Shown here: positions 1-64,000 of the stretch, piece after piece | Layout: the number at the start of each line of letters is the position of its first letter | How positions within the stretch are numbered: position 1 is the stretch's first letter | Assembly: GCF_000620865.1 (NCBI RefSeq) | Contig: NZ_KK211190.1 | Coordinates: 1,501,971 to 1,565,970, forward strand | Reading direction: 5' to 3' | DNA length: 64,000 nucleotides | Source: Exiguobacterium sibiricum 7-3 | Lineage (GTDB): Bacteria > Bacillota > Bacilli > Exiguobacteriales > Exiguobacteriaceae | Notes under the pieces: model-generated | Told to the model about the DNA's origin: nothing | The model's database searches: none | What the model saw: the letters and a program-made list of their open reading frames with translations, nothing else | Translations under genes and position numbers: made by a program

Positions 1-2
1 GT

Positions 3-776
3 GTCTCGAAATACTTGAGGAACTATAATCAACAGATTTTTCAAGGAATGACCATTCGGCATCTGGTCACCCACTCACATGGTTTAGATGAACGAGATGA
101 CGAATCGATTTACAGGGAGTTCGCTGCAGGTGAAAGTTGGGCCTACCGTGGAATCAATATCCGGATTATCACGGAACTGTTTAAGTATCTGTATGGCTAT
201 GATTTCACTCAGTTATTGAAGGAACGCGTCTTCATGCCGTTAGGATTTACGTCTACCGAGTGGTCAACGGAGGAGTCGGAAGCTTTGGTCAAAGTCATCG
301 ATGACCCTGAGCAGAAGGCAACGTTCCAGCTGTACCCGTATGATGACGGAATGGGTTCAAACCTGCACACGACTGCAAAAGAATTTGCGTTATGGGGAAA
401 TCTTCATTTAAATATGGGACGTCATGACGGAATTCAAGTTGTTCCGGAGGAAGTCATTCGAATCTGTACATCCATTCAAAGTCTTCAGTACGATGATGGG
501 CGACTTCCAGCCAATGGATTGTTTTGGTACGTGCAAGACGAAACAAAGGAAAGAAGTGAGATCGGAGAACGTGTTCCAAAGGGTTCTTATCAAATTCTTG
601 GAAACACTGGTCCACTCTTACTCGTAGTACCCGAAAGTCAGCTTGTTGTCGTGAGGATGTATAATAAACGGTATAACTATGGCGGTAAGAACTATCTCCA
701 CTACCTTCGTGAGTTTAGTAACAGAGCCTCGGACGCGTTTGCGATTCCGACATGTTCAAAAATGCATCGACTGTGA
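3..776 (+). CDS. Serine hydrolase, beta-lactamase/penicillin-binding family (5' end outside window)
   Basis: The frame is open to the left edge, so the gene starts before the window; the TTG at 15 is probably internal. The visible part has the class C beta-lactamase-like stretch TIRHLVTHSHGL, followed by WAYRGINIRIITELF in the place of the YxN motif. The SxxK nucleophile motif must lie upstream and cannot be checked. Members hydrolyse beta-lactam-like amides or esters, usually outside the cell; the substrate here is unknown. A strong hairpin terminator follows directly. Family is clear, function is not. Confidence 0.8.
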   Translation, partial: VSKYLRNYNQQIFQGMTIRHLVTHSHGLDERDDESIYREFAAGESWAYRGINIRIITELFKYLYGYDFTQLLKERVFMPLGFTSTEWSTEESEALVKVIDDPEQKATFQLYPYDDGMGSNLHTTAKEFALWGNLHLNMGRHDGIQVVPEEVIRICTSIQSLQYDDGRLPANGLFWYVQDETKERSEIGERVPKGSYQILGNTGPLLLVVPESQLVVVRMYNKRYNYGGKNYLHYLREFSNRASDAFAIPTCSKMHRL

Positions 777-780
777 ACAC

Positions 781-821
781 AAAAAGGTCAGCAAAACACG
801 AACTGTTTTGCTGACCTTTTT
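781..821. terminator. Bidirectional rho-independent terminator
   Basis: An 18-bp perfect inverted repeat (AAAAAGGTCAGCAAAACA and its complement) surrounds a 5-nt loop. It has A and T tracts on either side, so it can work in both directions. It begins 5 bp after the serine hydrolase stop codon. Confidence 0.9.
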
Positions 822-1056
822 GCCGTGGAATGAGAAAATCTTTTAACTTTCCAGAAAGCGTCACCTTGCTGATCAATATACTTCTATCGCTCAGTATAAT
901 ATCAAGAAAGTAAATGTGTGAATTGTCATTTTTTGTATGTATTATCTGAAGCATTTGCTATAATTTAGTGTGTCCTATTAGCATCTCATGTACATTATCA
1001 CGCATACATACGTTTCGATACGAGCTGAAGCATTAAAAATAAGGCAGGTGAAGCTT

Positions 1057-1965
1057 TTGTTGTGGTTTGGAATGACAATTGGGATTGGGTTGACCCTCCT
1101 ATGTTGTTGGATATTCAAAAAGATGCGTCCACTGTCTCAAGCTTCGACGATTGCCGCATTCGGGAACCATTCCAAAGATATCATGTATATCTTTGAAGTC
1201 AGACCGGTCTATCGCTTTCGTTATATCAGTCCTTCTCTCGATGAACATATCGGTGTTGGAACGGTTGAAGCGAGTTATGCTGATCCGTCCGATTGTTTCG
1301 ACCGGATTCATCCGGATGATCTCGAGATTTTAATGTCGAAAATCTCGGGTAACTGCAACTACGATGAACCGTTCCTGCAACGCTGGCGGACGAATGACGG
1401 TACATATATTTGGTTTGAAGAATATACGACTCCGATTTATGAGAACGGCGAAATCGTTGCCGTTCAAGGTGTGATCCGGAACATGAATGCAGCGAAGGCC
1501 AAACAGCAGGAACTCGAGCAACTGTGTCAACGCGATACGTTGACCGGTCTCTACAATCGCCATGCATTCGACTGCTTGATCGAAGAGATGATATCCTCTG
1601 AAGCCATTCCGCTGGGTGTCCTCACGCTGGATCTGAATGATTTAAAACGGGTCAATGACCGGTTTGGTCATATCGCAGGTGATGCGTTGCTCCAACAGAC
1701 GGCCCTTTGCTTAAGCCGTTTCAGCCAAGAGGCGTTCCGTCTCGGGGGAGATGAATTCGTCATCGTCTGCCAGAGGTACACGGAACAGCAGTGTCTCCAT
1801 TTGCTGGAACAATTACGGAGCGAGTTCCTCAAACATGACCTGTCGATTGCCGTTGGGTTTGCGTATGATGAAGCAACAACCGATGTAGTGACCGTGTTTC
1901 AAAAAGCGGATCAAGCGATGTACAGCGAGAAGCAGCGGACTAAATCACTGGTTGGACTGAACTAA
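1057..1965 (+). CDS. PAS-GGDEF protein, probable diguanylate cyclase
   Basis: One N-terminal membrane segment (about residues 4-22) is followed by a PAS domain of the PAS_3 type (FDRIHPDDLEILM, then RWRTNDGTYIWFEEYTTPI) and a C-terminal GGDEF domain with an intact RLGGDEF active loop. It should make cyclic di-GMP in response to a signal sensed by the PAS domain. The inhibitory I-site reads RFSQ instead of RxxD, so product inhibition is probably lost. The frame is open to an ATG at 988, but that has no ribosome binding site. AGGTGA at 1046-1051 favours TTG at 1057 or 1060. It stands alone and converges with the next gene. Confidence 0.85.
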   Translation: MLWFGMTIGIGLTLLCCWIFKKMRPLSQASTIAAFGNHSKDIMYIFEVRPVYRFRYISPSLDEHIGVGTVEASYADPSDCFDRIHPDDLEILMSKISGNCNYDEPFLQRWRTNDGTYIWFEEYTTPIYENGEIVAVQGVIRNMNAAKAKQQELEQLCQRDTLTGLYNRHAFDCLIEEMISSEAIPLGVLTLDLNDLKRVNDRFGHIAGDALLQQTALCLSRFSQEAFRLGGDEFVIVCQRYTEQQCLHLLEQLRSEFLKHDLSIAVGFAYDEATTDVVTVFQKADQAMYSEKQRTKSLVGLN

Positions 1966-1976
1966 GATGCTCCGCT

Positions 1977-2876
1977 TCATTGCGACACGTCCTTTACTGG
2001 AGTTTGGTCGAGCTGTCGGATGGCCGCGATGACAAGTTCCGGCCGGTCGAGGTGAACGGCATGACCTGCTCCTTCAGCAAATCGAATCGTTGCCGTTTTT
2101 GTCAGGTTCGCCTGTCGTAATATGAGTTGATGCCATCTCTCTTCTAGCTGACGCACTTCCGTTTCCGGTAATCCGTCCTGCAGTCCTTCGGCAATGGCTT
2201 GCCTTTGATCCCGTCCGATGATAATCAGCGGCACGTCGGGAAACGTGTTTCGTTTTATCCGTCGTGCATCCATTTTCCAGTGTGTGACTTCGGTCGCCAT
2301 CATCGCATACAGTGCCGGTTCGGTCTGGAAGTCAAGCAGTGCCGACTGAATCGTTTGTGGTAATTGCTGTTGCGCAGGCGTCAGTACCGGTTGAACCAAA
2401 TGACGTAATTGATCCTTCCTTTGTGTTGCGTAATGCCGGCATTGTTCAATCCAGGTGGCATCAGATGACAGGGTATCAAGCACCGGTGTATCAAGAGTAT
2501 CCAGTTCGTGTAAGTCAACCGACGTCGAATCGACCAAAAGCAATCCTTTTAACTGATCGGGATGACGAATCGCAAACTCTTGCGCAATCAGTCCCCCGTA
2601 GGAATGGCCGACCAGGAGAATCGGTTCGTCTACGTTGCAATGGGTCAATAGTGTCTTTAGTTGTTGAACAGCGTGACTGGTCCGGTGAACCCCGTCCCCT
2701 TCCCTCCATGAATGCCGGTGGAAGCTGAGCACTCGGTTGGTTGTTTGAAGTGTTTGGACAATCTCATACCACTCATGATAGGAACAGCCCATTCCGGTCA
2801 AAATCACGATGGGTGTTCCGGCTGTTTGTGTATCCAGATACTGTACTGGGTTAAATGAAGATGTTTTTGTTTGCAT
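1977..2876 (-). CDS. Alpha/beta hydrolase
   Basis: A 299-residue cytoplasmic alpha/beta hydrolase of the abhydrolase_1 type. The nucleophile elbow is GHSYGG, a candidate acid lies in the IIGRDQRQ region, and the catalytic histidine is in GAGHAVHLDRPE. The frame runs to an ATG at 2894, but AAGGAG sits six bases before the ATG at 2876, which I take as the start (MQTKTSSF). It is monocistronic. Substrate is unknown: the family covers esterases, haloalkane dehalogenases and C-C hydrolases. Confidence 0.85.
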   Translation of the reverse strand: MQTKTSSFNPVQYLDTQTAGTPIVILTGMGCSYHEWYEIVQTLQTTNRVLSFHRHSWREGDGVHRTSHAVQQLKTLLTHCNVDEPILLVGHSYGGLIAQEFAIRHPDQLKGLLLVDSTSVDLHELDTLDTPVLDTLSSDATWIEQCRHYATQRKDQLRHLVQPVLTPAQQQLPQTIQSALLDFQTEPALYAMMATEVTHWKMDARRIKRNTFPDVPLIIIGRDQRQAIAEGLQDGLPETEVRQLEERWHQLILRQANLTKTATIRFAEGAGHAVHLDRPELVIAAIRQLDQTPVKDVSQ

Positions 2877-3032
2877 GTGATTCTCCTTGTGCAATCAGTT
2901 TAACGAAATAGACGAATATAGATATAGTGATGTTCTGTACAGATGTAAGATATCCTGTTTAAGTGTTTCAATTATTTTTATGTTAATATTACGGTAATTG
3001 AAATATATATAATGAATAGGAGTTGCTATTTC

Positions 3033-3716
3033 ATGACCCTCTCCGCTGTTTTATTTGATCTCGACGGGACGTTACTTGATCGTACGACTTCTTTGCAGCT
3101 CTTTTTGAAATCTCAACATGCTCGTCTGATTGCGCCCGTTTCAACTTGTCCACTTGCCGCTTATCAAACCCTCTTTCTGACCTTTGATCAAAACGGTCTC
3201 GTTTGGAAGGATGTCGTCTATCAAAAACTAATCACCCACTTTCAGCTTGAAGGTGTCACTGCTACTGAGTTGTTACAAGATTATCTCTCGTCGTTTGCCT
3301 CAAGCAGTGTCTTGTTTCCTCAAACGCTCGAACTTTTGCAACGTTTATCACACAAGTATCGTCTTGGGCTCATAACGAACGGTCGGAGTGACTTGCAACG
3401 ATCGGTCATCGCCCACCATCAGTTGGAGACATTTTTTGATCCGATCCTGATTTCGGAAGAAGTTGGTCTTGCGAAACCCGATCCGGCTTTGTTCCTCCGT
3501 CCCGTAAAAGACTGGGGACTCACACCGGAACAGGTCCTGTTTATCGGGGATCATCCACTGCACGATATCAAAGGAGCAGAAGCGGTTGGCATGACAGCGG
3601 TATTAAAAAGTAATCGACCGGTCGTCAATAGTCCGTCCTCCTACACTGTGAACGATTGGTCGGAACTCGAACCCTTGCTCATCCAACTTAACTTAGAAAG
3701 AAGGTCACGCTTATGA
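3033..3716 (+). CDS. HAD-superfamily hydrolase (phosphatase-like)
   Basis: All four HAD motifs are present: FDLDGTLLD with the nucleophile and acid aspartates, LITNGRSD, KPDP and FIGDHPLHDIKGA. The helical cap inserted after motif I marks a C1-cap phosphatase similar to YjjG or phosphoglycolate phosphatases. The upstream ATG at 3012 lies before the ribosome binding site AGGAG (3018-3022), so the start is ATG 3033. The stop overlaps the next start as ATGA, so it is translationally coupled to the GNAT protein. Substrate is not predictable. Confidence 0.9.
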   Translation: MTLSAVLFDLDGTLLDRTTSLQLFLKSQHARLIAPVSTCPLAAYQTLFLTFDQNGLVWKDVVYQKLITHFQLEGVTATELLQDYLSSFASSSVLFPQTLELLQRLSHKYRLGLITNGRSDLQRSVIAHHQLETFFDPILISEEVGLAKPDPALFLRPVKDWGLTPEQVLFIGDHPLHDIKGAEAVGMTAVLKSNRPVVNSPSSYTVNDWSELEPLLIQLNLERRSRL

Positions 3717-4108
3717 CAACTGCCTATCAGATCCGCCCGTACCAAGATCAGGACTTCCCCGCCATTCAGCGCTTAAATGCTGCGGAAGGCTGGAACCAAC
3801 TCGTCCGTCTCCATGAACGGACCCAACTCGCTTGGCAACACTCAAACGCTGCGCTTGTCGTCGAACATGCGGGGGAGGTCATCGGTTATGTCCGCGGAAT
3901 GACAGACACTCAGGTCACGTTGTACATCTGTGAATTACTGATTGAGGCCGATTTCCGTGGCCAAGGTCTTGCTCAACAGCTGTTCGCCCGTCTTCATGAC
4001 TGGTATCCGACGACCCGGATTGAGGTCCTGGCGTCAAGCAGCTCGGAAAGTTTTTACCGCGGTCAGGCGTTCCGCCCGTTTTACGGCTTTCGGAAGTCCT
4101 TTGAGTAA
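3713..4108 (+). CDS. GNAT-family N-acetyltransferase
   Basis: A 131-residue single-domain GNAT. The acetyl-CoA loop appears as LIEADFRGQGLAQQLF, preceded by the strand VTLYICELLI, and the fold ends in SSSSESFYRGQAFRPFYGF. The start overlaps the HAD gene stop by 4 bp, so the two are co-translated. Acceptor is unknown. The pairing hints at a small-molecule repair or modification unit, which is inference only. Confidence 0.88.
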   Translation: MTTAYQIRPYQDQDFPAIQRLNAAEGWNQLVRLHERTQLAWQHSNAALVVEHAGEVIGYVRGMTDTQVTLYICELLIEADFRGQGLAQQLFARLHDWYPTTRIEVLASSSSESFYRGQAFRPFYGFRKSFE

Positions 4109-4114
4109 TTGGTG

Positions 4115-4954
4115 TTACTGGTTCAACTGCTCCCAGACATCATCAAATACTGGCCCGTTGACGGCAAAGTAACGGTCGAGCGGTTCATAATAAACATAGC
4201 CTTCACGAATCAACCGGAATTGGTTCGTCACCCCGTCTGCCATCGTCACGTTCAGAATCCGTAGATCGGTGTCATTTTGATACTCGACGACATCCGCCGC
4301 AAGATCCGACTCGCGTAACGGAACCGCCTTGCTCAATTCAGCAAATAATTGACGCAGCCGGGATTCTGCAGAAATCGGTTCCGAGTTGGTCGATTCCCAT
4401 GTCGAGAACGTTTGATAATTAGCACGAAGAATTGTCTGTTGCAGGTGAAGCTGTTGGAAATAATCCGGACGGAATGTCGACCGGTCCAGCACGCGGACGA
4501 TTTCAGCCCCGTCCTCCTGTCCGACCGCGAGCAGTCGGATCGCGGGATCATATCCTTTTACGACGTAAATCGTATAATTCTCTAGATTCGATCCAAGTGA
4601 TTGCTTGACGTTAACGGCTTCCGCGCCTTCGGTCCAGGTATTTTTGGAGACACCTAACTTTTGTCCACGCAACTGAAACTCCGTTTCTTCGGCGATTGTC
4701 GTATCACTTTGCAGGTATATCGCTTTCTGGTAGACAAGTCCTGGAGTCATCGAGGCGGTCGATTGGTCGATCGGCGGCTGGATCCAGGATTCAATCCGAT
4801 CATATGGCAACAGACCAATCAGCAGACTAGCTGCTAAAATCAGTTGCGGTAAACGATGTTTCCGTTTTTTCCGGCGGAGTCCCTGCTCCATCCGGGCGTG
4901 AACGGTATCCGGTACGGGAATGCCTTTTAATGCTGTCTCAAGTTGCTGTTTCAT
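4115..4954 (-). CDS. Membrane partner of the ECF sigma factor, probable anti-sigma factor
   Basis: A 279-residue protein with a short cytoplasmic N-terminus (MKQQLETALKGIPVPDTVHARM), a basic stretch RRKKRKHR, one membrane segment (about residues 34-50) and a large extracytoplasmic domain. This layout, and the 4-bp ATGA overlap with the sigma gene, is typical of membrane anti-sigma factors of the DUF4179-like type. It would hold the sigma factor at the membrane until an envelope signal. The family assignment rests on layout and context more than on a motif. Confidence 0.75.
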   Translation of the reverse strand: MKQQLETALKGIPVPDTVHARMEQGLRRKKRKHRLPQLILAASLLIGLLPYDRIESWIQPPIDQSTASMTPGLVYQKAIYLQSDTTIAEETEFQLRGQKLGVSKNTWTEGAEAVNVKQSLGSNLENYTIYVVKGYDPAIRLLAVGQEDGAEIVRVLDRSTFRPDYFQQLHLQQTILRANYQTFSTWESTNSEPISAESRLRQLFAELSKAVPLRESDLAADVVEYQNDTDLRILNVTMADGVTNQFRLIREGYVYYEPLDRYFAVNGPVFDDVWEQLNQ

Positions 4955-5478
4955 CCGGACTCTCTTCCTTTCGCTTGATGGCGTTGTAGTTTTTGAATCG
5001 CCCAGTATAACGTACTTTTCACCGTACTGATCGGAATGTCGAGTAAATCAGCAATTTCCTGAAAGGAATAATCGGCTTGATACCGTAACGTGACTAACGA
5101 CCGTTCCTTGACATCGAGTCGTTCAAGTAAATCAGTCAGGTACAGTTGATCAATGACCACATGTTCAAACGACGGGATTTGCGGCTCACCCCTATCCTGT
5201 GCCGTATCGTTTGTCCAGACCAGCACTTGGTATTTCTTAAGATGATCGAGTGCTGCATTGATCGTGATCCGGGTCAGCCAAGTCTTAAAATAGGTGACAT
5301 CCTGCAGTGACTTTCGGTACTTCCAGGCGCGAAAAGCGACTTCCTGCACGTTTTCGAGCGCTTCCTGCTCGTGTTTTAAATACAGATACGACATCCGGTA
5401 AATATAGCGTTCTTCGGCATATAACGCTGCGAGAAACACATCATCCGTCCAACTCCCGGCGATTTTTTTACGAAACAC
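4951..5478 (-). CDS. ECF-type RNA polymerase sigma factor
   Basis: A 175-residue sigma-70-family protein with region 2 (YIYRMSYLYLKHEQEALENVQEVAFRAW read in two parts) and region 4 (RSLVTLRYQADYSFQEIA then DIPISTVKSTLYWAI). It resembles SigV/SigM-type sigma factors of Bacillus. The start is GTG at 5478 behind GGGGGGAG. It is followed by its membrane partner with an ATGA overlap. A TGAAAC box upstream (see separate entry) suggests autoregulation. Confidence 0.92.
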   Translation of the reverse strand: MFRKKIAGSWTDDVFLAALYAEERYIYRMSYLYLKHEQEALENVQEVAFRAWKYRKSLQDVTYFKTWLTRITINAALDHLKKYQVLVWTNDTAQDRGEPQIPSFEHVVIDQLYLTDLLERLDVKERSLVTLRYQADYSFQEIADLLDIPISTVKSTLYWAIQKLQRHQAKGRESG

Positions 5479-5504
5479 AGCACTCCCCCCTTTCTTCTCT
5501 ATTC

Positions 5505-5535
5505 ATTAGACTGATTAAAAGCCGATTTAGTTTCA
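5505..5535 (-). promoter_or_regulatory. Candidate autoregulated ECF promoter
   Basis: Reading leftward, a TGAAAC -35 box (complement of 5530-5535) is followed after 16 nt by CAGTCTAAT (complement of 5505-5513). ECF promoters in Bacillus typically have TGAAAC, 16 nt, then CGTC or CGTA. The -35 is exact and the -10 imperfect. It lies just upstream of the sigma gene. Confidence 0.5.
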
Positions 5536-5572
5536 AAAATCTGTAAAAAATTATACGACAGGAGATCGTTAG

Positions 5573-5977
5573 ATGAACTTTTATACTGCTAGCAGCTTCC
5601 GCAACATCGAAGACGTCCGTTTCATAAACGACCAACTGATTAAGCAAGGTCATCACCTGACGTACGACTGGACGCAATCGGAACGGGTCGATACACCGTC
5701 TGCCCTGCAACGGATTGGACAGCTGGAACTCGATGCCGTCCGGGCGAGCGATTGCATGATTTTAGTCCTCCCTGCCGGAAAAGGCAGTCACGTCGAGCTT
5801 GGGATTGCTCTTGCCTCTCAAATTCCGATTTTTCTTTGCATGACGGACGAAACTTGTTGGACCGGTCCGGAAGCGAGCACGTTTTATCATATTGATGGCA
5901 TTATGAAGTGTATCGGCCCTCCCCAAGACTGGGTCCAGACTATTCTAGACGCAATGAACGAGCAGACTGTCCGGTGA
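5573..5977 (+). CDS. Nucleoside 2-deoxyribosyltransferase-like protein
   Basis: A 134-residue Rossmann-like protein. The opening FYTASSFRN, the strand SDCMILVLPAGKGSHVELGIAL with the catalytic-type glutamate, and a following IPIFLCM strand match the NDT/MTH538 superfamily, which cleaves or transfers N-glycosidic bonds of nucleosides. The ribosome binding site is AGGAG before ATG 5573. It diverges from the sigma operon and ends at a strong terminator. Related small proteins are often annotated only as group-specific, so substrate is open. A nucleotide-cleaving signalling role cannot be excluded. Confidence 0.7.
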   Translation: MNFYTASSFRNIEDVRFINDQLIKQGHHLTYDWTQSERVDTPSALQRIGQLELDAVRASDCMILVLPAGKGSHVELGIALASQIPIFLCMTDETCWTGPEASTFYHIDGIMKCIGPPQDWVQTILDAMNEQTVR

Positions 5978-6020
5978 GATTGTGCTGAAAGAACGAATCT
6001 GCCAAAGTGTTAATATGCCT

Positions 6021-6051
6021 CAGCTAAACACAACGTTTAGCTGATTTTTTT
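6021..6051 (+). terminator. Rho-independent terminator
   Basis: CAGCTAAAC, a 5-nt loop, GTTTAGCTG, then a run of seven T. It ends the transcript of the deoxyribosyltransferase-like gene. Confidence 0.9.
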
Positions 6052-6177
6052 ATTCTCATTCGACCGGAAACTTCTGTTTCAATTTTCTATTCTCTATGTA
6101 ATCATCTTTTATAAATAGACAAAATTTTCAAATAATATTACACTTATTTTACCTTAATTTGTAAAAGGAGTGGTTTG

Positions 6178-6873
6178 ATGGATATCTTAGTCAAAGACGT
6201 CTCGCACACATTCAACCAGGTGGGACTACAGAGTGAAGTCTTAAAAGCGTTGACCTGTCAGTTTTCCGCGAGTGACATCACCGCCCTTGTCGGTCCGTCC
6301 GGATCAGGGAAATCGACGTTTTTAAGTCTGATCGGCTCGCTCGACCGGCCGACATCGGGGCAAATCGACTATGACGGACAAGACATCACGAAGTGGAAGA
6401 ACCGGCAATTGTCAAAGTTCCGGGCGCAGGAAATCGGTTTTGTCTTCCAACAGTTTCACCTGTTGCCCGCGTTGACGGTCAAAGAAAATCTGCTCGTTCC
6501 CTTACTGAAACAAAAAACCGACTTCAACAAAGAAGACCGGATTGCGGAAATCTTGGAAAAAGTCGGACTGACAGCGAAACAGGATGCCTTGCCGGCGCAA
6601 TTGTCCGGCGGGCAACAGCAACGGGTCGCGATTGCCCGAGCCCTGATCAATCGGCCGCGCTGGATTCTCGCCGACGAACCAACCGGTAATCTCGACTCGG
6701 TCAACGGGGAGATGATCTTTCAACTGTTGCTCGATCTCCATCAAGAAGAACAATGCGGCATCTTGTTCGTCACGCACGATTTGGCCCTGGCCGAACGGGC
6801 GGACCGGATTCTATTCATGCAGGATGGACAGATTGTTGAAGACCGGCGGAAACAGACCGTTCGGAGTGTGTAA
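6178..6873 (+). CDS. ABC transporter ATP-binding protein (MacB/LolD type)
   Basis: A 231-residue ATPase with Walker [10 protein letters not shown], signature LSGGQQQR, Walker [10 protein letters not shown] with catalytic glutamate, and H-loop FVTHD. This type drives type VII (MacB-like) ABC machines with FtsX-fold permeases. AAAAGGAG at 6163-6170 supports ATG 6178 rather than the TTG three bases earlier. It is the first gene of a three-gene operon with an unknown membrane protein and a large FtsX-type permease. Confidence 0.95.
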
Positions 6874-6893
6874 AAACGATTCATGGAGGCGAG

Positions 6894-7670
6894 GTGGGAT
6901 TCATCAAAACGTTCCGGTCCAAACTCATTGTATGCATGATTGGTTCATCCGCCGTCTTTTTTCTGCTGTTGTTTACGACACAATCGGTCTATCAATCCTT
7001 TCGGCAAGCAGACTTTTCTGAACAGGAAACGACGGTAAAACGGGGATGTGGAAAGGATTCGTTGTCAAATCGGATTTTTTCAAAATATAACTGTTCCGAA
7101 GGGATCATCCGAGAAGATTCCGAGGGTGAAATTCTTGGGGGTGCGACTGGGAAAACGGAAAAGATCGAAGGTGCTTCACGCGGAAAAGTAAAAACGGCTG
7201 AATCGGCCTCTTTCTTCGAAACAACCAAGGAAGCCGCCCGTTCCAAGTCGTCCTATTGGTTATGGGCAGGTCTGTTGCTTGCCGGGTTCTTCATGTTCTT
7301 CATCTCTCATCATTTCAATCAGCGACGGCTCCGGAATCGCCCAATCAGCGAAACTTCCGTAATCCATAACCGGACCGCCTTACCACGACCATTCTCGATT
7401 CATCCGACGAGCACACCCAAGATGCCCGTTCCACCGCAGGAATCTGTCCGGCTGCTCTTATTCGACTTCAATCAGCAATTATCAAAACCATTGCAACGCC
7501 GACGGCACGAGTCGCTGACAGAGTGGACGCAGCGAATTGAGTTGTCGACGTCACTTGCGCCCTACCTGATTACCCGCTATGCAACAGAGACAGATGTTGA
7601 TCCAAACGAACTCCGTCACTTCAAACAGGATTTAACAACGTATTTACGCCATCAGTCTTCCCATCACTGA
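6894..7670 (+). CDS. Unknown two-segment membrane protein of the ABC operon
   Basis: A 258-residue protein not recognised with confidence. One membrane segment lies near the N-terminus (about residues 10-28), then a polar loop of about 90 residues rich in G, K, E and S, a second segment (about 123-139) and a cytoplasmic C-terminal helix-rich domain. That domain (LLLFDFNQQLSKPLQRRRHESLTEWTQRIE in parts) loosely recalls the C-terminus of DUF4129 proteins. Start is GTG 6894 behind GGAGG with a short 4-nt spacing. It sits 20 bp after the ATPase and 16 bp before the permease, so it is probably an accessory subunit. Confidence 0.6.
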   Translation: MGFIKTFRSKLIVCMIGSSAVFFLLLFTTQSVYQSFRQADFSEQETTVKRGCGKDSLSNRIFSKYNCSEGIIREDSEGEILGGATGKTEKIEGASRGKVKTAESASFFETTKEAARSKSSYWLWAGLLLAGFFMFFISHHFNQRRLRNRPISETSVIHNRTALPRPFSIHPTSTPKMPVPPQESVRLLLFDFNQQLSKPLQRRRHESLTEWTQRIELSTSLAPYLITRYATETDVDPNELRHFKQDLTTYLRHQSSHH

Positions 7671-7686
7671 ATAAAGGAGAATCCCT

Positions 7687-10323
7687 ATGCTACGTTTCGT
7701 TTTGAATCACTGGCGCCGGCAACGGTTTAAATTCATCCTGACGCTTGTCGGCGCGCTCATCATCAGTGCCGGTCTCAGTCTGATGTTCAACCTGACCGAC
7801 TCCAGCCAAGGCACGGTCGAACAGACGTTACAGAAAAAATGGTCGTCCGCCTACGATATCGTCGTTCGGCCAAAAGGTAGTCAAATGTCTACTGAATCAA
7901 GTGACCTGCTCGAACCCAACTATTTAAACGGTATCAACGGCGGGATTTCTTTTAAACAATATGAAACAATCAAACAGATGAAAGCGATTGATATTGCGGC
8001 ACCGGTAGCCGTGATGGGCTACGTCAATACGACGGTCAATTTCAAAAAGAAATTGAAGTTCCCAAGAACACCAGGTTTGTACCGCATCACGACAACCAAC
8101 TATATCCAAAACGGTTTTAATAAAGAACGTCAATCGCAAGTCATTCTACATGTGGCACAAGGCAGTAAAATCTCCATTCCAAGCAATGTTTCGTTTTTGA
8201 CGGAACCGATTGATGTCTTTGAAGATGCAGTCGCAAGTAATTCAGTTCTTGTCGTTGCGATTGATCCGAAGGAAGAAGCACGACTTGTCGGTTTAGATAA
8301 AAGTGTCAATTCAAAAAATAAATCGCGTTATTTTTCGTCCCTTGACCGGTACGAGTACGATAAAAGTACGAGTAAACATACGATTCCTGTTTTAGTAAAT
8401 CCCAACTCTTACAATCAGGGAAACTATACCTATAAAACCGAAAAACTAAATGCGCCCTTCAAAACAGAACAAGATCAACAAAAACTGGTCGATGAATTGA
8501 TTAAAAAACAACCAAAACGATCGCTTGACCAATCGGTTTTAAATACATACCCTGCTAAGATCATCGAACGAGTCAATATTCCGACGTCTAAAGTGGAAGA
8601 AACGTATTTACAAACGTTGATTAATAATACAAACGTGACGTATTCCGACCCGGCAGAAGAAGACGGCGGAATGCTCCTTTACAACACGGGTCCTCTTCAA
8701 TTCAAGTCGGAATCCAGTCCTTATCCGAGTCGTTGGAATACGGCTTACGAAGTCTCGTCTTCACCGCTTGAAATCAAAGATTGGCAATACGGCAAAAGTA
8801 TCTTCCCTGCTAAAGGATACCGCGCCATAAAATCTGTCGGTAAAAAAGTAAAGAAACCAAAGCCGGACGAAGTGGACGTCCTCTTTCCTTATCTCGCTTT
8901 TAAGGTCGTTGGTCTGTATGATCCGAACAAAATCAAAGTTTCCAAAGATCCGCTTAATGAACTGCCGATGGAAACGTATCGTCCGTCCTCTGCCGATCTC
9001 GTCCTCGATGCGAAAGGTGAGCCGGTTAATCCGGCGAAATCAATCGATACGTCCGGCAATCCCGTTGGTTTGCTGACGAGTTCACCAAACATCCTGACGA
9101 CACTCGAAAGTGCACGAGGTGTCAGCGGTGAACAAGCAATTTCCTCGATTCGCCTCAAAGTCAAAGGCGCAACAACCGTCAGTGAAGAGTCGGAACAATT
9201 GCTGCAAGACGTCAAGACACAAATCGAACAGGAAACCGGTCTGCTGGCAACGATCACCAAAGGCTCATCGCCGCAACCAGTCGTGACAAAAGTCGTCGAT
9301 AACGGCAAAACACTCGGTTGGATTGAACAGCCGTGGATTCATATCGGCGCCGCGATGACAATCTTCCGCGAGACGAGTGTCGGCTTCTCCGGCGTCATCT
9401 TCGCCATGCTTGCTGTTGCCATCGTCTACGTCCTTGTGACAAGTTATGTCTCGATGCTCGCCCGGCGGAAAGAATTTGCCGTCTTGCTGGCGCTCGGCTG
9501 GCGGACAAAAGACTTGTACCGGATTGTCTTGATTGAAGCCGCGATTCTCGCCGGTTTTGTCTCTATCGTCGCGTTGATTGTCGAAAGCATTTTCTCGTAT
9601 GTCCGAAGTGAGACGATGAACGGTTGGAGTTTGCTCTGGATCACACTGTTCAGTTTGGTGATTTACTTTGCCGGTGCGGCCTGGTCGTCGTTTACGATCC
9701 GGAAGATTTCACCGTACGAAGCGATCAAGACGGGTGAATATGCGTCCTCGTCGCACGTCAAACTCGGTCTCCGGTCGACCTGGACACTGGCACTTAAAGA
9801 AATCTTCGGCAAATGGAAACGTAATGCGCTGTCGATTCTCTCGATTGCTTTACCAACAGCCTTGCTGACATTCTTCTTGTTCGTCACATTCCACCTGCAA
9901 GGTGTCCTGTATACATCATGGCTCGGCCAGTTCGTTGCCTTGCAGGTCGGTCCGATGCATTACGTGACGATGGGGGTTGCGATTACGATTGCGATCTTAA
10001 CAACTGGAGAAATCATGTGGCAGAACGTCACCGATCGGCGGGCGTCGCTCGCAATCCTCAAAGCCGTCGGTTGGACGAACGGTTCTGTCCGTCAGTTGAT
10101 TGTCTTGGAAGGGATGCTAATCGGATTTGTCGCCGGAATCGTCGGCCTGAGCATCTCCTATCTCACGATTTATGTCTTGTATGATCTCGTCCCGTGGGAT
10201 GAGCCGCTCTTGATTGCTGTCTCCCTGTTTCTGCCGGTGTTGTTCGGAACGATCGCTTCCCTGTTGCCGGCGCAAATTGCGGCACGCGTCAATCCGTACC
10301 AGGAGCTGAAGGACGCCGGGTGA
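7687..10323 (+). CDS. Large FtsX-type ABC permease
   Basis: An 878-residue permease. One N-terminal membrane segment precedes a long extracytoplasmic domain (about residues 40-545), then membrane segments carrying two FtsX domains. The motif YVSMLARRKEFAVLLALGWR and its later counterpart NVTDRRASLAILKAVGWT are the paired coupling regions that contact the ATPase. Family members move lipids or peptides, or transmit mechanical force, rather than transporting through a channel. It is in an operon with its ATPase and is paralogous to the 1236-residue permease at 49576-53286, sharing NPLYxGI-like, KDPLxELPMETY and TMHYV/PMHYV regions. Cargo is unknown. Confidence 0.92.
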   Translation: MLRFVLNHWRRQRFKFILTLVGALIISAGLSLMFNLTDSSQGTVEQTLQKKWSSAYDIVVRPKGSQMSTESSDLLEPNYLNGINGGISFKQYETIKQMKAIDIAAPVAVMGYVNTTVNFKKKLKFPRTPGLYRITTTNYIQNGFNKERQSQVILHVAQGSKISIPSNVSFLTEPIDVFEDAVASNSVLVVAIDPKEEARLVGLDKSVNSKNKSRYFSSLDRYEYDKSTSKHTIPVLVNPNSYNQGNYTYKTEKLNAPFKTEQDQQKLVDELIKKQPKRSLDQSVLNTYPAKIIERVNIPTSKVEETYLQTLINNTNVTYSDPAEEDGGMLLYNTGPLQFKSESSPYPSRWNTAYEVSSSPLEIKDWQYGKSIFPAKGYRAIKSVGKKVKKPKPDEVDVLFPYLAFKVVGLYDPNKIKVSKDPLNELPMETYRPSSADLVLDAKGEPVNPAKSIDTSGNPVGLLTSSPNILTTLESARGVSGEQAISSIRLKVKGATTVSEESEQLLQDVKTQIEQETGLLATITKGSSPQPVVTKVVDNGKTLGWIEQPWIHIGAAMTIFRETSVGFSGVIFAMLAVAIVYVLVTSYVSMLARRKEFAVLLALGWRTKDLYRIVLIEAAILAGFVSIVALIVESIFSYVRSETMNGWSLLWITLFSLVIYFAGAAWSSFTIRKISPYEAIKTGEYASSSHVKLGLRSTWTLALKEIFGKWKRNALSILSIALPTALLTFFLFVTFHLQGVLYTSWLGQFVALQVGPMHYVTMGVAITIAILTTGEIMWQNVTDRRASLAILKAVGWTNGSVRQLIVLEGMLIGFVAGIVGLSISYLTIYVLYDLVPWDEPLLIAVSLFLPVLFGTIASLLPAQIAARVNPYQELKDAG

Positions 10324-10416
10324 CTTTAAAGCGAATCCGCCTGAGGATGGACTCGCTGTACGGAAACTCGTGCTACACTGGTTTCACATCAATTCCGTAC
10401 AGAGAGGATGTTCGAT

Positions 10417-11004
10417 ATGGGATATTGGCAATCGTGGCTTGAACTGTACAGTTACTGGGGTGTCGTACTCGCTTTACTCGCGCATTTTATTCCGACTGAA
10501 CTGGTTATGGGCTATGCCGGTTATTTGGTGGCCTCCAATCAGATGTCGTTTCTCCTGATGTTTGCAGCCGGTTTAGTCGGATTTTATGTCTCCCAATCCA
10601 TTCTGTACGGTCTCGCTTATTACGGCGGTGAACGGGTCCTGTCTCTCTTAACACGCCTGCTCCATGTCAATCCGGTCCGGATGCAGCTGGTCGAAGCGAA
10701 CCTCCGGACGTACGGCGGATGGTATCTGTTGCTTTCGCCGATTTGGAAAACGCTGTTCGGTCTGCTGGCCGGGACGTTACGGATTCGTTTTTCAACGTTC
10801 ACCCTCTCGACATTACTTTCCTTCACTGTCTGGTCGTTGTTTTTCATGACGAGCGGTTATCTGTTACAGGAGCGATGGACGCTTGTCGCGACATTTGCAA
10901 CACGCCACCTCAGCTGGATCATCATCGGCAGTATCGCCCTCTTTTTACTCGTGCGAACGATCATCAAAAGACGAAAGCTGAAAAAAGATCGAGCGGAAGA
11001 TTGA
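10417..11004 (+). CDS. DedA-family membrane protein
   Basis: A 195-residue protein with four to five membrane segments and the DedA pattern HFIPTELVMGYAGYLVA and later GGWYLLLSPIWKTLFGLLAG, LLSFTVWSL. DedA proteins act in lipid carrier recycling and membrane homeostasis. The ATG at 10408 is adjacent to the ribosome binding site AGAGAGG; ATG 10417 has correct spacing. It is independent of the ABC operon, with a gap of 93 bp. Confidence 0.85.
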   Translation: MGYWQSWLELYSYWGVVLALLAHFIPTELVMGYAGYLVASNQMSFLLMFAAGLVGFYVSQSILYGLAYYGGERVLSLLTRLLHVNPVRMQLVEANLRTYGGWYLLLSPIWKTLFGLLAGTLRIRFSTFTLSTLLSFTVWSLFFMTSGYLLQERWTLVATFATRHLSWIIIGSIALFLLVRTIIKRRKLKKDRAED

Positions 11005-11087
11005 CTTGATTCACAAATTCCCGAAAATAATTTTAAAAAAATATTGATACACTTAGCTAAATTCGATTGTCAGAGGAGGACGTTTTG

Positions 11088-11498
11088 ATGTTAGGTGGAA
11101 TTCCGCTTCACCCGTTACTTGTGCATATGCCGATTGGTCTCTTGTTATTCGCCACCCTGCTGCTTCTTGGAAGTCTGAAGTGGACGCAACTGAAACTTTT
11201 TTCGCTGATCACCTTATGTGTTGGACTACTGTCCGGTATTGCCGCTTACTTAACGGGAGACGGCGCAGAGGAATTTGCGGAAAGTCAGTTGAACGTGGCA
11301 CGTGATGCCATTCATACTCATGAAGACTTCGCCTTGTACAGTCTGTTGACGTTTGGTTTATCGCTCGTCCTGTTACTCCTTCACTACCGCTCGAAGAACA
11401 AGCCGTTGCTGATCGCGAGTCTCGTCGTCGCGATCATCGGCAGTGGTCTTCTCGCCTATGCCGGACATCTCGGCGGACAGATGGTATATGTGAAATAA
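11088..11498 (+). CDS. DUF2231 membrane protein
   Basis: A 136-residue protein with four membrane segments and the DUF2231 signature PLHPLLVHMPIGLLLFA at its N-terminus; it ends in GHLGGQMVY. The family is linked to redox or haem-related membrane functions, but the role is unproven. GAGGAGG supports ATG 11088 rather than an upstream TTG. It converges with the GtrA gene across a shared terminator. Confidence 0.85.
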   Translation: MLGGIPLHPLLVHMPIGLLLFATLLLLGSLKWTQLKLFSLITLCVGLLSGIAAYLTGDGAEEFAESQLNVARDAIHTHEDFALYSLLTFGLSLVLLLLHYRSKNKPLLIASLVVAIIGSGLLAYAGHLGGQMVYVK

Positions 11499-11553
11499 AA
11501 AAAGCCAAGCTGATTCTGTTCTCGTTTTGAGAACGCAATCAACTTGGCTTTTT
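11497..11553. terminator. Bidirectional terminator shared by convergent genes
   Basis: AAAAAAAGCCAAG pairs with CTTGGCTTTTT, with an inner stem TTCTC/GAGAA. It lies between the DUF2231 gene and the GtrA gene and overlaps the last codons of GtrA. Confidence 0.85.
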
Positions 11554-11922
11554 GAATACCCAATAATTTTGTCCGATGAAATTCAGAGCGGTATACAGCA
11601 CCATTCCGACAAGAATCGCTCCCGTCCCACCAAATGACGGAAGGAAAAGATCGATTACATATAAACTGAGACGATAGGCAATCAAGTAGCTCAGGAGTAC
11701 GACCAGCAAAAAACGCAGCCAGTCGGTTTTTAAGCTGCTCGTCGCAGAAAACGTAAATCGGCGGTTCAGCAGATAACTGACTACGATTCCGCATCCGTTT
11801 CCGAGTGCCGTCGCGACCCAGTATCCTGTTCGAAATCCGTGGTACAGCAAAAGCGTCACACCGAGCCCGATTAGCGTGTTGACGAGACCGACCAATAAGA
11901 AACGCAGGATTTTGCCGATCAT
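11539..11922 (-). CDS. GtrA-family flippase-like membrane protein
   Basis: A 127-residue protein with four membrane segments. It starts FLLVGLVNTLIGLGVTLLL, the typical GtrA N-terminus, and includes GNGCGIVVSYLLNRRFTF. GtrA proteins are thought to flip polyprenyl-phosphate sugars across the membrane. The gene starts within the stop of the glycosyltransferase (ATGA), the usual GtrB-GtrA pairing. Confidence 0.9.
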   Translation of the reverse strand: MIGKILRFLLVGLVNTLIGLGVTLLLYHGFRTGYWVATALGNGCGIVVSYLLNRRFTFSATSSLKTDWLRFLLVVLLSYLIAYRLSLYVIDLFLPSFGGTGAILVGMVLYTALNFIGQNYWVFKKPS

Positions 11923-12869
11923 TTTAACGTCTCCTCGACCGTGTAAGAGGGGCGCCGTTTCACTTCACTAAAAATTTTGCCGACATATTCGCCGATCAAT
12001 CCGATTCCGAACAGCTGTATGCCGCCGATGAACCAGATCGACAGCATCAAGGACGCCCAGCCGCTCATCGTCTCCCCTTCCGCAAACCGGTACAGCGTAT
12101 ATCCGACAAAACCGACGGACACGAGGACCATGAACAAAGACAGGAAAAACAGCAGTTTGATTGGTCGGACGCTGAAGGAAGTCACTCCGTCCCAGGCGAG
12201 CGCCAACATTTTCTGAAGCGGATATTTCGACTCTCCGGCCAGACGTTCCGTCCGGGCATACGGCACTTCCTCCGTCCGAAAACCAAGTGTCGGGACAAGT
12301 CCGCGCAGATACAGATTCCGTTCCGGATAATTGGCCAACGCGGCTACCGCCCGTCGACTCATCAACCGGTAGTCGGCATGGTTATATACCGTTTCGACTC
12401 CGAGCATTTTTTCAAGGCGGTAAAACCACTGGGCGGACGTCCGTTTAAACCAACTGTCACTTGTCCGGTCCGTTCGCACACCATAGACAATGTCCGCCCC
12501 GTCCTGAAATCGTTTTAAGAAGGTTTCGATGATGCCGAGATCATCCTGCAAATCGGCATCGACCGATACGAGACAGTCGGCCGTTTCATATGCTTCCATC
12601 AATCCGGCGTGAAGGGCATGCTGATGCCCGACATTATGCGCCAGTTTGATTCCCTGAAACCGCTGATCCAACTGATGAATCCGTTCGATTTGCCGCCACG
12701 TATCATCCTGGCTGCCGTCATCGATGAAGAAGACAAAGGATCGTCCCGACAGTTGACCGTTCGAAATCCATTCCGACAATCGTTTCTGCAGTGCTTCAAT
12801 CGTCAGGGGTAGCACTTCCGACTCGTTGTAACAGGGAATCACGATACCGAGAACCGGTGCTTCAGACAT
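11919..12869 (-). CDS. Polyprenyl-phosphate glycosyltransferase (GT2, YkoT/GtrB-like)
   Basis: A 316-residue GT-A protein. The N-terminal catalytic domain has VIPCYNESEVLPLTI, FIDDGSQDDTW and SVDADLQDD (the DxD metal site). Two C-terminal membrane segments follow (about residues 235-260 and 268-292). It should load a sugar from UDP-sugar onto undecaprenyl phosphate. The ribosome binding site overlaps the stop of the YkoS-like gene, so the two are translationally linked, as in the ykoST pair of Bacillus. Confidence 0.9.
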   Translation of the reverse strand: MSEAPVLGIVIPCYNESEVLPLTIEALQKRLSEWISNGQLSGRSFVFFIDDGSQDDTWRQIERIHQLDQRFQGIKLAHNVGHQHALHAGLMEAYETADCLVSVDADLQDDLGIIETFLKRFQDGADIVYGVRTDRTSDSWFKRTSAQWFYRLEKMLGVETVYNHADYRLMSRRAVAALANYPERNLYLRGLVPTLGFRTEEVPYARTERLAGESKYPLQKMLALAWDGVTSFSVRPIKLLFFLSLFMVLVSVGFVGYTLYRFAEGETMSGWASLMLSIWFIGGIQLFGIGLIGEYVGKIFSEVKRRPSYTVEETLK

Positions 12870-12881
12870 GGAATAACCTCC

Positions 12882-14540
12882 TTAAGGTGCGACACGATAG
12901 AGATAGATGATCCAGGCGGATTGGTCATCCCTGAACGATTTCATCAGTTGCAGCCCGATTGATGAGGCATTTTGAACCGGAACGGCTGACAGAAGATATG
13001 AGCCGCCCATCTTTTTCAACTGACGGACATTGATATCCAAGTGATGGACCGGCTGTTGATTCGTCTTCGTATAGTCATAGTTTTTACCCAGTTCAGCCGA
13101 ATAAATATAGACACGATTCCCCCAGTCGTCAAAATAGTGCTTCAGCTCTGAACTTTTATTCAGTTCACCTTCAATGATGGTCCGAAACTGTTGTTTATAG
13201 GTCAGCGGATAAAAGTTGACGTATCCGTCCAGTGTCCGAAAACCGTTATACTGAGCGATTGCCGGGTGTAAGCCTAACGACACGACCTGATAGGTATCGA
13301 TCGGCTTTCCGATGTATGACTGAATCCGTGAAAACTGTTGGACCGCGTAAAATTCGCTGAAACTCGGTTGCTTCTGGTAAATGACTTCCGGATTCCAAAT
13401 CAACAAGACGACTGTCTGCAGCAGGATCATAATGGTGACAAGCCGCTGACGGGCACGCCGCCATAACCAATCCAGTGCCAGAGCAAAGAGAATGTACCAC
13501 AGCATCGGTTCTATAAAATGAAAGCGGGCAAAATTAAAGGTCTGCATTACGTGAATCCGCTCTTTCAATGGTTGCCATCCCGTATAAAACCAACAGGCAT
13601 ACCACAACGATAATCCGGCAAGTAACGTCAGACCTTGTTTCAGCCAACGGGCGGTTGGGTCTTTCAGATAAATCGCGATGATCAACACTCCGAGGATTAA
13701 CGACAGCAGGACCGGCGTCTGGGCCGCCTCGGCATGCGTATGACCCAACACAAATTGTTTGAAAAACAAGCGGATCGTCCGCCAGAATCCATTATGACCG
13801 ATATCAAACTGGTCACGGCTCGTCACTTCACTTTCCCACAACATCGAGTAGACCAACCGGTATTCAATCAAAAGATAAAGCAGGACCTGTGCTCCGAAGG
13901 CGGTCCAAAATAAAGCGTGGAACGATTTTTGACGCCATTCCTTGTACAAACCGAACAGGACTAATAAAGCCAAGAAAAATACGATCCCGAGAACGAAGCT
14001 CGAGTAAAACGGAACAAGTGCGAGTGTAAGCAGACTCAATCCAATCCGTTGTTTCTGCCACAGGTTCAGATAAGCCCATAACAGGAGCGGCATCCCGAGT
14101 GTACTGAGCATCCCGGACGGCCAAACCGGCGTCCAAGCAAACAACACCGCAACGAACATGATGACGGCTCGCGGCAACTGAAGCTTCAAATGATCGCGTA
14201 ACAGCAAATACAAGCCGATAAAAGCAAAGATCCGCGTCAATGTCTGACTGACGACATACGCCGTGAACGGTGAAAACCATTGATAGAGCCAGATGATGCC
14301 CGTCCATTCACTGACAAAGGCATTTCTAGAGACGACACCCCCCACAAGATTCGGTACCGTATCCTGTAATCCGGCATAGACACTGTCCGAGTCGACCAGG
14401 TTTTTATACCAGACGACGTTCGAATCGAGGTTATCGTGAATCCGGACGTGTGCCTGTTCTCCTAACCAAAAGAGCGGCAAGAGATAACAGAGCGTCAGCA
14501 ACACGCCAAGACCAATCCAAATCGGCTCTTTTGTTTTCAT
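12882..14540 (-). CDS. YkoS-like (DUF6044) polytopic membrane protein
   Basis: A 552-residue protein with about a dozen hydrophobic segments and a C-terminal extracytoplasmic region of about 130 residues (from roughly residue 400). It resembles YkoS/DUF6044 proteins, which have a GT-C-like layout and lie beside YkoT. It may transfer polyprenyl-linked sugar to a surface acceptor; that is inference from context. Start ATG 14540 follows GGGGGGAG. The gene begins 1 bp from the stop of the ClC gene, so it belongs to the same operon. Confidence 0.75.
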   Translation of the reverse strand: MKTKEPIWIGLGVLLTLCYLLPLFWLGEQAHVRIHDNLDSNVVWYKNLVDSDSVYAGLQDTVPNLVGGVVSRNAFVSEWTGIIWLYQWFSPFTAYVVSQTLTRIFAFIGLYLLLRDHLKLQLPRAVIMFVAVLFAWTPVWPSGMLSTLGMPLLLWAYLNLWQKQRIGLSLLTLALVPFYSSFVLGIVFFLALLVLFGLYKEWRQKSFHALFWTAFGAQVLLYLLIEYRLVYSMLWESEVTSRDQFDIGHNGFWRTIRLFFKQFVLGHTHAEAAQTPVLLSLILGVLIIAIYLKDPTARWLKQGLTLLAGLSLWYACWFYTGWQPLKERIHVMQTFNFARFHFIEPMLWYILFALALDWLWRRARQRLVTIMILLQTVVLLIWNPEVIYQKQPSFSEFYAVQQFSRIQSYIGKPIDTYQVVSLGLHPAIAQYNGFRTLDGYVNFYPLTYKQQFRTIIEGELNKSSELKHYFDDWGNRVYIYSAELGKNYDYTKTNQQPVHHLDINVRQLKKMGGSYLLSAVPVQNASSIGLQLMKSFRDDQSAWIIYLYRVAP

Positions 14541-14541
14541 G

Positions 14542-15753
14542 TCACGCTCTCCCCCCGAGACGAACAGACAGTTGTTTGATCAACACAGCAACAGACAAAA
14601 TGAACGGGAAAAATTGTAACGGAAACAAAAACAACAGCAAGGTTGCGGTGACGAACGGTTGTTTGAGGATGACCGTACAACTGGCAGCGACGCTGACCGC
14701 AACCAGCAGGCCCGGTGTATACGGGAAAACGGACGCTAAGGCAAATGCCATCGCTGTACTGGAAAAGACTGCCGGAAAGATTTTTCCGCCCCGCCACCCG
14801 AACGAAAAACAGACATGGGTCAAAAGCGCTTTCCCGACGGCGATGCTGATTAAGAATAAGACCGATTGATCGAAGGCAATCCGCGAGAACTCAAGAATTT
14901 TTTGTTCGCCGGAAAATAAGAAATAAGACGACAGGCTACCGAACAGACCTAAGATTGCACCGGCTGTCAGGGCCAGTCCCAGTGGATGCGGATACTTCCG
15001 TGCCACCGCATCCGTCCAGCGGCCAAACATTACAAATAGATACCCGAATCCGGTCCCGATCATGACTGCCGGAAGCAGGAAGTACATCACCTCCGTCGTC
15101 CAGTTGACTTTTGGTGTACTGATTGAAAACAAAACTTCATGCGGGAACAGTCGATTCAGTGTCGTAAAGGCGAAAATCCCGCAGGCTGTCGTCAGTGCAT
15201 ACAACAAGACTTTGATGGACTTCCGCTTGAAGTTGGACCGGTTCACCCCGTCTTCGAGAGCTTCACTGACGCCGATCAACGGCGCATAAAAAATCGTTGA
15301 TAACATCGCTCCGATCCCAAGATCAAGCAACTCTTTTTTCTTCTGCAGGGTCCAGGTCATCCGGTCACCGGCCCACGTCATCCATCCGCCGAGGATGCTG
15401 ATCAATGCCGCTTCCGGACCGAGACTTGCTCCAAACGTCAGGACGAGTAAGGCAGCCACGATATTTTTAACAACCGTCCCTTCATATGCGACCCGACCCG
15501 TTGTCTTGAATTCCTCAAGCGTCTGATGCATCGTCCGGGGATAGTCGCCGATATACGTTTGAAACAGTCCGATCAGCAGTCCGCCAAACAGACAAATCCA
15601 AAACGGATAAAACGTGGTGTCCAGCTGGCCGGGAATCGTCGTCCAGACAAGATGAATCAGCAGATTCGACAATGCCAGAAACAATGATGCGAGTGCACCA
15701 ACGAGAAAACCAAGCAAACAACTGTACAGGACGAATACCAGATTAAAGTTCAT
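14542..15753 (-). CDS. ClC-family chloride channel/transporter
   Basis: A 403-residue ClC protein with about ten membrane segments. Selectivity-region motifs are GASLGPEAALI and GWRGGKIFPAVF. The glutamate that gates proton-coupled ClC exchangers (GREGP) is replaced by leucine, so it may be a passive channel rather than an antiporter. GAGGAG fits ATG 15753 (MNFNLVF) better than the GTG/ATG just upstream. It lies between a K+ channel gene and the YkoS-like gene. Confidence 0.88.
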   Translation of the reverse strand: MNFNLVFVLYSCLLGFLVGALASLFLALSNLLIHLVWTTIPGQLDTTFYPFWICLFGGLLIGLFQTYIGDYPRTMHQTLEEFKTTGRVAYEGTVVKNIVAALLVLTFGASLGPEAALISILGGWMTWAGDRMTWTLQKKKELLDLGIGAMLSTIFYAPLIGVSEALEDGVNRSNFKRKSIKVLLYALTTACGIFAFTTLNRLFPHEVLFSISTPKVNWTTEVMYFLLPAVMIGTGFGYLFVMFGRWTDAVARKYPHPLGLALTAGAILGLFGSLSSYFLFSGEQKILEFSRIAFDQSVLFLISIAVGKALLTHVCFSFGWRGGKIFPAVFSSTAMAFALASVFPYTPGLLVAVSVAASCTVILKQPFVTATLLLFLFPLQFFPFILSVAVLIKQLSVRLGGRA

Positions 15754-15787
15754 CCGCATCACTCCTCAGCCCAAGAAAAAAAGCCTG

Positions 15788-16144
15788 TCACTTCCGGTTT
15801 GATTTGTTTTTATTTAAATGAAACTCTTTTAACGCCCGGTTGAAGTTGACGATCAGGGCACTGATGACACCAATCCCAAGCAAGACATACCCCATCGTAA
15901 AAATCTTGCCGATCGGCGTGACCGGATGAATATCACCATATCCGACCGTTGTCAGCGTCATGACGGAAAAATAGAGGGCATCCAGATAACTCAGTTGTTC
16001 GACGCTGTGATAAAAAAACATCCCGACCGCAAGGAGAAAAGCGACGGAGAACATGACGGCTTTTTGTTCGTCCTGCCGAAATAGGATTTTCAGGACGTAA
16101 TACATATTGCGTAATAGAATGAAAAAGGCAATCATCGCATCCAT
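15788..16144 (-). CDS. Two-segment potassium channel (KcsA-like)
   Basis: A 118-residue protein with three hydrophobic stretches: an N-terminal segment and a pore module with outer helix, selectivity filter TLTTVGYGD and inner helix. It has no RCK or cyclic-nucleotide domain. Four such subunits should form a K+-selective pore. ATGs at 16144 and 16135 both follow GAGGAGAGG and I cannot separate them. It is the first gene of a leftward run that continues with ClC after 34 bp. Confidence 0.9.
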   Translation of the reverse strand: MDAMIAFFILLRNMYYVLKILFRQDEQKAVMFSVAFLLAVGMFFYHSVEQLSYLDALYFSVMTLTTVGYGDIHPVTPIGKIFTMGYVLLGIGVISALIVNFNRALKEFHLNKNKSNRK

Positions 16145-16212
16145 CCTCTCCTCACAAGCAGTCTTGACACGTAACGACTATCGTTCCCTTACCTTATCTA
16201 TTGAATTACCCG

Positions 16213-16249
16213 AAAAAAGGAAGAACGATTCTTAAATCGTCTCCCTTCC
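16213..16249 (-). terminator. Rho-independent terminator (leftward)
   Basis: On the minus strand, GGAAG and ACGATT pair with AATCGT and CTTCC, followed by six T. It ends the cyclic-phosphate receiver transcript. Confidence 0.8.
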
Positions 16250-16268
16250 CAAGTGCTCTTGTTTACTT

Positions 16269-16619
16269 TTACTCGCCTGTATAACGATTGACTGTAATCG
16301 AATAATGAAATATTTCGATGTCAGGATGAATGAACCCACGTTTTTGCGCACCTTTTAATGTCTCATACATATTGGCGCGCCCGACGCCGTTATCCGTGTG
16401 AATGTATATTTTCTTCGCCCTCAACCCATTTTCACAAAAGTATTTAACAAAATCGTAACCGTCGGGTAACAAATTCCCTTCGTTATCTTCTCCTAAATCA
16501 TGATCAAGTGATAATATATCCACTTCATGTTGTTCAAACAGGGCAATCGCTTCATCCATCGTTCGAGCAATTGTAAAACCTTCCGGACAATCACGCAAAT
16601 CATCCAAATAGATATTCAT
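16269..16619 (-). CDS. Cyclic-phosphate processing receiver-domain protein
   Basis: A 116-residue protein matching the receiver-like family predicted to process 2',3'-cyclic phosphate ends: start NIYLDDLRDCPEGFTIARTM, central DILSLDHDLGEDNEG, then YIHTDNGVGRANM. Conserved Asp and His residues (LDDLRD, LDHDLG, IHTDN) replace the phosphoacceptor layout of true response regulators. It is a single-gene transcript with its own terminator. The family was predicted in RNA-repair contexts. No RNA ligase or nuclease is adjacent, so the partner is unknown. Confidence 0.75.
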   Translation of the reverse strand: MNIYLDDLRDCPEGFTIARTMDEAIALFEQHEVDILSLDHDLGEDNEGNLLPDGYDFVKYFCENGLRAKKIYIHTDNGVGRANMYETLKGAQKRGFIHPDIEIFHYSITVNRYTGE

Positions 16620-16724
16620 GTCAACACATCCGTTTCTAATTATTTATTCGGCTATCCATTTCAGAGAATGATAATATGAATGTTAAAAGAATCGCTCTCA
16701 TAGCGCGTTAAGGAGGTCAGAAAC

Positions 16725-17246
16725 ATGCGGATTCAAATCATCGGCGGTTCCGGCACCGGGAAAAGCACGCTCGGCAAGTGGATCGGGCAACAGGAAGGTA
16801 TCCCATGGATCGACACGGATCATTATCTGTGGAAAGACCACATCTTCACCGAAAAGCGCTCGATTGTCGAACGTTATGCGTTATTTACTCCGGATATCGA
16901 GCGCCATCACCATTATGTCGTCTCCGGTTCCATCTTTTCCTGGAACGAAATCGGGTTTCATAATCGGGAATTGCTGGTCTTTTTAACGTTGGACGAAAAC
17001 ACGCGGATGGAACGCTTAATCAAACGGGAACAAGAACGGTATCCTGATTTCACGGGATCGAATGTATTTCTCGACTGGTGCAGCACGTACCTGACGGCGA
17101 CCGATCCGGCGATGATCGGGACGCTAGCCGAGCACCGTCTTCAAATGATTCGTTCTGCTTCTCCCGTCATTCAAATCGATGCCGCGTTGCCGACGGATGT
17201 AATGTACAAACAAATCAAATCAGCCTATCAGAAACTATCAATCTGA
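16725..17246 (+). CDS. P-loop kinase-like protein (adenylate kinase/FlaR type)
   Basis: A 173-residue NTPase with Walker A IIGGSGTGKSTLGKWI at the N-terminus, then WIDTDHYLWKD and LVFLTLDENTRMERLIKRE, the pattern of small AAA_17/AAA_18 kinases annotated as topology-modulation or adenylate-kinase-like. It probably phosphorylates a nucleotide or small molecule. AAGGAGG precedes ATG 16725. It converges with the next gene 2 bp away. Confidence 0.8.
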   Translation: MRIQIIGGSGTGKSTLGKWIGQQEGIPWIDTDHYLWKDHIFTEKRSIVERYALFTPDIERHHHYVVSGSIFSWNEIGFHNRELLVFLTLDENTRMERLIKREQERYPDFTGSNVFLDWCSTYLTATDPAMIGTLAEHRLQMIRSASPVIQIDAALPTDVMYKQIKSAYQKLSI

Positions 17247-17248
17247 GC

Positions 17249-17632
17249 TTACCGGACGGCATCGTAAATCTTCAGTCCTATCCAGATGCTCAGTGTACAC
17301 CACAGCAAGAGGATCAATGCGCCGACAAACCAATTTTTCGGTTTATCCGCCCCCATCCATTGTTCTGCCTTGACGGTTGAGTCGTCGATGACTTCCTGCG
17401 GTAACATCCTTAGCGCAAGCAGGATGCCTAAAGGGACAAGAATGATATCGTCCAGGTATCCTAACACCGGGATGAAATCCGGAATCAAGTCAATCGGACT
17501 GAACGCATAAGCGACGATACAGGCCGTAAATAATTTGGTATACCAGGCGACCCGGTCGTCCTGATAGGCAAAATATAAAATAAAAATCTGTTTTTTTATT
17601 TTTTTCGCGGTATCCTTCAATTTTTCCAACAT
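17249..17632 (-). CDS. DUF1232 (YkvA-like) membrane protein
   Basis: A 127-residue protein with the DUF1232 core AYAFSPIDLIPDFIPVLGYLDD followed by a hydrophobic helix and a C-terminal membrane segment (about residues 103-122); the core is quoted here only in part of its length (SPIDLIPDFIPVLGYLDD). Function of the family is unknown. ATGGAG lies eight bases before the start. Confidence 0.85.
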   Translation of the reverse strand: MLEKLKDTAKKIKKQIFILYFAYQDDRVAWYTKLFTACIVAYAFSPIDLIPDFIPVLGYLDDIILVPLGILLALRMLPQEVIDDSTVKAEQWMGADKPKNWFVGALILLLWCTLSIWIGLKIYDAVR

Positions 17633-17690
17633 GATGATTCTCCATTCTTCGTCCGTTTAAACCGGCGGCGACCCGTTCAACATTTCCGGT

Positions 17691-18488
17691 TCACCGGAAC
17701 CAGTATGCTCCCTCGCGTTCGAGAAAATCGAGTTCTTGTTCGTAATGCGTGACGTGCCCCTCTTCGATCATCCGTTGAAATGCGTAGTCACCTTCCGCCG
17801 CTTTCCGGTGAATCGTTTTGATCAGGGCTTCAACGCGAAATAACACGGTCCCGTACAGATCACCTTGTAGTTCCGGTTCCCCGTACGCCGATAAAAATAA
17901 TTTAACCCGTCGCCGGATTTGCTCCTGGTCTTCGACAGCATCATAAAACCTTGTTTCTCCTTCTGCCGTCATCTGATGCCGACTTAACGGAACAAAAGTG
18001 TACATCGTATAAGCGATATCCCAAATCCGCGGTCCTGGGGCAGCAACGTCGAAATCGATGATGCCGACCGGACGCTCATTTTGAAAGATGACGTTATAGA
18101 CGGCAAAGTCATTATGACAGATGAGTTCGAGCGGTTCCGGTGTTCCGTCGAGCGGCTGCCACTCATTTGGTATCGGGAAATCTGCGGCTGCCTCGTGATA
18201 AGCACGTAATAGGCGTGCCGTTTCTTCCAAAACGATATCCGAGCGCATGTATGGTTGAAGCGGATAATTCCCGGCTTCGCCTTCGATGAACGACAGAATT
18301 TCGCGCCCCTGTGGATCCATTCCTAAGTAGCGCGGGCTTCCTTCAAATCCTTTTTGCTCAAGATGTTGCAGTACCCGGTGGACTCGAAGACTCTCCGGTT
18401 TTTGTTCCCGTCTGACCGTATCCCCGATCCGTGAGACGTCGGAGACATTCCCGCCCGTCAATGGTTCTTCCTGTTCCGATTGTTTCAT
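17691..18488 (-). CDS. Aminoglycoside-phosphotransferase-like kinase
   Basis: A 265-residue APH-fold protein. The catalytic loop LICHNDFAVYNVIF has the HxD and asparagine, and GIIDFDVAAPGPRIWDIAYT has the metal-binding aspartate. The N-lobe is short. It phosphorylates a hydroxyl on an unknown small molecule; antibiotic resistance cannot be claimed. It overlaps the upstream small membrane gene by ATGA. Confidence 0.85.
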   Translation of the reverse strand: MKQSEQEEPLTGGNVSDVSRIGDTVRREQKPESLRVHRVLQHLEQKGFEGSPRYLGMDPQGREILSFIEGEAGNYPLQPYMRSDIVLEETARLLRAYHEAAADFPIPNEWQPLDGTPEPLELICHNDFAVYNVIFQNERPVGIIDFDVAAPGPRIWDIAYTMYTFVPLSRHQMTAEGETRFYDAVEDQEQIRRRVKLFLSAYGEPELQGDLYGTVLFRVEALIKTIHRKAAEGDYAFQRMIEEGHVTHYEQELDFLEREGAYWFR

Positions 18489-18724
18489 ATTTTATCTTCC
18501 CCTTTTGACTGATTGAATACCGGAACAAGAATCGCCGCTCCGGCTAAACTGATGATGAGATCGCGCCATGAGACTAACCCGATATCAAAATGAAGGATCG
18601 TTGCTATTCCGTTCGTGACAATCAGTAAGAGGACGTACAATGTCAGACTGAGCGGCACCATCCGTTTAACGAACCGCGGCACACGTAACCACAGCCGTAA
18701 CAATCGTTCTCCGGTCTTGTTCAT
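18485..18724 (-). CDS. Small two-segment membrane protein
   Basis: A 79-residue protein with two hydrophobic segments (about residues 20-44 and 55-70), not recognised. The frame continues upstream to 18814, but GGGGTGAATGAG before ATG 18724 (MNKTGERL) marks the likely start. Its stop overlaps the kinase start, so the two are co-translated. Confidence 0.65.
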   Translation of the reverse strand: MNKTGERLLRLWLRVPRFVKRMVPLSLTLYVLLLIVTNGIATILHFDIGLVSWRDLIISLAGAAILVPVFNQSKGEDKI

Positions 18725-18859
18725 CTCATTCACCCCAAACTCCAGTTTTTCCCTGTTCCTGTTTAGCTTATCATGTCCGAATGAATCACTCAAAGTGTTC
18801 TCCCGCTGGATCAACTGGTAGACTAAAAGCAGAAGAACCAGGAAATGGAGAGGATTTTC

Positions 18860-19858
18860 ATGAAAGCGATGACGATTTCAAAATACGGCCAGGTACCGCT
18901 CGAACAAACCGAACAGCCCCGCCCGGACGTCCGGCCGCATGACGTTCTTGTGGAAATTCACGCAGCGAGCATCAATCCGGTTGATTTTAAGATTCGGGAC
19001 GGTGACGTCAAGCTGTTGATTCCATATCAGTTCCCGCTGATTCTCGGCAATGACTTCGCCGGAGTCATTGTTGAGGTCGGTCATGCCGTAAAACAGTTTC
19101 AAGTCGGGGATGCCGTCTACGGCCGGGCCGAGAAAAACCGGATCGGGACCTTTGCCGAATACATCACAATCGATGAACAGATGGTTGCCTTAAAACCGGC
19201 TGCGCTCTCGTTCGAGGAAGCCGCGTCGATCCCGCTCGTCGGCTTGACTTCCTATCAAGCATTACACGATGTCTTGCAGGCGACACCGGGACAAAAGATT
19301 CTGATCCAGGCAGGTGCCGGTGGCGTCGGAACCTTTGCGATCCAGCTGGCGAAAGCGATGGGCTTGTACGTCGCAACGACGGCGAGCCCCGCCGGACACG
19401 ACCTCGTGGCGTCACTCGGGGCTGATGAAATCATCGATTACCGGACCGAAGCATTTGACGAAGTCCTCCATGATTATGACGGGGTCTACGATACGATCGG
19501 CGGTGAGACACTCCGGCGCTCGTTTAAAATCGTCCGGCCGGGTGGACAAATCGTCTCGATTTCCGGTTTGCCGAACGGACGGTTCGGTAAGTCCTACCGG
19601 TCCGGTTTCCTGAAGACAAATCTGTTCCGTCTGCTCACCCTTCGCGAGACATTGCTCGAACGAAAACATCGTGTTAGATACACATTTTTGTTCATGCGAC
19701 CGAGCGGCCGGCAACTGGAACACATCACGGAATGGATCGAGACCGGACAAATCAAACCGGTCATCGACCGCATTTATCCGTTTGAAGAGGCACAGGCTGC
19801 GCTCGAGTATTCCGAATCTGGTCGTGCCAAAGGTAAGGTTATCTTAAAAATCAAGTAA
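18860..19858 (+). CDS. Zinc-independent quinone/NADP-dependent oxidoreductase (MDR family)
   Basis: A 332-residue medium-chain dehydrogenase/reductase. It has a GroES-like domain (VEIHAASINPVDFKIRDGD, LGNDFAGVIVEVG) and a Rossmann domain with the nucleotide motif AGAGGVGTFAIQLAKAMG. The structural zinc cysteines are absent, as in quinone oxidoreductases. GGAGAGG supports ATG 18860. Monocistronic, ending at a strong terminator. Confidence 0.9.
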   Translation: MKAMTISKYGQVPLEQTEQPRPDVRPHDVLVEIHAASINPVDFKIRDGDVKLLIPYQFPLILGNDFAGVIVEVGHAVKQFQVGDAVYGRAEKNRIGTFAEYITIDEQMVALKPAALSFEEAASIPLVGLTSYQALHDVLQATPGQKILIQAGAGGVGTFAIQLAKAMGLYVATTASPAGHDLVASLGADEIIDYRTEAFDEVLHDYDGVYDTIGGETLRRSFKIVRPGGQIVSISGLPNGRFGKSYRSGFLKTNLFRLLTLRETLLERKHRVRYTFLFMRPSGRQLEHITEWIETGQIKPVIDRIYPFEEAQAALEYSESGRAKGKVILKIK

Positions 19859-19869
19859 GAGACTAAAAA

Positions 19870-19916
19870 CGGTCCAGCAATCACCCGACGATGGGGTGTT
19901 TGCTGGACCGCTTTTT
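19870..19916 (+). terminator. Rho-independent terminator
   Basis: CGGTCCAGCAA pairs with TTGCTGGACCG, with an inner CACCC/GGGTG stem, followed by five T. Confidence 0.92.
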
Positions 19917-20017
19917 ATTGATGGCTTATTTTAAATTTATTCATCAACTTAAACAATAAATGATATAATATGTTAAAAATAGGATAATCGATTCTGGAGA
20001 TGGGAAGGGAGAAATCA

Positions 20018-20257
20018 ATGGACATACGTACCGGCACTCCGTACAAGTATTATTTTTGGAAACGGTTTTTCCTGCTGTTCATTCCGCTGTTTTTGATCGG
20101 GATTCTACCTGAGCCGTTCATTACAGCAAATCCATTCAACAGTCTTGAAGATTATGGCGAATTCGCCTTCGTCTTTTTGTTGTATTTGATTGTGATGTCC
20201 GGAATTTCCGCTTTTTTGGTCTCGATGCGTTGGAGAAGAAAACAAAACCGTAGATGA
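20018..20257 (+). CDS. Small two-segment membrane protein upstream of a lipoprotein
   Basis: A 79-residue protein with two membrane segments (about residues 18-34 and 48-68) and a basic C-terminus; unknown family. GGGAG before ATG 20018 is a better start than the frame's ATG at 20000. It is 31 bp ahead of the propeller lipoprotein and probably shares its transcript. Confidence 0.65.
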   Translation: MDIRTGTPYKYYFWKRFFLLFIPLFLIGILPEPFITANPFNSLEDYGEFAFVFLLYLIVMSGISAFLVSMRWRRKQNRR

Positions 20258-20288
20258 TGACCAATTCGTCTAAAAGGAGACACAGATC

Positions 20289-21467
20289 ATGCACTGGAAA
20301 ACAGCTCTTACGGCAGCTTTAATGGTGTCGCTTGTCGTCACCGCAGGATGCACCGATTCTGATTCAGCCAAGCAACCGTCGAAAATCAAGGCAGACCCGC
20401 AGGTGGCTGAGCCGACGCCAAATCTTGAACCGGTCAGTGCCCCTTTGTCCGACTATGGAAAATACGTGCCGCTGAAGAAAAAGACGGACCAGATTTCGCT
20501 CGGAACACATCAGACATACAATCTGTCGTCGTTTTTTACCGGTCAAAACGTCCTGATCGCTCCGGACTATCTGTATGAGCAATCGATCTACTATACGCAC
20601 ATCAAACAAACGAGTGACACCACCAGTAAAAGCTACATTTACCGGTACAGCCAAGGGTCGAACGATAATCAAGTATTGCATACGGTCAACCGGACCATCG
20701 GTATGATGACCGGAGTGTCGCATTACCTGTTTTGGGTCGAATCCAATCCGACCAAGTCCGGACAAAAATGGGCGATTCGCTTGCTGGACTTGAAGACGGA
20801 AAAAATCAATACGCTTGATCAAGGGATCAGCCGTTATGACACGGCGATTCCTTATCTGGATACGTCGTCCAAACGGGTATCCTGGATGACGCATGAAGCG
20901 ACACCAACCCGAACGAAAACAATCCTCAAGTCGTTTGATGTCGCGGAAGACGCCATCATCATCCATCAGCAGTATATTTTAAAAGAAGGCGCAAAACGGA
21001 ATGGACAGTATCCATTTGACTTCCGCCGGAGCGATGCCGGGCTGATTTTGCATACAAGTACTTTCAAAAACGGTCATCAAACGCCGGCACTCGAGACGTT
21101 TGACGGCACGTTCAAACGACGGATGAACGGGCTGATTGATTTTGAGCACAACAAAAAGTATGTTTCGATCGGCGAAGAAGGCTCCGCCCTCTTCATGCCT
21201 AAGAAAGGACGACAACCGGGGTACCAGTTCAAACCGTCGGACAATCGCTTGACGGTTGATGCATTCCGCTTTTTATCTGCTGACCGGGTGATTTTCCGGG
21301 AGAGTATGACACGACTCTGGTACGCCGATCTTGCGCGCGGCACCGTTGCTCCCTTGACGGAAATGGCCGATACAACGTCCAAACCGATTTATGCCAACGG
21401 GAAGCTCGCATATGGGGTATCGGACGATGAACAGATTGAATTCCATGTCATCGATTTAAAAAAATGA
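20289..21467 (+). CDS. Propeller-type lipoprotein
   Basis: A 392-residue lipoprotein: signal peptide with lipobox VTAGC (Cys about residue 21), then repeated blades with motifs such as YLFWVESN, KRVSWMTHE and DRVIFRESMTRLWYADLARG. It is anchored outside the membrane and probably forms a beta-propeller. It is paralogous to the lipoprotein at 26445-27530; both have YADL-(A/I)-(R/N)GT-V-(A/V)PLT near the C-terminus. Function is unknown; binding or sensing at the surface is inference. Followed by a terminator. Confidence 0.75.
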   Translation: MHWKTALTAALMVSLVVTAGCTDSDSAKQPSKIKADPQVAEPTPNLEPVSAPLSDYGKYVPLKKKTDQISLGTHQTYNLSSFFTGQNVLIAPDYLYEQSIYYTHIKQTSDTTSKSYIYRYSQGSNDNQVLHTVNRTIGMMTGVSHYLFWVESNPTKSGQKWAIRLLDLKTEKINTLDQGISRYDTAIPYLDTSSKRVSWMTHEATPTRTKTILKSFDVAEDAIIIHQQYILKEGAKRNGQYPFDFRRSDAGLILHTSTFKNGHQTPALETFDGTFKRRMNGLIDFEHNKKYVSIGEEGSALFMPKKGRQPGYQFKPSDNRLTVDAFRFLSADRVIFRESMTRLWYADLARGTVAPLTEMADTTSKPIYANGKLAYGVSDDEQIEFHVIDLKK

Positions 21468-21471
21468 TTGG

Positions 21472-21514
21472 CAAAGACCGTTCCTTTCGTGCGAAAAGGA
21501 CGATCTTTGTTTTA
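21472..21514 (+). terminator. Rho-independent terminator
   Basis: CAAAGA and TTCCTTT pair with AAAAGGA and TCTTTG around a short loop, followed by TTTTAT. Confidence 0.8.
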
Positions 21515-21586
21515 TCTGGAGGGGCCCATTTCCAACGTTCGATATGCTACACTTTTCGTAATAATTAGGTTCAAGGAGGGAGTACG

Positions 21587-21934
21587 ATGACGAAACACCG
21601 GTTGTACACGACAGCGTTTTCGAGTGTTTATCCGCTTTACGTGACAAAAGCTGAACGCAAGGGTCGGACGAAACAGGAAGTCGATACGATCATCTGCTGG
21701 CTGACCGGCTACTCGGAACAACAACTCGCCGCATTAGCGATGGATCAGACGACGTTCGAACGTTTTTTTGCCAATGCACCTAAGATGCAGGAACGACGTT
21801 TTTTGATTAAAGGTGTCGTCTGCGGCGTCCGGGTCGAAGACGTCGAGGAGCCGTTGATGCGGGAAATCCGCTATCTCGACAAGTTGATTGATGAACTGGC
21901 AAAAGGAAAAGCGTTCGAGAAAATCTTACGGTAA
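21587..21934 (+). CDS. DUF2200 protein
   Basis: A 115-residue protein matching DUF2200 over its full length: [37 protein letters not shown] and later [20 protein letters not shown]. It is small, cytoplasmic and of unknown biochemical role. CAAGGAGGGAG precedes ATG 21587. A 34-codon membrane ORF follows 21 bp downstream. Confidence 0.9.
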
Positions 21935-21955
21935 GAATCTAAGGAGGAAAATCGT

Positions 21956-22060
21956 ATGCTGACTACCATCGCGTCACTCTTCGCTCTCGTCACGATGTTA
22001 ATGAGCGGTTTTTACCTCGTTGATCATCATCTTCGGTACGGCGTCCCATCTAATCACTAA
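21956..22060 (+). CDS. 34-residue hydrophobic small protein
   Basis: ATG 21956 follows AAGGAGGAAA with good spacing. It encodes MLTTIASLFALVTMLMSG followed by FYLVDHHLRYGVPSNH, i.e. one membrane helix and a short polar tail. It lies 21 bp after the DUF2200 gene and ends just before a terminator. The strong ribosome binding site and hydrophobic profile argue that it is translated; no family is known to me. Confidence 0.6.
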   Translation: MLTTIASLFALVTMLMSGFYLVDHHLRYGVPSNH

Positions 22061-22065
22061 ATACT

Positions 22066-22099
22066 AAAAAACCGGGCACCTCAAGCAGGTGTCCGGTTC
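22066..22099. terminator. Bidirectional terminator between convergent genes
   Basis: ACCGGGCACCT, loop CAAGC, AGGTGTCCGGT, with five A before and T-rich sequence after. Confidence 0.85.
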
Positions 22100-22114
22100 T
22101 TCTGTCTATTCTCG

Positions 22115-22819
22115 TTAAAAACGATCATTCAAACAAATGAAGATGTCCGCTATCATCTGATCCGACACGGTTTGGTTGATCGACGGATGTTTCAGAAACG
22201 TTAAATCGAGATGGATTTCGCCCACTTGTCGTACATAATGCTCCTGCGTTTCAATCGGAATGACCGCATCGCGTTGTCCATGTACGAATAACGTTGGTGT
22301 AGACTGTTCTTGCAGGACAGGATCATACGCCCGCAAGTGTCGTTCTTCTTCCGCCGTTAAATCGTCTCTTTTGTCACGTCTTCGGAAAAGCTGTTCCGAA
22401 AAGAGGAAGGAGCCGGACCCGTTGATGTTAATCACCCCTGCGCTACCGTCATGTTTAGCAGCAGCACCGCTGGCGATGAATCCTCCCATCGAGACACCAA
22501 GCCAAATGATGTCCTCTCTTGGAACGTTCAGCTGCTTAACGAGCGCATTCGATTCTTCGATGCTTTGAAACACGACTTCCCAAAAGTGACGTTCGACGAC
22601 GCCCGTGTTAAAGTACGTTGCTAACGCATCACGGTTGTCATGCAGGTGGAGTTCCGGCACAATGACCGTAAACCCTTGCTTTGAGAGCATCTCGGCGAAA
22701 TCCTCGTATTTGCTAACACTGGATCCCCACCCGTGGTACAGACAGATGGTTTTGCGGGAAATCGGCTGTTGCGCCGGAAAGGTCCGGATCGACAGTACAA
22801 TATCATTTAAGGTATTCAT
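22115..22819 (-). CDS. Alpha/beta hydrolase (prolyl-oligopeptidase/dienelactone type)
   Basis: A 234-residue hydrolase: YHGWGSSVSKY oxyanion region, nucleophile elbow GVSMGGF, acid in FVHGQRDAVIP. A late histidine (LKHPS) may complete the triad. AAGGGG before ATG 22819 sets the start; the frame extends 20 codons further without a ribosome site. Substrate unknown. Confidence 0.82.
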   Translation of the reverse strand: MNTLNDIVLSIRTFPAQQPISRKTICLYHGWGSSVSKYEDFAEMLSKQGFTVIVPELHLHDNRDALATYFNTGVVERHFWEVVFQSIEESNALVKQLNVPREDIIWLGVSMGGFIASGAAAKHDGSAGVININGSGSFLFSEQLFRRRDKRDDLTAEEERHLRAYDPVLQEQSTPTLFVHGQRDAVIPIETQEHYVRQVGEIHLDLTFLKHPSINQTVSDQMIADIFICLNDRF

Positions 22820-22920
22820 TCGGATGTCCCCTTTTCGATTCAGAGGACTGTCGATTACAACTATGTAATTTGTCATCATTACCCATTTTTGTTATGTTTA
22901 TGAATGAGAGGAGGAAGATA

Positions 22921-23391
22921 ATGCATTTTCTTTTATTTAATTTAATTATGCTTGCCTTTTACTTTCCGAGCTTGATTCTGCACGAGTATGGGCATGCGCT
23001 CGCCGCCCGCTTGGTCGGTCGACGCTTAAAGTCCATCTCAATTGGAAAAGGTGAGCCTTTCCTGCGAATCGGTCATTTTTCCATCGCCCGAAAGCAATTT
23101 TGGGAAGGACTGCATCAATCTCACCCGTCAGAGATTTCGCTCAGCCGCGGACAACGAGCCGCTATATTACTCGGCGGAGTTGGTGCCAACTTGATCGGTG
23201 GTGTATTCGTTTTAATCTTGAGTCTGCTGTTTCCGAATCCGGTCATGCAATTTTTAGCTCAGCCCTTCATTCAAGTTTCGTTGATTTTTATCCTGTTTAA
23301 TCTTCTTCCGATTCGCTTATCCAGTGGTATTGCTAGCGATGGCTTGCAATTGAAACAGCTGTTTTTTAACAAAAATCAACATACGTCCTGA
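22921..23391 (+). CDS. Site-2-protease-like (M50) membrane metalloprotease
   Basis: A 156-residue membrane protein with HEYGHALAARLVG in the first membrane region: HExxH, two zinc histidines and the catalytic glutamate. A later FNLLPIRLSSGIASDGLQL resembles the NxxPxxxxDG third ligand. This is the minimal M50 layout without a PDZ domain, related to small zinc metalloproteases of Bacillota. GGAGGAAG gives ATG 22921. The broken lipoprotein gene follows 14 bp later. Target unknown. Confidence 0.75.
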   Translation: MHFLLFNLIMLAFYFPSLILHEYGHALAARLVGRRLKSISIGKGEPFLRIGHFSIARKQFWEGLHQSHPSEISLSRGQRAAILLGGVGANLIGGVFVLILSLLFPNPVMQFLAQPFIQVSLIFILFNLLPIRLSSGIASDGLQLKQLFFNKNQHTS

Positions 23392-23405
23392 CAGGAGTCG
23401 AGTTC

Positions 23406-23599
23406 ATGTTAAAACTATTACTGTTGGCAAGTAGTCTACTGCTCGTTGGATGCGCTTCCGCGCAACCGAAAACCGTTCCATGGGGTGAAAATACACCCGC
23501 GAACGGCTAAAAGCCAATGACATTGAGTTTAAAGTTGAGGGCGACCAATTACTGATTCCGCAAGATCAGGTCGATCAAGCGACAAGGTGTTGTACTTAA
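23406..23599 (+). pseudogene. Small lipoprotein gene with a frameshift
   Basis: ATG 23406 opens a signal peptide with lipobox LLVGC and continues CASAQPKTVPWGENTPANG to a stop at 23508-23510. In the next frame the sequence goes on as RERLKANDIEFKVEGDQLL, then IPQDQVDQATRCCT, to a stop at 23597-23599. Joined, this makes a lipoprotein of about 64 residues ending in a double cysteine. The total length is one base short of a whole number of codons, fitting a 1-bp deletion around 23490-23505. It may be a pseudogene or a sequencing error. It follows the M50 protease gene and precedes a terminator. Confidence 0.7.
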
Positions 23600-23617
23600 T
23601 AGAAAAAATAATCAAGA

Positions 23618-23656
23618 TGGCTATTTCCTCTTAATATTCAGGAGATAGCCGTTTTT
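23618..23656 (+). terminator. Rho-independent terminator
   Basis: GGCTATTTCCT pairs with AGGAGATAGCC across a 10-nt loop, followed by GTTTTT. Confidence 0.85.
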
Positions 23657-23670
23657 GCTTTCCAAATTGT

Positions 23671-24435
23671 TCAGTAAAATTCGTATAATCCGTCATCAAA
23701 ATAGTGGAATGTTTCTTCTGAAATTGGTGAATATCCATATCCGGAGTAGAAGGAATCGAGCATCTTGTCATCATACCGAAAAGACCGTGTCGCCAAAGCT
23801 TCATCGTAGCGGGGATCGCCGACCGTCATTCCGGCTACATCAATAAACGCAACGATTGCGTTATCTCGGACCAATAGATTGTCCGTCGTACAATCTCCGT
23901 GTATCCGCGTCGCCGAAACAGGTTCCGGCTGCTTGGTGGATAATGCGTTAAGCAACTCGTGTGAACCACTTGTCCATCCCTGTTTAATGTAGTGATCGGC
24001 TTGAAGCAGCTGTTTGTCCAGCCAGTCTTGTGAAGAATGGGTAGAGATATTCTCGCTCATATGAAACTGTCTGAGGAACCGTCCGAATGAACGGATCAAT
24101 GCCAATCGTTGCAACTCGGAAGCATCCGCCAGTACCGTTGTCAACGTCTCACCTGCTATGTAGGACATCAGTAAATAATCCTGTTGCTCGTCTTCAATAT
24201 AATCAATATAAGTCGGGATAGTGATATGTTGTTGTGACTTGAACGTCTGCATCACTGTCGCTTCCTGCGCCAACCACTCGCGGTATCGGGGTAAGCTTGC
24301 CTGTTTGAGGATAAAGGTGCCGTCTAACGTTTTCATGTGGTAGACGATGGCTGTTCCCCCCTGCTCGGCAACGGGATGAATAGAATGGATCAAACCGACT
24401 TTTTGTTCGATTCGTTGTTTGATAGAAACGTTCAT
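23671..24435 (-). CDS. Aminoglycoside-phosphotransferase-like kinase
   Basis: A 254-residue APH-fold kinase. It has lysine-containing GTFILKQASLP in the N-lobe, the catalytic RIHGDCTTDNLLV (HxDxxxxN) and metal-binding AFIDVAGMTVGDPRYDEA. Substrate unknown. Its start overlaps the Lrp-family regulator stop (ATGA), so it is probably under that regulator's control. Confidence 0.87.
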   Translation of the reverse strand: MNVSIKQRIEQKVGLIHSIHPVAEQGGTAIVYHMKTLDGTFILKQASLPRYREWLAQEATVMQTFKSQQHITIPTYIDYIEDEQQDYLLMSYIAGETLTTVLADASELQRLALIRSFGRFLRQFHMSENISTHSSQDWLDKQLLQADHYIKQGWTSGSHELLNALSTKQPEPVSATRIHGDCTTDNLLVRDNAIVAFIDVAGMTVGDPRYDEALATRSFRYDDKMLDSFYSGYGYSPISEETFHYFDDGLYEFY

Positions 24436-24875
24436 ATTAAAATCCCATCTCCGACCATAAACGACTTAAACGCGACGGGTGACGACAACCGAATCCAGGT
24501 CGACGGTTTACCATACTTCATCGAGACATCGATAAACGTTTCTAATGTCTCTACGGATGGTGTATACAGTTTGACCATGAAGTTAAACGTTCCGGCGAGC
24601 CGGTGGCACTCGACGACATCCGGATGACTCTTGCAAAATGCGATAAACGCGTCGCATCTTGTGTCTTCGAACATCAAAATCGCCATGATTGTTTTTTCAA
24701 GCGCAACGGGATTGATGACGGCGCGGTACCCTTCGATGACACCGCGGTCCTCCAGTTTCTTTACCCGCTCGTTGACGGCAGGCGTCGAAAGACCCACCGT
24801 TTTACCGAGTTCCGTCCAGGACATCCGCCCGTCTGCCTGCAATGCCTGGATAATTGCGTAATCAATTTCGTCCAT
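24432..24875 (-). CDS. Lrp/AsnC-family transcriptional regulator
   Basis: A 147-residue regulator. The N-terminal helix-turn-helix reads DEIDYAIIQALQADGRMSW and LGKTVGLSTPAVNERVKKLE. A C-terminal RAM domain follows (ILMFEDTRCDAFIAFCKS, VVECHRLAGTFNFMVKLY), which binds an amino acid effector. AGGAGGG precedes ATG 24875. The co-translated APH-like kinase is its likely target. Confidence 0.93.
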   Translation of the reverse strand: MDEIDYAIIQALQADGRMSWTELGKTVGLSTPAVNERVKKLEDRGVIEGYRAVINPVALEKTIMAILMFEDTRCDAFIAFCKSHPDVVECHRLAGTFNFMVKLYTPSVETLETFIDVSMKYGKPSTWIRLSSPVAFKSFMVGDGILI

Positions 24876-25024
24876 TTTTCAACCCTCCTAATATTATGAA
24901 GACATATCTTAAAATTACCATTCATTTTCAGTTGAAGCTACTGAAAAACAAGGAAAATTATCTGTCTGGTCACGTTCTTCTTTCGTACAATAAAGACAGA
25001 TCAAAAATAAGTGAGGTGAAAGAC

Positions 25025-25183
25025 ATGCAGGCAACAAATTGCACCCGCTGTGCGGAGACATTTGAAGACGGTCAGGAAACGTATCACTGTTCGCACAACT
25101 GTACATTCTGCAAAGAGTGTACCGAGACGATGAATTCGATTTGTCAAAATTGCGGAGAAACATTAGTCCGGGTAGAACAGTAA
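25025..25183 (+). CDS. DUF1272 zinc-binding small protein
   Basis: A 52-residue protein with the DUF1272 cysteine pattern: CTRC, CSHNCTFCKEC and CQNCGETL, enough to hold two zinc ions. GAGGTGAAAG sets ATG 25025; the longer frame from 24854 has no ribosome site. Function unknown. It ends at a hairpin shared with the convergent DUF4188 gene. Confidence 0.88.
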   Translation: MQATNCTRCAETFEDGQETYHCSHNCTFCKECTETMNSICQNCGETLVRVEQ

Positions 25184-25195
25184 TACATACAGCAA

Positions 25196-25222
25196 GGGAG
25201 CGGATCATTTGAATCCGCTCCC
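25196..25222. terminator. Hairpin terminator between convergent genes
   Basis: GGGAGCGGAT, 7-nt loop, ATCCGCTCCC. The T tract is weak on both sides, so termination efficiency is uncertain. Confidence 0.6.
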
Positions 25223-25230
25223 TACTTTCG

Positions 25231-25698
25231 TTATTCACGTGTCGACACCGGTTTCCGTTCGGCCAGCCGGTCCTTCGCCTGTTCCTGATGTTTCTGAATC
25301 GTACTTTCTCCGACCGCTTTTGCCAGTCCCCGTGTCGGCAGATTAACATACATCGTCTCGTAGTTGCTGATTTCAAACGTCTCATGGAAAATCCCGACGG
25401 CGTTACTTGCCCGTGACAACTGATTAAATTTTTTCCAGGCGGTCAGATGGCGGTTACCGTGCGAGTAGGCAATCAAGGCGTCCGAAGATCGCCAATATTG
25501 AATCAACGTGACCGACCGCCATCCGACGAGCATCTCATGCGACAACAAACCAACCTGCTGCTCATAACATTCCTTGATCATCGGTGTCATCACCTGAACG
25601 GTCGGCCACCATTTCCGGACCGATCGCAGACGGTTGATCCGTAAGCCGATGATGAATACTACGACGTCTTCATTTGGTGTTGCGATCACGCGTTTCAT
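25231..25698 (-). CDS. DUF4188 protein (monooxygenase-fold)
   Basis: A 155-residue protein with the DUF4188 features VVVFIIGLRINRLRSVRKWW, VQYW-like LIQYWRSSDALIAYS, and HLTAWKKFNQ. The ferredoxin-like fold resembles haem-degrading or antibiotic-biosynthesis monooxygenases. It starts within the PadR stop (ATGA), so it is the cargo of a PadR two-gene module. Confidence 0.8.
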   Translation of the reverse strand: MKRVIATPNEDVVVFIIGLRINRLRSVRKWWPTVQVMTPMIKECYEQQVGLLSHEMLVGWRSVTLIQYWRSSDALIAYSHGNRHLTAWKKFNQLSRASNAVGIFHETFEISNYETMYVNLPTRGLAKAVGESTIQKHQEQAKDRLAERKPVSTRE

Positions 25699-26240
25699 GA
25701 TGATTTTCCTCCTTCGAGTGTCTGAACGGACGCTTCACACCATTCCAGCAGTGCCTGTGTCTTGCGTTTTCCGTAATCAAGCGTCAGCAGCCAATACATG
25801 GCATCATCCGCTTCTTTATAGGTCAGAATCGATTGTTCAATCATCTGGTATGTGTCCAATCGTTCCCGGAGCAGAGCGGCATGCTGATGAATCTTCTTAA
25901 TCGTCGTTTCTTTTGACTCATGCCGGGCAAAATAGAGTTTCAGCAACAATTCGTTCCGCTGCACCGGCAGTTCAATCGTCGGCTCCTGGACCCAGCGTCC
26001 GAGTTCCACCTCGCCGTCCGGTGTCAGAACAAACGTCTTCCGGTCATCCCCTTCTCCGGTCTCTTCGACGATCAACCCTTCCTGCGCCAACGTTTTCAGC
26101 ATCGGATAGACCTGACCGAAGCTGATCTTCCAAAAGTGATTGAGACTCGTATCAATCGTATGCTTCATTTCGTAGCCGGACGTACAGCCGCTTGCCAGCA
26201 ATCCTAAAATTGCATATCGTGTCATGTTTTCTTTTGGCAT
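25695..26240 (-). CDS. PadR-family transcriptional regulator
   Basis: A 181-residue PadR protein: winged helix MTRYAILGLLASGCTSGYEM, FGQVYPMLKTLAQEGLI and YxLTPxG-like FVLTPDGE, plus the longer C-terminal Vir_act_alpha_C dimer domain. AGGAG precedes ATG 26240. It is followed by DUF4188 with an ATGA overlap. Two identical half-palindromic boxes directly upstream are probable autoregulatory sites. Confidence 0.92.
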   Translation of the reverse strand: MPKENMTRYAILGLLASGCTSGYEMKHTIDTSLNHFWKISFGQVYPMLKTLAQEGLIVEETGEGDDRKTFVLTPDGEVELGRWVQEPTIELPVQRNELLLKLYFARHESKETTIKKIHQHAALLRERLDTYQMIEQSILTYKEADDAMYWLLTLDYGKRKTQALLEWCEASVQTLEGGKSS

Positions 26241-26252
26241 CGGATTCTCCTA

Positions 26253-26280
26253 TATCTTTTAGATAGTATCTTTTAGATAT
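26253..26280. promoter_or_regulatory. Tandem palindromic boxes upstream of padR
   Basis: The 13-bp palindrome TATCTTTTAGATA occurs twice, at 26253-26265 and 26268-26280, 15 bp apart centre to centre. They lie 13 bp before the PadR start codon, in the promoter/leader region, and are probably operators for PadR. Confidence 0.6.
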
Positions 26281-26326
26281 ATATTCCCGGTCATTCAGTT
26301 ACTAAACGAATATTCAGAATATTTAC

Positions 26327-26371
26327 GAAAGAAACATCCTCTTACATTCCTGTAAGCTTGCTTTCTTTTTT
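26327..26371 (+). terminator. Terminator-like hairpin in the leader of the propeller lipoprotein
   Basis: CTTACA/TGTAAG forms the inner stem (26341-26356), GAAAG/CTTTC the outer one, and six T follow. No gene ends upstream on this strand because padR runs the other way. It may be an attenuator for the lipoprotein or the end of a short RNA. Confidence 0.4.
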
Positions 26372-26444
26372 AGGGCAATGAACGTTTTTCCCTCTACACT
26401 AATAGAGTTTCATTTTCTTAAACCAGAATGGGAGTTTTGCATGT

Positions 26445-27530
26445 ATGTCTACTTTCATGAAATTAGGCTTATTCAGCCTTATCTTACTTATTTCCGGATG
26501 CAGTCAGCCGAAGACGGAATCAATTCAGCCGGTACCGGCACCAACAGAATTAATCCGCAGTGAGGGCTTTTCGACACTTGGACCAAGTACGAATTACGAC
26601 TTAACAGATGTCTATCAACGTTACCCTTACCTGTCCGGTCCAAGCTATATCGATGAAGCGGCCGTGTACTTTTATGCCTCAAGCGAAAAAGACAGTTCGA
26701 TTTTCCGTTACTCGCTGACGGATCGGCACCTGGAGAAACTATATTCGACGAGCCAAACCATCTATAAGCTGGTTGGTGTCGGACGACAACTGTTCTGGAT
26801 CCGTTATCAGGACAACGGGAAGGACAGCAACTGGACACTCGAAGTGATGGACTTAGCAACCGGATCGCTTCAACAACTTGACCATGGAAGAGAATCGTCT
26901 AGTTTTTATCCGGATCTCCAAGCCACGACGGCACATGTCTCTTGGATCAAACATATCAGTCAGAAAGATCAGACCCAGTCACTCGTGCAAAAATATGATG
27001 CGGCGACCGGGTATGTCACGACACAAAAAACGCTGACAGTGAAGGAATCAGAAACCCGAAGCGGCGACTATGCCCAGTACATACGGGACGGTGATGCGGG
27101 AATTCTTCTTGATCAAACAACATACAAAGCAGATGAAAAAACGACCGCCTATACGACGCTTTCCGGAAAAGCAATCAAAAAGACGACGATGCCGTTTGAT
27201 TTCGCCTATGGACAGCATTATCTGGCTACGGGAGCGGAAGGGTCTGCGGGATTTCAAGCTCATGTGTCGAACCACACGTCCTACCACTATAAGACTCCGG
27301 AACCGTATTACCTGATTGACGGTTTTTGTTTCCTGTCAGCAGATCATGTCGTCTTCCGGGAAGAACAGCATCAACTCCTTTATGCGGACCTGATAAACGG
27401 GACGGTTGTCCCACTGACGGATAAGGAAGGCGAGTATTCGAAACCGGTTTTCACAAATGGTCGGCTTGGTTACAGCGTCCTCCAAGATGATGGAACCGTG
27501 TCTTTCCGCATCATTCAAGTCAACAACTGA
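26445..27530 (+). CDS. Propeller-type lipoprotein (paralogue)
   Basis: A 361-residue lipoprotein with lipobox LISGC (Cys about 19). Blades contain QLFWIRYQ, AHVSWIKH and DHVVFREEQHQLLYADLING, like those of the 20289-21467 protein. It is exposed on the outer face of the membrane. Function unknown. GGGAG is about ten bases before ATG 26445; an in-frame ATG at 26457 is also possible. A terminator follows. Confidence 0.72.
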   Translation: MSTFMKLGLFSLILLISGCSQPKTESIQPVPAPTELIRSEGFSTLGPSTNYDLTDVYQRYPYLSGPSYIDEAAVYFYASSEKDSSIFRYSLTDRHLEKLYSTSQTIYKLVGVGRQLFWIRYQDNGKDSNWTLEVMDLATGSLQQLDHGRESSSFYPDLQATTAHVSWIKHISQKDQTQSLVQKYDAATGYVTTQKTLTVKESETRSGDYAQYIRDGDAGILLDQTTYKADEKTTAYTTLSGKAIKKTTMPFDFAYGQHYLATGAEGSAGFQAHVSNHTSYHYKTPEPYYLIDGFCFLSADHVVFREEQHQLLYADLINGTVVPLTDKEGEYSKPVFTNGRLGYSVLQDDGTVSFRIIQVNN

Positions 27531-27538
27531 ACATGAGA

Positions 27539-27567
27539 AAAGCCCGTTCCAGATTGGACGGGCTTAT
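27539..27567. terminator. Terminator between convergent genes
   Basis: AAGCCCGT and TCC pair with GGA and ACGGGCTT around a 4-nt loop. Confidence 0.75.
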
Positions 27568-27583
27568 TGGTGTCTGTTCGTAT

Positions 27584-28003
27584 TCAGTGTTGTTCCGCGT
27601 ATGCCTTGAAGCGGTCAAGGATGGCCTGCCACCCAGCCTGTTGCATTTCCGGAGGGTTCATCGACTCCGCTTCAAACGTTTCAACAACTTCCGTTTCATC
27701 ACCATTCGCCGTAAACAGAATCGTCACGTGGCGTCCGTCGTCAATCGTATACGCTAACTTTTCATAGAGAATGACCTCTAGATAGACGCCGGAAAAATCA
27801 AAGCCGACACTTCCATCCTTTGCCGCCATGTGACTGGAAAAACGACCGCCTGCTTGAACATCATTCGTCGCTTCCGTCGTATGCCAATCATCAGATGCCG
27901 CATTCCATGCTTTGATGTGTTCCGGTTCCGTCCAATACGTCCAGACTTCGGCGACCGGACGTTGGATTACGGTCTGGATCTGAATTTCTTGAGCTTGGTT
28001 CAT
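27584..28003 (-). CDS. SRPBCC (AHSA1/START-like) protein
   Basis: A 139-residue single SRPBCC domain: IQRPVAEVWTYWTEPEHIKAW-type opening (PVAEVWTYWTEPEHIKAW), GGRFSSHMAAKDGS, and a C-terminal helix GWQAILDRFKAYAEQH. The family binds hydrophobic ligands; function unknown. AGAGGAG fits ATG 28003. It diverges from the ArsR-MFS operon. Confidence 0.88.
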   Translation of the reverse strand: MNQAQEIQIQTVIQRPVAEVWTYWTEPEHIKAWNAASDDWHTTEATNDVQAGGRFSSHMAAKDGSVGFDFSGVYLEVILYEKLAYTIDDGRHVTILFTANGDETEVVETFEAESMNPPEMQQAGWQAILDRFKAYAEQH

Positions 28004-28136
28004 ATGAATCACTCCTCTGTAAGTTCAGAATCTGTTCTTTGTTTAACGTTCTGCTTTAACTGAACAAATCCTTCTTTTTGAAAAATGGTTTATTTTGTCA
28101 ATCATTCAGGTATACTAGCTTTACAGTTAATAAAAG

Positions 28137-28148
28137 TTAACCGGTTAA
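28137..28148. promoter_or_regulatory. Perfect 12-bp palindrome, candidate ArsR-type operator
   Basis: TTAACCGGTTAA lies 18 bp before the regulator start and overlaps a repeated GTTAATAAAA element. It is a likely autoregulatory site. Confidence 0.5.
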
Positions 28149-28166
28149 TAAAAAGGAGTGTTAATA

Positions 28167-28775
28167 ATGGAACAGCAGGCGATTTTGATTCTCGAACAGT
28201 ATGAACAACTCAAAGTCATCAGTGATCCGATGCGGACAAAAATGCTGATGCATCTGATTGAACAGCCACATACCGGTCAGCAATTGGCACAAAAGCTTGA
28301 TGTCTCCCGGGCAAAGATTTTGTATCATCTGCGGGAACTCGAAAAGTATCAGTTGATTCAACTCATCGAGGAAGAAATCCGAGGCGGAAATGTATTGAAG
28401 TTTTATCAAGCCGTCGCCCGTGGATTCATTCCGGCTGATCATCTCCTGAATCTTGTCGAGACGAAACAAGCGACACGCCAGTCTTATGTCGAGGTCCTCG
28501 ACCGGGCGAAAACACGTGTCTTGACGGCGCCTGACCGTTCGTTTGCCCCGCGCTCCTCTGACGTAGAGGACTGGGAAAGCCTGTCGTTCCAACAAGAACT
28601 CCGACTTTCACCTGAGCAATTCTTGACGTTTACGAAACGGTACCGGGAATTGTTGCAGGAAGTCGAACACGATGCATCAACGGATGAGACAGATAAAAAA
28701 TTATATTACGTCCTGGCGACAGCCTTTGAAATCGAGGCCGCCTTATTTGAGGAGGGACGAGATGCAGGCGACTGA
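28167..28775 (+). CDS. ArsR-like helix-turn-helix regulator
   Basis: A 202-residue regulator. The winged helix is KVISDPMRTKMLMHLIE, QLAQKLDVSRAKILYHLRELE, then a C-terminal domain of about 110 residues of unknown ligand. AAGGAG supports ATG 28167. It overlaps the MFS transporter start by 14 bp, so the pair is co-translated and the regulator probably controls the efflux gene. Confidence 0.88.
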   Translation: MEQQAILILEQYEQLKVISDPMRTKMLMHLIEQPHTGQQLAQKLDVSRAKILYHLRELEKYQLIQLIEEEIRGGNVLKFYQAVARGFIPADHLLNLVETKQATRQSYVEVLDRAKTRVLTAPDRSFAPRSSDVEDWESLSFQQELRLSPEQFLTFTKRYRELLQEVEHDASTDETDKKLYYVLATAFEIEAALFEEGRDAGD

Positions 28776-29970
28776 ATCGGGACTCCATCAACCGCTGTTA
28801 AAGAACCGTTCGTTTCGAGCACTTTGGCTCGCCAGTACCTGTTCCTTTCTCGCCCTATCCACTTACCTGTTTGCCGAGCAGTGGTATATCCTCCGCGTCT
28901 TGAAACTCGATGCGTATTTAGGTCTCGTCTTGATGCTGACGTTGTTGCCGCGGATTTTTTTGATGGTAATGGGAGGCGTGATTGCCGATCGGTTCAAGAA
29001 ATCGATTATTTTACGATATTCCAGTCTGCTACGGCTCACTTTTGTGTTGTTATTGCTGTCCGTCTATCACTTCGAGCTGTTGACGATCGTCCCACTCGCT
29101 GTATTTGCTTTTACATTCGGTTGCATCGATGCGTTTTTCTCCCCTGCCAGTGCGTCCCTGTTGCCCCTTCTCGTTTCGAAAGAAGATCTGACGCGGGCCA
29201 ACTCAATTCTTCAAACCTCCAATCAGATGGCATTGTTCTCCGGCCCGTTGCTCGGAGGCGTACTGCTTACCTTCTCTTCGTTTCACTTCATATTTTTGAC
29301 GATTGCACTGTTTCTTTTGCTCGCATCGCTCGGTACCTTTTTCATTCGCGAACATCCAGTAGACAATCCGACTCGGACCTCCGCTTGGCTTGAGCTTGTG
29401 CAAGGATTTCATTATGTATTTGCCGACCCATACTTGAAACGGATTCTTTTCCTGCTGATTATCATCAACTTCTTCTTTTTTGGTCCTTTGCTGATGGGGA
29501 TTCCCCTGTTGGTCGACCGGGTTTTATTGGGTCAAGCTCTTGATCTCAGTTATCTCCAAGGTGCGTATCAGCTCGGCATGCTGCTCGGGGCGGCCTGGAT
29601 CGGCTTCAAAAACTTGATCAACCAGTCGTTTCGCCTGTTGCTGTCGTTGATTGGTTTGCTTGGAGCGGGTCTTGGGTTACTTGGACAAATCGGACACGTC
29701 TGGCAAGGCGTTCTGCTATTACTGATAATGGGAGGAATCTCCTCCATCATCAATGTCTTGATTTTGACGACGATTCAAACGACGACACGACCACAGATGA
29801 TGGGACGGGTCATGAGCCTTGTCAATGCCTCGTCAAACGGTTTGGTTCCATTGTCTTATGCAGCCTTGTCTCTTTCGCTGTCATTTGATGTCCGTCTCGA
29901 ACAGATTCTCTTGTTATGCGGCTGCGGTATCGTTTTTGTGGTGTGTTTTGCCTTCAATCGGATTCGGTGA
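28762..29970 (+). CDS. MFS transporter (EntS/MFS_3 type)
   Basis: A 402-residue protein with about 12 membrane segments. The motif A region is GGVIADRFKKSIILRYSS and FSPASASLLPLLVSKEDLTRAN is typical of EntS-like exporters (here quoted in part: PASASLLPLLVSKEDL). GAGGAGGGACGAG gives ATG 28762; the longer frame lies within the regulator. Probably drug or metabolite efflux controlled by the upstream ArsR-like protein. Confidence 0.9.
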   Translation: MQATESGLHQPLLKNRSFRALWLASTCSFLALSTYLFAEQWYILRVLKLDAYLGLVLMLTLLPRIFLMVMGGVIADRFKKSIILRYSSLLRLTFVLLLLSVYHFELLTIVPLAVFAFTFGCIDAFFSPASASLLPLLVSKEDLTRANSILQTSNQMALFSGPLLGGVLLTFSSFHFIFLTIALFLLLASLGTFFIREHPVDNPTRTSAWLELVQGFHYVFADPYLKRILFLLIIINFFFFGPLLMGIPLLVDRVLLGQALDLSYLQGAYQLGMLLGAAWIGFKNLINQSFRLLLSLIGLLGAGLGLLGQIGHVWQGVLLLLIMGGISSIINVLILTTIQTTTRPQMMGRVMSLVNASSNGLVPLSYAALSLSLSFDVRLEQILLLCGCGIVFVVCFAFNRIR

Positions 29971-29976
29971 ACGCAT

Positions 29977-30007
29977 CAAAAAAAGCCATGTCCCAAAGGC
30001 ATGACTC
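29977..30007 (-). terminator. Terminator of the chemotaxis receptor gene (leftward)
   Basis: On the minus strand AGTCATG pairs with CATGGCT across a 9-nt loop and is followed by seven T. It also separates the convergent MFS gene. Confidence 0.7.
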
Positions 30008-30013
30008 TTCCGT

Positions 30014-30925
30014 TTAAATGACTGTCGTAAATTTCTTTGCCGTTTCATTTAGTTCATGCGCCGACTCGCTGACGGTCTCGAACCGTTGTAACGTCTCTTC
30101 CATAACGGAGACACTAGACGAGGCATCGGCGTTTGCCCGCGAGATCCCCTGTTGAATCCGTTCCAGTTCCTTGTTCATCTGTTCCGTTGTGTTGCGGACA
30201 TTGACGACAGCGAGTTCAACGAGTTTCGAGAGATTGCGGACTTCCGTCGCGACGACGTTAAAGCCGCTTCCGTGCTCACCGGCGCGTGCTGCTTCAATCG
30301 AGGCATTCAGCGACAGTAAGTTCGTCTGCGCCGCAATCTCTTTGATTGTTCCGGTGATTTTTGTAATCTCGGAAGACTGTTCCTGCAGATTCGCTAGTGT
30401 CCGTAAATTTTCTTTGGCGTCGTCCGCCATCTTCTCGATCGTTTGTTTCAGTTGACGGCTCTCCTGTTTGCCTTGCGTTGATCGGTCATCAAGATTAGTT
30501 GCGATGCCGGCAAAGGACGTCGCATATTCTTGGATTGTTTCTTGCCGGTCCGTTATATCAGAAGCGATTTTGACGACGCCGATGACTTGGTTTGCTTCGT
30601 AAATCGGCATATAAGTTGCTTCAAGCCATATCGAGTCGCCGCGGGCATCAATCCGTTCGATTTTATCAGCCGAGCTGAAACCGGCCAGTAGTTTGTTCCA
30701 TAATTTTTGATAGGCTTCGCTATTCGCAAATTCCGTCGTACAGAATAAATGGTGGTGCATGCCAATCATTTCGTCACGTTTGTATTTCATCGTCTTTGCG
30801 AACAAATTGTTGACGTCAACGACCCGGCGTTGCGTATCAAAACGGATCATTGCGACATTGTCGGTCAGGGCTTCCAAAATATCAGGAGAAGCGAGGGTCG
30901 TGTTTGTTAGTTGGGGTGTCGTCAT
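30014..30925 (-). CDS. Soluble PAS-containing chemotaxis receptor
   Basis: A 303-residue protein with no membrane segment. A PAS domain (about 15-130; [32 protein letters not shown]) is joined to a short methyl-accepting signalling domain whose tip reads [16 protein letters not shown]. It resembles cytoplasmic Aer-like or haem/redox-sensing receptors that signal to CheA. Monocistronic, AAGGAG before ATG 30925. Confidence 0.9.
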
Positions 30926-31070
30926 GTGGTTAATCTCCTTCAGGTCATCATTTCAAGTTTCATCCATTTAGTTTCGAAACTATTTAAAAAAAAAACAATT
31001 TTATCTGCCATTTATCATAACAAGTCCTATTTCCGCTTTACATCAATCTGCTCATTTCGAGAAAAACATT

Positions 31071-31098
31071 GACCCCTTTCTCAAAAGAGGTCTTTTTT
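31071..31098 (+). terminator. Terminator-like hairpin in the leader of padR/DUF2812
   Basis: GACCCCTTT, loop CTCA, AAAGAGGTC, then six T. No gene ends upstream on this strand. It lies 68 bp before the PadR start, so it could attenuate the module or end a short leader RNA. Confidence 0.45.
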
Positions 31099-31165
31099 GG
31101 GATTATTTTTTCATGCTTTACAACTTATTTCCAATCATGTATCATTTATATCGGGAGGCGATATA

Positions 31166-31507
31166 TTGAGGAACGATACATCAGTTTTGACCGAGAGTAC
31201 ATATTATGTTTTGCTTTCGTTGACGACACCAAAACACGGGTACGCGATGATGCAGCAAATTGAACAATTAACGGACGGTCGTGTCCGGATGGGACCAGGC
31301 ACGATGTATGGGGTCTTAAAGAATCTACTTGAAAAAGGCTGGATTGAAATTGTCGAAGAAGCTGGTCGCCAGAAAATTTATGGTTTGACAACAAATGGCT
31401 ATGAAGTATGTTTTGCAGAACGAGCCCGTCTATTGCAAGTAATACAGCATGCTGATGACTTACTTAAAGGAGCAACTGATGAAAAAATTCAAAATTTACC
31501 TAAATGA
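31166..31507 (+). CDS. PadR-family transcriptional regulator
   Basis: A 113-residue compact PadR: ESTYYVLLSLTTPKHGYAMM, RVRMGPGTMYGVLKNLLEKG and IYGLTTNGYE. GGGAGG seven bases before TTG 31166 defines the start; the frame also extends to 31097 without a ribosome site. Its end overlaps the DUF2812 gene by 29 bp. Confidence 0.9.
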   Translation: MRNDTSVLTESTYYVLLSLTTPKHGYAMMQQIEQLTDGRVRMGPGTMYGVLKNLLEKGWIEIVEEAGRQKIYGLTTNGYEVCFAERARLLQVIQHADDLLKGATDEKIQNLPK

Positions 31508-31994
31508 TGAAATAGAAGAACGCTGGGTCAATGAGATGAGTCGTCAAGGCTGGCAACTGACGAAGTTTTCCCCGTTCGTCTACACGTTTGAACGGGAGGA
31601 TACGGTCTATACGTACCGGAATGAAATGATTACTCAACGGCCAAACCGTTCTGAGTACTTCGCTTTTTTAGAAGAAACAGGTGTCGAAATCGTTCATGCC
31701 AATCCTTTTTGGGCATACTACCGGAAAGCTGGTACCGAAGAATCCTTTGAATTGTTTACGGATACAGTCTCGACACGAACTTACTTACAAAAAAAACTTC
31801 AAACGTATTGGATCACCCTACTGTTTTTACTGATCTCGATGCTGTCCTTGTTTTTAATCCCAAATATCGGACAAGAGATGACACATCCTGTGACTGCTTC
31901 GGTGATGATCGGATTTGCCGTCCTTGAAGTTCTGTTGATTGTAGCGATTTTCTCGATCATCTACCGGACTAAAAAGCATCTACGGTCGCTCTAA
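31479..31994 (+). CDS. DUF2812 membrane protein
   Basis: A 171-residue protein. The N-terminal soluble part has ERWVNEMSRQGWQLTKFSPF and YTYRNEM typical of DUF2812; two membrane segments are near the C-terminus (about 112-130 and 143-163). AAGGAG before ATG 31479 lies inside padR. This is the common PadR-DUF2812 pair; the role is unknown, perhaps an envelope sensor or anti-regulator. Confidence 0.88.
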   Translation: MKKFKIYLNDEIEERWVNEMSRQGWQLTKFSPFVYTFEREDTVYTYRNEMITQRPNRSEYFAFLEETGVEIVHANPFWAYYRKAGTEESFELFTDTVSTRTYLQKKLQTYWITLLFLLISMLSLFLIPNIGQEMTHPVTASVMIGFAVLEVLLIVAIFSIIYRTKKHLRSL

Positions 31995-32001
31995 CACCAA
32001 A

Positions 32002-32039
32002 AAAACCTCTTCGATTTTATTGTAAATCGAAGAGGTTTT
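32002..32039. terminator. Bidirectional terminator
   Basis: Perfect 16-bp stem AAAACCTCTTCGATTT with a 6-nt loop, between convergent genes. Confidence 0.92.
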
Positions 32040-32041
32040 GC

Positions 32042-32518
32042 TTATTTCAAGGCATAACCTTGCTCGTTCAATAATCGTTCCCATTCGCTTAAGTACATGT
32101 AATCTTGTGCGCCGAGCGGATTGTCGAGCTTCGTGATGAACTCGAGACTGTTGCCGTCCGGATCATTAAAATGAATCTTCGCATGGGCATGCTGGGCAAT
32201 CGGCATAACGAAAGGTTCCGTTCCTTCAAAACCAAACGCTTTACGCGGCGTATAACCACGCTCCGTCAGCCAATGGACCGACTCACGCAAGCCGTCGAGC
32301 GAGACGTGAAAGGCGATATGACGGATCGACGGATGATACGGCAGTTCGACTTGATCCGTCTGCCAAAGACCAAGCCAGCTTTGCTCTTCAACAATCCAAA
32401 GAAAGGCGATTTTTTCATCCACGATGTGATCAAGCTTCAATCCGAGTCCCGTATAAAACGCGATGGACCGCTGTAAGTCGCGGACGGGCAGATGTGCTTC
32501 ATATAGGCCAAGAATCAT
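32042..32518 (-). CDS. VOC-family (glyoxalase/dioxygenase fold) protein
   Basis: A 158-residue VOC protein: EAHLPVRDLQRSIAFYTGLG, HIAFHVSLDGL, and KIHFNDPDGNSLEFI, with metal-type His/Glu positions (H8, H68 region, E near FNDPDGNSLEF). It overlaps the metallo-hydrolase gene stop by ATGA. Substrate unknown. Confidence 0.88.
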   Translation of the reverse strand: MILGLYEAHLPVRDLQRSIAFYTGLGLKLDHIVDEKIAFLWIVEEQSWLGLWQTDQVELPYHPSIRHIAFHVSLDGLRESVHWLTERGYTPRKAFGFEGTEPFVMPIAQHAHAKIHFNDPDGNSLEFITKLDNPLGAQDYMYLSEWERLLNEQGYALK

Positions 32519-33336
32519 CGCCGTTCACGTGCCTTGACGTGTCCGTTCAACGCCTCGATATAGCGGCTTGCCGAACGGGCGACGGCTGCGTCCGCATCCG
32601 TAACGACGATTTTATGGAACGCGTCGTAAATTTGATTAAAGCGGACGTCTTTTAGGGCAGACGCCATTTCAGCGACGGTCGCCGCAGGTAACGGAATCAA
32701 GTTCGGATAACTGTACATGAAGCTGACCCACGCCCGGTCGGCGACGACACGAATGATGTCTCCGGTCAGTAAAATCCCACGCCCTTCGTCCCCTGCCGTC
32801 CATTCGAGCACGGTCGCTCCGTCAAAATGCCCGCCGATTCGGTGTAACACTACATCGTCAGCTAATTCCAAACGGTCACCGGACCAGAAGACAATCCGCT
32901 CACTCGGCCGGGTCACCCATTGCTTATCTGCTTCATGAATGTACAACGGAATTTCAAACGTTTCCGCCCATTCGACCTGAGTCGCATAATAGTGCGGATG
33001 CGACAACGCCATCGCGTCGAGCTGACCCACTTCCTCGATGACCGCCTGATCGAGATAAGTGATGCAGTCCCACAGAATCCGCTTTGTTCCCGCGACGAGA
33101 TAAGCTGTCTGCCCGATCCCGAACCTCGGTGTCGTGACGAGACTTTGAAGTCCCGCTTGTTCTTCTGTCACCGTCGTCTGATACGTCCCGGACGAAATCA
33201 TGTCCGGAAGTGTCGTCCACGATTGACCGTTTGGATTCACATACTGCCGTTCATCCGTGCAAATCGGACAGATGTCGCCCTGTGTTGCGTTCTCATCCAT
33301 CTGGACCCCGCACGTCGTACAAATTAAGTAAGTCAT
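32515..33336 (-). CDS. Metallo-beta-lactamase-fold protein with N-terminal zinc ribbon
   Basis: A 273-residue protein. Residues 1-30 form a zinc ribbon (CTTCGVQMD, CPIC). The hydrolase domain has ALSHPHYYA in place of the HxHxDH motif, then GGHFDGATV, LTGDI and a terminal AFHKIV histidine. The first two histidines remain but the second-metal Asp/His are absent, so metal binding or chemistry may differ. It is co-translated with the VOC protein. Function unknown. Confidence 0.8.
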   Translation of the reverse strand: MTYLICTTCGVQMDENATQGDICPICTDERQYVNPNGQSWTTLPDMISSGTYQTTVTEEQAGLQSLVTTPRFGIGQTAYLVAGTKRILWDCITYLDQAVIEEVGQLDAMALSHPHYYATQVEWAETFEIPLYIHEADKQWVTRPSERIVFWSGDRLELADDVVLHRIGGHFDGATVLEWTAGDEGRGILLTGDIIRVVADRAWVSFMYSYPNLIPLPAATVAEMASALKDVRFNQIYDAFHKIVVTDADAAVARSASRYIEALNGHVKARERR

Positions 33337-33354
33337 GTCTATTCCCCCTGCTGT

Positions 33355-33534
33355 TTAAGATCTTCTGACGCGTACCCAGATGATGTTGATCAGGGCAAAA
33401 ATCAGAGCCCCGACTACGAATCCGATTAAGACACTGACGTCAAAGGTCCCTTTCGCTTCGTAAACAATCAGTAAGCCGACGATTGCGCCGATCAAAATGC
33501 CTAACACACGAAGTACAATCTTTCCGTTTGTCAT
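33355..33534 (-). CDS. Small two-segment membrane protein next to PspC
   Basis: A 59-residue protein of two membrane helices (about 5-22 and 31-50). AAGGAGG is eight bases before ATG 33534; upstream ATGs are too close. It follows the PspC gene by 28 bp, so it probably belongs to the same envelope-stress transcript. Confidence 0.65.
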   Translation of the reverse strand: MTNGKIVLRVLGILIGAIVGLLIVYEAKGTFDVSVLIGFVVGALIFALINIIWVRVRRS

Positions 33535-33562
33535 CGTCATAACCTCCTTTTGTTCATTTGTT

Positions 33563-33751
33563 TTACAACGTTCTTGGTGCATCCGCCATCGCGTTAGCGA
33601 GAATCATGTAAATGATTAAATTAATCGGAAGCGGAATGACAATGAAAATCAGCCGGACGGCCAATGACGAAATACCGAAGTGTTCCGCGAGTCCGCCGCA
33701 TACCCCCTGGATCGAGCGGTCTGTTGCTGATCTGCGTAGTGATTGTGCCAA
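33563..33751 (-). CDS. PspC-domain protein
   Basis: A 62-residue PspC: SATDRSIQGVCGGLAEHFG followed by a membrane segment LAVRLIFIVIPLPINLIIYM. TTG 33751 behind AAGGGGAG gives the usual N-terminal length; the frame continues to ATG 33793 without a ribosome site. PspC proteins respond to membrane damage. Confidence 0.85.
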   Translation of the reverse strand: MAQSLRRSATDRSIQGVCGGLAEHFGISSLAVRLIFIVIPLPINLIIYMILANAMADAPRTL

Positions 33752-33889
33752 TCGTCTCCCCTTCTTTCTTTGATTCCATGTTGGGTGATTCATCCATATG
33801 TTACAATAATTAGTATAACGTAACGGGGTTCAATTTTGCAGGGGACAACCCCTTTGATTCGGAATCTGACAGAAAGGACGTGTAAGACG

Positions 33890-34105
33890 TTGGATATTTT
33901 TTATATGATTCAGGAACGGGCGTTACCGTTCTCAATTTTGGCTTTACTGATGATGGCGAGTGCCGTCGTCGTGTATGTCGTCTGGAAAAGACAGGTCAGC
34001 TTGCCGTTGCCGTTGCGTATTTTTACGACTGTCGTCTGCCTGATCTGCATCGTCGGTTCGGCCGGATTGATGCTTTTCACACTGTTCGTCGGCTACAATG
34101 CCTGA
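33890..34105 (+). CDS. Small two-segment membrane protein
   Basis: A 71-residue hydrophobic protein with two membrane helices (about residues 12-30 and 43-64). AAAGGA precedes TTG 33890; the frame continues to 33836 without a ribosome site. It diverges from pspC and ends at a strong terminator. Family not recognised. Confidence 0.6.
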   Translation: MDIFYMIQERALPFSILALLMMASAVVVYVVWKRQVSLPLPLRIFTTVVCLICIVGSAGLMLFTLFVGYNA

Positions 34106-34125
34106 AAGATGCAAGTACGTTAAAC

Positions 34126-34170
34126 AAACAGACGTCACTTTCCCTCGTGAGGAGAATGACGTCTGTTTTT
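34126..34170. terminator. Bidirectional terminator
   Basis: AAACAGACGTCA pairs with TGACGTCTGTTT, followed by TTTTT; it separates convergent genes. Confidence 0.9.
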
Positions 34171-34173
34171 CAT

Positions 34174-35484
34174 TCATCGTATGACTGCCCGCTCAAAAGC
34201 AGACTCAGTGCGGTATTCTCGATCCTGCCAAATCCAACGCTTCGCTGTTCCTTTCGCCAAGCGATAGGTGTTCTGTTCAAACTGATTACCGGAGCTTGTG
34301 TTGAAAAAGTGGGCGACAAACAGATTATCCGGACCCGTTGTAAACGTATTATGGTCGATCCGGTTATCGCGGACATCGTGCTGGACCAGCAGCTGTCCCC
34401 CTTCGAGCCCTTTCGTATCATTGGCGGTGACTTGATTCCCTGTAATCCGGATCTGTTTCGTTCCACCGCGCTTCTTGTCGTAGCCGCCGATCGAAATGCC
34501 GGTAAACCGGTTTTGTTGGACGAGATTGCCGCGGACCGTGACGTTTTCCGCATACTTCCCCGCATGTTCACTCGTCACTTCGATGCCGATATCATTCCGC
34601 TCGACGGTATTGTTTTCGATTGTCAGCTGCTTTCCACCGTCGACATAAATACCGGCTGCATTGTACTCTTTGCCGTAGACCGGATTGCCGTAACTTGAAC
34701 TGTCGGAGACGTGATTGCCGGCAATCGTCCCGTTCCGCGCATAATCCTCGGCCGGATTCGTTGCGACGCCTTCATATCCGATCAAGTCGATCCCGATGTT
34801 ATCGTTCCGTCGTACAGTGTTGTCCGTGACGGAGAAACCGTTGATATTGCCGTTCAGAACCAAAGCTTCACTGGCCCCGAGCCGGTTGTCTTCGACCCGG
34901 TTGCCCCGGACGGTGATCTGCTTCAAGCGACCAGTGCCGTAAATTGCAATCCCGTGGGCATTGCCGTCTTTGGCATTCGTCTTGATCCGACGGACCTGAT
35001 TGTCGATCAATTGAATGTTCCGTCCGGTTCCGGTAACAAAAATCCCGATTGGTGTTTCGTTGGTTCGTGTCGTCTCGATGTCGGCGACTACCAGTCCCTG
35101 AATCGTCACGTACTGTCGATTTTCGATCCGGATGAGCGCCGTGTCCCCGTCTTTTTGCTTCAGCGTTTTACCACTTAACACCACTTTCTCCTGTTGATAA
35201 TTCCTGAAGACGACCGGTGCCTGTTTCGTCCCGCTGTAACGGACAGTCAATGCTTCCGTGTACGTTCCTTTGCGTAGGTATATCGTCGTTCCGGCTTTCG
35301 CAAGCTGACTGGCTCGTTTCAGCGTTTTCAGCGGTTGTTTGATTGAACCGACATTTGTATCCTTGCCGGTCGGAGCGACATACAGAACTTTTTTGGCAGC
35401 TGTCGACTCCGCCGGTTCTTGATTCCAAGTCGCCGAACAGCCAAACAGTCCGAGCGACAATAAGAGAATAAAACGTTTTTTCAT
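34174..35484 (-). CDS. Right-handed beta-helix lipoprotein (DUF1565-type)
   Basis: A 436-residue lipoprotein (lipobox LGLFGC). It opens with LYVAPTGKDTNVGS and KAGTTIYLRKGTYTE, the DUF1565 start, then carries repeated beta-helix turns such as ITVRGNRVEDN, FSVTDNTVRRND, LTIENNTVERND and IRITGNQVTAND. Such proteins bind or cleave polysaccharides (pectate-lyase-like). No catalytic site is certain. GGAAGGAC supports ATG 35484. Confidence 0.85.
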   Translation of the reverse strand: MKKRFILLLSLGLFGCSATWNQEPAESTAAKKVLYVAPTGKDTNVGSIKQPLKTLKRASQLAKAGTTIYLRKGTYTEALTVRYSGTKQAPVVFRNYQQEKVVLSGKTLKQKDGDTALIRIENRQYVTIQGLVVADIETTRTNETPIGIFVTGTGRNIQLIDNQVRRIKTNAKDGNAHGIAIYGTGRLKQITVRGNRVEDNRLGASEALVLNGNINGFSVTDNTVRRNDNIGIDLIGYEGVATNPAEDYARNGTIAGNHVSDSSSYGNPVYGKEYNAAGIYVDGGKQLTIENNTVERNDIGIEVTSEHAGKYAENVTVRGNLVQQNRFTGISIGGYDKKRGGTKQIRITGNQVTANDTKGLEGGQLLVQHDVRDNRIDHNTFTTGPDNLFVAHFFNTSSGNQFEQNTYRLAKGTAKRWIWQDREYRTESAFERAVIR

Positions 35485-35578
35485 ATAAATCCGTCCTTCC
35501 TGTGACACCTAATCAGATTGTAAATATCATCCATTCCCCTTACACTGAATATACTTACAGATGAAGGACGTGACGTGG

Positions 35579-36193
35579 ATGTTGAAATCAATACTTGTCT
35601 GTTCACTATCGGCACTTTTACTTGCCGGTTGCAGTACTGAAGAAGCCGTGCCGAAAAAAGTCGTCAAACCAATGGAGCTGCCATTAGAATTCAAACTCGA
35701 TACTTCTAAAAATCCATCAGATCCGGACAAAACTGAAGCTGTTTATACTATGACCGGGAAAATCGACAACCCCCTTTACCTGACCGGAATTGAGTATTTT
35801 GCATCCGGCGAACAAAAAATCTGGTTTACAGAGACCATCAAACCTAGTCAATATGACGGGGAAAAACTGAAACTCGGGCAAGAGTTCAATACGACAAAAG
35901 GCTATCGTTCATACATGTATGACTTAGATGGTCTCATGCAAGAAAAATCAGAGGAATCTGATACTTTAAAGAGATTCATGATGAATGGCGTCGAGTTTCG
36001 TGACAAGTCATTTCGACCATCTGAATATGAACTGTTGATGTTTGAGAAATCGACTGTTCAAACATCCATGAGCGGTAAATCCATGGATACCATCCATTCC
36101 CCTGAAGGCATTAAACTCAAAAAAGGCGAGCGCGCTTTTACGATTTCGTTATCGACAACTCCGGTCGGCGGATCGAGTGACGATACATTATAA
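35579..36193 (+). CDS. Unknown lipoprotein
   Basis: A 204-residue lipoprotein with lipobox LLAGC (Cys about 18). The mature part shows VYTMTGKIDNPLYLTGIEYF and a polar C-terminus. No family recognised. AAGGA about ten bases before ATG 35579 favours that start over ATG 35561. Confidence 0.65.
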   Translation: MLKSILVCSLSALLLAGCSTEEAVPKKVVKPMELPLEFKLDTSKNPSDPDKTEAVYTMTGKIDNPLYLTGIEYFASGEQKIWFTETIKPSQYDGEKLKLGQEFNTTKGYRSYMYDLDGLMQEKSEESDTLKRFMMNGVEFRDKSFRPSEYELLMFEKSTVQTSMSGKSMDTIHSPEGIKLKKGERAFTISLSTTPVGGSSDDTL

Positions 36194-36233
36194 AAACAGA
36201 CCTGTCTCTTCATAAAAAGAGGCAGGTCTGTTT
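36193..36233. terminator. Bidirectional terminator
   Basis: AAACAGACCTG, CTCTT, loop, AAGAG, CAGGTCTGTTT with one mismatch in the stem, between convergent genes. Confidence 0.88.
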
Positions 36234-36236
36234 CGT

Positions 36237-36740
36237 TCAGTGCCGCTGATGCGGCAAGGGAATCGTTAACGGTTTGAATTCCGGTCCGAGCAGTATTTTC
36301 ATCAAAAAGATCAGCTGTCCGGTGTGATAGGCATAATGCGCGAGCTGCCGTTCAATCGCGTCGACGACGAGATGCGGTTCACCGCGGATCAAAACGGTCC
36401 GTTCCAGATCGTCCGGTGTCAAGGAAGCAAGCGTTGATTCGACGAGTTGCCAGCCGTCGTTCCACAGTGTCAGCAAGGTCTCTTTATCATGCCCCTGGTC
36501 GACAAACTCGGCGTCCCGGTTACGATCCGGCTTTTCCCCGTCTGTCGTCAAAAAGTCGGTCCAGCGTGATGCCATATTGTTCGTCATATGCTGGATCAAC
36601 AGTGCCACGCTGTTCGTATCCGGTGCCAGTATCTGATGAAACTGTTCCTCGTTCAGCCAACCGAGTGCCTGCTCCGCCGGTTCGCGGACGGCCCGGAACC
36701 GTGCTTGAATTGCCGTCAAATACACCTCTTCAAAAGTCAT
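36237..36740 (-). CDS. DinB-like DUF1572 protein
   Basis: A 167-residue four-helix protein: IQHMTNNMASRWTDFL, and C-terminal LAHYAYHTGQLIFLMKIL with the metal histidines of the DinB/YfiT fold. Family members bind a divalent metal and may use bacillithiol. GGGAGG before ATG 36740. It lies 20 bp after the upstream propeller-like gene. Confidence 0.85.
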   Translation of the reverse strand: MTFEEVYLTAIQARFRAVREPAEQALGWLNEEQFHQILAPDTNSVALLIQHMTNNMASRWTDFLTTDGEKPDRNRDAEFVDQGHDKETLLTLWNDGWQLVESTLASLTPDDLERTVLIRGEPHLVVDAIERQLAHYAYHTGQLIFLMKILLGPEFKPLTIPLPHQRH

Positions 36741-36760
36741 TTCATTCCCTCCCTTTGCTG

Positions 36761-37939
36761 TTAATCCACCACAAAGTCCACGCCATTTGCTCCTTCGACC
36801 GGTATCGTCCGTAACGTTTTTAAGTTGTCATCCGTGACGATCAATCGGCCTTTTCCGGAAAATGACGTTTTACTTTCCGTAAAATATGACGTCTTCTTAT
36901 ACGGATTCCGGTACAGGTAACGGTAATAGTTACCCTCCTGCCAAAAACCAGGTCGGACCGATTCAACCCGGAACGCTTGTCCGAACGTCCACTTAACGAG
37001 CCGTTGATCCGTATCGTTTTCACCGGTGCCGATGATTTGATAACCGGTCTGTTTGTTAATCATCCGCATCGGTTCCGTCGTCCAGTAGTTGACATCATCC
37101 AATACTGAAAATAACTTTTGCTGCATCGTTCCGTCCGTCTTCAGCTGGATCATCACGCCGTCGGTCGTTGCAAAATACGCGGTGTCTTTCGCGCCGTATA
37201 ACGCCGTATAGGCATACGGTTCGTCCGCTTTTCGAATGACGCGTGATTTTCCGGTCTTCTGGTCGAGCAGAACCATACCGGCCGCCCCTTCTTTATCATC
37301 CTCGGTACCGTTGTTGGCATAAGCAATCGTCTGATTCAGTTCAAGAATTGGTGAATCAAAGACCGGCATCAGCCGGTCTTCAATCGGATACCGTTTGTCT
37401 GTCCGGACGTTGATCAACTGAATTTTTTCCTTTGGCTTCGAGGCATTCGATTCCAGCCAAACATCTTTCCCGTAATGGGCAACGGATGTGATCGCTGTAT
37501 TCGGCACCTCATGTTTTGTAAACTCGCCACGTTTTAAATCATACGTAAAAAAGTGATCGGCTTCGATGCCATCAGGGTGATGCGCATATATGTGGCGCGG
37601 GTCGGTTCCTTTTTGTGACAGCCTCATCCAATAGAAATCCGGGTCAGCAATTGCTTCTGCCTTCAGCTCTTTACCCGTTTTTGATAGTGTCGTCATCAAT
37701 CCCGGTTCTTGCGGATCATCCTGTGTTTCTTTATAACGGTTAATATCGCTTCCATACAGCAGGATGACCTGACCATCTTTTGGTGTAAACGTCATCGTCG
37801 TGAGATCCTTCGAAATGACCGGGTAGGAAACGGCTTTTGGTTCCTCCGGACGCAATCCGAGATATACAGCACCTGCACTGACCAAAACGGTCAGGCCCGC
37901 CGTTCCGTACAGCATTCGTTTTTTCCATGATTGAAGCAT
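36761..37939 (-). CDS. Membrane-anchored propeller-like protein
   Basis: A 392-residue protein: one N-terminal membrane anchor (about 8-27) and an extracytoplasmic domain with repeated strands (VAHYGKDVWLESN, AKDTAYFATTDGVM, YFTESKTSFSGKGRL). It may be a propeller related in layout to the two propeller lipoproteins, but without lipobox. GAGTGG before ATG 37939 sets the start. Function unknown. It ends in a co-transcribed DUF1572 gene. Confidence 0.62.
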   Translation of the reverse strand: MLQSWKKRMLYGTAGLTVLVSAGAVYLGLRPEEPKAVSYPVISKDLTTMTFTPKDGQVILLYGSDINRYKETQDDPQEPGLMTTLSKTGKELKAEAIADPDFYWMRLSQKGTDPRHIYAHHPDGIEADHFFTYDLKRGEFTKHEVPNTAITSVAHYGKDVWLESNASKPKEKIQLINVRTDKRYPIEDRLMPVFDSPILELNQTIAYANNGTEDDKEGAAGMVLLDQKTGKSRVIRKADEPYAYTALYGAKDTAYFATTDGVMIQLKTDGTMQQKLFSVLDDVNYWTTEPMRMINKQTGYQIIGTGENDTDQRLVKWTFGQAFRVESVRPGFWQEGNYYRYLYRNPYKKTSYFTESKTSFSGKGRLIVTDDNLKTLRTIPVEGANGVDFVVD

Positions 37940-38046
37940 GTTTATCCACTCATTTCGTTTGTCATTTTCACCTTCCATTGTACCGCTTTTTTTGTAAAAA
38001 AATTCTTTAAAAACGGATTTTCATTACCAATTGACCTGTTGTCCCA

Positions 38047-38079
38047 TAAAAAAAAGACACTGTCGGATGGACAGTGCCT
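38047..38079 (-). terminator. Rho-independent terminator (leftward)
   Basis: GGCACTGTC, loop, GACAGTGTC on the minus strand, then eight T; it ends the MarR-SDR-SDR operon. Confidence 0.9.
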
Positions 38080-38093
38080 TCGTTTCATTTCAG

Positions 38094-38843
38094 TTATCTG
38101 GCTGTGACACCACCGTCCACCGGAAGGCCGATTCCGGAGATATGGCTCGCTTCATCTGTCGCAAGGAAGAGGACGGCGTGCGCGACTTCTTCGGCCTGAC
38201 CGACATGACCAAGCGGAATTACCTGTTCAAAATAGTCTTTATATGCTGTCATCGACGGGGCACTCATCTTCGTCTCGATGTACCCCGGATAGACGGCATT
38301 GACCCGAATGTTGTACTTGCCGTAATCGACAGCCGCCGCCCGCGTCACCGCATCGATCGTGCCTTTAGACGCCGTATACCCGCCGGCTCCCGCCATTCCA
38401 CTGATTGCAGAAATCGAGGCAATGTTGACGATTGAACCCCCTGTCTCCTGCATCAACCGAATCGCTTGTTGCATCCCGAGCAGGACACTGTTGACGTTGA
38501 TGTTGAAAATCCGGGACCAGTCGGTTTCATCCTGCTCTAAAAACGGGGTACTGAGTGCAATGCCTGCATTGTTGACCAACACATCCAGTCGATTAAACTC
38601 CCGCTCAATCATGTCGATGACGTCTTGCCAACTTTCACGGGAAGAGACGTCGTGGTGTAAGGCATATGCTTGACCCCCTTCAAGCAAGATCTGTTTGACG
38701 ACAGCACGGACGGCCTCCTCATTGATGTCGGTCGCGACGACGACGGCACCTTCACGCGCCGCCATTAATGCGGTTGCTTCACCCATGCCACTCCCAGCAC
38801 CGGTAATTAACATGATTTTTTCTGCTAATCGATTCATCTTCAT
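38094..38843 (-). CDS. Short-chain dehydrogenase/reductase
   Basis: A 249-residue classical SDR: TGAGSGMGEAT cofactor loop, NNAGIAL, catalytic YTASKG and C-terminal SGIGLPVDGG. ATD at the second strand end suggests NAD(H). Last gene of the MarR-SDR-SDR operon, 16 bp after the other SDR. Substrate unknown. Confidence 0.92.
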   Translation of the reverse strand: MKMNRLAEKIMLITGAGSGMGEATALMAAREGAVVVATDINEEAVRAVVKQILLEGGQAYALHHDVSSRESWQDVIDMIEREFNRLDVLVNNAGIALSTPFLEQDETDWSRIFNINVNSVLLGMQQAIRLMQETGGSIVNIASISAISGMAGAGGYTASKGTIDAVTRAAAVDYGKYNIRVNAVYPGYIETKMSAPSMTAYKDYFEQVIPLGHVGQAEEVAHAVLFLATDEASHISGIGLPVDGGVTAR

Positions 38844-38859
38844 TCACTCCATTTCTGAA

Positions 38860-39654
38860 TTACTGCTGCATTGCTAAAAAATCGGGACTAGTCGGATTGC
38901 CGATATAATGTCCACCTTCAATCTGAAGGGTTTGTCCGGTCATGAATTTTGATTCGTCCGACGCGAGATAAACGACGGCATGTCCGATGTCATCGGCTTC
39001 GCCGTGATACGGAAGTGCATTATATTTTTCGAAGGTCGCAAGCAGACTTGGACTCATGTTGGCTTTGGCCGCCGGTGTCAAAATCAAACCGGGGGCAATC
39101 GCATTACAGCGGATTAAATCCTTCCCGTACTGTGTCGCGATATACTTCGTCAACTGGACGACGGCAGCTTTTGACGTCCCATAGGCAGAACGGATGCTGT
39201 CACCCGCAAAAGCCGACATCGAAGCTGTATTGATGATTGATCCGCCACCTGCTTCCTTTATATGTGGAATAGCATATCTTGCACCAAGCAAAACACTTTT
39301 GACATTGACGTTCATTAATCGGTCCCATTCCGCCAAGTCCATTGCGACGACATCCAAGTCTTTCTGAAGATTCGTCAGACCGACATTATTGAACAAAACG
39401 TTAATTTTCCCAAACGACTCGACGGTAAAATCGACAGCATGCTGGATCGATTCAGCTTCAGACGCGTCCAAGAAGACGGCAGAAGCTTGTCGCCCTTGTT
39501 TCCGTAACTTAGCCGCTACTTCTTCCGCTCCATCGACGTTATAATCTGCTACGACGACGGCTGCTCCTGCTTCGGCGAGCAAAGTCGCAGCCGATAAGCC
39601 AATCCCTGACGCACCACCCGTCACCAACGCCACTTTCCCCGCTACTCGACTCAT
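38860..39654 (-). CDS. Short-chain dehydrogenase/reductase
   Basis: A 264-residue classical SDR: TGGASGIGLSAA, NNVGLTN, catalytic YGTSKAAV, and TGQTLQIEGGHY. Starts inside the MarR stop (ATGA). Paired with a second SDR of different sequence, suggesting two steps on one compound or two alternative substrates. Confidence 0.92.
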   Translation of the reverse strand: MSRVAGKVALVTGGASGIGLSAATLLAEAGAAVVVADYNVDGAEEVAAKLRKQGRQASAVFLDASEAESIQHAVDFTVESFGKINVLFNNVGLTNLQKDLDVVAMDLAEWDRLMNVNVKSVLLGARYAIPHIKEAGGGSIINTASMSAFAGDSIRSAYGTSKAAVVQLTKYIATQYGKDLIRCNAIAPGLILTPAAKANMSPSLLATFEKYNALPYHGEADDIGHAVVYLASDESKFMTGQTLQIEGGHYIGNPTSPDFLAMQQ

Positions 39655-40100
39655 CGTTTCACTCCGTTCTCTCGTTTCGCCCGAATGTGGGTCAAGAGTT
39701 TTTCATTGATTGCTAAGTATTGACGAATCTCTTCTTCATCTAACACGTCATACAGTTCGAGGTACTGTTGTTTTCCAATTGCCTGGGCTTCACGTAAGAC
39801 TTGCTCTCCTTGCTCCGTGATTTGGAGCAAAACTTGCCGGCGGTCCTGTTCGTTATATACCCGCTCGACCAGTTCGAGTTGAATCAGTTTTTTGGCGATG
39901 TTCGTCATCGCGCCTCCTGTAAAACCAAGTGTTTCTGCCAACTTCATCTGATTTTGAGGACCTTTCCGTTTCAGCTCACCTAATGTCAGAATCGGCGATA
40001 TCCCGACATTGTATGGAAAACGGGCATTCCAATCGATGATTGCTTCATTTGTCACTGCTTCGACAGTGTGGATCATCTTAAAAAGCTGATCTTGTTCCAT
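39651..40100 (-). CDS. MarR-family transcriptional regulator
   Basis: A 149-residue MarR: TLGELKRKGPQNQMKLAETL, GGAMTNIAKKLIQLELVERV and DRRQVLLQITEQGE wing. AAAGGA before ATG 40100. First gene of the SDR operon; it probably represses it and is relieved by a ligand related to the SDR substrate. Confidence 0.93.
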   Translation of the reverse strand: MEQDQLFKMIHTVEAVTNEAIIDWNARFPYNVGISPILTLGELKRKGPQNQMKLAETLGFTGGAMTNIAKKLIQLELVERVYNEQDRRQVLLQITEQGEQVLREAQAIGKQQYLELYDVLDEEEIRQYLAINEKLLTHIRAKRENGVKR

Positions 40101-40253
40101 TGGTTCGACATCCTTTCTTGATCGTTTATCTTATAAGCATCTTTATCGCATTGAATAATTTAACACTAAACTATTTAACTGTAAACATTTTTCGCGGATT
40201 CATTTTATGCAGCGATATTTATTCTACCCCTTAACTTTTTTTACTACGTTTGC

Positions 40254-40281
40254 TATAACATATTCAAAATCTAGCCGATAA
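40254..40281 (+). promoter_or_regulatory. Candidate sigma-D (motility) promoter
   Basis: GCCGATAA at 40274-40281 equals the sigma-D -10 core, with a TAA-rich -35-like element 14-16 nt upstream. It lies about 40 bp before the chemotaxis receptor start. Confidence 0.55.
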
Positions 40282-40321
40282 CGTAGATAAGCAACACGTA
40301 AACTATCATCAGGAGGCTTAT

Positions 40322-42067
40322 ATGGACAAGACACGGACTCATTCCATCAGAACACGTCTACTTCTCATCATCAGCTTGATCCTCATTATTTTCTTTGTTT
40401 TCAGCAGTCTTTCCCTTTATCTCACGACTAAACAAACCGCTCTGTCGACGCTCAAAAAAACAGCGGAACAGGATGCCTTACGAATCGCTAGAAACGTCGA
40501 TTCCGAAGCCTATCAGAAATTTTTAACGAATCCAACCAATGATGCAACGTACGAACAATTACGCGAATCACTGAATCAACTACGACAGCAGAACGGGCTT
40601 CTTTACGCCTATACGGCTACTGTCGACCAAAACCAAGTGAAGCTGTTGATTGACGGACTGCCGGTCGCTGACGCCGCTAAGATCAATGATCCGGCAACGG
40701 GTGCCGTCGCGTCCGACATGAAAGAAGTCTTACAAGGTAAAACGCACACGACGGACGTCATCGATGATCCGAAGTACGGTCAATACATCAGTGTTTACGT
40801 CCCGTTAAAAAGTACGACGGGTGAAACCATCGGCATATTAGGTGTCGACATCGCGGCAAAAGACGTCGAGACGTTGACGACGACGCTGTTAAAACAGACG
40901 TTGCCGCTGTTTCTCGGTTTACTCGTCGTGCTGTTGCTGTTGACGCTCGGGTCACTGTATTACATACTCGGTCGAAAATTGAAACCGCTCGAAACACTTC
41001 AATCCGTCGCGCAGATGATTGCCGACGGAAAACTTTCGCAAGCCGATCAGACGATGCAACAACTGAAGATTCCGGCAAAAGATGAAATCTACACGCTCGC
41101 CCGCTCGATTCAACAGATGAACGAAACACTCCGCCTGATGATCGTCGACATCAAACGGACAACTGCTCTCGTCACGGACACAAGTCAGGCGATTGATGCC
41201 GGGACAACGGAAGTCCTCGACGGTTCAACGCAGATTGCCGAGACGATGTCGGAAATCGCGACCGGTACGGAAAGTCAAACGCACACGACACTCGCTTTGA
41301 CCGATGAGATGACCGGCTTCTCTTCGCTCGTTCAAAAGACGACCGACGACAGTCAGCACATCGAACAGACGGTCGAGACGATGCGGCTTGCGACCCGCGA
41401 CGGACAAACGCAGATGAAGCAGTCCGTTTCCCGTATGAATACGATTCATATGCACGTCGTCGAAGCAACGGAGCAGGTCCGTCAACTGAAACAACAGTCC
41501 ACTGACATTCAAGCGCTTGTGACAATCATCCGCGATATCGCGGCGCAGACGAACTTACTGGCCCTCAATGCCGCCATCGAAGCGGCGCGTGCCGGCGAAC
41601 AAGGCAAAGGATTTGCCGTCGTCGCAACCGAAGTGAAAAAGTTATCCACACATGTCGCGAGCAGCGTCGATCAGATTGCCGCAATCGTCCAGAATATCAC
41701 CGGGAATTCGACGCAAATGGAAGTCCGGTTCGCTGAGACGTTACAGGAGACGGTCTCCGGTCAACAGGAGATTCAAGCGACGGAGGGCTCGTTCACCCAA
41801 ATCGCGGAACAGGTCGGGACAGTCGCGTCGTCCGCTGCCGGGATGCGGCAACAAATGCTTGACGTCGCTCGAACGGAAGCCCGGATTCGCAATGCCCTGA
41901 CGGAAATTGCCGCCGTCGCCGAAGAACATACGGCGGGCAACGAAGAAGTTGCGGCGGCGTCCGAGCAGATGATTGCGACGATCACCGGACTGCATGTCCT
42001 AGTCGAGACATTAAACGAAACATCTTCTTATTTAACAGATCAGACAGAGAAATTCGATCTGACGTAA
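40322..42067 (+). CDS. Transmembrane methyl-accepting chemotaxis receptor
   Basis: A 581-residue receptor: membrane segment about 12-34, extracytoplasmic Cache-like sensor (about 35-190, with [10 protein letters not shown]), second segment about 192-215, HAMP region, and signalling domain with tip [25 protein letters not shown] precedes ATG 40322. It signals through CheA/CheW; ligand unknown. A strong terminator follows. Confidence 0.95.
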
Positions 42068-42069
42068 TC

Positions 42070-42109
42070 AACAAGCGTCCGTCTCCCATGAAGGAAACGG
42101 ACGCTTGTT
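42070..42109 (+). terminator. Rho-independent terminator
   Basis: AACAAGCGTCCGT pairs with ACGGACGCTTGTT across a 14-nt loop. Confidence 0.9.
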
Positions 42110-42179
42110 TATGATAAAATTTGGTTTGATATTGCTAGCGGCTACATAAGATCCGCTCCACCTGAAAGGATGATTGACC

Positions 42180-42581
42180 ATGAAGCAAATCCATCACCTC
42201 TGTATTCAAACGACCGACTACACCGCGTCGAAAACATTTTATGAACAACTGGGATTCGAACTGGTCCAGGAATCCCCTGATTTCCACACCCGTGCTTTTA
42301 ACAGTTGGCTGAAGCTCGGTGACTTCTACATCGAACTTCAGACGAACAAAGTTGACGAGACATTGACGCCCTATACGAAACATACGGCCGGTCCCGTTCA
42401 TTTCGCTTTGTACGTCGACAATCTGCAGGCAGAAGTCGCCCGGCTCGAACAACTCGGCATGCCGTTTTTGCCGAAACACGGCGGCAACATCTACTTCGTC
42501 GTCGACGGTCACCTCAGTAAGTTAAAAGCACCGGAAGGAACGATCATCGAGTTGCGGGATACGTGGACGATTAACGGCTGA
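42180..42581 (+). CDS. VOC-family protein
   Basis: A 133-residue VOC domain: HHLCIQTTDYTASKTFYEQL, GPVHFALYVDNLQAEV and LKAPEGTIIELRDTW, with His/Glu metal positions as in glyoxalase I. GAAAGGA fits ATG 42180. Function unknown. Converges with the DUF1048 gene. Confidence 0.88.
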   Translation: MKQIHHLCIQTTDYTASKTFYEQLGFELVQESPDFHTRAFNSWLKLGDFYIELQTNKVDETLTPYTKHTAGPVHFALYVDNLQAEVARLEQLGMPFLPKHGGNIYFVVDGHLSKLKAPEGTIIELRDTWTING

Positions 42582-42594
42582 GGCATTTTCCGTG

Positions 42595-42933
42595 TTACTG
42601 ACGATTAATCGATTCATTTAATTTGGTACGATATCGATCATTCCAGGAAGGTTCGCCCTTGATGAGATCGTCACAGAACGCGGCGACATCCGGTCCCGTG
42701 ATGTCTATGACGGTTTTCCCTTCTGCTGCCCCCATCTCAAACAAATCGAGTAATCCCTCAAAGATTCGACGGGTCGACGGCCAATCGACCGGTCCTCCGG
42801 CGATTGCCAGATATTTTTGAATCGCACGATAGGCATGGAAATAGTCAGCAGGTAAACGTTTCGCGCGACGCTCGATTTCTCGGTAGTGCCGTTTATCCTC
42901 TAAGTTACCCATGATTTTTTCAACGATACTCAT
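42595..42933 (-). CDS. DUF1048 protein
   Basis: A 112-residue helical protein: [36 protein letters not shown] and [10 protein letters not shown] are the DUF1048 pattern. AAAGGAG before ATG 42933 sits inside padR (ATGA overlap). Standard PadR-DUF1048 pair. Function unknown. Confidence 0.88.
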
Positions 42934-43271
42934 ACTGGTTCTCCTTTCGGTTGACTCATTTTCAGCTCTGTCAGCTTGCTTGAAACGAAGCGCCAACGCT
43001 CCCAGAACGAAGCCAGCCGCGCTTGACCGGCAGCATTCAAAGTATAAAACTTCCGTGGCGGTCCTTGTGTCGATGGTTTTCTGACCGTATCGACAAGTTG
43101 ATTTTTTTCAAGCCGCATCGTGATCGTGTAGACCGTCCCTTCCACGACATCCGTAAAGCCCAATTCACGTAACTGCCTAGTGATTTCATATCCGTACGTC
43201 TCTTCCCGGCTGATGATTTCGAGCACACATCCTTCGAGCACGCCTTTCAACATTTCTGTGATGTCTTCCAC
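42930..43271 (-). CDS. PadR-family transcriptional regulator
   Basis: A 113-residue Pad[41 protein letters not shown] and [10 protein letters not shown]. It is co-translated with DUF1048. A strong promoter overlapped by an inverted repeat lies directly upstream. Confidence 0.93.
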
Positions 43272-43296
43272 GGCATTCCCTCCACTTCAGTACTCT

Positions 43297-43345
43297 GTAT
43301 TACTATCTACAAGTATATAGTAATACTTACTAGTGAGTATGTCAA
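43297..43345 (-). promoter_or_regulatory. Strong promoter with overlapping inverted-repeat operator
   Basis: Leftward: TTGACA (complement of 43340-43345), 17-nt spacer, TACTAT (complement of 43317-43322). The inverted repeat GTATTACTAT / ATAGTAATAC (43297-43306 and 43317-43326) covers the -10 box, so a bound dimer would block transcription. It fits PadR autorepression. Confidence 0.75.
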
Positions 43346-43359
43346 ACTTCTATTCCGAA

Positions 43360-43422
43360 GAAAAACACATATTCAAGTAAGAGATTGGGAAATTAATTCC
43401 CGCCCCTACTTCAATATGTGTT
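43360..43422. terminator. Long hairpin downstream of the trehalose PTS operon region
   Basis: AACACATATT and AAGTA pair with TACTT and AATATGTGTT across a 28-nt loop that has its own GGGAA/TTCCC stem. A T-rich run follows in the padR-side direction (GTGTTTTTCTT) for leftward transcripts that pass the promoter, and TTCTTAATT the other way. Confidence 0.55.
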
Positions 43423-43440
43423 CTTAATTCATACCGCTGA

Positions 43441-44874
43441 TTACTGATCAACTCGATTAAAGCGTTTGGATTTTGCGAATACCAATGTCAGGATAAAGGA
43501 AACGATGACTGACAGTAACACTGCAATTAAAAAGTCGATGATACTACCGGATTTCATCGTGACGAAGCCTGTGATTCCGGCAGGACCGGGCGCGACATTC
43601 AAGATTTTTGTAAATGCCGCGTAGGCTCCACCTACCGCTGACCCTAACATCGCCGCATAAAATGGATACTTCAAACGAAGATTGACACCAAACATAGCGG
43701 GCTCCGTAATCCCGAGCAGCGCGGATAATCCGGATGAAACACCGATACTTTTTAATTTCGAATCGCGTGTCGTGAGCATCGCAGCAAATGTTGCGCCGCC
43801 TTGCGCCACGTTATTACAGGCGACCAGCGCCAGTAAAAAGGATCCGCCACCTGCAATCAGCTGGATATCAACCGGTAACAAACTATGATGCATACCGGTC
43901 AATGTCAACGGAGCTAAAAATAGTCCGAAAATCGCACCACCGACGAATCCTAACGTGTCGTACATCCAAACGAGGCTTTCGGCAAGGACATTCCCCGCAC
44001 TCCGCATCACACCTCCGATAAAAACAAACGTCAAGACGGCCGTAATGAAAACTGACAACAATGGAGTCAGCAAATTATCGAGTGCAGACGGCATGATTCT
44101 GCGAATCCGTTTTTCTGTAAAGGCTAATACGAAAGACGAGGCTAGGACAGGTAAGACCGTTCCCTGGTAGCCCACTTTCTCAATTTCAAACCCGAATATG
44201 TTCCACGTCGGAACGGTCTGATCAATGACTGCCTGACCGTATCCATAAGCGTTCAGCAAGTCCGGATGCACCATAATCATCCCGATGACGGCTCCCAGGT
44301 AGGGATTCCCACCAAAAATCCGAGTCGCCGAGAAGCCAATTAATATCGGTAAGAAAACAAAAGCAGCATTCGCGAAGAGATTGATCATGCTCGCCAAGTC
44401 TTCAATTCCAGGGTAAAGATCAATCAACGATTTTCCGCTGATGAACAGTCCCTGAGATGTCAGGACATTGTTGATTCCCATCAGTAAACCGGCTGCGACA
44501 AGCGCCGGAATGACCGGAACGAAAATGTCCGACAATAATTTAATCAAACGTTGAAAGCGATTCATTTTTTGGTCAGCATCTTTTTTTACGTCATTTTTGT
44601 TCGAAGTCTCGATGCCCGCAAGTTGGATGAATTCCCGGTAAACTTCGTCGACCGTACCGGCTCCGATGATGACTTGGAATTGTCCGCCACTTAAAAATTG
44701 ACCTTTGACTAAATCGATTTCCTCTAATACTTTCGTGTTGACGCGCTTGTCATCCTGCAGGACAAGGCGCAGCCGTGTCGCACAGTGCGAGGCACTGATG
44801 ACATTACCCCGGCCGCCAATCGCTTCCAGAATTTCATCTGCTACCACGTCGTATGTATTTTGCTTAATCTTCAT
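43441..44874 (-). CDS. treP: Trehalose-type PTS EIIBC component
   Basis: A 477-residue PTS permease: EIIB (about 1-80) with the phosphorylated cysteine in SHCATRLRL, then EIIC with about ten membrane segments (LLMGINNVLTSQGLF, GMHHSLLPVDIQLI). It has no EIIA domain, so phosphate must come from an EIIA elsewhere. Sugar specificity (trehalose) is inferred from the linked phosphotrehalase. GAGGAG gives ATG 44874, overlapping the hydrolase stop by 11 bp. Confidence 0.9.
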   Translation of the reverse strand: MKIKQNTYDVVADEILEAIGGRGNVISASHCATRLRLVLQDDKRVNTKVLEEIDLVKGQFLSGGQFQVIIGAGTVDEVYREFIQLAGIETSNKNDVKKDADQKMNRFQRLIKLLSDIFVPVIPALVAAGLLMGINNVLTSQGLFISGKSLIDLYPGIEDLASMINLFANAAFVFLPILIGFSATRIFGGNPYLGAVIGMIMVHPDLLNAYGYGQAVIDQTVPTWNIFGFEIEKVGYQGTVLPVLASSFVLAFTEKRIRRIMPSALDNLLTPLLSVFITAVLTFVFIGGVMRSAGNVLAESLVWMYDTLGFVGGAIFGLFLAPLTLTGMHHSLLPVDIQLIAGGGSFLLALVACNNVAQGGATFAAMLTTRDSKLKSIGVSSGLSALLGITEPAMFGVNLRLKYPFYAAMLGSAVGGAYAAFTKILNVAPGPAGITGFVTMKSGSIIDFLIAVLLSVIVSFILTLVFAKSKRFNRVDQ

Positions 44875-46516
44875 TCCCTGATTCTCCTCTTTTCTCAAGA
44901 TACATGATGGCTTCATACGGACGCAGATACACGTCTTCCAGTTCAACGGAAGAATCTTTATAATTGCTACTCAAAATGATCCGTTTTTCCGCTCCCGGTA
45001 AGACGATTGAGACGGGTTGTTCATAAAAGTTACAGACGACGACAAGTGTCTTGCCTTGAAAATGACGCTCGTATGCAAAGACTTGTTCATGTTGTTCAAA
45101 AATCAATCTAAAGGATCCATACACAAGGACATCATATTTTTTCCGGAGGGCAATCAATGTCTGGTAATGATAAAAGATGGAGTCCGGATCATGTAGTGCC
45201 TGCTCGACATTGATATCCTCATGATTTTCGTTGAGTTTCATCCATGGTGTCGCGTCTGAAAACCCGGCATGCCGGTCCCGATTCCACTGCATGGGCGTCC
45301 GTGCATTGTCTCTCGCCTTTAATCGGATGGCTGCCATCGTTTGTTCATGACTGAACCCTTTTTTAATCCGTTCGCGGTATATGTTTTGTGTTTCGATATC
45401 TTTATAATCCGCGAGGGAGGCATAAGCCGCATTCGTCATCCCAATCTCTTCCCCTTGATAAATATAAGGGGTTCCCTGCATCCCGTGTAAAAGTGTTGCC
45501 AACATTTTTGCTGATTCCACTCGAAATTCCTGATCGTTTCCCCATCTGGAAACAATCCGCGGCAAGTCGTGATTATTCCAAAACAAACTGTTCCATCCGT
45601 TAGAATGAAGAGCTGTTTGCCATGTATTCAAAACACGCTTCAACTCTGTTAATACGAGCGGTTGTACATCCCAACGTTGTTTTCCAGGGATTTTATCCAA
45701 TTGAAGATGCTCGAACTGAAATACCATACTCAATTCCTGCCGTTTCGGGTCAGAGTAGAGCGGTGCATTTTCTGGTGTCGCTCCCCACGTCTCACCGACC
45801 GTCAATAAATCATGGCGTCCAAATGTATGCTCGTACATCTCTTGTAAGTACGGATGAAGCATTGGTCCGTTTTCCTTGATATGATTGTCCGGCTCTTTAC
45901 CAATCAAATCGATGACGTCCATTCGGAATCCGCTCACCCCTTTATCGATCCAAAAATTCATCATGTCATAGATGTCATGACGTAACTTTCGATTCGACCA
46001 GTTTAGATCAGGTTGTGCGTCGCTGTAGAAATGTAAGTAATACTGATTCGTTTCAGCATGCCATTTCCATGCCGCCCCACCAAAGTTAGACTGCAACTCA
46101 TTCGGAACCCCACCCTTTACAGGATCACGCCATATATAATAATCGCGGAACGGATTATCTTGCGCTTGTAATGCTTGTTGGAACCAGTGATGCTGATCTG
46201 ACGTATGATTGACGACCAAATCCATGATCAGTCGGATACCACGATTTTTACATGCCTCAATCAGCTGTTCAAAATCTTCCATCGTGCCATATTCAGGCGA
46301 AATCGAATAGTAATCACTAATATCATATCCGTTATCGATTTGAGGCGATTGATAGACAGGACATAACCAGATCACATCTGCTCCTAACCTTTTGATGTAA
46401 TCTAACTTCTGGATAACACCCTTTAAATCGCCTATACTTGTATCTGGACGACCAGCTTTAAAACTTTTTGGATAAATTTGATAAATCACACTTGTGTGCC
46501 ACCATTTTTTAATCAT
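44864..46516 (-). CDS. treA: Alpha,alpha-phosphotrehalase (GH13)
   Basis: A 550-residue GH13 enzyme. The catalytic nucleophile is in SGFRMDVIDLIG, the acid in LLTVGETWGA, and the transition-state aspartate in NNHDLPRIVSRWG; start WWHTSVIYQIYPKSFK is typical. It hydrolyses trehalose 6-phosphate to glucose and glucose 6-phosphate in the cytoplasm after PTS uptake. Other GH13 activities (oligo-1,6-glucosidase) are possible on sequence alone. It precedes treP in an operon divergent from an AraC regulator. Confidence 0.9.
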   Translation of the reverse strand: MIKKWWHTSVIYQIYPKSFKAGRPDTSIGDLKGVIQKLDYIKRLGADVIWLCPVYQSPQIDNGYDISDYYSISPEYGTMEDFEQLIEACKNRGIRLIMDLVVNHTSDQHHWFQQALQAQDNPFRDYYIWRDPVKGGVPNELQSNFGGAAWKWHAETNQYYLHFYSDAQPDLNWSNRKLRHDIYDMMNFWIDKGVSGFRMDVIDLIGKEPDNHIKENGPMLHPYLQEMYEHTFGRHDLLTVGETWGATPENAPLYSDPKRQELSMVFQFEHLQLDKIPGKQRWDVQPLVLTELKRVLNTWQTALHSNGWNSLFWNNHDLPRIVSRWGNDQEFRVESAKMLATLLHGMQGTPYIYQGEEIGMTNAAYASLADYKDIETQNIYRERIKKGFSHEQTMAAIRLKARDNARTPMQWNRDRHAGFSDATPWMKLNENHEDINVEQALHDPDSIFYHYQTLIALRKKYDVLVYGSFRLIFEQHEQVFAYERHFQGKTLVVVCNFYEQPVSIVLPGAEKRIILSSNYKDSSVELEDVYLRPYEAIMYLEKRGESGNED

Positions 46517-46535
46517 TTCTTTTCACACCCCTTGT

Positions 46536-46549
46536 TGAAAACCCTTACA
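46536..46549. promoter_or_regulatory. Candidate catabolite-responsive (cre) element
   Basis: TGAAAACCCTTACA differs from the CcpA consensus TGWAANCGNTNWCA only in the central G. It lies 20 bp upstream of treA in the divergent promoter region. Because the central CG is usually conserved, the assignment is tentative. Confidence 0.4.
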
Positions 46550-46635
46550 AGAAGTAGTGTAGCCGTTTTCGAAAGCAATATTCTTGTACAAAAATGAATA
46601 ATAAATAGCACATTTTTGACAAAGGAGAAATTAGG

Positions 46636-47520
46636 ATGCATCTTCAGCAAGAGTTGCGCGAGACTTCAATTCATGGGACATTGGATTTTCCGTTACATAT
46701 TTACAGTAAACAAAAACCGAATGGTTATCATGTCGGTTTTCATTGGCATAAAGAGATTGAACTGATTTTTGTCGAGGCGGGCGAACTGGTTCTTGCCCTT
46801 GATTCGGAGGTCCATCTTTTACAGGCGGGGGATATCGCACTGATCAATGCCGAGGATTTACATCAATTATCAGCGTCCGGTTCGTCTTTTCATCACGCAA
46901 TCGTTTTTCACCCGAAGATGTTTGGCTTTGATTATCCGGATGCCATCCAAACACATTACATCCGACCCTTGATTTCAAACAAAGTCCGCTTTCGTTCCGT
47001 ACACGAACTGCCTGAAGCAGTTCGTCTTCAACTACGGACGTACATTCAAGAAATCATTCAGCACTACGAGGAAGCGAATCAATTAAAGTTATTCCATGTC
47101 AAAACGATTCTTTTCCAACTTCTTTATGTGCTGTTTAAAGAGGATGTGTTTGAGCCGGTTCAACCTGAAATGAAGCGGAAACAAGCAAACATTCAAAAAA
47201 TCCTGACGTATATCACGGAACAGTATGCCACTAAAATCACGATGGAGGATTTAGCAGGAATCGTCCAAATGAACACTTCCTATTTTTCACGGTATTTTAA
47301 AAGCGTGATTGGGGTTTCACCGCTCCATTATTTGAATCAGTATCGGTGTGAACAAGCTGCCATCTTGTTACGCGAGACCGATTATCTTGTTCTTGATATC
47401 GCATTGATGACCGGGTTTGACCATTTCAGCTACTTCATCAAAAAATTTAAACAAGTCAAACAAATGACACCTTCTGAATTTAGAAAAGCGCATGCTGCTT
47501 TTTCCTCCCATCGCGTTTGA
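46636..47520 (+). CDS. AraC-family transcriptional regulator
   Basis: A 294-residue regulator: N-terminal cupin sensor (GFHWHKEIELIFVEAGELVL in parts, DIALINAEDLHQL) and C-terminal double helix-turn-helix (TMEDLAGIVQMNTSYFSRYF, then DIALMTGFDHFSYFIKKFK). AAAGGAG before ATG 46636. Divergent from the trehalose operon, so it is its likely activator. Bacillus relatives normally use GntR-type TreR instead. Confidence 0.92.
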   Translation: MHLQQELRETSIHGTLDFPLHIYSKQKPNGYHVGFHWHKEIELIFVEAGELVLALDSEVHLLQAGDIALINAEDLHQLSASGSSFHHAIVFHPKMFGFDYPDAIQTHYIRPLISNKVRFRSVHELPEAVRLQLRTYIQEIIQHYEEANQLKLFHVKTILFQLLYVLFKEDVFEPVQPEMKRKQANIQKILTYITEQYATKITMEDLAGIVQMNTSYFSRYFKSVIGVSPLHYLNQYRCEQAAILLRETDYLVLDIALMTGFDHFSYFIKKFKQVKQMTPSEFRKAHAAFSSHRV

Positions 47521-47563
47521 ATTCAAGTAAATTTTTCATTCAGATGCACTAACAGCAAGGCAA

Positions 47564-47610
47564 CAAAAAATGCTTATACCGATTTAGCGTTCCGGCATAA
47601 GCATTTTTTG
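47564..47610. terminator. Bidirectional terminator
   Basis: AAAAAATGCTTAT pairs with ATAAGCATTTTTT, with an inner CCG/CGG stem; convergent genes on both sides. Confidence 0.9.
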
Positions 47611-47630
47611 ATAACTCATGATAATTCCTT

Positions 47631-47996
47631 TCATTTGATTCCCAAATTCTCGAGATACGTCGTTTTTGCCTTGTCGAGTTGATCGGACACCGTCTTTCTA
47701 TCCGTCACCCGGACGTACCGGTCACCCTGCTTTTGGTAAACACTTTTTTTATCTCCCTGCAGAGGTGCATCATGGTACAGTTCAATCCAGTCCCCGTCAT
47801 CACTGACTTCAATTCCCGTTTCTTTTCGGATAATCGGATCGTGATTCTGCCGAACGAGTTCCTCGTTTTCCAGTTTGATCACGGTCTCAATGGATTCATT
47901 AAATTTCTTTTTATAGTCAGGGGCCGGTGGTTCCCGGAACTGATAAAAAATCAGTATGGCACCGAGACCGGCAACAAGCATCTTCCGAAAATTCAT
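47631..47996 (-). CDS. Unknown secreted or membrane-anchored protein
   Basis: A 121-residue protein with one N-terminal hydrophobic segment (MLVAGLGAILIFYQF) and a charged extracytoplasmic part (about 95 residues). No cysteine or lipobox. AGGAGGG before ATG 47996. Not recognised. Confidence 0.6.
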   Translation of the reverse strand: MNFRKMLVAGLGAILIFYQFREPPAPDYKKKFNESIETVIKLENEELVRQNHDPIIRKETGIEVSDDGDWIELYHDAPLQGDKKSVYQKQGDRYVRVTDRKTVSDQLDKAKTTYLENLGIK

Positions 47997-48029
47997 CTGT
48001 ACCCTCCTTTGATAGTTGGTCCTGATTTT

Positions 48030-48572
48030 TTAAAACTGGTCGACGATCCGTAAATCAGACCGCTTGTCCCATCGTTTGTCGGTAACTCGTTTTTGAAAGA
48101 TGATATGACGCGGTAATCCTTTTGAGAACAGCGGGGTCGGGCGAATCGTTCGGGTATGTAAATCGGCTACGCCGTAGGCCAGATACAACTGGAACTGTCC
48201 GTCTGTTAACTTCGCTGCAATCGCCGTCACCGTCTCCGGAAAATGCGCGATCGCGTCACAGGTCGATTGATACGGCGGTAACTCGTTTTTCAGATGCATC
48301 CGCGCCTGATTTTTAACGGACCACGGCAACGGTTGCCAAGATTTCAATTGCTCTTCGTACTGTTTTTCCGTCGCTTCCGATCTATCGGTCGCGTCGTAAT
48401 AGACGACATCAATGTCCTGTTCATCCGTCAAAGTCAGTCCCCAAATCAACGACCGGATGTAACCAGCGCAAATCCAGGCATCCGGCAGTCCGAGCCGGTC
48501 GACGAGGATTAACTGTTCGCGCAGTGTTTCATTTTCGCGTAATGCATGGTGAATTTCGTTTGTTTCCTGCAT
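48030..48572 (-). CDS. Nucleotidyltransferase-like protein (DUF925/NTP_transf_6 type)
   Basis: A 180-residue protein with AWICAGYIRSLIWGL and DEQDIDVVYYDA, the GxxR and DxDxxY pattern of minimal nucleotidyltransferases, then SPxxxD-like IAHFPETVTAIAAKL. It may adenylylate or otherwise modify a substrate. The ribosome site GGGGG before ATG 48572 is weak; the frame reaches 48608. It overlaps the membrane gene upstream only in that longer form. Confidence 0.8.
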   Translation of the reverse strand: MQETNEIHHALRENETLREQLILVDRLGLPDAWICAGYIRSLIWGLTLTDEQDIDVVYYDATDRSEATEKQYEEQLKSWQPLPWSVKNQARMHLKNELPPYQSTCDAIAHFPETVTAIAAKLTDGQFQLYLAYGVADLHTRTIRPTPLFSKGLPRHIIFQKRVTDKRWDKRSDLRIVDQF

Positions 48573-48586
48573 TGCTATGCCCCCAT

Positions 48587-49063
48587 TTAAGTCTTCAGCT
48601 TCTTCCACGTCTTCGGATAGGTCCGCAACTCTTTTTTCGTCGGATGCTCGGGATCGAGTACTTTTCCGCGGCGTTCAAGAACCGTATCCGTCAGTAAAAG
48701 CACAACGGCGAGCAACAGATAAACACCGATACTGGTGAAGAACGGCAGACTCAGATTTAATACGACCGGCAGAAAAAGACCGACCAATACGATGAAACAG
48801 TAATCAATTACGTACTGGATCTGGATGATCCGCTTCATTGCCGTGTTCGGTGTCAGCGCCATATCCCGGTTGACTTCTTTTGAGTGCAGACGGGCAATCA
48901 GGACCAGCGCAATGATGAGAACGGCGAACGGCCAGTAAGCCTCGCGATTGGCGACAATCAGGACAATACTTGTTCCGTACAATAGCGCACTCAATATGCG
49001 TTGTTTCATCAGACGCCGTTTTGCCTCCTGAATGAACCGGGTCCGCTCCTGTTTATTTTTCAT
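48587..49063 (-). CDS. Four-segment membrane protein (paralogue of 54394-54831)
   Basis: A 158-residue protein: N-terminal basic stretch NKQERTRFIQEAKRRLMKQR and four hydrophobic segments. It shares the start NKQER.. and layout, and the C-terminal (R/L)xDPE(H/Q)P motif, with the gene at 54394. Function unknown. GGGGAGG before ATG 49063. Confidence 0.68.
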   Translation of the reverse strand: MKNKQERTRFIQEAKRRLMKQRILSALLYGTSIVLIVANREAYWPFAVLIIALVLIARLHSKEVNRDMALTPNTAMKRIIQIQYVIDYCFIVLVGLFLPVVLNLSLPFFTSIGVYLLLAVVLLLTDTVLERRGKVLDPEHPTKKELRTYPKTWKKLKT

Positions 49064-49099
49064 GGATATTTCCTCCCCTTACCAGGACGGCGGGTCATT

Positions 49100-49240
49100 T
49101 CAATGATGGATATCCAGTTCGTGATCGTTTGACGTATACGCACGATCGCCCAAAGACCGTTCCCGGTAACCGCGTCGTGCCGCTAAAATCGTCATTCCTA
49201 CAGCAATCACGGCAAATATACCGATCATGATTATCGCCAT
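49100..49240 (-). CDS. Small membrane protein (46 residues)
   Basis: Leftward ORF: MAIIMIGIFAVIAVGMTIL then AARRGYRERSLGDRAYTSND and HELDIHH. One membrane helix and a polar tail. AAAAGGAGG is adjacent to the first ATG and about 12 bases before the second ATG (49228), so the true start is unsure. It lies 36 bp upstream of the four-segment membrane gene, same strand. Confidence 0.5.
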   Translation of the reverse strand: MAIIMIGIFAVIAVGMTILAARRGYRERSLGDRAYTSNDHELDIHH

Positions 49241-49466
49241 TCCTCCTTTTAGAAATCCGCTACTTATATCCTATTCGCTTCCATTTACCGGATGTCCTTT
49301 AACCAAATTAAGCAGTCATTCCGGACGATTCGTAAAAATAAATTGATGGAATTTTTAGATAATTATATCCATCCTGAACCAAAAAGGTTCTTTAATTGTA
49401 TATAATGGTAAAATAATCATTTTCACATGAAAAATATGTCACACAACTTTTAAGGGAGGAACTGTG

Positions 49467-49583
49467 ATGAGCGATGTACGTAAAAATCCAATCGTCATCC
49501 GAATGAATGAACCATCATTTATTGAACCTGTTGTTTCGTTTTTTTCTAGTCAAAGGATGATTGGAGGAACGGCTGATGCTTAA
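49467..49583 (+). CDS. 38-codon ORF overlapping the start of the giant permease
   Basis: ATG 49467 follows AAGGGAGGAACTGTG, a good ribosome site, and encodes 38 residues beginning MSDVRKNPIVIRMNEPSF and ending MIGGTADA. Its stop (49581-49583) overlaps the permease start (49576) by 8 bp. It may be a leader peptide that couples translation, or the remnant of a deleted ATPase gene; no ATPase motif is visible. Confidence 0.45.
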   Translation: MSDVRKNPIVIRMNEPSFIEPVVSFFSSQRMIGGTADA

Positions 49584-52500
49584 ATTCATCTGGAATTCCT
49601 GGTGGCGTAACAAGGAGCGGTTCATCCTGCTCCTCGTCGGTGTCCTGATTGTCAGCACCGGACTCAGTTATCTGATTGGGACGACGCAGGCGAACAACGG
49701 TACCGTCGTTGATGAACTGCAAAAGCGCTGGGGCTCGTCTTACGACATCGTCGTCCGGCCGCCGGACAGCCGCAGTGTAACGGAAGACTTGAAGCTGCTT
49801 GAGCCAAACTATATGAGCGGTCTCGACGGCGGCATCACAATGAAACAGTACAAGACGATTGAACAGATAAACGATATTGAAGTCGCGGCTCCGATCGCGA
49901 TGATCGGGAATTATTATGCGGATGCCCAGATTGGGACATACGATTTTAAAGAGCAAGGCATCTATAAAGTCACGATTCAAGATGTTCAGGATACCGGTTT
50001 ACAGCAAGAACAACAGACGAACTCTTACTTTTTAGGTGCCGGATGGTCTCCTTCCGAAAGCGATGGCCTGAATCGTGATCTTTCGCCGCAAGAGTTGGGA
50101 AAACAACCACTCATGGAGTTCGGTAGCGCAACGATGCTCGCCGGAATCGATCCAGAAGCAGAAGCCCGGCTCGTCGGTCTCGATCAAGCGACGAAAAAAG
50201 CGACACACAGCCGCTATTTCACAAAAGACGATATCGCGACAGACAACGGAGATGATGTATGGAACATCCCGTTGATTTTAAACAGTCATGAATACGTCGA
50301 TGCCTACCGGAAGTATCGCTACGAAAAAGTCGATGTTCCCTTAGTTAATGATTCGATGACCGAGACCGTCCAAGACATTATGAAAAAAGGCGGGAAATCG
50401 TATCTGAAGACGCTTCCGGTCCAACCTGCGAAAGTCTATAAGATTACGACAAATGAAACCTCTAAAAAACTGGTCAACGACATCTTAAAAGGCACGGTTC
50501 CGTCTAAACCAGCTGGAAGCTTCGACTGGATGTACTTGAAGCCCTCCTCCGTCGAATACCAGGCGCTCGCGAGTCCGTTCGCTACACGATGGCCGTTTGC
50601 CTATCAGGTCACACCACAGGAAGTGCCGGAAGATGTTCAATTGGCCAAACGAACGATGTACCGAAAAGTCCGGTCGTTTGGAGATACGTCTATCAATTTA
50701 AATTCCGTACCGAAGATGAATTTAAAGTTCATCGGTGTGTTCGATCCACAAAAACTGAACATTTCGAAGGATCCATTGACTGAGCTTCCGATGGAGACGT
50801 ACTTCCCGGCGAAGGCCCAATGGGTCATGGACAAAAACGAACGACCCGTTAATCCCATCCGTGACGTCAAGCCGACAAATGATCCGTATGACTTCCTGAC
50901 GAAACCGCCGTCGATGTTGACGACACTGGATGCGGCGTTCAAGCTCCGCGGCGACAAAGCCATCTCGGCCATCCGGATCAACGTCAAAGGGGTCGAAACG
51001 ATGAATGCGACGAGCGAAAAAAAATTGCAGGCTGTCGCTCAAGAGATTGAAGACAAGACGGGACTGATTACCGATGTGACACTCGGGTCCTCGCCGCAAC
51101 TCGCCCTGACCTATCTGCCCGGCTTAAAAAATGAATCGGCTTTAGGTTGGGTTCAGCAACCATGGATCAAACTCGGTTCCTCGATGGCGATTTTTCAAGA
51201 GGCGAAAGTCGGCATGAGCGGTGTCATCGCGAGTGTGATTGCGGTCGCGCTCGTTTATGTCTTCAGCTCGAACATCATCTTGCTCTATGCCCGCAAAAAA
51301 GAGTTTGCGATTTTACTGTCGCTCGGTTGGCGTCCGCGTCAGTTGTCGAAGCTGCTGTTTTTAGAGGCAACATTGCTCGGAACGTTTGTCGCCCTGATTT
51401 CCTGGACGATCCTCGGTTCGTTCTGGCTGACGACGGATCATCCGATCGCTCTCGTGCGGATTCTGTCGATCGGACTCGCCGGTCTGTTGATTTACTGGGG
51501 CGGCACGCTCGTCCCGATGGCTCTGATCCGCCGCATCCAGGCGTTTGAAAGCATGCGCTCCGGTGAAGTCTCAAAAGGTCGCCGTTTCGTCCGCTCCCAG
51601 TCCGTTTTCGGGATGAGTCTTAATCAGCTGTTCACGTACTGGCAACGGACGTTGCTGTCAATCGTCGCGATTGCCCTGCCGACCAGTCTGTTCATCTTCT
51701 TCCTGTTCGTGACGTTCCGACTGAAAGGTGTCTTGTATGCGACCTGGCTCGGCGAGTACGTCGCGCTTGAAGTCGGGACGATGCATTACGTCGCGATGGC
51801 GGTCGCCCTCTTGATCGCAATCCTGACGACAACGGAAATCATGTGGCAAAACGTCAATGAGCGGAAACCGCAACTCGCCGTCTTAAAAGCAACCGGTTGG
51901 CGCGACGGCTGGATCCGGCTGCTTGTCCTGACGGAAGGCATGTTGACCGGGTTATTCGCCGGTGTCATCGGTCTCTTACTTGCGCTCGCCATGATTGGAT
52001 ACGTCTATAACCAGTTCCCGGTCAATGAGCTGTTGTTCCTCAGTGTGATGCTGTTCATCCCGGTCGTGACCGGAGTGCTCGGTGCGCTGTTGCCGGCACA
52101 ACGGGCCGTCCGGATTACGCCGAATGCAGCGATCGGCAGTGTCTCCGTCAATACCCAGGCGACGGAACGCCGTTTTAAACTGGCCCTTGGCACGATCGGC
52201 GTCGTCTTAGCCGCTGGCGTCTCCAGCCTGTTCCTGTTTGCTGCAAACGAAGACATCACGCAAGCACCAAAACAGACGCAGGATAAATCGTTTGCCGTTC
52301 AAACGACCGGTACGAAAATCGCTGATTTAAAACAGACCGAGTCGAAGAAAACAGCGGCCGTTTCTCAGTCGGAAACCGACAAAAAAATCAAGAAGCTGAT
52401 GAAAAAAGGTATGGTGCAGACGACTCCAGGCGGCGAACGGATCAATAATCAGTTCTTTTATGTCGATCCGCTGATCGAGACACCAAAAGAGCTCGATTTA

Positions 52501-53286
52501 AAAGAAAAACCCGGTTACCGTTTTGTAACGGTTCCGGCGATTATGCAGGATAATCAGGATTCCTCAATAAAAGGTGCCAAGTCCATCTATCGGCCAAGCA
52601 CCTATGCGATGACCGCTCCTGATGGAAAGGAATATTTGTCGGTTGATTATGTCAATCATAATGAAAAAGCCTGGAAATTCAGTTATCAGTATTTTCCGCC
52701 TGAAAAATCACGCGTCGATCTCGTCTATCAAGTACCGGAAGACGAAAAAGTATTGGTTCTGTATGCATCAGATAGTGCGTTCCCGAGAACGGTCACCGTC
52801 AAAATCGAATTGCCTCCGGTAGCAAAGGCTTTGACGGATCAAGAAGAACAAGCCGTCAAACAGATGATGAATAAAGGTGTCGTCAAGACCTATCCCGGTG
52901 ATCCGCTTCAGAAAAAAGCAGTGTTTCATGTCGATAGCCTGTTGCCGAATCCACCGAAAGAGTTGAAATTAAAACCGCGGAGCGGTTACCAATTGGTCAC
53001 GTTGCCGTTGATTTTTCAGGATACGTATTACGATTATGACGGAAGTTCCGTGAATTACCGTCCGAATACGTTCACGCTGCAAGCACCGGACGGAACCGAG
53101 TATGAACAAATCGATTACGTCAACCGAAATGAAAAAGCGTGGAAAAGTGGATTCCAGTATTATCCTCCGTTTCGTTCGCGAGTCGATTTTGTTTATGAAG
53201 TACCGGATGATCAGTCTGTTTTCGTCATGTATGCGTCAAGTGAAGCGTTCCCGAAACCAACAACCGTCAAAGTCGAACTGGACTAA
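49576..53286 (+). CDS. Giant FtsX-type ABC permease with C-terminal extracytoplasmic repeats
   Basis: A 1236-residue permease. It matches the 878-residue paralogue: N-terminal membrane segment, large extracytoplasmic domain (about 40-545), and the coupling motifs IILLYARKKEFAILLSLGW and NVNERKPQLAVLKATGW. After about residue 860 it continues with an extra membrane segment (KLALGTIGVVLAAGVSSLFLF) and two extracytoplasmic repeats of about 145 residues. No ATPase gene is nearby. GGAGGA before ATG 49576 defines the start, not the TTG at 49561. Cargo unknown. Confidence 0.92.
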   Translation: MLKFIWNSWWRNKERFILLLVGVLIVSTGLSYLIGTTQANNGTVVDELQKRWGSSYDIVVRPPDSRSVTEDLKLLEPNYMSGLDGGITMKQYKTIEQINDIEVAAPIAMIGNYYADAQIGTYDFKEQGIYKVTIQDVQDTGLQQEQQTNSYFLGAGWSPSESDGLNRDLSPQELGKQPLMEFGSATMLAGIDPEAEARLVGLDQATKKATHSRYFTKDDIATDNGDDVWNIPLILNSHEYVDAYRKYRYEKVDVPLVNDSMTETVQDIMKKGGKSYLKTLPVQPAKVYKITTNETSKKLVNDILKGTVPSKPAGSFDWMYLKPSSVEYQALASPFATRWPFAYQVTPQEVPEDVQLAKRTMYRKVRSFGDTSINLNSVPKMNLKFIGVFDPQKLNISKDPLTELPMETYFPAKAQWVMDKNERPVNPIRDVKPTNDPYDFLTKPPSMLTTLDAAFKLRGDKAISAIRINVKGVETMNATSEKKLQAVAQEIEDKTGLITDVTLGSSPQLALTYLPGLKNESALGWVQQPWIKLGSSMAIFQEAKVGMSGVIASVIAVALVYVFSSNIILLYARKKEFAILLSLGWRPRQLSKLLFLEATLLGTFVALISWTILGSFWLTTDHPIALVRILSIGLAGLLIYWGGTLVPMALIRRIQAFESMRSGEVSKGRRFVRSQSVFGMSLNQLFTYWQRTLLSIVAIALPTSLFIFFLFVTFRLKGVLYATWLGEYVALEVGTMHYVAMAVALLIAILTTTEIMWQNVNERKPQLAVLKATGWRDGWIRLLVLTEGMLTGLFAGVIGLLLALAMIGYVYNQFPVNELLFLSVMLFIPVVTGVLGALLPAQRAVRITPNAAIGSVSVNTQATERRFKLALGTIGVVLAAGVSSLFLFAANEDITQAPKQTQDKSFAVQTTGTKIADLKQTESKKTAAVSQSETDKKIKKLMKKGMVQTTPGGERINNQFFYVDPLIETPKELDLKEKPGYRFVTVPAIMQDNQDSSIKGAKSIYRPSTYAMTAPDGKEYLSVDYVNHNEKAWKFSYQYFPPEKSRVDLVYQVPEDEKVLVLYASDSAFPRTVTVKIELPPVAKALTDQEEQAVKQMMNKGVVKTYPGDPLQKKAVFHVDSLLPNPPKELKLKPRSGYQLVTLPLIFQDTYYDYDGSSVNYRPNTFTLQAPDGTEYEQIDYVNRNEKAWKSGFQYYPPFRSRVDFVYEVPDDQSVFVMYASSEAFPKPTTVKVELD
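52381..53283 (+). repeat. Two tandem protein-domain repeats in the giant permease
   Basis: Repeat 1 (about residues 936-1080) and repeat 2 (about 1087-1236) share a scaffold: K(K/G)M-or-GVV start, Y(R/Q)(F/L)VT(V/L)P, YRP(S/N)T, APDG, DYVN(H/R)NEKAWK, QY(F/Y)PP, SRVD(L/F)VY(Q/E)VP and YAS(D/S)(S/E)AFP. This is direct evidence of an internal duplication of one extracytoplasmic domain. Confidence 0.9.
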
Positions 53287-53323
53287 AAAATGCTCTCTTC
53301 CGTCATTGGAAGGGAGCATTTTT
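53286..53323. terminator. Bidirectional terminator
   Basis: AAAAATGCTC and CTTCC pair with GGAAG and GAGCATTTTT. Confidence 0.9.
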
Positions 53324-53325
53324 GA

Positions 53326-54288
53326 TTAGAGCCGGATCAGCACGATGCCGACAATCATCAGCCCGAGGCTGACCAGTTGAACACCTGTGACTGGCGCTTT
53401 CGCTGCGCCAAACAATCCGAACCGGTCAATTAACAGACTGCCGGTCAACAGACCGATCGTCACGATAACGACAGCGGCACCCGCTCCGACCAGCGGCACG
53501 ATGACGGCATTCCCGGCGATGAACAAAGCACCGATCAAGCCGCCGATCCAAATCCACCATGGTGTCGGGAGTGACCGGTCAAACTGCCACTTCGTCCGGA
53601 CGATTAGATTGACAAGCAACAAGGTCACCGTACCGACGATAAAGGAAATCAATGCTGCTTTAATGGCGGAATCGAGTACAACTCCGAGGTGGCCGTTGAT
53701 CGCGGCTTGAGCGGCACTCATCATCCCCATGACGACACCCATGATCCGCCAGCCGTAGATCGTTGGATCGACCGGCTTCGCTTGTTCCGGATGCCGGCGT
53801 TTTGTAAGCCAGTCACCGAGTGCAACGGTACCGACGACACCGAGCAGCACAAATCCAGCGCCGAGTAGTCGCGTCGACGACAGTGGTGTGACGGCGGTCG
53901 AAAACCAACCGAAGTTGTCAATCAACAGGCCCATTAAGACCTGACCGAAAATCGGCATAATGACTGTCTGGACACCGCCGATTCGCGGAAACAACAGAAT
54001 GTTCCCAGTCAAGAAAATGACACCGAGCACGCCGCCGATCCAAATCCAGCCGGGTTCCGACCAGACACCCGGATTCAGACGGAAATTCTGTTCAACGAAC
54101 AGCGTCAGTACGATCAAAAAAACCGTCCCGATGCTGAACGATAGCAGAGAGGCAAGGAACGGCGAGCCGACAATGCCGCGTAAGCGTGTGTTGACACTCG
54201 TTTGAACGGGAACGAGGATCCCGATGATTAATCCAATGATAATGGCAAGAATAAGAAGCCCTCCTTTTGTACGAATCGTTCCTATCAT
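53326..54288 (-). CDS. YdcZ-type DMT transporter (two DUF606 repeats)
   Basis: A 320-residue protein with ten membrane segments made of two DUF606 repeats (PVQTSVNTRLRGIVGSPFLA near 25-45, and AAINGHLGVVLDSAIKAALI near 190-210). A small-molecule exporter; substrate unknown. The open frame begins at ATG 54288 without a ribosome site. A perfect AAGGAGG lies just downstream, seven bases before an in-frame ATT at 54252, which would give the usual N-terminal length (LAIIIGLIIG). Confidence 0.88.
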   Translation of the reverse strand: MIGTIRTKGGLLILAIIIGLIIGILVPVQTSVNTRLRGIVGSPFLASLLSFSIGTVFLIVLTLFVEQNFRLNPGVWSEPGWIWIGGVLGVIFLTGNILLFPRIGGVQTVIMPIFGQVLMGLLIDNFGWFSTAVTPLSSTRLLGAGFVLLGVVGTVALGDWLTKRRHPEQAKPVDPTIYGWRIMGVVMGMMSAAQAAINGHLGVVLDSAIKAALISFIVGTVTLLLVNLIVRTKWQFDRSLPTPWWIWIGGLIGALFIAGNAVIVPLVGAGAAVVIVTIGLLTGSLLIDRFGLFGAAKAPVTGVQLVSLGLMIVGIVLIRL

Positions 54289-54345
54289 ATGCCAGAGGCG
54301 GACAGGAAAGCGATTTGCCTGCTTATACCGTCAGTTGAACACAAG

Positions 54346-54376
54346 AAAAAGCATCCGAATGCTACGGATGCTTTTC
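54346..54376 (-). terminator. Rho-independent terminator (leftward)
   Basis: AAAAGCATCCG, 7-nt loop, CGGATGCTTTT downstream of the membrane-protein gene at 54394. Confidence 0.85.
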
Positions 54377-54393
54377 CAACAAAATGTATTTAG

Positions 54394-54831
54394 TTAGCGG
54401 TATTCTTTGCTCATCGGCTGTTCCGGATCGGCTCGACGGATCCGGTTCTCGATGATGGTTTCGATTCCAATCCCAAGCAGCATGAAACCTGCCACGTAAA
54501 GCAGTGACATGTCCGTATCACCTCTCCGTTCTGTAGTGATGATCAGGAGCAGCATGAGTGAAATGATGCCAAAACCCATGATGGACCGGAGTCGAATCAA
54601 TCGTTTGGCACGTGTCGAGTCTGACACTCGGCTGATTTCGAAACTTTCGCGACTTAACATCACGCCGGAAATCACCAGTGCGCAGAGGAACACCAAAATC
54701 GACCAAATGGATTGGTCAAAAAAGTGAGTTGCCGAATAAGCACCGCCGGTAAAAACGACCGACAGAATCCGTCTCGGTTGCATTTGCTTGCGAATGGTTT
54801 GTATGGTCTGAATCCGTTCTTGTTTGTTCAT
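54394..54831 (-). CDS. Four-segment membrane protein (paralogue of 48587-49063)
   Basis: A 145-residue protein: NKQERIQTIQTIRKQMQPR start, four hydrophobic segments and ADPEQP near the C-terminus, as in the paralogue. Unknown function. GAGGTGAG before ATG 54831. Confidence 0.68.
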   Translation of the reverse strand: MNKQERIQTIQTIRKQMQPRRILSVVFTGGAYSATHFFDQSIWSILVFLCALVISGVMLSRESFEISRVSDSTRAKRLIRLRSIMGFGIISLMLLLIITTERRGDTDMSLLYVAGFMLLGIGIETIIENRIRRADPEQPMSKEYR

Positions 54832-54892
54832 TTTCTCACCTCATGACGATAATACGTGTATTGACTATAAGGGTTCCCTCTTTTTGGAAAAA

Positions 54893-55195
54893 TTATACCA
54901 ATCCTTTGCCCCCATGCGGCTGATCTTCAAGCACCCGTTCGACATGTAACAGAATCGGTCGCGCCTGTTCAATCAACTGTCTCGTCGCCGGCAGTTGCAA
55001 TGACGCTGTATGTGCCGCTTGGTCCGTCCAAATCTCCCGGACTATTACGGTATCGGATTCTTCAGTCGTGCTGACGACATACTGCTTACAATCCGAGACA
55101 TCCCGTAAGGAAGTTGCTGCCTCTAACAGTAAGTCTACCAATCGTTGTCCCTCACCGGCTTGCGTCGTAAACTTTGTCCATAATCCATAGTACAT
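54893..55195 (-). CDS. Antibiotic-biosynthesis-monooxygenase (ABM) fold protein
   Basis: A 100-residue dimeric alpha+beta barrel protein: TTQAGEGQRLVDLLLEAATS, CKQYVVSTTEESDTVIVREI-like strand and WTDQAAHTASLQLPATRQLI. Related to YgiN-type quinol monooxygenases. GAGGGG supports ATG 55195. Confidence 0.85.
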   Translation of the reverse strand: MYYGLWTKFTTQAGEGQRLVDLLLEAATSLRDVSDCKQYVVSTTEESDTVIVREIWTDQAAHTASLQLPATRQLIEQARPILLHVERVLEDQPHGGKGLV

Positions 55196-55311
55196 TTTCT
55201 TTTCCCCTCTCATGACGTGATGATCGATTGTTTAAATAAGGTTTCTGGGAACATTTAGTAGAAAAATACGTATACAAAGAATAGCTTACATAAGAAAAGG
55301 AGGATGCTTTC

Positions 55312-55659
55312 TTGAAAAAACGTCTGCTTATCACGACCGGTTTGTATCTGCTTGTCATGATGATGACGATTTACGCCATCTTTTTCGAACAATCCGATTC
55401 GACTTTTCTGCTGGTCATCCAACTTGGACTGTTGATCCACTTCTACTTCCAGTACCGGATGGCATACATGGTACCGGATCAGGATGTGCCTGCTGCACGA
55501 CCCGCCTCAAATCTGCTTCGGAGTTTGCTCATTTTGGCGGCTATCGTGACGTTCTTCGCATGGAAGACGGTCCCGATTCCGCTCGCAACAGCTGTCGCGT
55601 TGGCGCTCGCTGTCCCGACGCTTGTTTCCTACTTGCGTTTACGGACGCAGGAAGACTGA
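55312..55659 (+). CDS. Unknown four-segment membrane protein
   Basis: A 115-residue protein with four hydrophobic segments and TTG start 55312 behind a perfect AAGGAGG. It ends 11 bp from a convergent gene with no terminator between. Not recognised. Confidence 0.65.
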   Translation: MKKRLLITTGLYLLVMMMTIYAIFFEQSDSTFLLVIQLGLLIHFYFQYRMAYMVPDQDVPAARPASNLLRSLLILAAIVTFFAWKTVPIPLATAVALALAVPTLVSYLRLRTQED

Positions 55660-55669
55660 CGCGTTCAGC

Positions 55670-55990
55670 TTATTCCCGTTCCGGCAACGAGCGGGTTCGT
55701 CCGATGAAAACGACTTGTTGTTTGGCCAGTCGAAAGACCTGGTACTCGCCTCGCGGATCGGTTTTCAATTGAACGGCAACCTGATGCCTCGCTTCTTTCG
55801 AAGAAGCCGTCTTGTCATAAGCGGACCGGACCGCAATGATTGTCTCTTTGCCATATTGCTCGGCGACGTGTTTCGTCACCCGGGCCCGTACGATTTGTTC
55901 AAACGTCTCATCCTGTTCCTGCTCAAGAAAAAACCAACCGATGCCGCCGATCATTCCTAATAAGAGTAGTGCCAGTACCGTCTTTCGCAT
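55670..55990 (-). CDS. Unknown membrane-anchored protein
   Basis: A 106-residue protein: one N-terminal membrane segment (VLALLLLGMIGGIGWFF) and an extracytoplasmic domain with VRSAYDKTASSKEARHQVAV. The ribosome site GGGGCG is weak. Not recognised. Confidence 0.55.
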   Translation of the reverse strand: MRKTVLALLLLGMIGGIGWFFLEQEQDETFEQIVRARVTKHVAEQYGKETIIAVRSAYDKTASSKEARHQVAVQLKTDPRGEYQVFRLAKQQVVFIGRTRSLPERE

Positions 55991-56094
55991 TTCGAACGCC
56001 CCGTTTCCGTTTTGTTCTCTGTAGACAGAATTCGCTGTTCATTAAAGATTTCCTGCTTTTTGAATAAAGACCGAGATGGACAGGAATCCTTTTA

Positions 56095-56268
56095 AACAAG
56101 CCGTGAATCCACTCCCTTTTAGGGAATCGGATGCACGGCTTGTTCGTTATTGCCTTAATTCTTCAACTAAATTCTCGTGTTTGCGTCTTGTCGCAAATCA
56201 GAAAACACCGGTATACCGGTGTTTTTAAATCCAACAAAACAGCCCGCTGAGTATCTCAAGGGCTGTTT
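56095..56268. repeat. Cluster of four hairpins in an intergenic region
   Basis: Within 180 bp: a long imperfect hairpin (56095-56144, AACAAGCCGTG arms), a short TTTGCG/CGCAAA stem (56180-56197), a perfect 24-bp palindrome centred on CCGGTATACCGG (56202-56225), and AAACAGCCC/GGGCTGTTT (56237-56268), the last suited to end the fetB transcript. No gene fits in the 289-bp gap between 55990 and 56280. Confidence 0.7.
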
Positions 56269-56279
56269 CCAAATTCAAA

Positions 56280-57053
56280 TTAGTTGCGCGTGTCTTTTCG
56301 GTACGTCAGACCGATGAACTGTGATTTCTCATTAAACAATTTCCGGTACGACATGTATCCGACGAGGACAGCCGACGCCGCTGCTGTCGTCAGCAACAGG
56401 AATAAAATCAGCAGTTGATACAGAACGGCTTCCATCGGATCGGCCCCGCCGATGATCAGACCGCTCATCATGCCCGGCAGTTGGACGAGGCCCATCGTCT
56501 TTTGCGCTTCAATCGTCGGAATCATACTCGTCCGGATCGCGCCTTTCAGACTCGTATCAATCGCCGTTTTCGTATCACCGCCGAGGGATAAAATCAATTC
56601 AATCACTTCGTCGCTGCGTTCGACCTCGTCCTTGAACTTATTGAGAAATAACAGTGACAGAATCATACAGTTCCCGATGACCATCCCGCTGATCGGGATG
56701 ACTTGCTGGGCTTCAAACGGAATGATGTTCAGTCCGAGCATCAGTCCCATCGTCAGGACTTCGACCGAAATCAGCGTCGCGAGAACAATCCACTGGATCT
56801 CCGGGATGCCGTCGCCCTTGCGGATGACGTTCAGCGTCGCGGCACCAATCATCAACAGAATCATCAACAGGATGTAAATCGGACTGTCGCTCTCAAAAAC
56901 GAATGTCAGGATATACCCGATGATCAGCAGTTGAATGATCGAGCGGACGGTCGCAATTAAGATATCTTTTTCAAGCCCAAGTTTCAGCGTAAAGGCGAGA
57001 ATCAGTGGTATCGCGATGAAAATCAGGGAAGTTGCCAGTTGGACGTAACTCAT
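56280..57053 (-). CDS. fetB: ABC permease of the FetB (UPF0014) family
   Basis: A 257-residue protein with about seven membrane segments, FESDSPIYILLMI, GMVIGNCMILSLLFLNKF and PGMMSGLIIGGADPMEAVLYQ, the UPF0014 hallmarks (quoted in part). With FetA it exports iron and supports oxidative-stress resistance. Starts inside fetA stop (ATGA). Symbol rests on family. Confidence 0.92.
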   Translation of the reverse strand: MSYVQLATSLIFIAIPLILAFTLKLGLEKDILIATVRSIIQLLIIGYILTFVFESDSPIYILLMILLMIGAATLNVIRKGDGIPEIQWIVLATLISVEVLTMGLMLGLNIIPFEAQQVIPISGMVIGNCMILSLLFLNKFKDEVERSDEVIELILSLGGDTKTAIDTSLKGAIRTSMIPTIEAQKTMGLVQLPGMMSGLIIGGADPMEAVLYQLLILFLLLTTAAASAVLVGYMSYRKLFNEKSQFIGLTYRKDTRN

Positions 57054-57754
57054 GACAATTCCCCCTTTAGGAACGCCTGAATGTCCGAACGTGCTCCGTC
57101 CGGCTCAAGCAACGAAACGTCCCCCTGCTCAAGCAATTGACCGTCTTTTAAGAACCAGACCTCTTCACTGACCCGGCGTGCCTGATCGAGATCATGCGTG
57201 ATCCAGATGACGGTCACCTGAAGCTCGCGTTGCAGGCGCTGAATCAGCTGTTCGATTTCCTTGACCATCCGAAAATCAAGACTGGCCGTGATTTCGTCGA
57301 GCAACAAGACATCCGGTCGATTGACGAGCGTCCGGGCAATCGCAAGCCGGCTCCGTTCACCGCCTGACAACTCTTTGACCGGCTGCTTTAAGTCGACATG
57401 GAGGTCGACTTGTTCCAGCAGTCGCTTTGCTTCGTCCGGTACCAAGGTCTCGTGGAAAATCGTTTTCGGCAAACTGAGATTATCCAGGACGGACCCCGGC
57501 AACATCGGCGCACTTTGAAACGCCATCCCGATTTGTTTCCGCAGTTCGACAAGGTTCATCTGTTCCAAGTCCTCGCCGCGGTAACGAATCCGTCCGCTGC
57601 CCGGGGAAATCAGTCCGTTGATTTGTTTTAAGCACGTCGATTTGCCGGCACCGCTTGGTCCGACGAGCGTCGTGATTTTCCCTTCCGTAAACGCACCCGA
57701 GATGCCACGGAGTATGTGTTTGTACTGCACGTCTTCAAAGGTAATGATCGACAC
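57050..57754 (-). CDS. fetA: ABC ATPase of the FetA type
   Basis: A 234-residue ATPase: GPSGAGKSTCLKQING Walker A, LSGGERSRLAIARTL signature, VLLLDEITASLD Walker B and WITHD. GTG start at 57754 after CAGGTGAAG. First gene of the fetAB pair; iron export inferred from family. Confidence 0.93.
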   Translation of the reverse strand: MSIITFEDVQYKHILRGISGAFTEGKITTLVGPSGAGKSTCLKQINGLISPGSGRIRYRGEDLEQMNLVELRKQIGMAFQSAPMLPGSVLDNLSLPKTIFHETLVPDEAKRLLEQVDLHVDLKQPVKELSGGERSRLAIARTLVNRPDVLLLDEITASLDFRMVKEIEQLIQRLQRELQVTVIWITHDLDQARRVSEEVWFLKDGQLLEQGDVSLLEPDGARSDIQAFLKGELS

Positions 57755-57821
57755 GTCTGCTTCACCTGACTTTCTGGTTTCTGTTGATAGTTATGAAACA
57801 GGTATACCCGAAAATCACAAA

Positions 57822-57851
57822 AACATACAACGCACCGATGCGCTGTATGTT
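57822..57851 (-). terminator. Rho-independent terminator (leftward)
   Basis: AACATACA and GCGCA pair with TGCG and TGTATGTT on the minus strand, followed by TTTTTG; ends the YCII transcript. Confidence 0.8.
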
Positions 57852-57861
57852 CATAAACCGT

Positions 57862-58236
57862 CTATTTTGCTTCTTTCGGATCAATCAGCGGCCGCACTTC
57901 CATCCGCCAGCCGTACTTCTGTGCTTCCGGTAACTGGGTCGTCGGATGAAGCAATGCCAAGTCGACCGCCTGTTCCATATCATCCGCTTCAAACACGATC
58001 AGACTGCCGATCTGTTCCGTTTTGTCCGGGTCCGGTCCGTCCTGATGCTGAATCTGACCGTCGAAAAGCCGGGCCCGTTTCGTTTCGGCTCCCGGATGCC
58101 ATTCATACAAAACGTTGAGCTTCGTAAAAAAGGTCTCGAGCGGTGGATTACACCGTTCCATGACGGCATCGAGCTCTTGTTGCGAGGACTGATTCATCTT
58201 TTCTGCATCGTAATAACCGATGAATAGAAATAACAT
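57862..58236 (-). CDS. YCII-like (DGPF) protein
   Basis: A 124-residue ferredoxin-like protein: LFLFIGYYDAEKM, RARLFDGQIQHQDGPDPDK (DGPF-type motif) and FEADDMEQAVDLALLHPTT. Function of the family is unclear. AGGAGGG before ATG 58236. Confidence 0.88.
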   Translation of the reverse strand: MLFLFIGYYDAEKMNQSSQQELDAVMERCNPPLETFFTKLNVLYEWHPGAETKRARLFDGQIQHQDGPDPDKTEQIGSLIVFEADDMEQAVDLALLHPTTQLPEAQKYGWRMEVRPLIDPKEAK

Positions 58237-58316
58237 CTGATCCCTCCTAGTTCCAAGGCTTTCCTGACACGTCGTTCATTATTTAACTACCCTGTTTTTA
58301 ATGGATGTAATACAAA

Positions 58317-58347
58317 ACACCTTGTCTCCGTCGAGGAAACAAGGTGT
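58317..58347 (-). terminator. Hairpin terminator (leftward)
   Basis: ACACCTTGT pairs with ACAAGGTGT over a 13-nt loop; TTTTGTATT follows leftward. Confidence 0.7.
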
Positions 58348-58350
58348 CGC

Positions 58351-58467
58351 TTATTTATTAGCAATCTTCCGCAACAGATACAACGCGTACACCATTGACG
58401 GGATCGCCATGACGAGAACTGCTATGCGCAGCAAACCAAAAATGAAATTCAAGTCTGTATAATCCAT
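58351..58467 (-). CDS. 38-residue small membrane protein
   Basis: ATG 58467 behind AAGGAAG encodes MDYTDLNFIFGLLRIAV then LVMAIPSMVYALYLLRKIANK: one membrane helix with a basic end. An overlapping longer frame on the same strand is polar and less likely. It follows the GNAT gene by 17 bp and ends at a terminator. Confidence 0.5.
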   Translation of the reverse strand: MDYTDLNFIFGLLRIAVLVMAIPSMVYALYLLRKIANK

Positions 58468-58484
58468 TCATACTTCCTTCTTTC

Positions 58485-58949
58485 TTAATTAAACGATTTT
58501 GCGACGACTTGGCGCATCTTTTCAAAGCCGAGCCGTTCGTAGAAGACATCGACCCCATCGTTGCTCATCCAGTAGTCGAGATCGATTTTATGTATGTCCT
58601 GTTCGAGTGCGCGACGTTCCACTTCAAGCAACAACTGACGGCCAAACCCTTGCTGCTGTTTGTCATCGACGATACAGAGATGATGAACGCGGGCTTTCGA
58701 ATGGGCAAACTGAAAGGCACTTTCCGGACGGCGCAGGTATTCGATCCAGACGTAGCCGATCGCTTCTCCGTCGAGTTCGGCAATCAAAAACTGATGGTTC
58801 CCGGTTCCGACGATTTTCGCAAAAAATGCCCGGACCGTCGCAAAGTCGTACGGTTTAAAGAAGTCCGGCTGCTGCGCGACGTGCGGCTCATGGACGTAGC
58901 GATTCAGCCTAGCTAATGTATCCAGGTCCGTTGTCTCGACAATCTGCAT
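58485..58949 (-). CDS. GNAT-family N-acetyltransferase
   Basis: A 154-residue GNAT: RVHHLCIVDDKQQQGFGRQL (acetyl-CoA loop QQGFGR) and VDVFYERLGFEKMRQVVAK. AGCGGAGGGG before ATG 58949 sets the start; the frame runs far upstream into the Nudix gene. 14 bp after the Nudix gene, so co-transcribed. Confidence 0.9.
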   Translation of the reverse strand: MQIVETTDLDTLARLNRYVHEPHVAQQPDFFKPYDFATVRAFFAKIVGTGNHQFLIAELDGEAIGYVWIEYLRRPESAFQFAHSKARVHHLCIVDDKQQQGFGRQLLLEVERRALEQDIHKIDLDYWMSNDGVDVFYERLGFEKMRQVVAKSFN

Positions 58950-58963
58950 GTGTACCCCTCCGC

Positions 58964-59401
58964 TCAGTGTGTGATTTGTCCATTGAAGACGTACGGGACC
59001 GTCTGTTGCGTCGTCAGAATCTGTTCGTATTCTTTCGACAGATTCATGAACTGAACGGCGTCGGCAATCGTCACCCACGAAATCTCTTCGATTTCATCCG
59101 GAAAAATCGTGCCAATTTCGCCCCCGCGAATCTCCGACTGGAAAAAGAAGAACAGACAATGTTCATCGACTTGCGGAAAAAACGCTTCGCTGACGTGTAA
59201 CAGTTCCCCGACCGCAACGTCATATCCGGTTTCTTCCTTCGCTTCCCGGACGGCTGCTTCCGGTAACGTCTCCCCCGCTTCGACTGTTCCCCCGGGCAAC
59301 GTGTAATACGAATAAGACGGTCCGATATTTTTGACCATCAGGACCTGATCCCGTGTCTCGTTTAATAAGACGTTATAGACGATATTCTTTTGGCGTGTCA
59401 T
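58964..59401 (-). CDS. Nudix hydrolase
   Basis: A 145-residue protein with the Nudix box GGTVEAGETLPEAAVREAKEE plus TGYDV, i.e. Gx5Ex7REUxEE. Hydrolyses a nucleoside diphosphate derivative, not specified. AAGGGGG before ATG 59401. Upstream lies the inverted repeat ATGGTAT/ATACCAT at 59426-59456. Confidence 0.93.
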   Translation of the reverse strand: MTRQKNIVYNVLLNETRDQVLMVKNIGPSYSYYTLPGGTVEAGETLPEAAVREAKEETGYDVAVGELLHVSEAFFPQVDEHCLFFFFQSEIRGGEIGTIFPDEIEEISWVTIADAVQFMNLSKEYEQILTTQQTVPYVFNGQITH

Positions 59402-59495
59402 GTTCGTTCCCCCTTAGATCAATAGATGGTATTTTTTAACTTATCTACTATACCATAGTCTTTTTCAGGCAGGGACAGTCCTCCATAAAAAAGGA

Positions 59496-59538
59496 AAAAT
59501 AATTCCATGTGAATGACCTTATGGTAAAATAATTCCAT
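59496..59538 (+). promoter_or_regulatory. 13-bp direct repeats in the promoter region of a GNAT operon
   Basis: AAAATAATTCCAT occurs at 59496-59508 and again at 59526-59538, exactly 30 bp apart (about three helical turns), 24 bp before the start codon at the nearer copy. Candidate regulator binding sites. Confidence 0.45.
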
Positions 59539-59561
59539 TACGTTAAAAAAGGAGGATTAGG

Positions 59562-60032
59562 ATGATTCATTTGGAACCGGCAACCGACAGCGATGCTCTT
59601 GCTTTATTTGAACTGCAAGTCTCAGCGTTCAGTCCCTTGCTTAAGAAATATCAAGATTACGACACGAACCCTGCCAATGAAACGATTGACCGGGTCTACG
59701 CACGGATTCATCATCCGACGAGCACGTTCCTAAAAATCATCGCGGACGGACAGCTCGTTGGCGCAATCTGTATTCGCTGGAAAGAAGACGTCCATTTCCG
59801 GATCAGTCCGCTGTTTCTGGCACCGGAGGCCCAAGGTAACGGATTTGCCAAACAAGCCATGCTGCTCGCGGAAGCCCGTTATCCGCGGGCTAAGACATGG
59901 GAACTGTCCAGTCTGCTTGAAGAGACGAAGACGTGTTTATTGTACGAAAAGATGGGTTACGTCGAAACCGGTGTCCGGAAACCGCTGAACGACAAAGCAA
60001 CGCTGATCCATTATCAAAAAGTCATGGCATGA
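59562..60032 (+). CDS. GNAT-family N-acetyltransferase
   Basis: A 156-residue GNAT: VGAICIRWKEDVHFRISPLF, EAQGNGFAKQAMLLAEA acetyl-CoA loop and CLLYEKMGYVETG. AAGGAGG before ATG 59562. Secreted and membrane protein genes follow at 16-bp spacing, so it may head their operon. Confidence 0.9.
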   Translation: MIHLEPATDSDALALFELQVSAFSPLLKKYQDYDTNPANETIDRVYARIHHPTSTFLKIIADGQLVGAICIRWKEDVHFRISPLFLAPEAQGNGFAKQAMLLAEARYPRAKTWELSSLLEETKTCLLYEKMGYVETGVRKPLNDKATLIHYQKVMA

Positions 60033-60048
60033 AAAAAGGAGAATACAA

Positions 60049-60624
60049 ATGTCGATGAAAAAAACAATATCTACTGCTTTATTGTCCCTTGCGCTGCTCG
60101 TTCCGTTGTCACCGGACGCGATTGCTGAGACAAACGGACCGACGACGGAGCAAAAAAATGAGTGGTATCAACAATACGAGATCGTGATTGAATCCGTGAA
60201 TCAACGTCATCCGGATGGTGAGCTGGAGTTAGCCCCGATCTATGCCTTTCGGGATGAAGACTGGCGTCCGGTCGAGGAATTCAGAAAAATCGCGGAGAAG
60301 CGGAGTACGTTCCAGATTTCTTTGACATCAAACGAGAAACAGGCGGTAAAGGAGGAATCGGCAAGTGAAATTAATGTCCGACCGGATATCACGACCGCCT
60401 ACAGTCAAAGTGCCGGACGTCATCTCTGTGCGGATACGGTTTCGGTAACGTCCGAATCCCGGACGAAAGGAAAATGGATTCAAAAAGGTTATACAGCGAC
60501 GCGCATCGATGCTAATCAAACGTATGAAATCAGTCTCGGCGGTTACTATACGATGGATGGCATCGTCACGGGACACATACCAACGATTGAATTCCATTGC
60601 GGACGGAACGGTGAAATCAGTTGA
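60049..60624 (+). CDS. Unknown secreted protein
   Basis: A 191-residue protein with a Sec signal peptide (ISTALLSLALLVPLSPDAIA, cleavage about 26) and two cysteines in the mature part (RHLCADTV and IEFHCGRNG) that could form a disulphide. Not recognised. 16 bp after the GNAT gene and 16 bp before a small membrane protein gene. Confidence 0.7.
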   Translation: MSMKKTISTALLSLALLVPLSPDAIAETNGPTTEQKNEWYQQYEIVIESVNQRHPDGELELAPIYAFRDEDWRPVEEFRKIAEKRSTFQISLTSNEKQAVKEESASEINVRPDITTAYSQSAGRHLCADTVSVTSESRTKGKWIQKGYTATRIDANQTYEISLGGYYTMDGIVTGHIPTIEFHCGRNGEIS

Positions 60625-60640
60625 AAAAAGGAGACTCATT

Positions 60641-60958
60641 ATGTTTCGAAAAATTATTGCTGTAATTTTAACCTCCGTTTTGGTTTCCGGTATTTTAACC
60701 TACTGCTCCTATACACCCGTGTCGGAACGAGCCGGTGACACGATGTACACATCAGCGAGTGGAATCTTCATTCTGTATTTGATTTATGCTCTGCCGATCA
60801 TTTTGATTTCCGGTTTTTTGACGGATGTATTAATCCGAAACAGGTTAAAACATCTTCCCTCCCGGCTTCGGTTTTTCGTTCTGGCTGTTTTGTATGGACT
60901 GTCGGGCGTTTTAATTGGAATGTTTTTGATTCTGACACTTTCAAATTCAATTATTTAA
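60641..60958 (+). CDS. Small membrane protein, probably truncated family member
   Basis: A 105-residue protein with three hydrophobic segments: MFRKIIAVILTSVLVSGIL, IFILYLIYALPIILISGFL and LAVLYGLSGVLIGMFLILTL. It stops (60956-60958) just after the third segment, while the paralogue at 61159 goes on about 30 residues. AAAAGGAG before ATG 60641. The same frame continues after the stop (see next entry). Confidence 0.7.
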   Translation: MFRKIIAVILTSVLVSGILTYCSYTPVSERAGDTMYTSASGIFILYLIYALPIILISGFLTDVLIRNRLKHLPSRLRFFVLAVLYGLSGVLIGMFLILTLSNSII

Positions 60959-60970
60959 CAGCCTTTAACT

Positions 60971-61141
60971 CTGGAAACGTTCGGCATGATATCGGGTGTT
61001 ACTATCGCTATGTTTTTGATCCTGACACTCACGAAAGATGATTTTGAAATTCCGATTTCTTTGTTGAATGCTGGATCTTCGGCCTTGCTTTACTTCATCG
61101 CATCTCGCCTAATCGAACGAACTTGGCGGCATCCTATATAA
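60971..61141 (+). pseudogene. Remnant of a small membrane-protein gene, in frame with the gene before it
   Basis: Without its own start signal, the same frame as the preceding gene continues after the TAA as LETFGMISGVTIAMFLILTL, then TKDDFEIPISLLNAGSSALL and YFIASRLIERTWRHPI. GVTIAMFLILTLTKDD repeats the end of the preceding protein (GVLIGMFLILTLSNS). It corresponds to the C-terminal half of the 61159 paralogue, so it is the tail of a duplicated copy. Confidence 0.6.
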
Positions 61142-61158
61142 GATAAGGAGACTTCCCT

Positions 61159-61572
61159 ATGTTCAATAAACTGATTGCCGCCGGACTGACCGCTATCGTA
61201 ACTTCAGGTCTGATTATCTCGATTTCTTACATTCGCTCAGCCTTAGAGGCTCTGGATGATGATCTCTATTTTTCGATTTTTTTATTCTACACCCTTTCTT
61301 CTTTCCCAGTCATTTTAATTTCGGGAATCCTAGCCGACTTTTTTGTGAAACGAATCGCTCCGTTCTTTTCCACTAATCGGAATATTTTTTTGCTGAAAGC
61401 CATAGTATACGTCGTTTTCGGCTGCATGATTGCTCTTTTCTTGCTGTTTCTTGACCATGAAGGCAATTATACTTTTAGTGATCTCAATTTTGTATTGCTC
61501 GCTGGAGTATCGGCGTTCCTTTACTTTTTATTTTCCTTCGAACTCCAACGTAGAAAACGTAGCATCCCCTGA
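61159..61572 (+). CDS. Small membrane protein (full-length paralogue)
   Basis: A 137-residue protein with four membrane segments: MFNKLIAAGLTAIVTSGLII, FYTLSSFPVILISGILADFF, KAIVYVVFGCMIALFLLFL and FVLLAGVSAFLYFLFSF. AAGGAG before ATG 61159. Function unknown. It is the intact relative of the two upstream segments. Confidence 0.75.
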   Translation: MFNKLIAAGLTAIVTSGLIISISYIRSALEALDDDLYFSIFLFYTLSSFPVILISGILADFFVKRIAPFFSTNRNIFLLKAIVYVVFGCMIALFLLFLDHEGNYTFSDLNFVLLAGVSAFLYFLFSFELQRRKRSIP

Positions 61573-61583
61573 ATTCACACATA

Positions 61584-61613
61584 AAAAATGACTCCAGAAT
61601 ATACACTGGAGTC
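61584..61613 (-). terminator. Hairpin terminator
   Basis: TGACTCCAG, 7-nt loop, CTGGAGTCA; the T-rich run is on the leftward side (TTTTTTATG), so it best ends leftward transcripts of the decayed gene. Confidence 0.65.
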
Positions 61614-61651
61614 ACTTGAATATTTCGAGGGTATGTATTAATTTCGCTTTT

Positions 61652-61908
61652 TCATCCTTGGGACTGCCGTTTTTGAAAAGCAAAGATTGCCAATAATAAA
61701 GCCGCCAGTTCGAGTGGATAGTAAAGTAGAATCGAGGCATCAATGACAGCATTCTGCGCCAATCCCAAGACTCCGCCTTGAAAACTTAGCCATCGCCCAG
61801 TAGATCAGGACCAATACAAACAATTTTCCAAATAACACGAACCTTAATGCCGTATCGCTTAGAAATACGCTTGAAAAAATTCAAAATGATTTATGTTAGC
61901 ATGTTCAT
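61652..61908 (-). pseudogene. Decayed small membrane-protein gene
   Basis: Behind AAGGAGAG, ATG 61908 is followed after five codons by TAA. Hydrophobic reading continues in other frames: SDTALRFVLFGKLFVLVLIY then WAMAKFSRRS in one frame and LAQNAVIDASILLYYPLELA then ALLLAIFAFQKRQSQG in the next, with stop at 61652. At least one stop and two frame changes separate them. It is a broken two- or three-segment membrane protein gene. Confidence 0.6.
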
Positions 61909-61937
61909 CTCTCCTTCTCAAATACGTAGTAAACGAT

Positions 61938-62444
61938 TTACCGCGCCCAAATATAATGAATCAGCCTCATCCGTTGACCGTGTAACACCACTTCTTCTTC
62001 TTTATTTACTCGTCGGAATCCGCTATGCGTCAAGACTTTTTGCGAGGCTAAGTTCCCGTCCGTCGTTTTTGCTTCGACTTTATCGATTTCAAGCTTCTGA
62101 CAGTGCTTAAGCAATAATCGAACCGCCTCTTTCGCAATCCCTTTTCCAGTATGTAATTGCCCAATCCGGTAACCGAGTTGCGCACTTTTATCGATCGGAC
62201 TCCGGTCAACAAGATTGATTCGGCCAAGAATCGAACCAGTTTCGTTCTTGATCAAGAAAAAGACGGAACTACCGTCCTTTTGCTCCTGCAAGAGAGCCGC
62301 ATGCCGTTCCCGAAAAATGTCAGGCACATAGTAGTCATCTCCACGTGACGGAATCGACTGCTCGAAATAACGCCGGTTGTCACATTCAAATGCGTATAAC
62401 TCATCGGTATCGCCTGCTGTACAAGCTTTTAACTGAATTCTCAT
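61938..62444 (-). CDS. GNAT-family N-acetyltransferase (RimJ/RimL-like)
   Basis: A 168-residue GNAT_3: LGRINLVDRSPIDKSAQLGY, GKGIAKEAVRLLLKHC and ASQKVLTHSGFRRVNKEEE. GAGGAG before ATG 62444. RimJ/RimL-like proteins acetylate ribosomal protein N-termini or small molecules; target unknown. Confidence 0.9.
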   Translation of the reverse strand: MRIQLKACTAGDTDELYAFECDNRRYFEQSIPSRGDDYYVPDIFRERHAALLQEQKDGSSVFFLIKNETGSILGRINLVDRSPIDKSAQLGYRIGQLHTGKGIAKEAVRLLLKHCQKLEIDKVEAKTTDGNLASQKVLTHSGFRRVNKEEEVVLHGQRMRLIHYIWAR

Positions 62445-62669
62445 ACTGACTCCTCTTCATGAAGATTTAATGGTAGGTTGTCCATTCTTCCTTTTGATGA
62501 AACGACTGACCCGGGACTCGCATTGATTTATGTCTTGTATTCGTGATCTTACTTCTTATTCCTTTTCAAACTCCTAATTACCCCTTTAAAATTCCATATA
62601 TTATCATTATAATCATATAAGATACAGTTTATCACCGATTCATCACTACAGGTCAAGTTAGGAAACAGC

Positions 62670-63896
62670 ATGTTCATCAAACGAAATCATCATAATCTAG
62701 CTACCCATAATGTTCGTGTGTTTTATTTCATCACCTTGTTCGGCACGATCAATCTCCTCGATCCGGTCATCACCTTATTTTATTTCCAGCGCGGCTTGTC
62801 GGCATCAGACATTCTGATCATCCTCTTCATGTATTGTGCCGCCACGTTAGTATCGGAAATCCCGACCGGTGCCTTTGCCGACCGCTTCGGACCAAAAGCG
62901 TCGTTTTTAACCGGCAGCCTGATCAGTATTTTCTCAACCAGTCTGTTGCTGATTGCGGATGACCTTTGGTGGTTTTCGATTCAGGGACTGCTGTGGGGAT
63001 TATCAACGTCCTTCTTTTCCGGTTCAGGCGATGCCCTGATTTACGAATCCTTAAAGGAAAGTGGTCAAGAAAAGACGATGAGTCAGGTCATGGCAAAGAT
63101 CTCGTCTGTCATGTTCTCCGTCACGATTTTCACCAGCCTGATTGGCGCCTATCTCGTCCGCGATTTGGCGGAAAGCCAGTTCCAATTTCTGATACTCATC
63201 GGAATTCTCTTCAAAATCATCGAATTCTTGTTGATCTTCAGTCTGATCAACCCTAAATCATTTGATCAGTTCCGGGACAACCCGTATACCCATGTCAAAA
63301 ACGGTTGGCAGATTATCCGTAAGTCCCCGGATTTGATTAAAGTCTTTCTCAACTTCACGATTGTGTTGATTCCGTCTGTCGTGATTTTCGGCAAATTTGA
63401 GCAACCGTACGTGACGGGAGCCGGACTTCCGGTTGCATGGCTCGGCGTTTTGTACGCAAGCGCCGCTCTACTCAGCATGCTGATCACCCGACATCTCGCC
63501 TGGCTGTTGCTCCAGTTTAAACGGACGACGTTGATGCAACTATCCGGCGTCGTCACACTGCTTGCTGTTTCACTGGCCAGTTTCCTGTTTGACAGCTTGT
63601 GGATTGCCTTAGTGCTCTTTTTTGTCCTGCGGATGCTTCGATCAATCCGCCAACCGCTTTATTCCGGTATCATCAACGAACACATCCCGTCCGGCAGCCG
63701 GGCGACGACGCTCTCGTTGCTCAATCTCGTCGATTCCGCGTTCGACTTAATCATTCTCGGAACGATGTCGTTTGTTGCGACCCTCGGATTACCGGCCATC
63801 TTTATCGGATGCGCGCTGATTATCGGAGTCGGTCTGTTGTTTCCGGTGCGGGAAGCGAAATATGTACAGGAGCAAGAAGGGAGACATATCGTATGA
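62670..63896 (+). CDS. MFS transporter
   Basis: A 408-residue protein with about 12 membrane segments. The motif-A region reads EIPTGAFADRFGPKASFLTG. TAGGAAAC before ATG 62670; a TATAAT -10 box lies about 60 bp upstream. Probable efflux function, substrate unknown. The stop overlaps the next gene by ATGA. Confidence 0.9.
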   Translation: MFIKRNHHNLATHNVRVFYFITLFGTINLLDPVITLFYFQRGLSASDILIILFMYCAATLVSEIPTGAFADRFGPKASFLTGSLISIFSTSLLLIADDLWWFSIQGLLWGLSTSFFSGSGDALIYESLKESGQEKTMSQVMAKISSVMFSVTIFTSLIGAYLVRDLAESQFQFLILIGILFKIIEFLLIFSLINPKSFDQFRDNPYTHVKNGWQIIRKSPDLIKVFLNFTIVLIPSVVIFGKFEQPYVTGAGLPVAWLGVLYASAALLSMLITRHLAWLLLQFKRTTLMQLSGVVTLLAVSLASFLFDSLWIALVLFFVLRMLRSIRQPLYSGIINEHIPSGSRATTLSLLNLVDSAFDLIILGTMSFVATLGLPAIFIGCALIIGVGLLFPVREAKYVQEQEGRHIV

Positions 63897-64000
63897 TTTA
63901 CCGGAAAGTAATTGCGGCTTCGATCTCCGGCGCGATCTTTGCCATTTTGTTCGGTCTGTTCGTTCCGGATCCGACGAGCGCTCCTGCCAACTCGATTTGG
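63893..64000 (+). CDS. Membrane protein, 3' end outside window
   Basis: Only 36 codons are visible. The start IYRKVIAASISGAIFAILFG resembles those of the small membrane proteins at 60641 and 61159 (FRKIIAVILTS, FNKLIAAGLTA), so it is probably another member. Co-translated with the MFS gene. Confidence 0.6.
   Translation, partial: MIYRKVIAASISGAIFAILFGLFVPDPTSAPANSIW

What the first reader, a model, noticed from the sequence alone, without database searches (positions are those of the whole stretch)
49576..53286. Orphan giant FtsX permease with two tandem extracytoplasmic domains
The paralogue at 7687 ends after the membrane domain. This one carries an additional membrane segment and two homologous domains of about 145 residues each. 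No ATPase gene is adjacent. Duplicated extracytoplasmic domains on a type VII ABC permease suggest a ligand-binding or peptidoglycan/peptide-contacting module. It could act as a sensor whose ATPase comes from the operon at 6.2 kb.
Basis: partly seen in the sequence, partly recalled or inferred. Interest (0 to 1): 0.62.

Follow-up and report, generated by a model that had tools for sequence, protein, structure and literature searches.

The report
Transporter separated from its motor gene
A large bacterial membrane transporter has lost its neighbouring energy-supplying gene, probably shares one kept elsewhere on the chromosome, and carries swappable outer domains; some relatives sit beside small cysteine-rich peptides that look like antibacterial toxins.

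Summary
In detail: window 49576-53286 encodes a 1236-aa FtsX-type permease with one membrane segment more than its paralogue at 7687, two C-terminal domains 50% identical to each other, and no neighbouring ATPase.

The interpretation changes. In relatives the permease is paired with a LolD-like ATPase gene that overlaps its start by 8 nt (23 of 23 loci L075-L097). In the window's genus the pair came apart: 31 of 38 intact permeases lack a neighbouring ATPase, while 18 of 19 genomes keep one solitary ATPase that groups with the permease-paired ATPases. Here it lies 3.5 kb left of the window. It is a better partner than the 6.2-kb ATPase, which E. sibiricum lacks although it keeps this permease.

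The repeats are Ig-like (MPT63-like fold, DUF4352 affinity), shuffled by recombination; the window gene is a chimera of two tandem genes still seen in E. undae. In Planococcaceae and an unnamed Bacilli family, the permease's outer end carries an M1 zinc-peptidase motif.

Some relatives sit in clusters with Cys-rich bacteriocin-like peptides, an exporter and MauD/MauE proteins. Best reading: an ATP-driven envelope machine handling antimicrobial peptides, with exchangeable outer heads. Function is inferred, not shown; this genome has no such peptide.

The parts
49467..49583 (+). 38-codon leader ORF whose TAA stop lies inside the permease's ATGCTTAA start, the same 8-nt overlap that the ATPase gene has in paired relatives; likely a relic of the lost ATPase gene and possibly used for translational coupling
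   Evidence: Found (SD-like match of 5). Same overlap in 7 of 7 paired g1 permeases and in 14 of 31 orphans including this one. Only one orphan leader (L060) still shows ATPase ends: 18 of 24 N-terminal residues by eye. The window leader has no recognisable ATPase residues, and CTT-AAA codons supply the stop by themselves, so the relic reading is inference.
49576..53286 (+). FtsX-type (type VII ABC) permease, 1236 aa, without a neighbouring ATPase gene
   Evidence: purifying selection dN/dS 0.06-0.09 against three orthologues
49687..51195 (+). large extracytoplasmic domain between TM1 and TM2, residues about 38-540
   Evidence: hydropathy; model; matches to MacB periplasmic region 3ftj Z 11.0 and YknZ extracellular domain 5f9q Z 10.6
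51196..52140 (+). two FtsX modules, residues about 541-855: TM2-4 and then TM5-8 with no second extracytoplasmic domain
   Evidence: Pfam FtsX, two stretches
52180..52236 (+). additional membrane segment, residues 869-887, which places the C-terminal domains outside
   Evidence: topology is inference
52378..52815 (+). Ig-like domain R1 (residues 935-1080)
   Evidence: closest rows are first domains of the orthologues and of E. undae gene 1
52846..53283 (+). Ig-like domain R2 (residues 1091-1236), derived from a second tandem permease gene
   Evidence: model pLDDT 95.7; fold matches; chimera junction near residue 1080; tree

Best explanation
The gene is the permease half of a two-gene type VII ABC system (ATPase plus permease) whose ATPase gene was lost at this site. 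It most likely works with a solitary, genus-wide LolD-like ATPase (G000:C7:1497804-1498511, 3.5 kb left of the window) that can serve several such permeases in trans. One polypeptide holds both FtsX modules, so two ATPase copies would drive one permease, as in YbbA2P. ATP binding and hydrolysis would move the outer domain between TM1 and TM2 (mechanotransmission, from known type VII systems), while the C-terminal module, anchored by its own membrane helix, would meet the substrate or partner outside. That module is exchangeable: one or two Ig-like domains here, an M1 zinc-peptidase domain with or without Ig-like domains in other Bacilli, nothing in some. Because relatives are part of clusters that encode Cys-rich bacteriocin-like peptides, the most likely task is handling such peptides at the outer membrane face: self-protection or resistance first, export or maturation second. 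Shown: orphan state, paired relatives, solitary ATPase and its grouping, chimera, domain shuffling, selection, cluster membership of relatives. Inferred: the trans partnership, the mechanics, the substrate. I put the trans-ATPase part at about 0.7 and the antimicrobial-peptide part at about 0.45.
For: Adjacent overlapping ATPase in 23 of 23 loci L075-L097 and 7 of 38 permeases of the window's genus. In the sister genus 14 of 19 genomes have permease and ATPase side by side and 5 have neither. Solitary ATPase in 18 of 19 genomes of the own genus, with no FtsX permease in the fetched flanks, one group (95/78) with the P-paired ATPases on the near side and the Q-operon ATPases apart, dN/dS 0.02-0.06. 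N-terminus and first coupling segment of the window permease match P-paired permeases (87-100% and 63-100%) better than Q (40% and 43%). Core resembles YbbP, Z 22.6 over 518 residues. Chimera 760:122 against 27:181 informative sites. Peptide clusters. M1 motif in 10 of 10 permeases over 1300 aa looked at.
Against: Three genomes (G004, G014, G016) keep the solitary ATPase but have no P-type permease, so it may have another task. The branch uniting all P-paired and solitary ATPases has modest support (89/57). The second coupling segment separates P from Q less well (paired rows 52-87%, Q 52%). No Cys-rich peptide of this family is found in the window's genome (0 matches), nor in 35 of 38 family genomes at E <= 0.01 (the third of the 3 hits, G028, is a stop-ridden weak match); most chromosomal pairs have none nearby. 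Activity of the peptides is unknown. Two of six M1-type loci (L196, L197) show no peptide.
Confidence: 0.55

Rival explanations
1. One reading: a ligand-sensing permease that borrows the ATPase of the Q operon at 6178-6870.
For: That ATPase is in the same genome, LolD-like, about 54% identical to P-paired ATPases, and its own permease is a 39% identical relative of P. Q clusters already let one ATPase sit beside up to three Q permeases (L131).
Against: It belongs to a separate branch. G005 has this permease at 93% identity but neither Q nor its ATPase at the thresholds used. The solitary ATPase is 69-74% identical to P-paired ATPases.
Confidence: 0.15
2. A decaying leftover: the ATPase is gone and the permease is non-functional.
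For: Orphan state; neighbours in the genus include broken or fragmentary copies (L044, L046 5536-6972); empty sites in G004 and G014.
Against: Intact frame in four orthologues and dN/dS 0.06-0.09 with dS 0.16-0.37 (window pairs).
Confidence: 0.08
3. A cell-envelope regulator like FtsEX or a lipid or lipoprotein extractor like LolCDE or YbbAP, unrelated to antimicrobial peptides.
For: Fold matches to YbbP, LolE, MacB, FtsX; most chromosomal copies have no peptide nearby.
Against: Patchy presence, copy numbers from 0 to 8 intact genes per genome, plasmid copies, recombining outer domains and peptide clusters are unusual for housekeeping.
Confidence: 0.25
4. The ATPase-permease pair exports or matures the Cys-rich peptides rather than protecting against them; M1-bearing versions trim an N-terminal extension.
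For: Peptides beside M1-type permeases carry an 11-13-residue N-terminal extension behind a strong SD (4 peptides), while Exiguobacterium peptides beside permeases without M1 start directly at the core.
Against: A separate ABC exporter is in the same clusters; the contrast is between only two lineages; orphan permeases in genomes without peptides would have nothing to export.
Confidence: 0.2

Closest known systems
E. coli YbbAP-TesA (type VII ABC permease with an outer hydrolase; PMC12646458, abstract and passages seen)
   Same: Both FtsX modules in one polypeptide; best structural match of the core (Z 22.6, rmsd 7.1, 518 residues); an outer effector, a hydrolase in YbbAP-TesA and an M1 peptidase domain in relatives of this permease.
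   Different: YbbP has 10 TM helices and two outer domains; this one is predicted with 8 plus 1 and one outer domain. ATPase not adjacent. The window protein has Ig-like domains, no hydrolase.
BceAB-type permeases of Bacillota
   Same: Single-polypeptide type VII permease; structural match 8s5g Z 19.3 over 340 residues.
   Different: Bce-type has ten TM helices and a single outer domain (passage of PMC11466899), between TM7 and TM8 (recalled); here it lies between TM1 and TM2.
Mr10EFGH / As-48EFGH bacteriocin immunity ABC transporters (PMC10598978, abstract and passages seen)
   Same: Bacteriocin-associated ABC transporter with a conserved motor part and a variable bacteriocin-specific part; copies without bacteriocin also exist.
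   Different: Four separate proteins there; the variable part is Mr10E, a four-TM protein, not Ig-like domains. No sequence relation was tested.
Shared-ATPase ABC systems: MceG for Mce1 and Mce4 (PMC9947336, abstract and start of introduction seen), MsmK (PMC4519317, search listing only)
   Same: One ATPase gene serves several permeases.
   Different: Those are import systems with other permease folds; sharing here is inferred from genomes only.
DUF4352 / MPT63-like Ig-fold secreted domains
   Same: 20 of 55 members of the repeat family match DUF4352 at a relaxed cut-off, best E 3.8e-5; model matches 5bxg Z 7.9 and MPT63 1lmi Z 7.3.
   Different: The window's R2 matches no Pfam family at E <= 10; the domain is fused to an ABC permease.

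Membership tests
Type VII (MacB/FtsX) ABC permease | FtsX-like permease domain | tested here: met
   Pfam FtsX 70.2 bits, cut-off 25.5
Type VII (MacB/FtsX) ABC permease | four-helix modules with a large outer domain between TM1 and TM2 and MacB-like fold | tested here: met
   core model of moderate confidence (mean pLDDT 74, pTM 0.55)
Type VII (MacB/FtsX) ABC permease | works with a LolD/MacB-type ATPase | tested here: inconclusive
   No adjacent gene here; paired in relatives; solitary candidate in the genome. Physical pairing not testable here.
YbbAP-TesA | two FtsX modules in one polypeptide | tested here: met
   two Pfam stretches, structural match over residues 1-857
YbbAP-TesA | 10 TM helices and two outer domains | tested here: not met
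   8 core TM segments plus one, one outer domain predicted; YbbP description
BceAB | ten TM helices, outer domain between TM7 and TM8 (position recalled) | tested here: not met
DUF4352 | sequence match over the Pfam threshold | tested here: inconclusive
   R2: no match at E <= 10; 20 of 55 relatives match at relaxed cut-off, best 3.8e-5
DUF4352 | Ig-like beta-sandwich fold | tested here: met
   model pLDDT 95.7; 5bxg and MPT63 stand above an Ig background of Z 5.3 or less, though Z under 8 can be a common arrangement
Bacteriocin immunity/export ABC transporter | encoded with a bacteriocin-type peptide | tested here: not met
   None in the window's genome; met in relatives
Bacteriocin immunity/export ABC transporter | protects against or exports the peptide | not testable with these tools
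   -
Shared-ATPase ABC systems | one ATPase gene, several ATPase-less permease genes in the genome | tested here: met
   e.g. G001: 6 of 8 intact P permeases without an adjacent ATPase plus a solitary ATPase; for the window's genome it is one permease and one solitary ATPase
Shared-ATPase ABC systems | the ATPase energises these permeases | not testable with these tools
   -

The most novel reading that the evidence does not exclude
A previously undescribed kind of antimicrobial-peptide machine in Bacilli: a type VII ABC permease whose outer end is an exchangeable head (Ig-like domains or an M1 zinc peptidase), born in gene clusters for Cys-rich disulphide-bonded bacteriocins, and turned in one Exiguobacterium lineage into an array of recombining, motorless resistance permeases all driven in trans by one solitary ATPase, with the remnant of the lost ATPase gene kept as a coupling leader.
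Probability: 0.35. Interest if true: 0.82.

Novelty: new variant of a known kind. Interest (0 to 1): 0.66.

Why it matters
If right, it shows how a paired ABC system falls apart into one shared motor and a set of motorless permeases, with several intermediate steps still visible in living genomes, and gives a direct test of whether type VII motors can be shared. It also links an uncharacterised permease family to unannotated Cys-rich peptides and offers a second case, beside YbbAP-TesA, of a type VII permease joined to an outer hydrolase, here an M1 peptidase. The genes can be tested at once in E. sibiricum or Bacillus subtilis.

Tried and rejected
Rejected: the 6.2-kb ATPase as the main partner; a recent tandem duplication as the origin of R1 and R2, because in the R-domain tree they sit in different groups and the E. 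undae pair explains R2; pure decay.

Led nowhere: PDB sequence search with the repeat profile (0 hits at E <= 10) and with the core (weak MacB, LolE, LolF, PsdB, FtsX, YtrF hits only); plain Foldseek ranking of the R2 model, filled by antibody domains with none at E <= 0.001; PADLOC, only FtsX-level or ATPase-level hits; viral contigs for the peptides (39 pattern matches, none confirmed); Pfam and NCBIfam for the peptides (no families); the peptide of L191 in plasmids (no match). G016's empty site could not be read clearly. The promoter/terminator scan found fewer promoter-like sites than shuffles gave, 3 against a mean of 4.8.

Not done: whole-genome search for a stand-alone M1 peptidase in the window's genome (cap reached); no model of permease with ATPase; no structure of the M1-bearing versions or of R1 with R2 together. 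Five further rows of >1300 aa are not claimed: only the ten permeases listed were looked at.

Literature: 10 searches of the held library. Among the papers listed I saw none that describes this permease family, the solitary ATPase or these peptides; the listings were capped at 10-20 rows, and most subscription papers are not held. PMC6016940 lists FtsX-like permease genes of E. antarcticum without further function (passages).

Rows left out of the count of 38: L044 3798-7325 (lacks the N-terminus), L046 5536-6972 (fragment), L047 1-2975 (cut at the locus edge, beside an ATPase gene with an internal deletion). Loci L064-L074 were not printed, as they lie in genomes already examined.
Full report
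WHAT IS THERE. The window lies in an Exiguobacterium-type genome (G000:C7:1501971-1565970, 3.08 Mb); its closest named relatives by this gene are Exiguobacterium sp. RIT594 (98%), sp. KRL4 (94%), E. sibiricum (93%) and E. undae (86%). Window 49576-53286 encodes P, 1236 aa, with two Pfam FtsX stretches. Hydropathy gives TM1 at 16-34, a gap to 545, seven more core segments to about 837, and one at 869-887; the model agrees. With the positively charged N-terminus inside, the C-terminal domains lie outside; this is inference. The paralogue Q at 7687-10320 ends after the eight core segments. R1 and R2 are 50% identical.

THE DOMAINS. A profile of 55 repeat copies (A1) gave a model of R2 with mean pLDDT 95.7. 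VIA-align ranks a C. difficile beta-sandwich protein (5bxg, Z 7.9, rmsd 3.5, 121 aligned) and MPT63 (1lmi, Z 7.3, rmsd 4.2, 115 aligned) above an immunoglobulin background at Z 5.3 or less; these values are below 8 and so not strong alone. In Pfam, 20 of 55 members match DUF4352 at a relaxed cut-off, best E 3.8e-5; the window's R2 itself matches nothing at E <= 10. One passage of PMC4520260 says DUF4352 has an immunoglobulin fold. I call R an Ig-like, DUF4352-like domain, without claiming Pfam membership.

THE CORE. The model of residues 1-905 is of moderate quality (pLDDT 74, pTM 0.55). The best structural match is E. coli YbbP (9ge7, Z 22.6, rmsd 7.1, 518 aligned over 1-857), then BceB (8s5g, Z 19.3), YtrF, FtsX, MacB and LolE. 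YbbAP-TesA is proposed to extract hydrophobic compounds from the membrane and present them to an outer hydrolase (abstract and passages of PMC12646458).

THE MISSING ATPASE. In one search, 34 loci with relatives were found; 23 of them (L075-L097, Exiguobacterium of other lineages, Planococcus, Planomicrobium, Paenisporosarcina, Sediminibacillus, Fictibacillus, Virgibacillus, Metabacillus) were examined, and 23 of 23 have a LolD-like ATPase gene that overlaps the permease start by 8 nt. In the sister genus, 14 of 19 genomes have permease and ATPase side by side and 5 have neither (thresholds 1e-100 and 1e-70). In the window's genus, 16 of 19 genomes have P-type permeases. Of 38 intact ones, 7 have an adjacent ATPase and 31, this one included, do not; three incomplete copies were left out.

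THE SOLITARY ATPASE. A search with a P-paired ATPase found, besides the Q-operon ATPases at 53-57% identity, an ATPase of 69-74% identity in 18 of 19 genomes. Its fetched surroundings (18 loci) are syntenic, with an oxidoreductase gene and a small membrane protein, and hold no FtsX permease. In the tree of 61 ATPases the 18 solitary ones form one group (95/78) on the side of the P-paired ones, and the 9 Q-operon ones form another (92/99); the branch joining all P-paired with the solitary ones is only 89/57. Walker A, signature and Walker B sequences are intact (motifs recalled; sequence). dN/dS is 0.02-0.06. E. sibiricum (G005) has this permease and the solitary ATPase but no Q-type ATPase or permease at the thresholds used. 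Against exclusivity: G004, G014 and G016 have the solitary ATPase without a P permease; in G004 and G014 the flanking genes meet with 128 and 116 nt between them where the window has about 4.3 kb.

TRACES OF THE LOSS. In 7 of 7 paired permeases of the genus the ATPase stop lies at +5 of the permease start. In 14 of 31 orphans a short ORF of at least 10 codons still ends there, the window's 38-codon ORF among them. In L060 this ORF is an ATPase with its middle deleted: 18 of its first 24 residues match and the end is kept (by eye). In L047 an ATPase of 176 residues lacks an internal part. For the other leaders the shared overlap is the only trace.

SHUFFLING. Against the two tandem permeases of G018 (E. 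undae), the window gene is 83-100% identical (aa, windows) to gene 1 up to residue about 1080, but 45% to its second domain and 86-90% to the second domain of gene 2; informative sites are 760:122 left of the break and 27:181 right of it. Among 38 permeases (703 pairs) median identities are 97% for TM1, 69% for the outer domain, 90% and 85% for the FtsX modules, 45% for the linker and 42% for the first R domain. Part of that low R value arises because single-domain genes can carry what is the second domain elsewhere. In a tree of 61 R domains, first, second and single domains are mixed (at least 5 to 8 label changes forced by starred branches), and window R1 and R2 are not sisters. Six permeases (L041, L045, L048, L051, L055, L056) are preceded on the same strand by a separate membrane-anchored protein with one R domain, so R proteins are likely subunits of the complex.

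SELECTION. Against three orthologues, P has dN/dS 0.06-0.09 overall; R1 0.07-0.27 and R2 0.14-0.21 (window pairs). It is functional and the outer domains change faster.

COMPATIBILITY. The first 15 residues are identical or nearly so in P-paired permeases (87-100%; Q 40%). The segment after TM2 is 63-100% against 43% for Q; the segment after TM6 is 52-87% against 52%, which does not separate them cleanly. These segments were taken as coupling regions by position.

CLUES TO FUNCTION. Plasmid copies of the pair lie in a conserved cluster. On pE73 (E. alkaliphilum) and pEYLC1.1 (E. acetylicum), next to each other, are a MauD/TraF-like thiol-disulphide protein, a MauE protein (Pfam E 1.2e-19), an ABC exporter, a second small protein and, unannotated, one or two 55-residue peptides with six cysteines directly upstream of ATPase and permease. 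Contig C25 of G015 has peptide copies beside ATPase and permease at one end and further copies plus exporter, MauE and MauD at the other; that the ends join is inferred. The peptides share M1, P5, C6, C18, Y20, C24, D39, R41, D42, G43, C46, C53 and C55 and match no family. In 38 family genomes they were found in G001 and G015, plus one stop-ridden weak match.

INDEPENDENT CO-LOCALISATION. Among 398 genomes of the class, 43 have the permease core and 7 a peptide match. Three of the 7 belong to an unnamed genus (g23, family f22): G160 and G329 have the peptide 4.6 and 3.7 kb upstream of a permease of about 1400 aa, and in G392 the pieces lie at contig ends. Reading six g23 loci (five genomes), L191 (G160) and L195 (G077) have the order peptide, thioredoxin-like, exporter, MauE, MauD, ATPase, permease; L192 (G329) has the same order without a Trx-like match and without the ATPase; L193 and L194 (G392) hold it in two contigs; L196 (G305) has only MauD, ATPase and permease; L197 (second locus of G329) has permease and ATPase without a peptide. 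Two other peptide matches (G090, G220) are weak, E 5e-4 and 7e-4.

A PEPTIDASE HEAD. All ten permeases longer than 1300 aa that I looked at, six from g23 and four from Planococcus or Planomicrobium, carry HExxH-x18-E near the C-terminus; Pfam M1 was confirmed in the three scanned. The Planococcaceae ones also have one or two R domains. In Paenisporosarcina (L084) the M1 part is a separate ORF after the permease. Permeases in L198 and L199 end at about 900 aa with no such module; L200 is split into two ORFs. g23 peptides have an 11-13-residue N-terminal extension behind a clear SD, absent from the Exiguobacterium peptides; this fits leader trimming by the M1 head but rests on two lineages.

MODEL. 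The likeliest picture is an ATP-driven outer-face machine that meets amphipathic or disulphide-rich peptides in or at the membrane and either removes or processes them, with the exchangeable head deciding what is bound or what happens next. In bacteriocin systems such as Mr10EFGH, a conserved motor and permease combine with a part that follows the bacteriocin, and copies without bacteriocin exist (abstract and passages of PMC10598978). The window gene would then be a resistance-type permease in a genome without the peptide. This is inference.

NOVELTY. [quoted passage not shown] The combination of split motor, recombining outer domains, M1-headed relatives and peptide clusters was not seen in the papers listed by my ten searches (capped listings, limited library).

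Noticed in passing
L098:4831-4998 and 5104-5271; L099:6986-7153 and 1188-1361; L054:8379-8546; L154:47-608: Unannotated Cys-rich peptides (six cysteines, about 55 residues) with exporter, MauD, MauE and Trx-like genes on Exiguobacterium plasmids or plasmid-like contigs; no Pfam or NCBIfam match.
   Followed up: partly
L191, L192, L193/L194, L195: A distant version of the same peptide cluster in an unnamed Bacilli genus (g23), with an N-terminal extension on the peptide and an M1 zinc-peptidase head on the permease.
   Followed up: partly
L192:11428-11460 and L197:9633-14553: In G329 one cluster lacks the ATPase between MauD and permease while another permease of the same genome has one: possibly a second case of a shared motor.
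   Followed up: no
window 6175-10323; L131:4910-15333: The Q operon (ATPase, small membrane protein, permease) has up to three Q permeases beside one ATPase in G001.
   Followed up: no
L084:4001-8514: In Paenisporosarcina the M1 peptidase part follows the permease as a separate ORF.
   Followed up: no
L080:4001-7225; L093:4001-7247; G022:C19:356952-360141: Permease genes interrupted into two ORFs in several sister-genus genomes.
   Followed up: no
L154:4273-4440: A more divergent peptide-like ORF (E 0.0018) beside the MauD gene of G015 contig C25.
   Followed up: no
NZ_CP022984.1:60159-63411 (L100): A Cytobacillus kochii plasmid carries an ATPase-permease pair of this family without the C-terminal module.
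   Followed up: no
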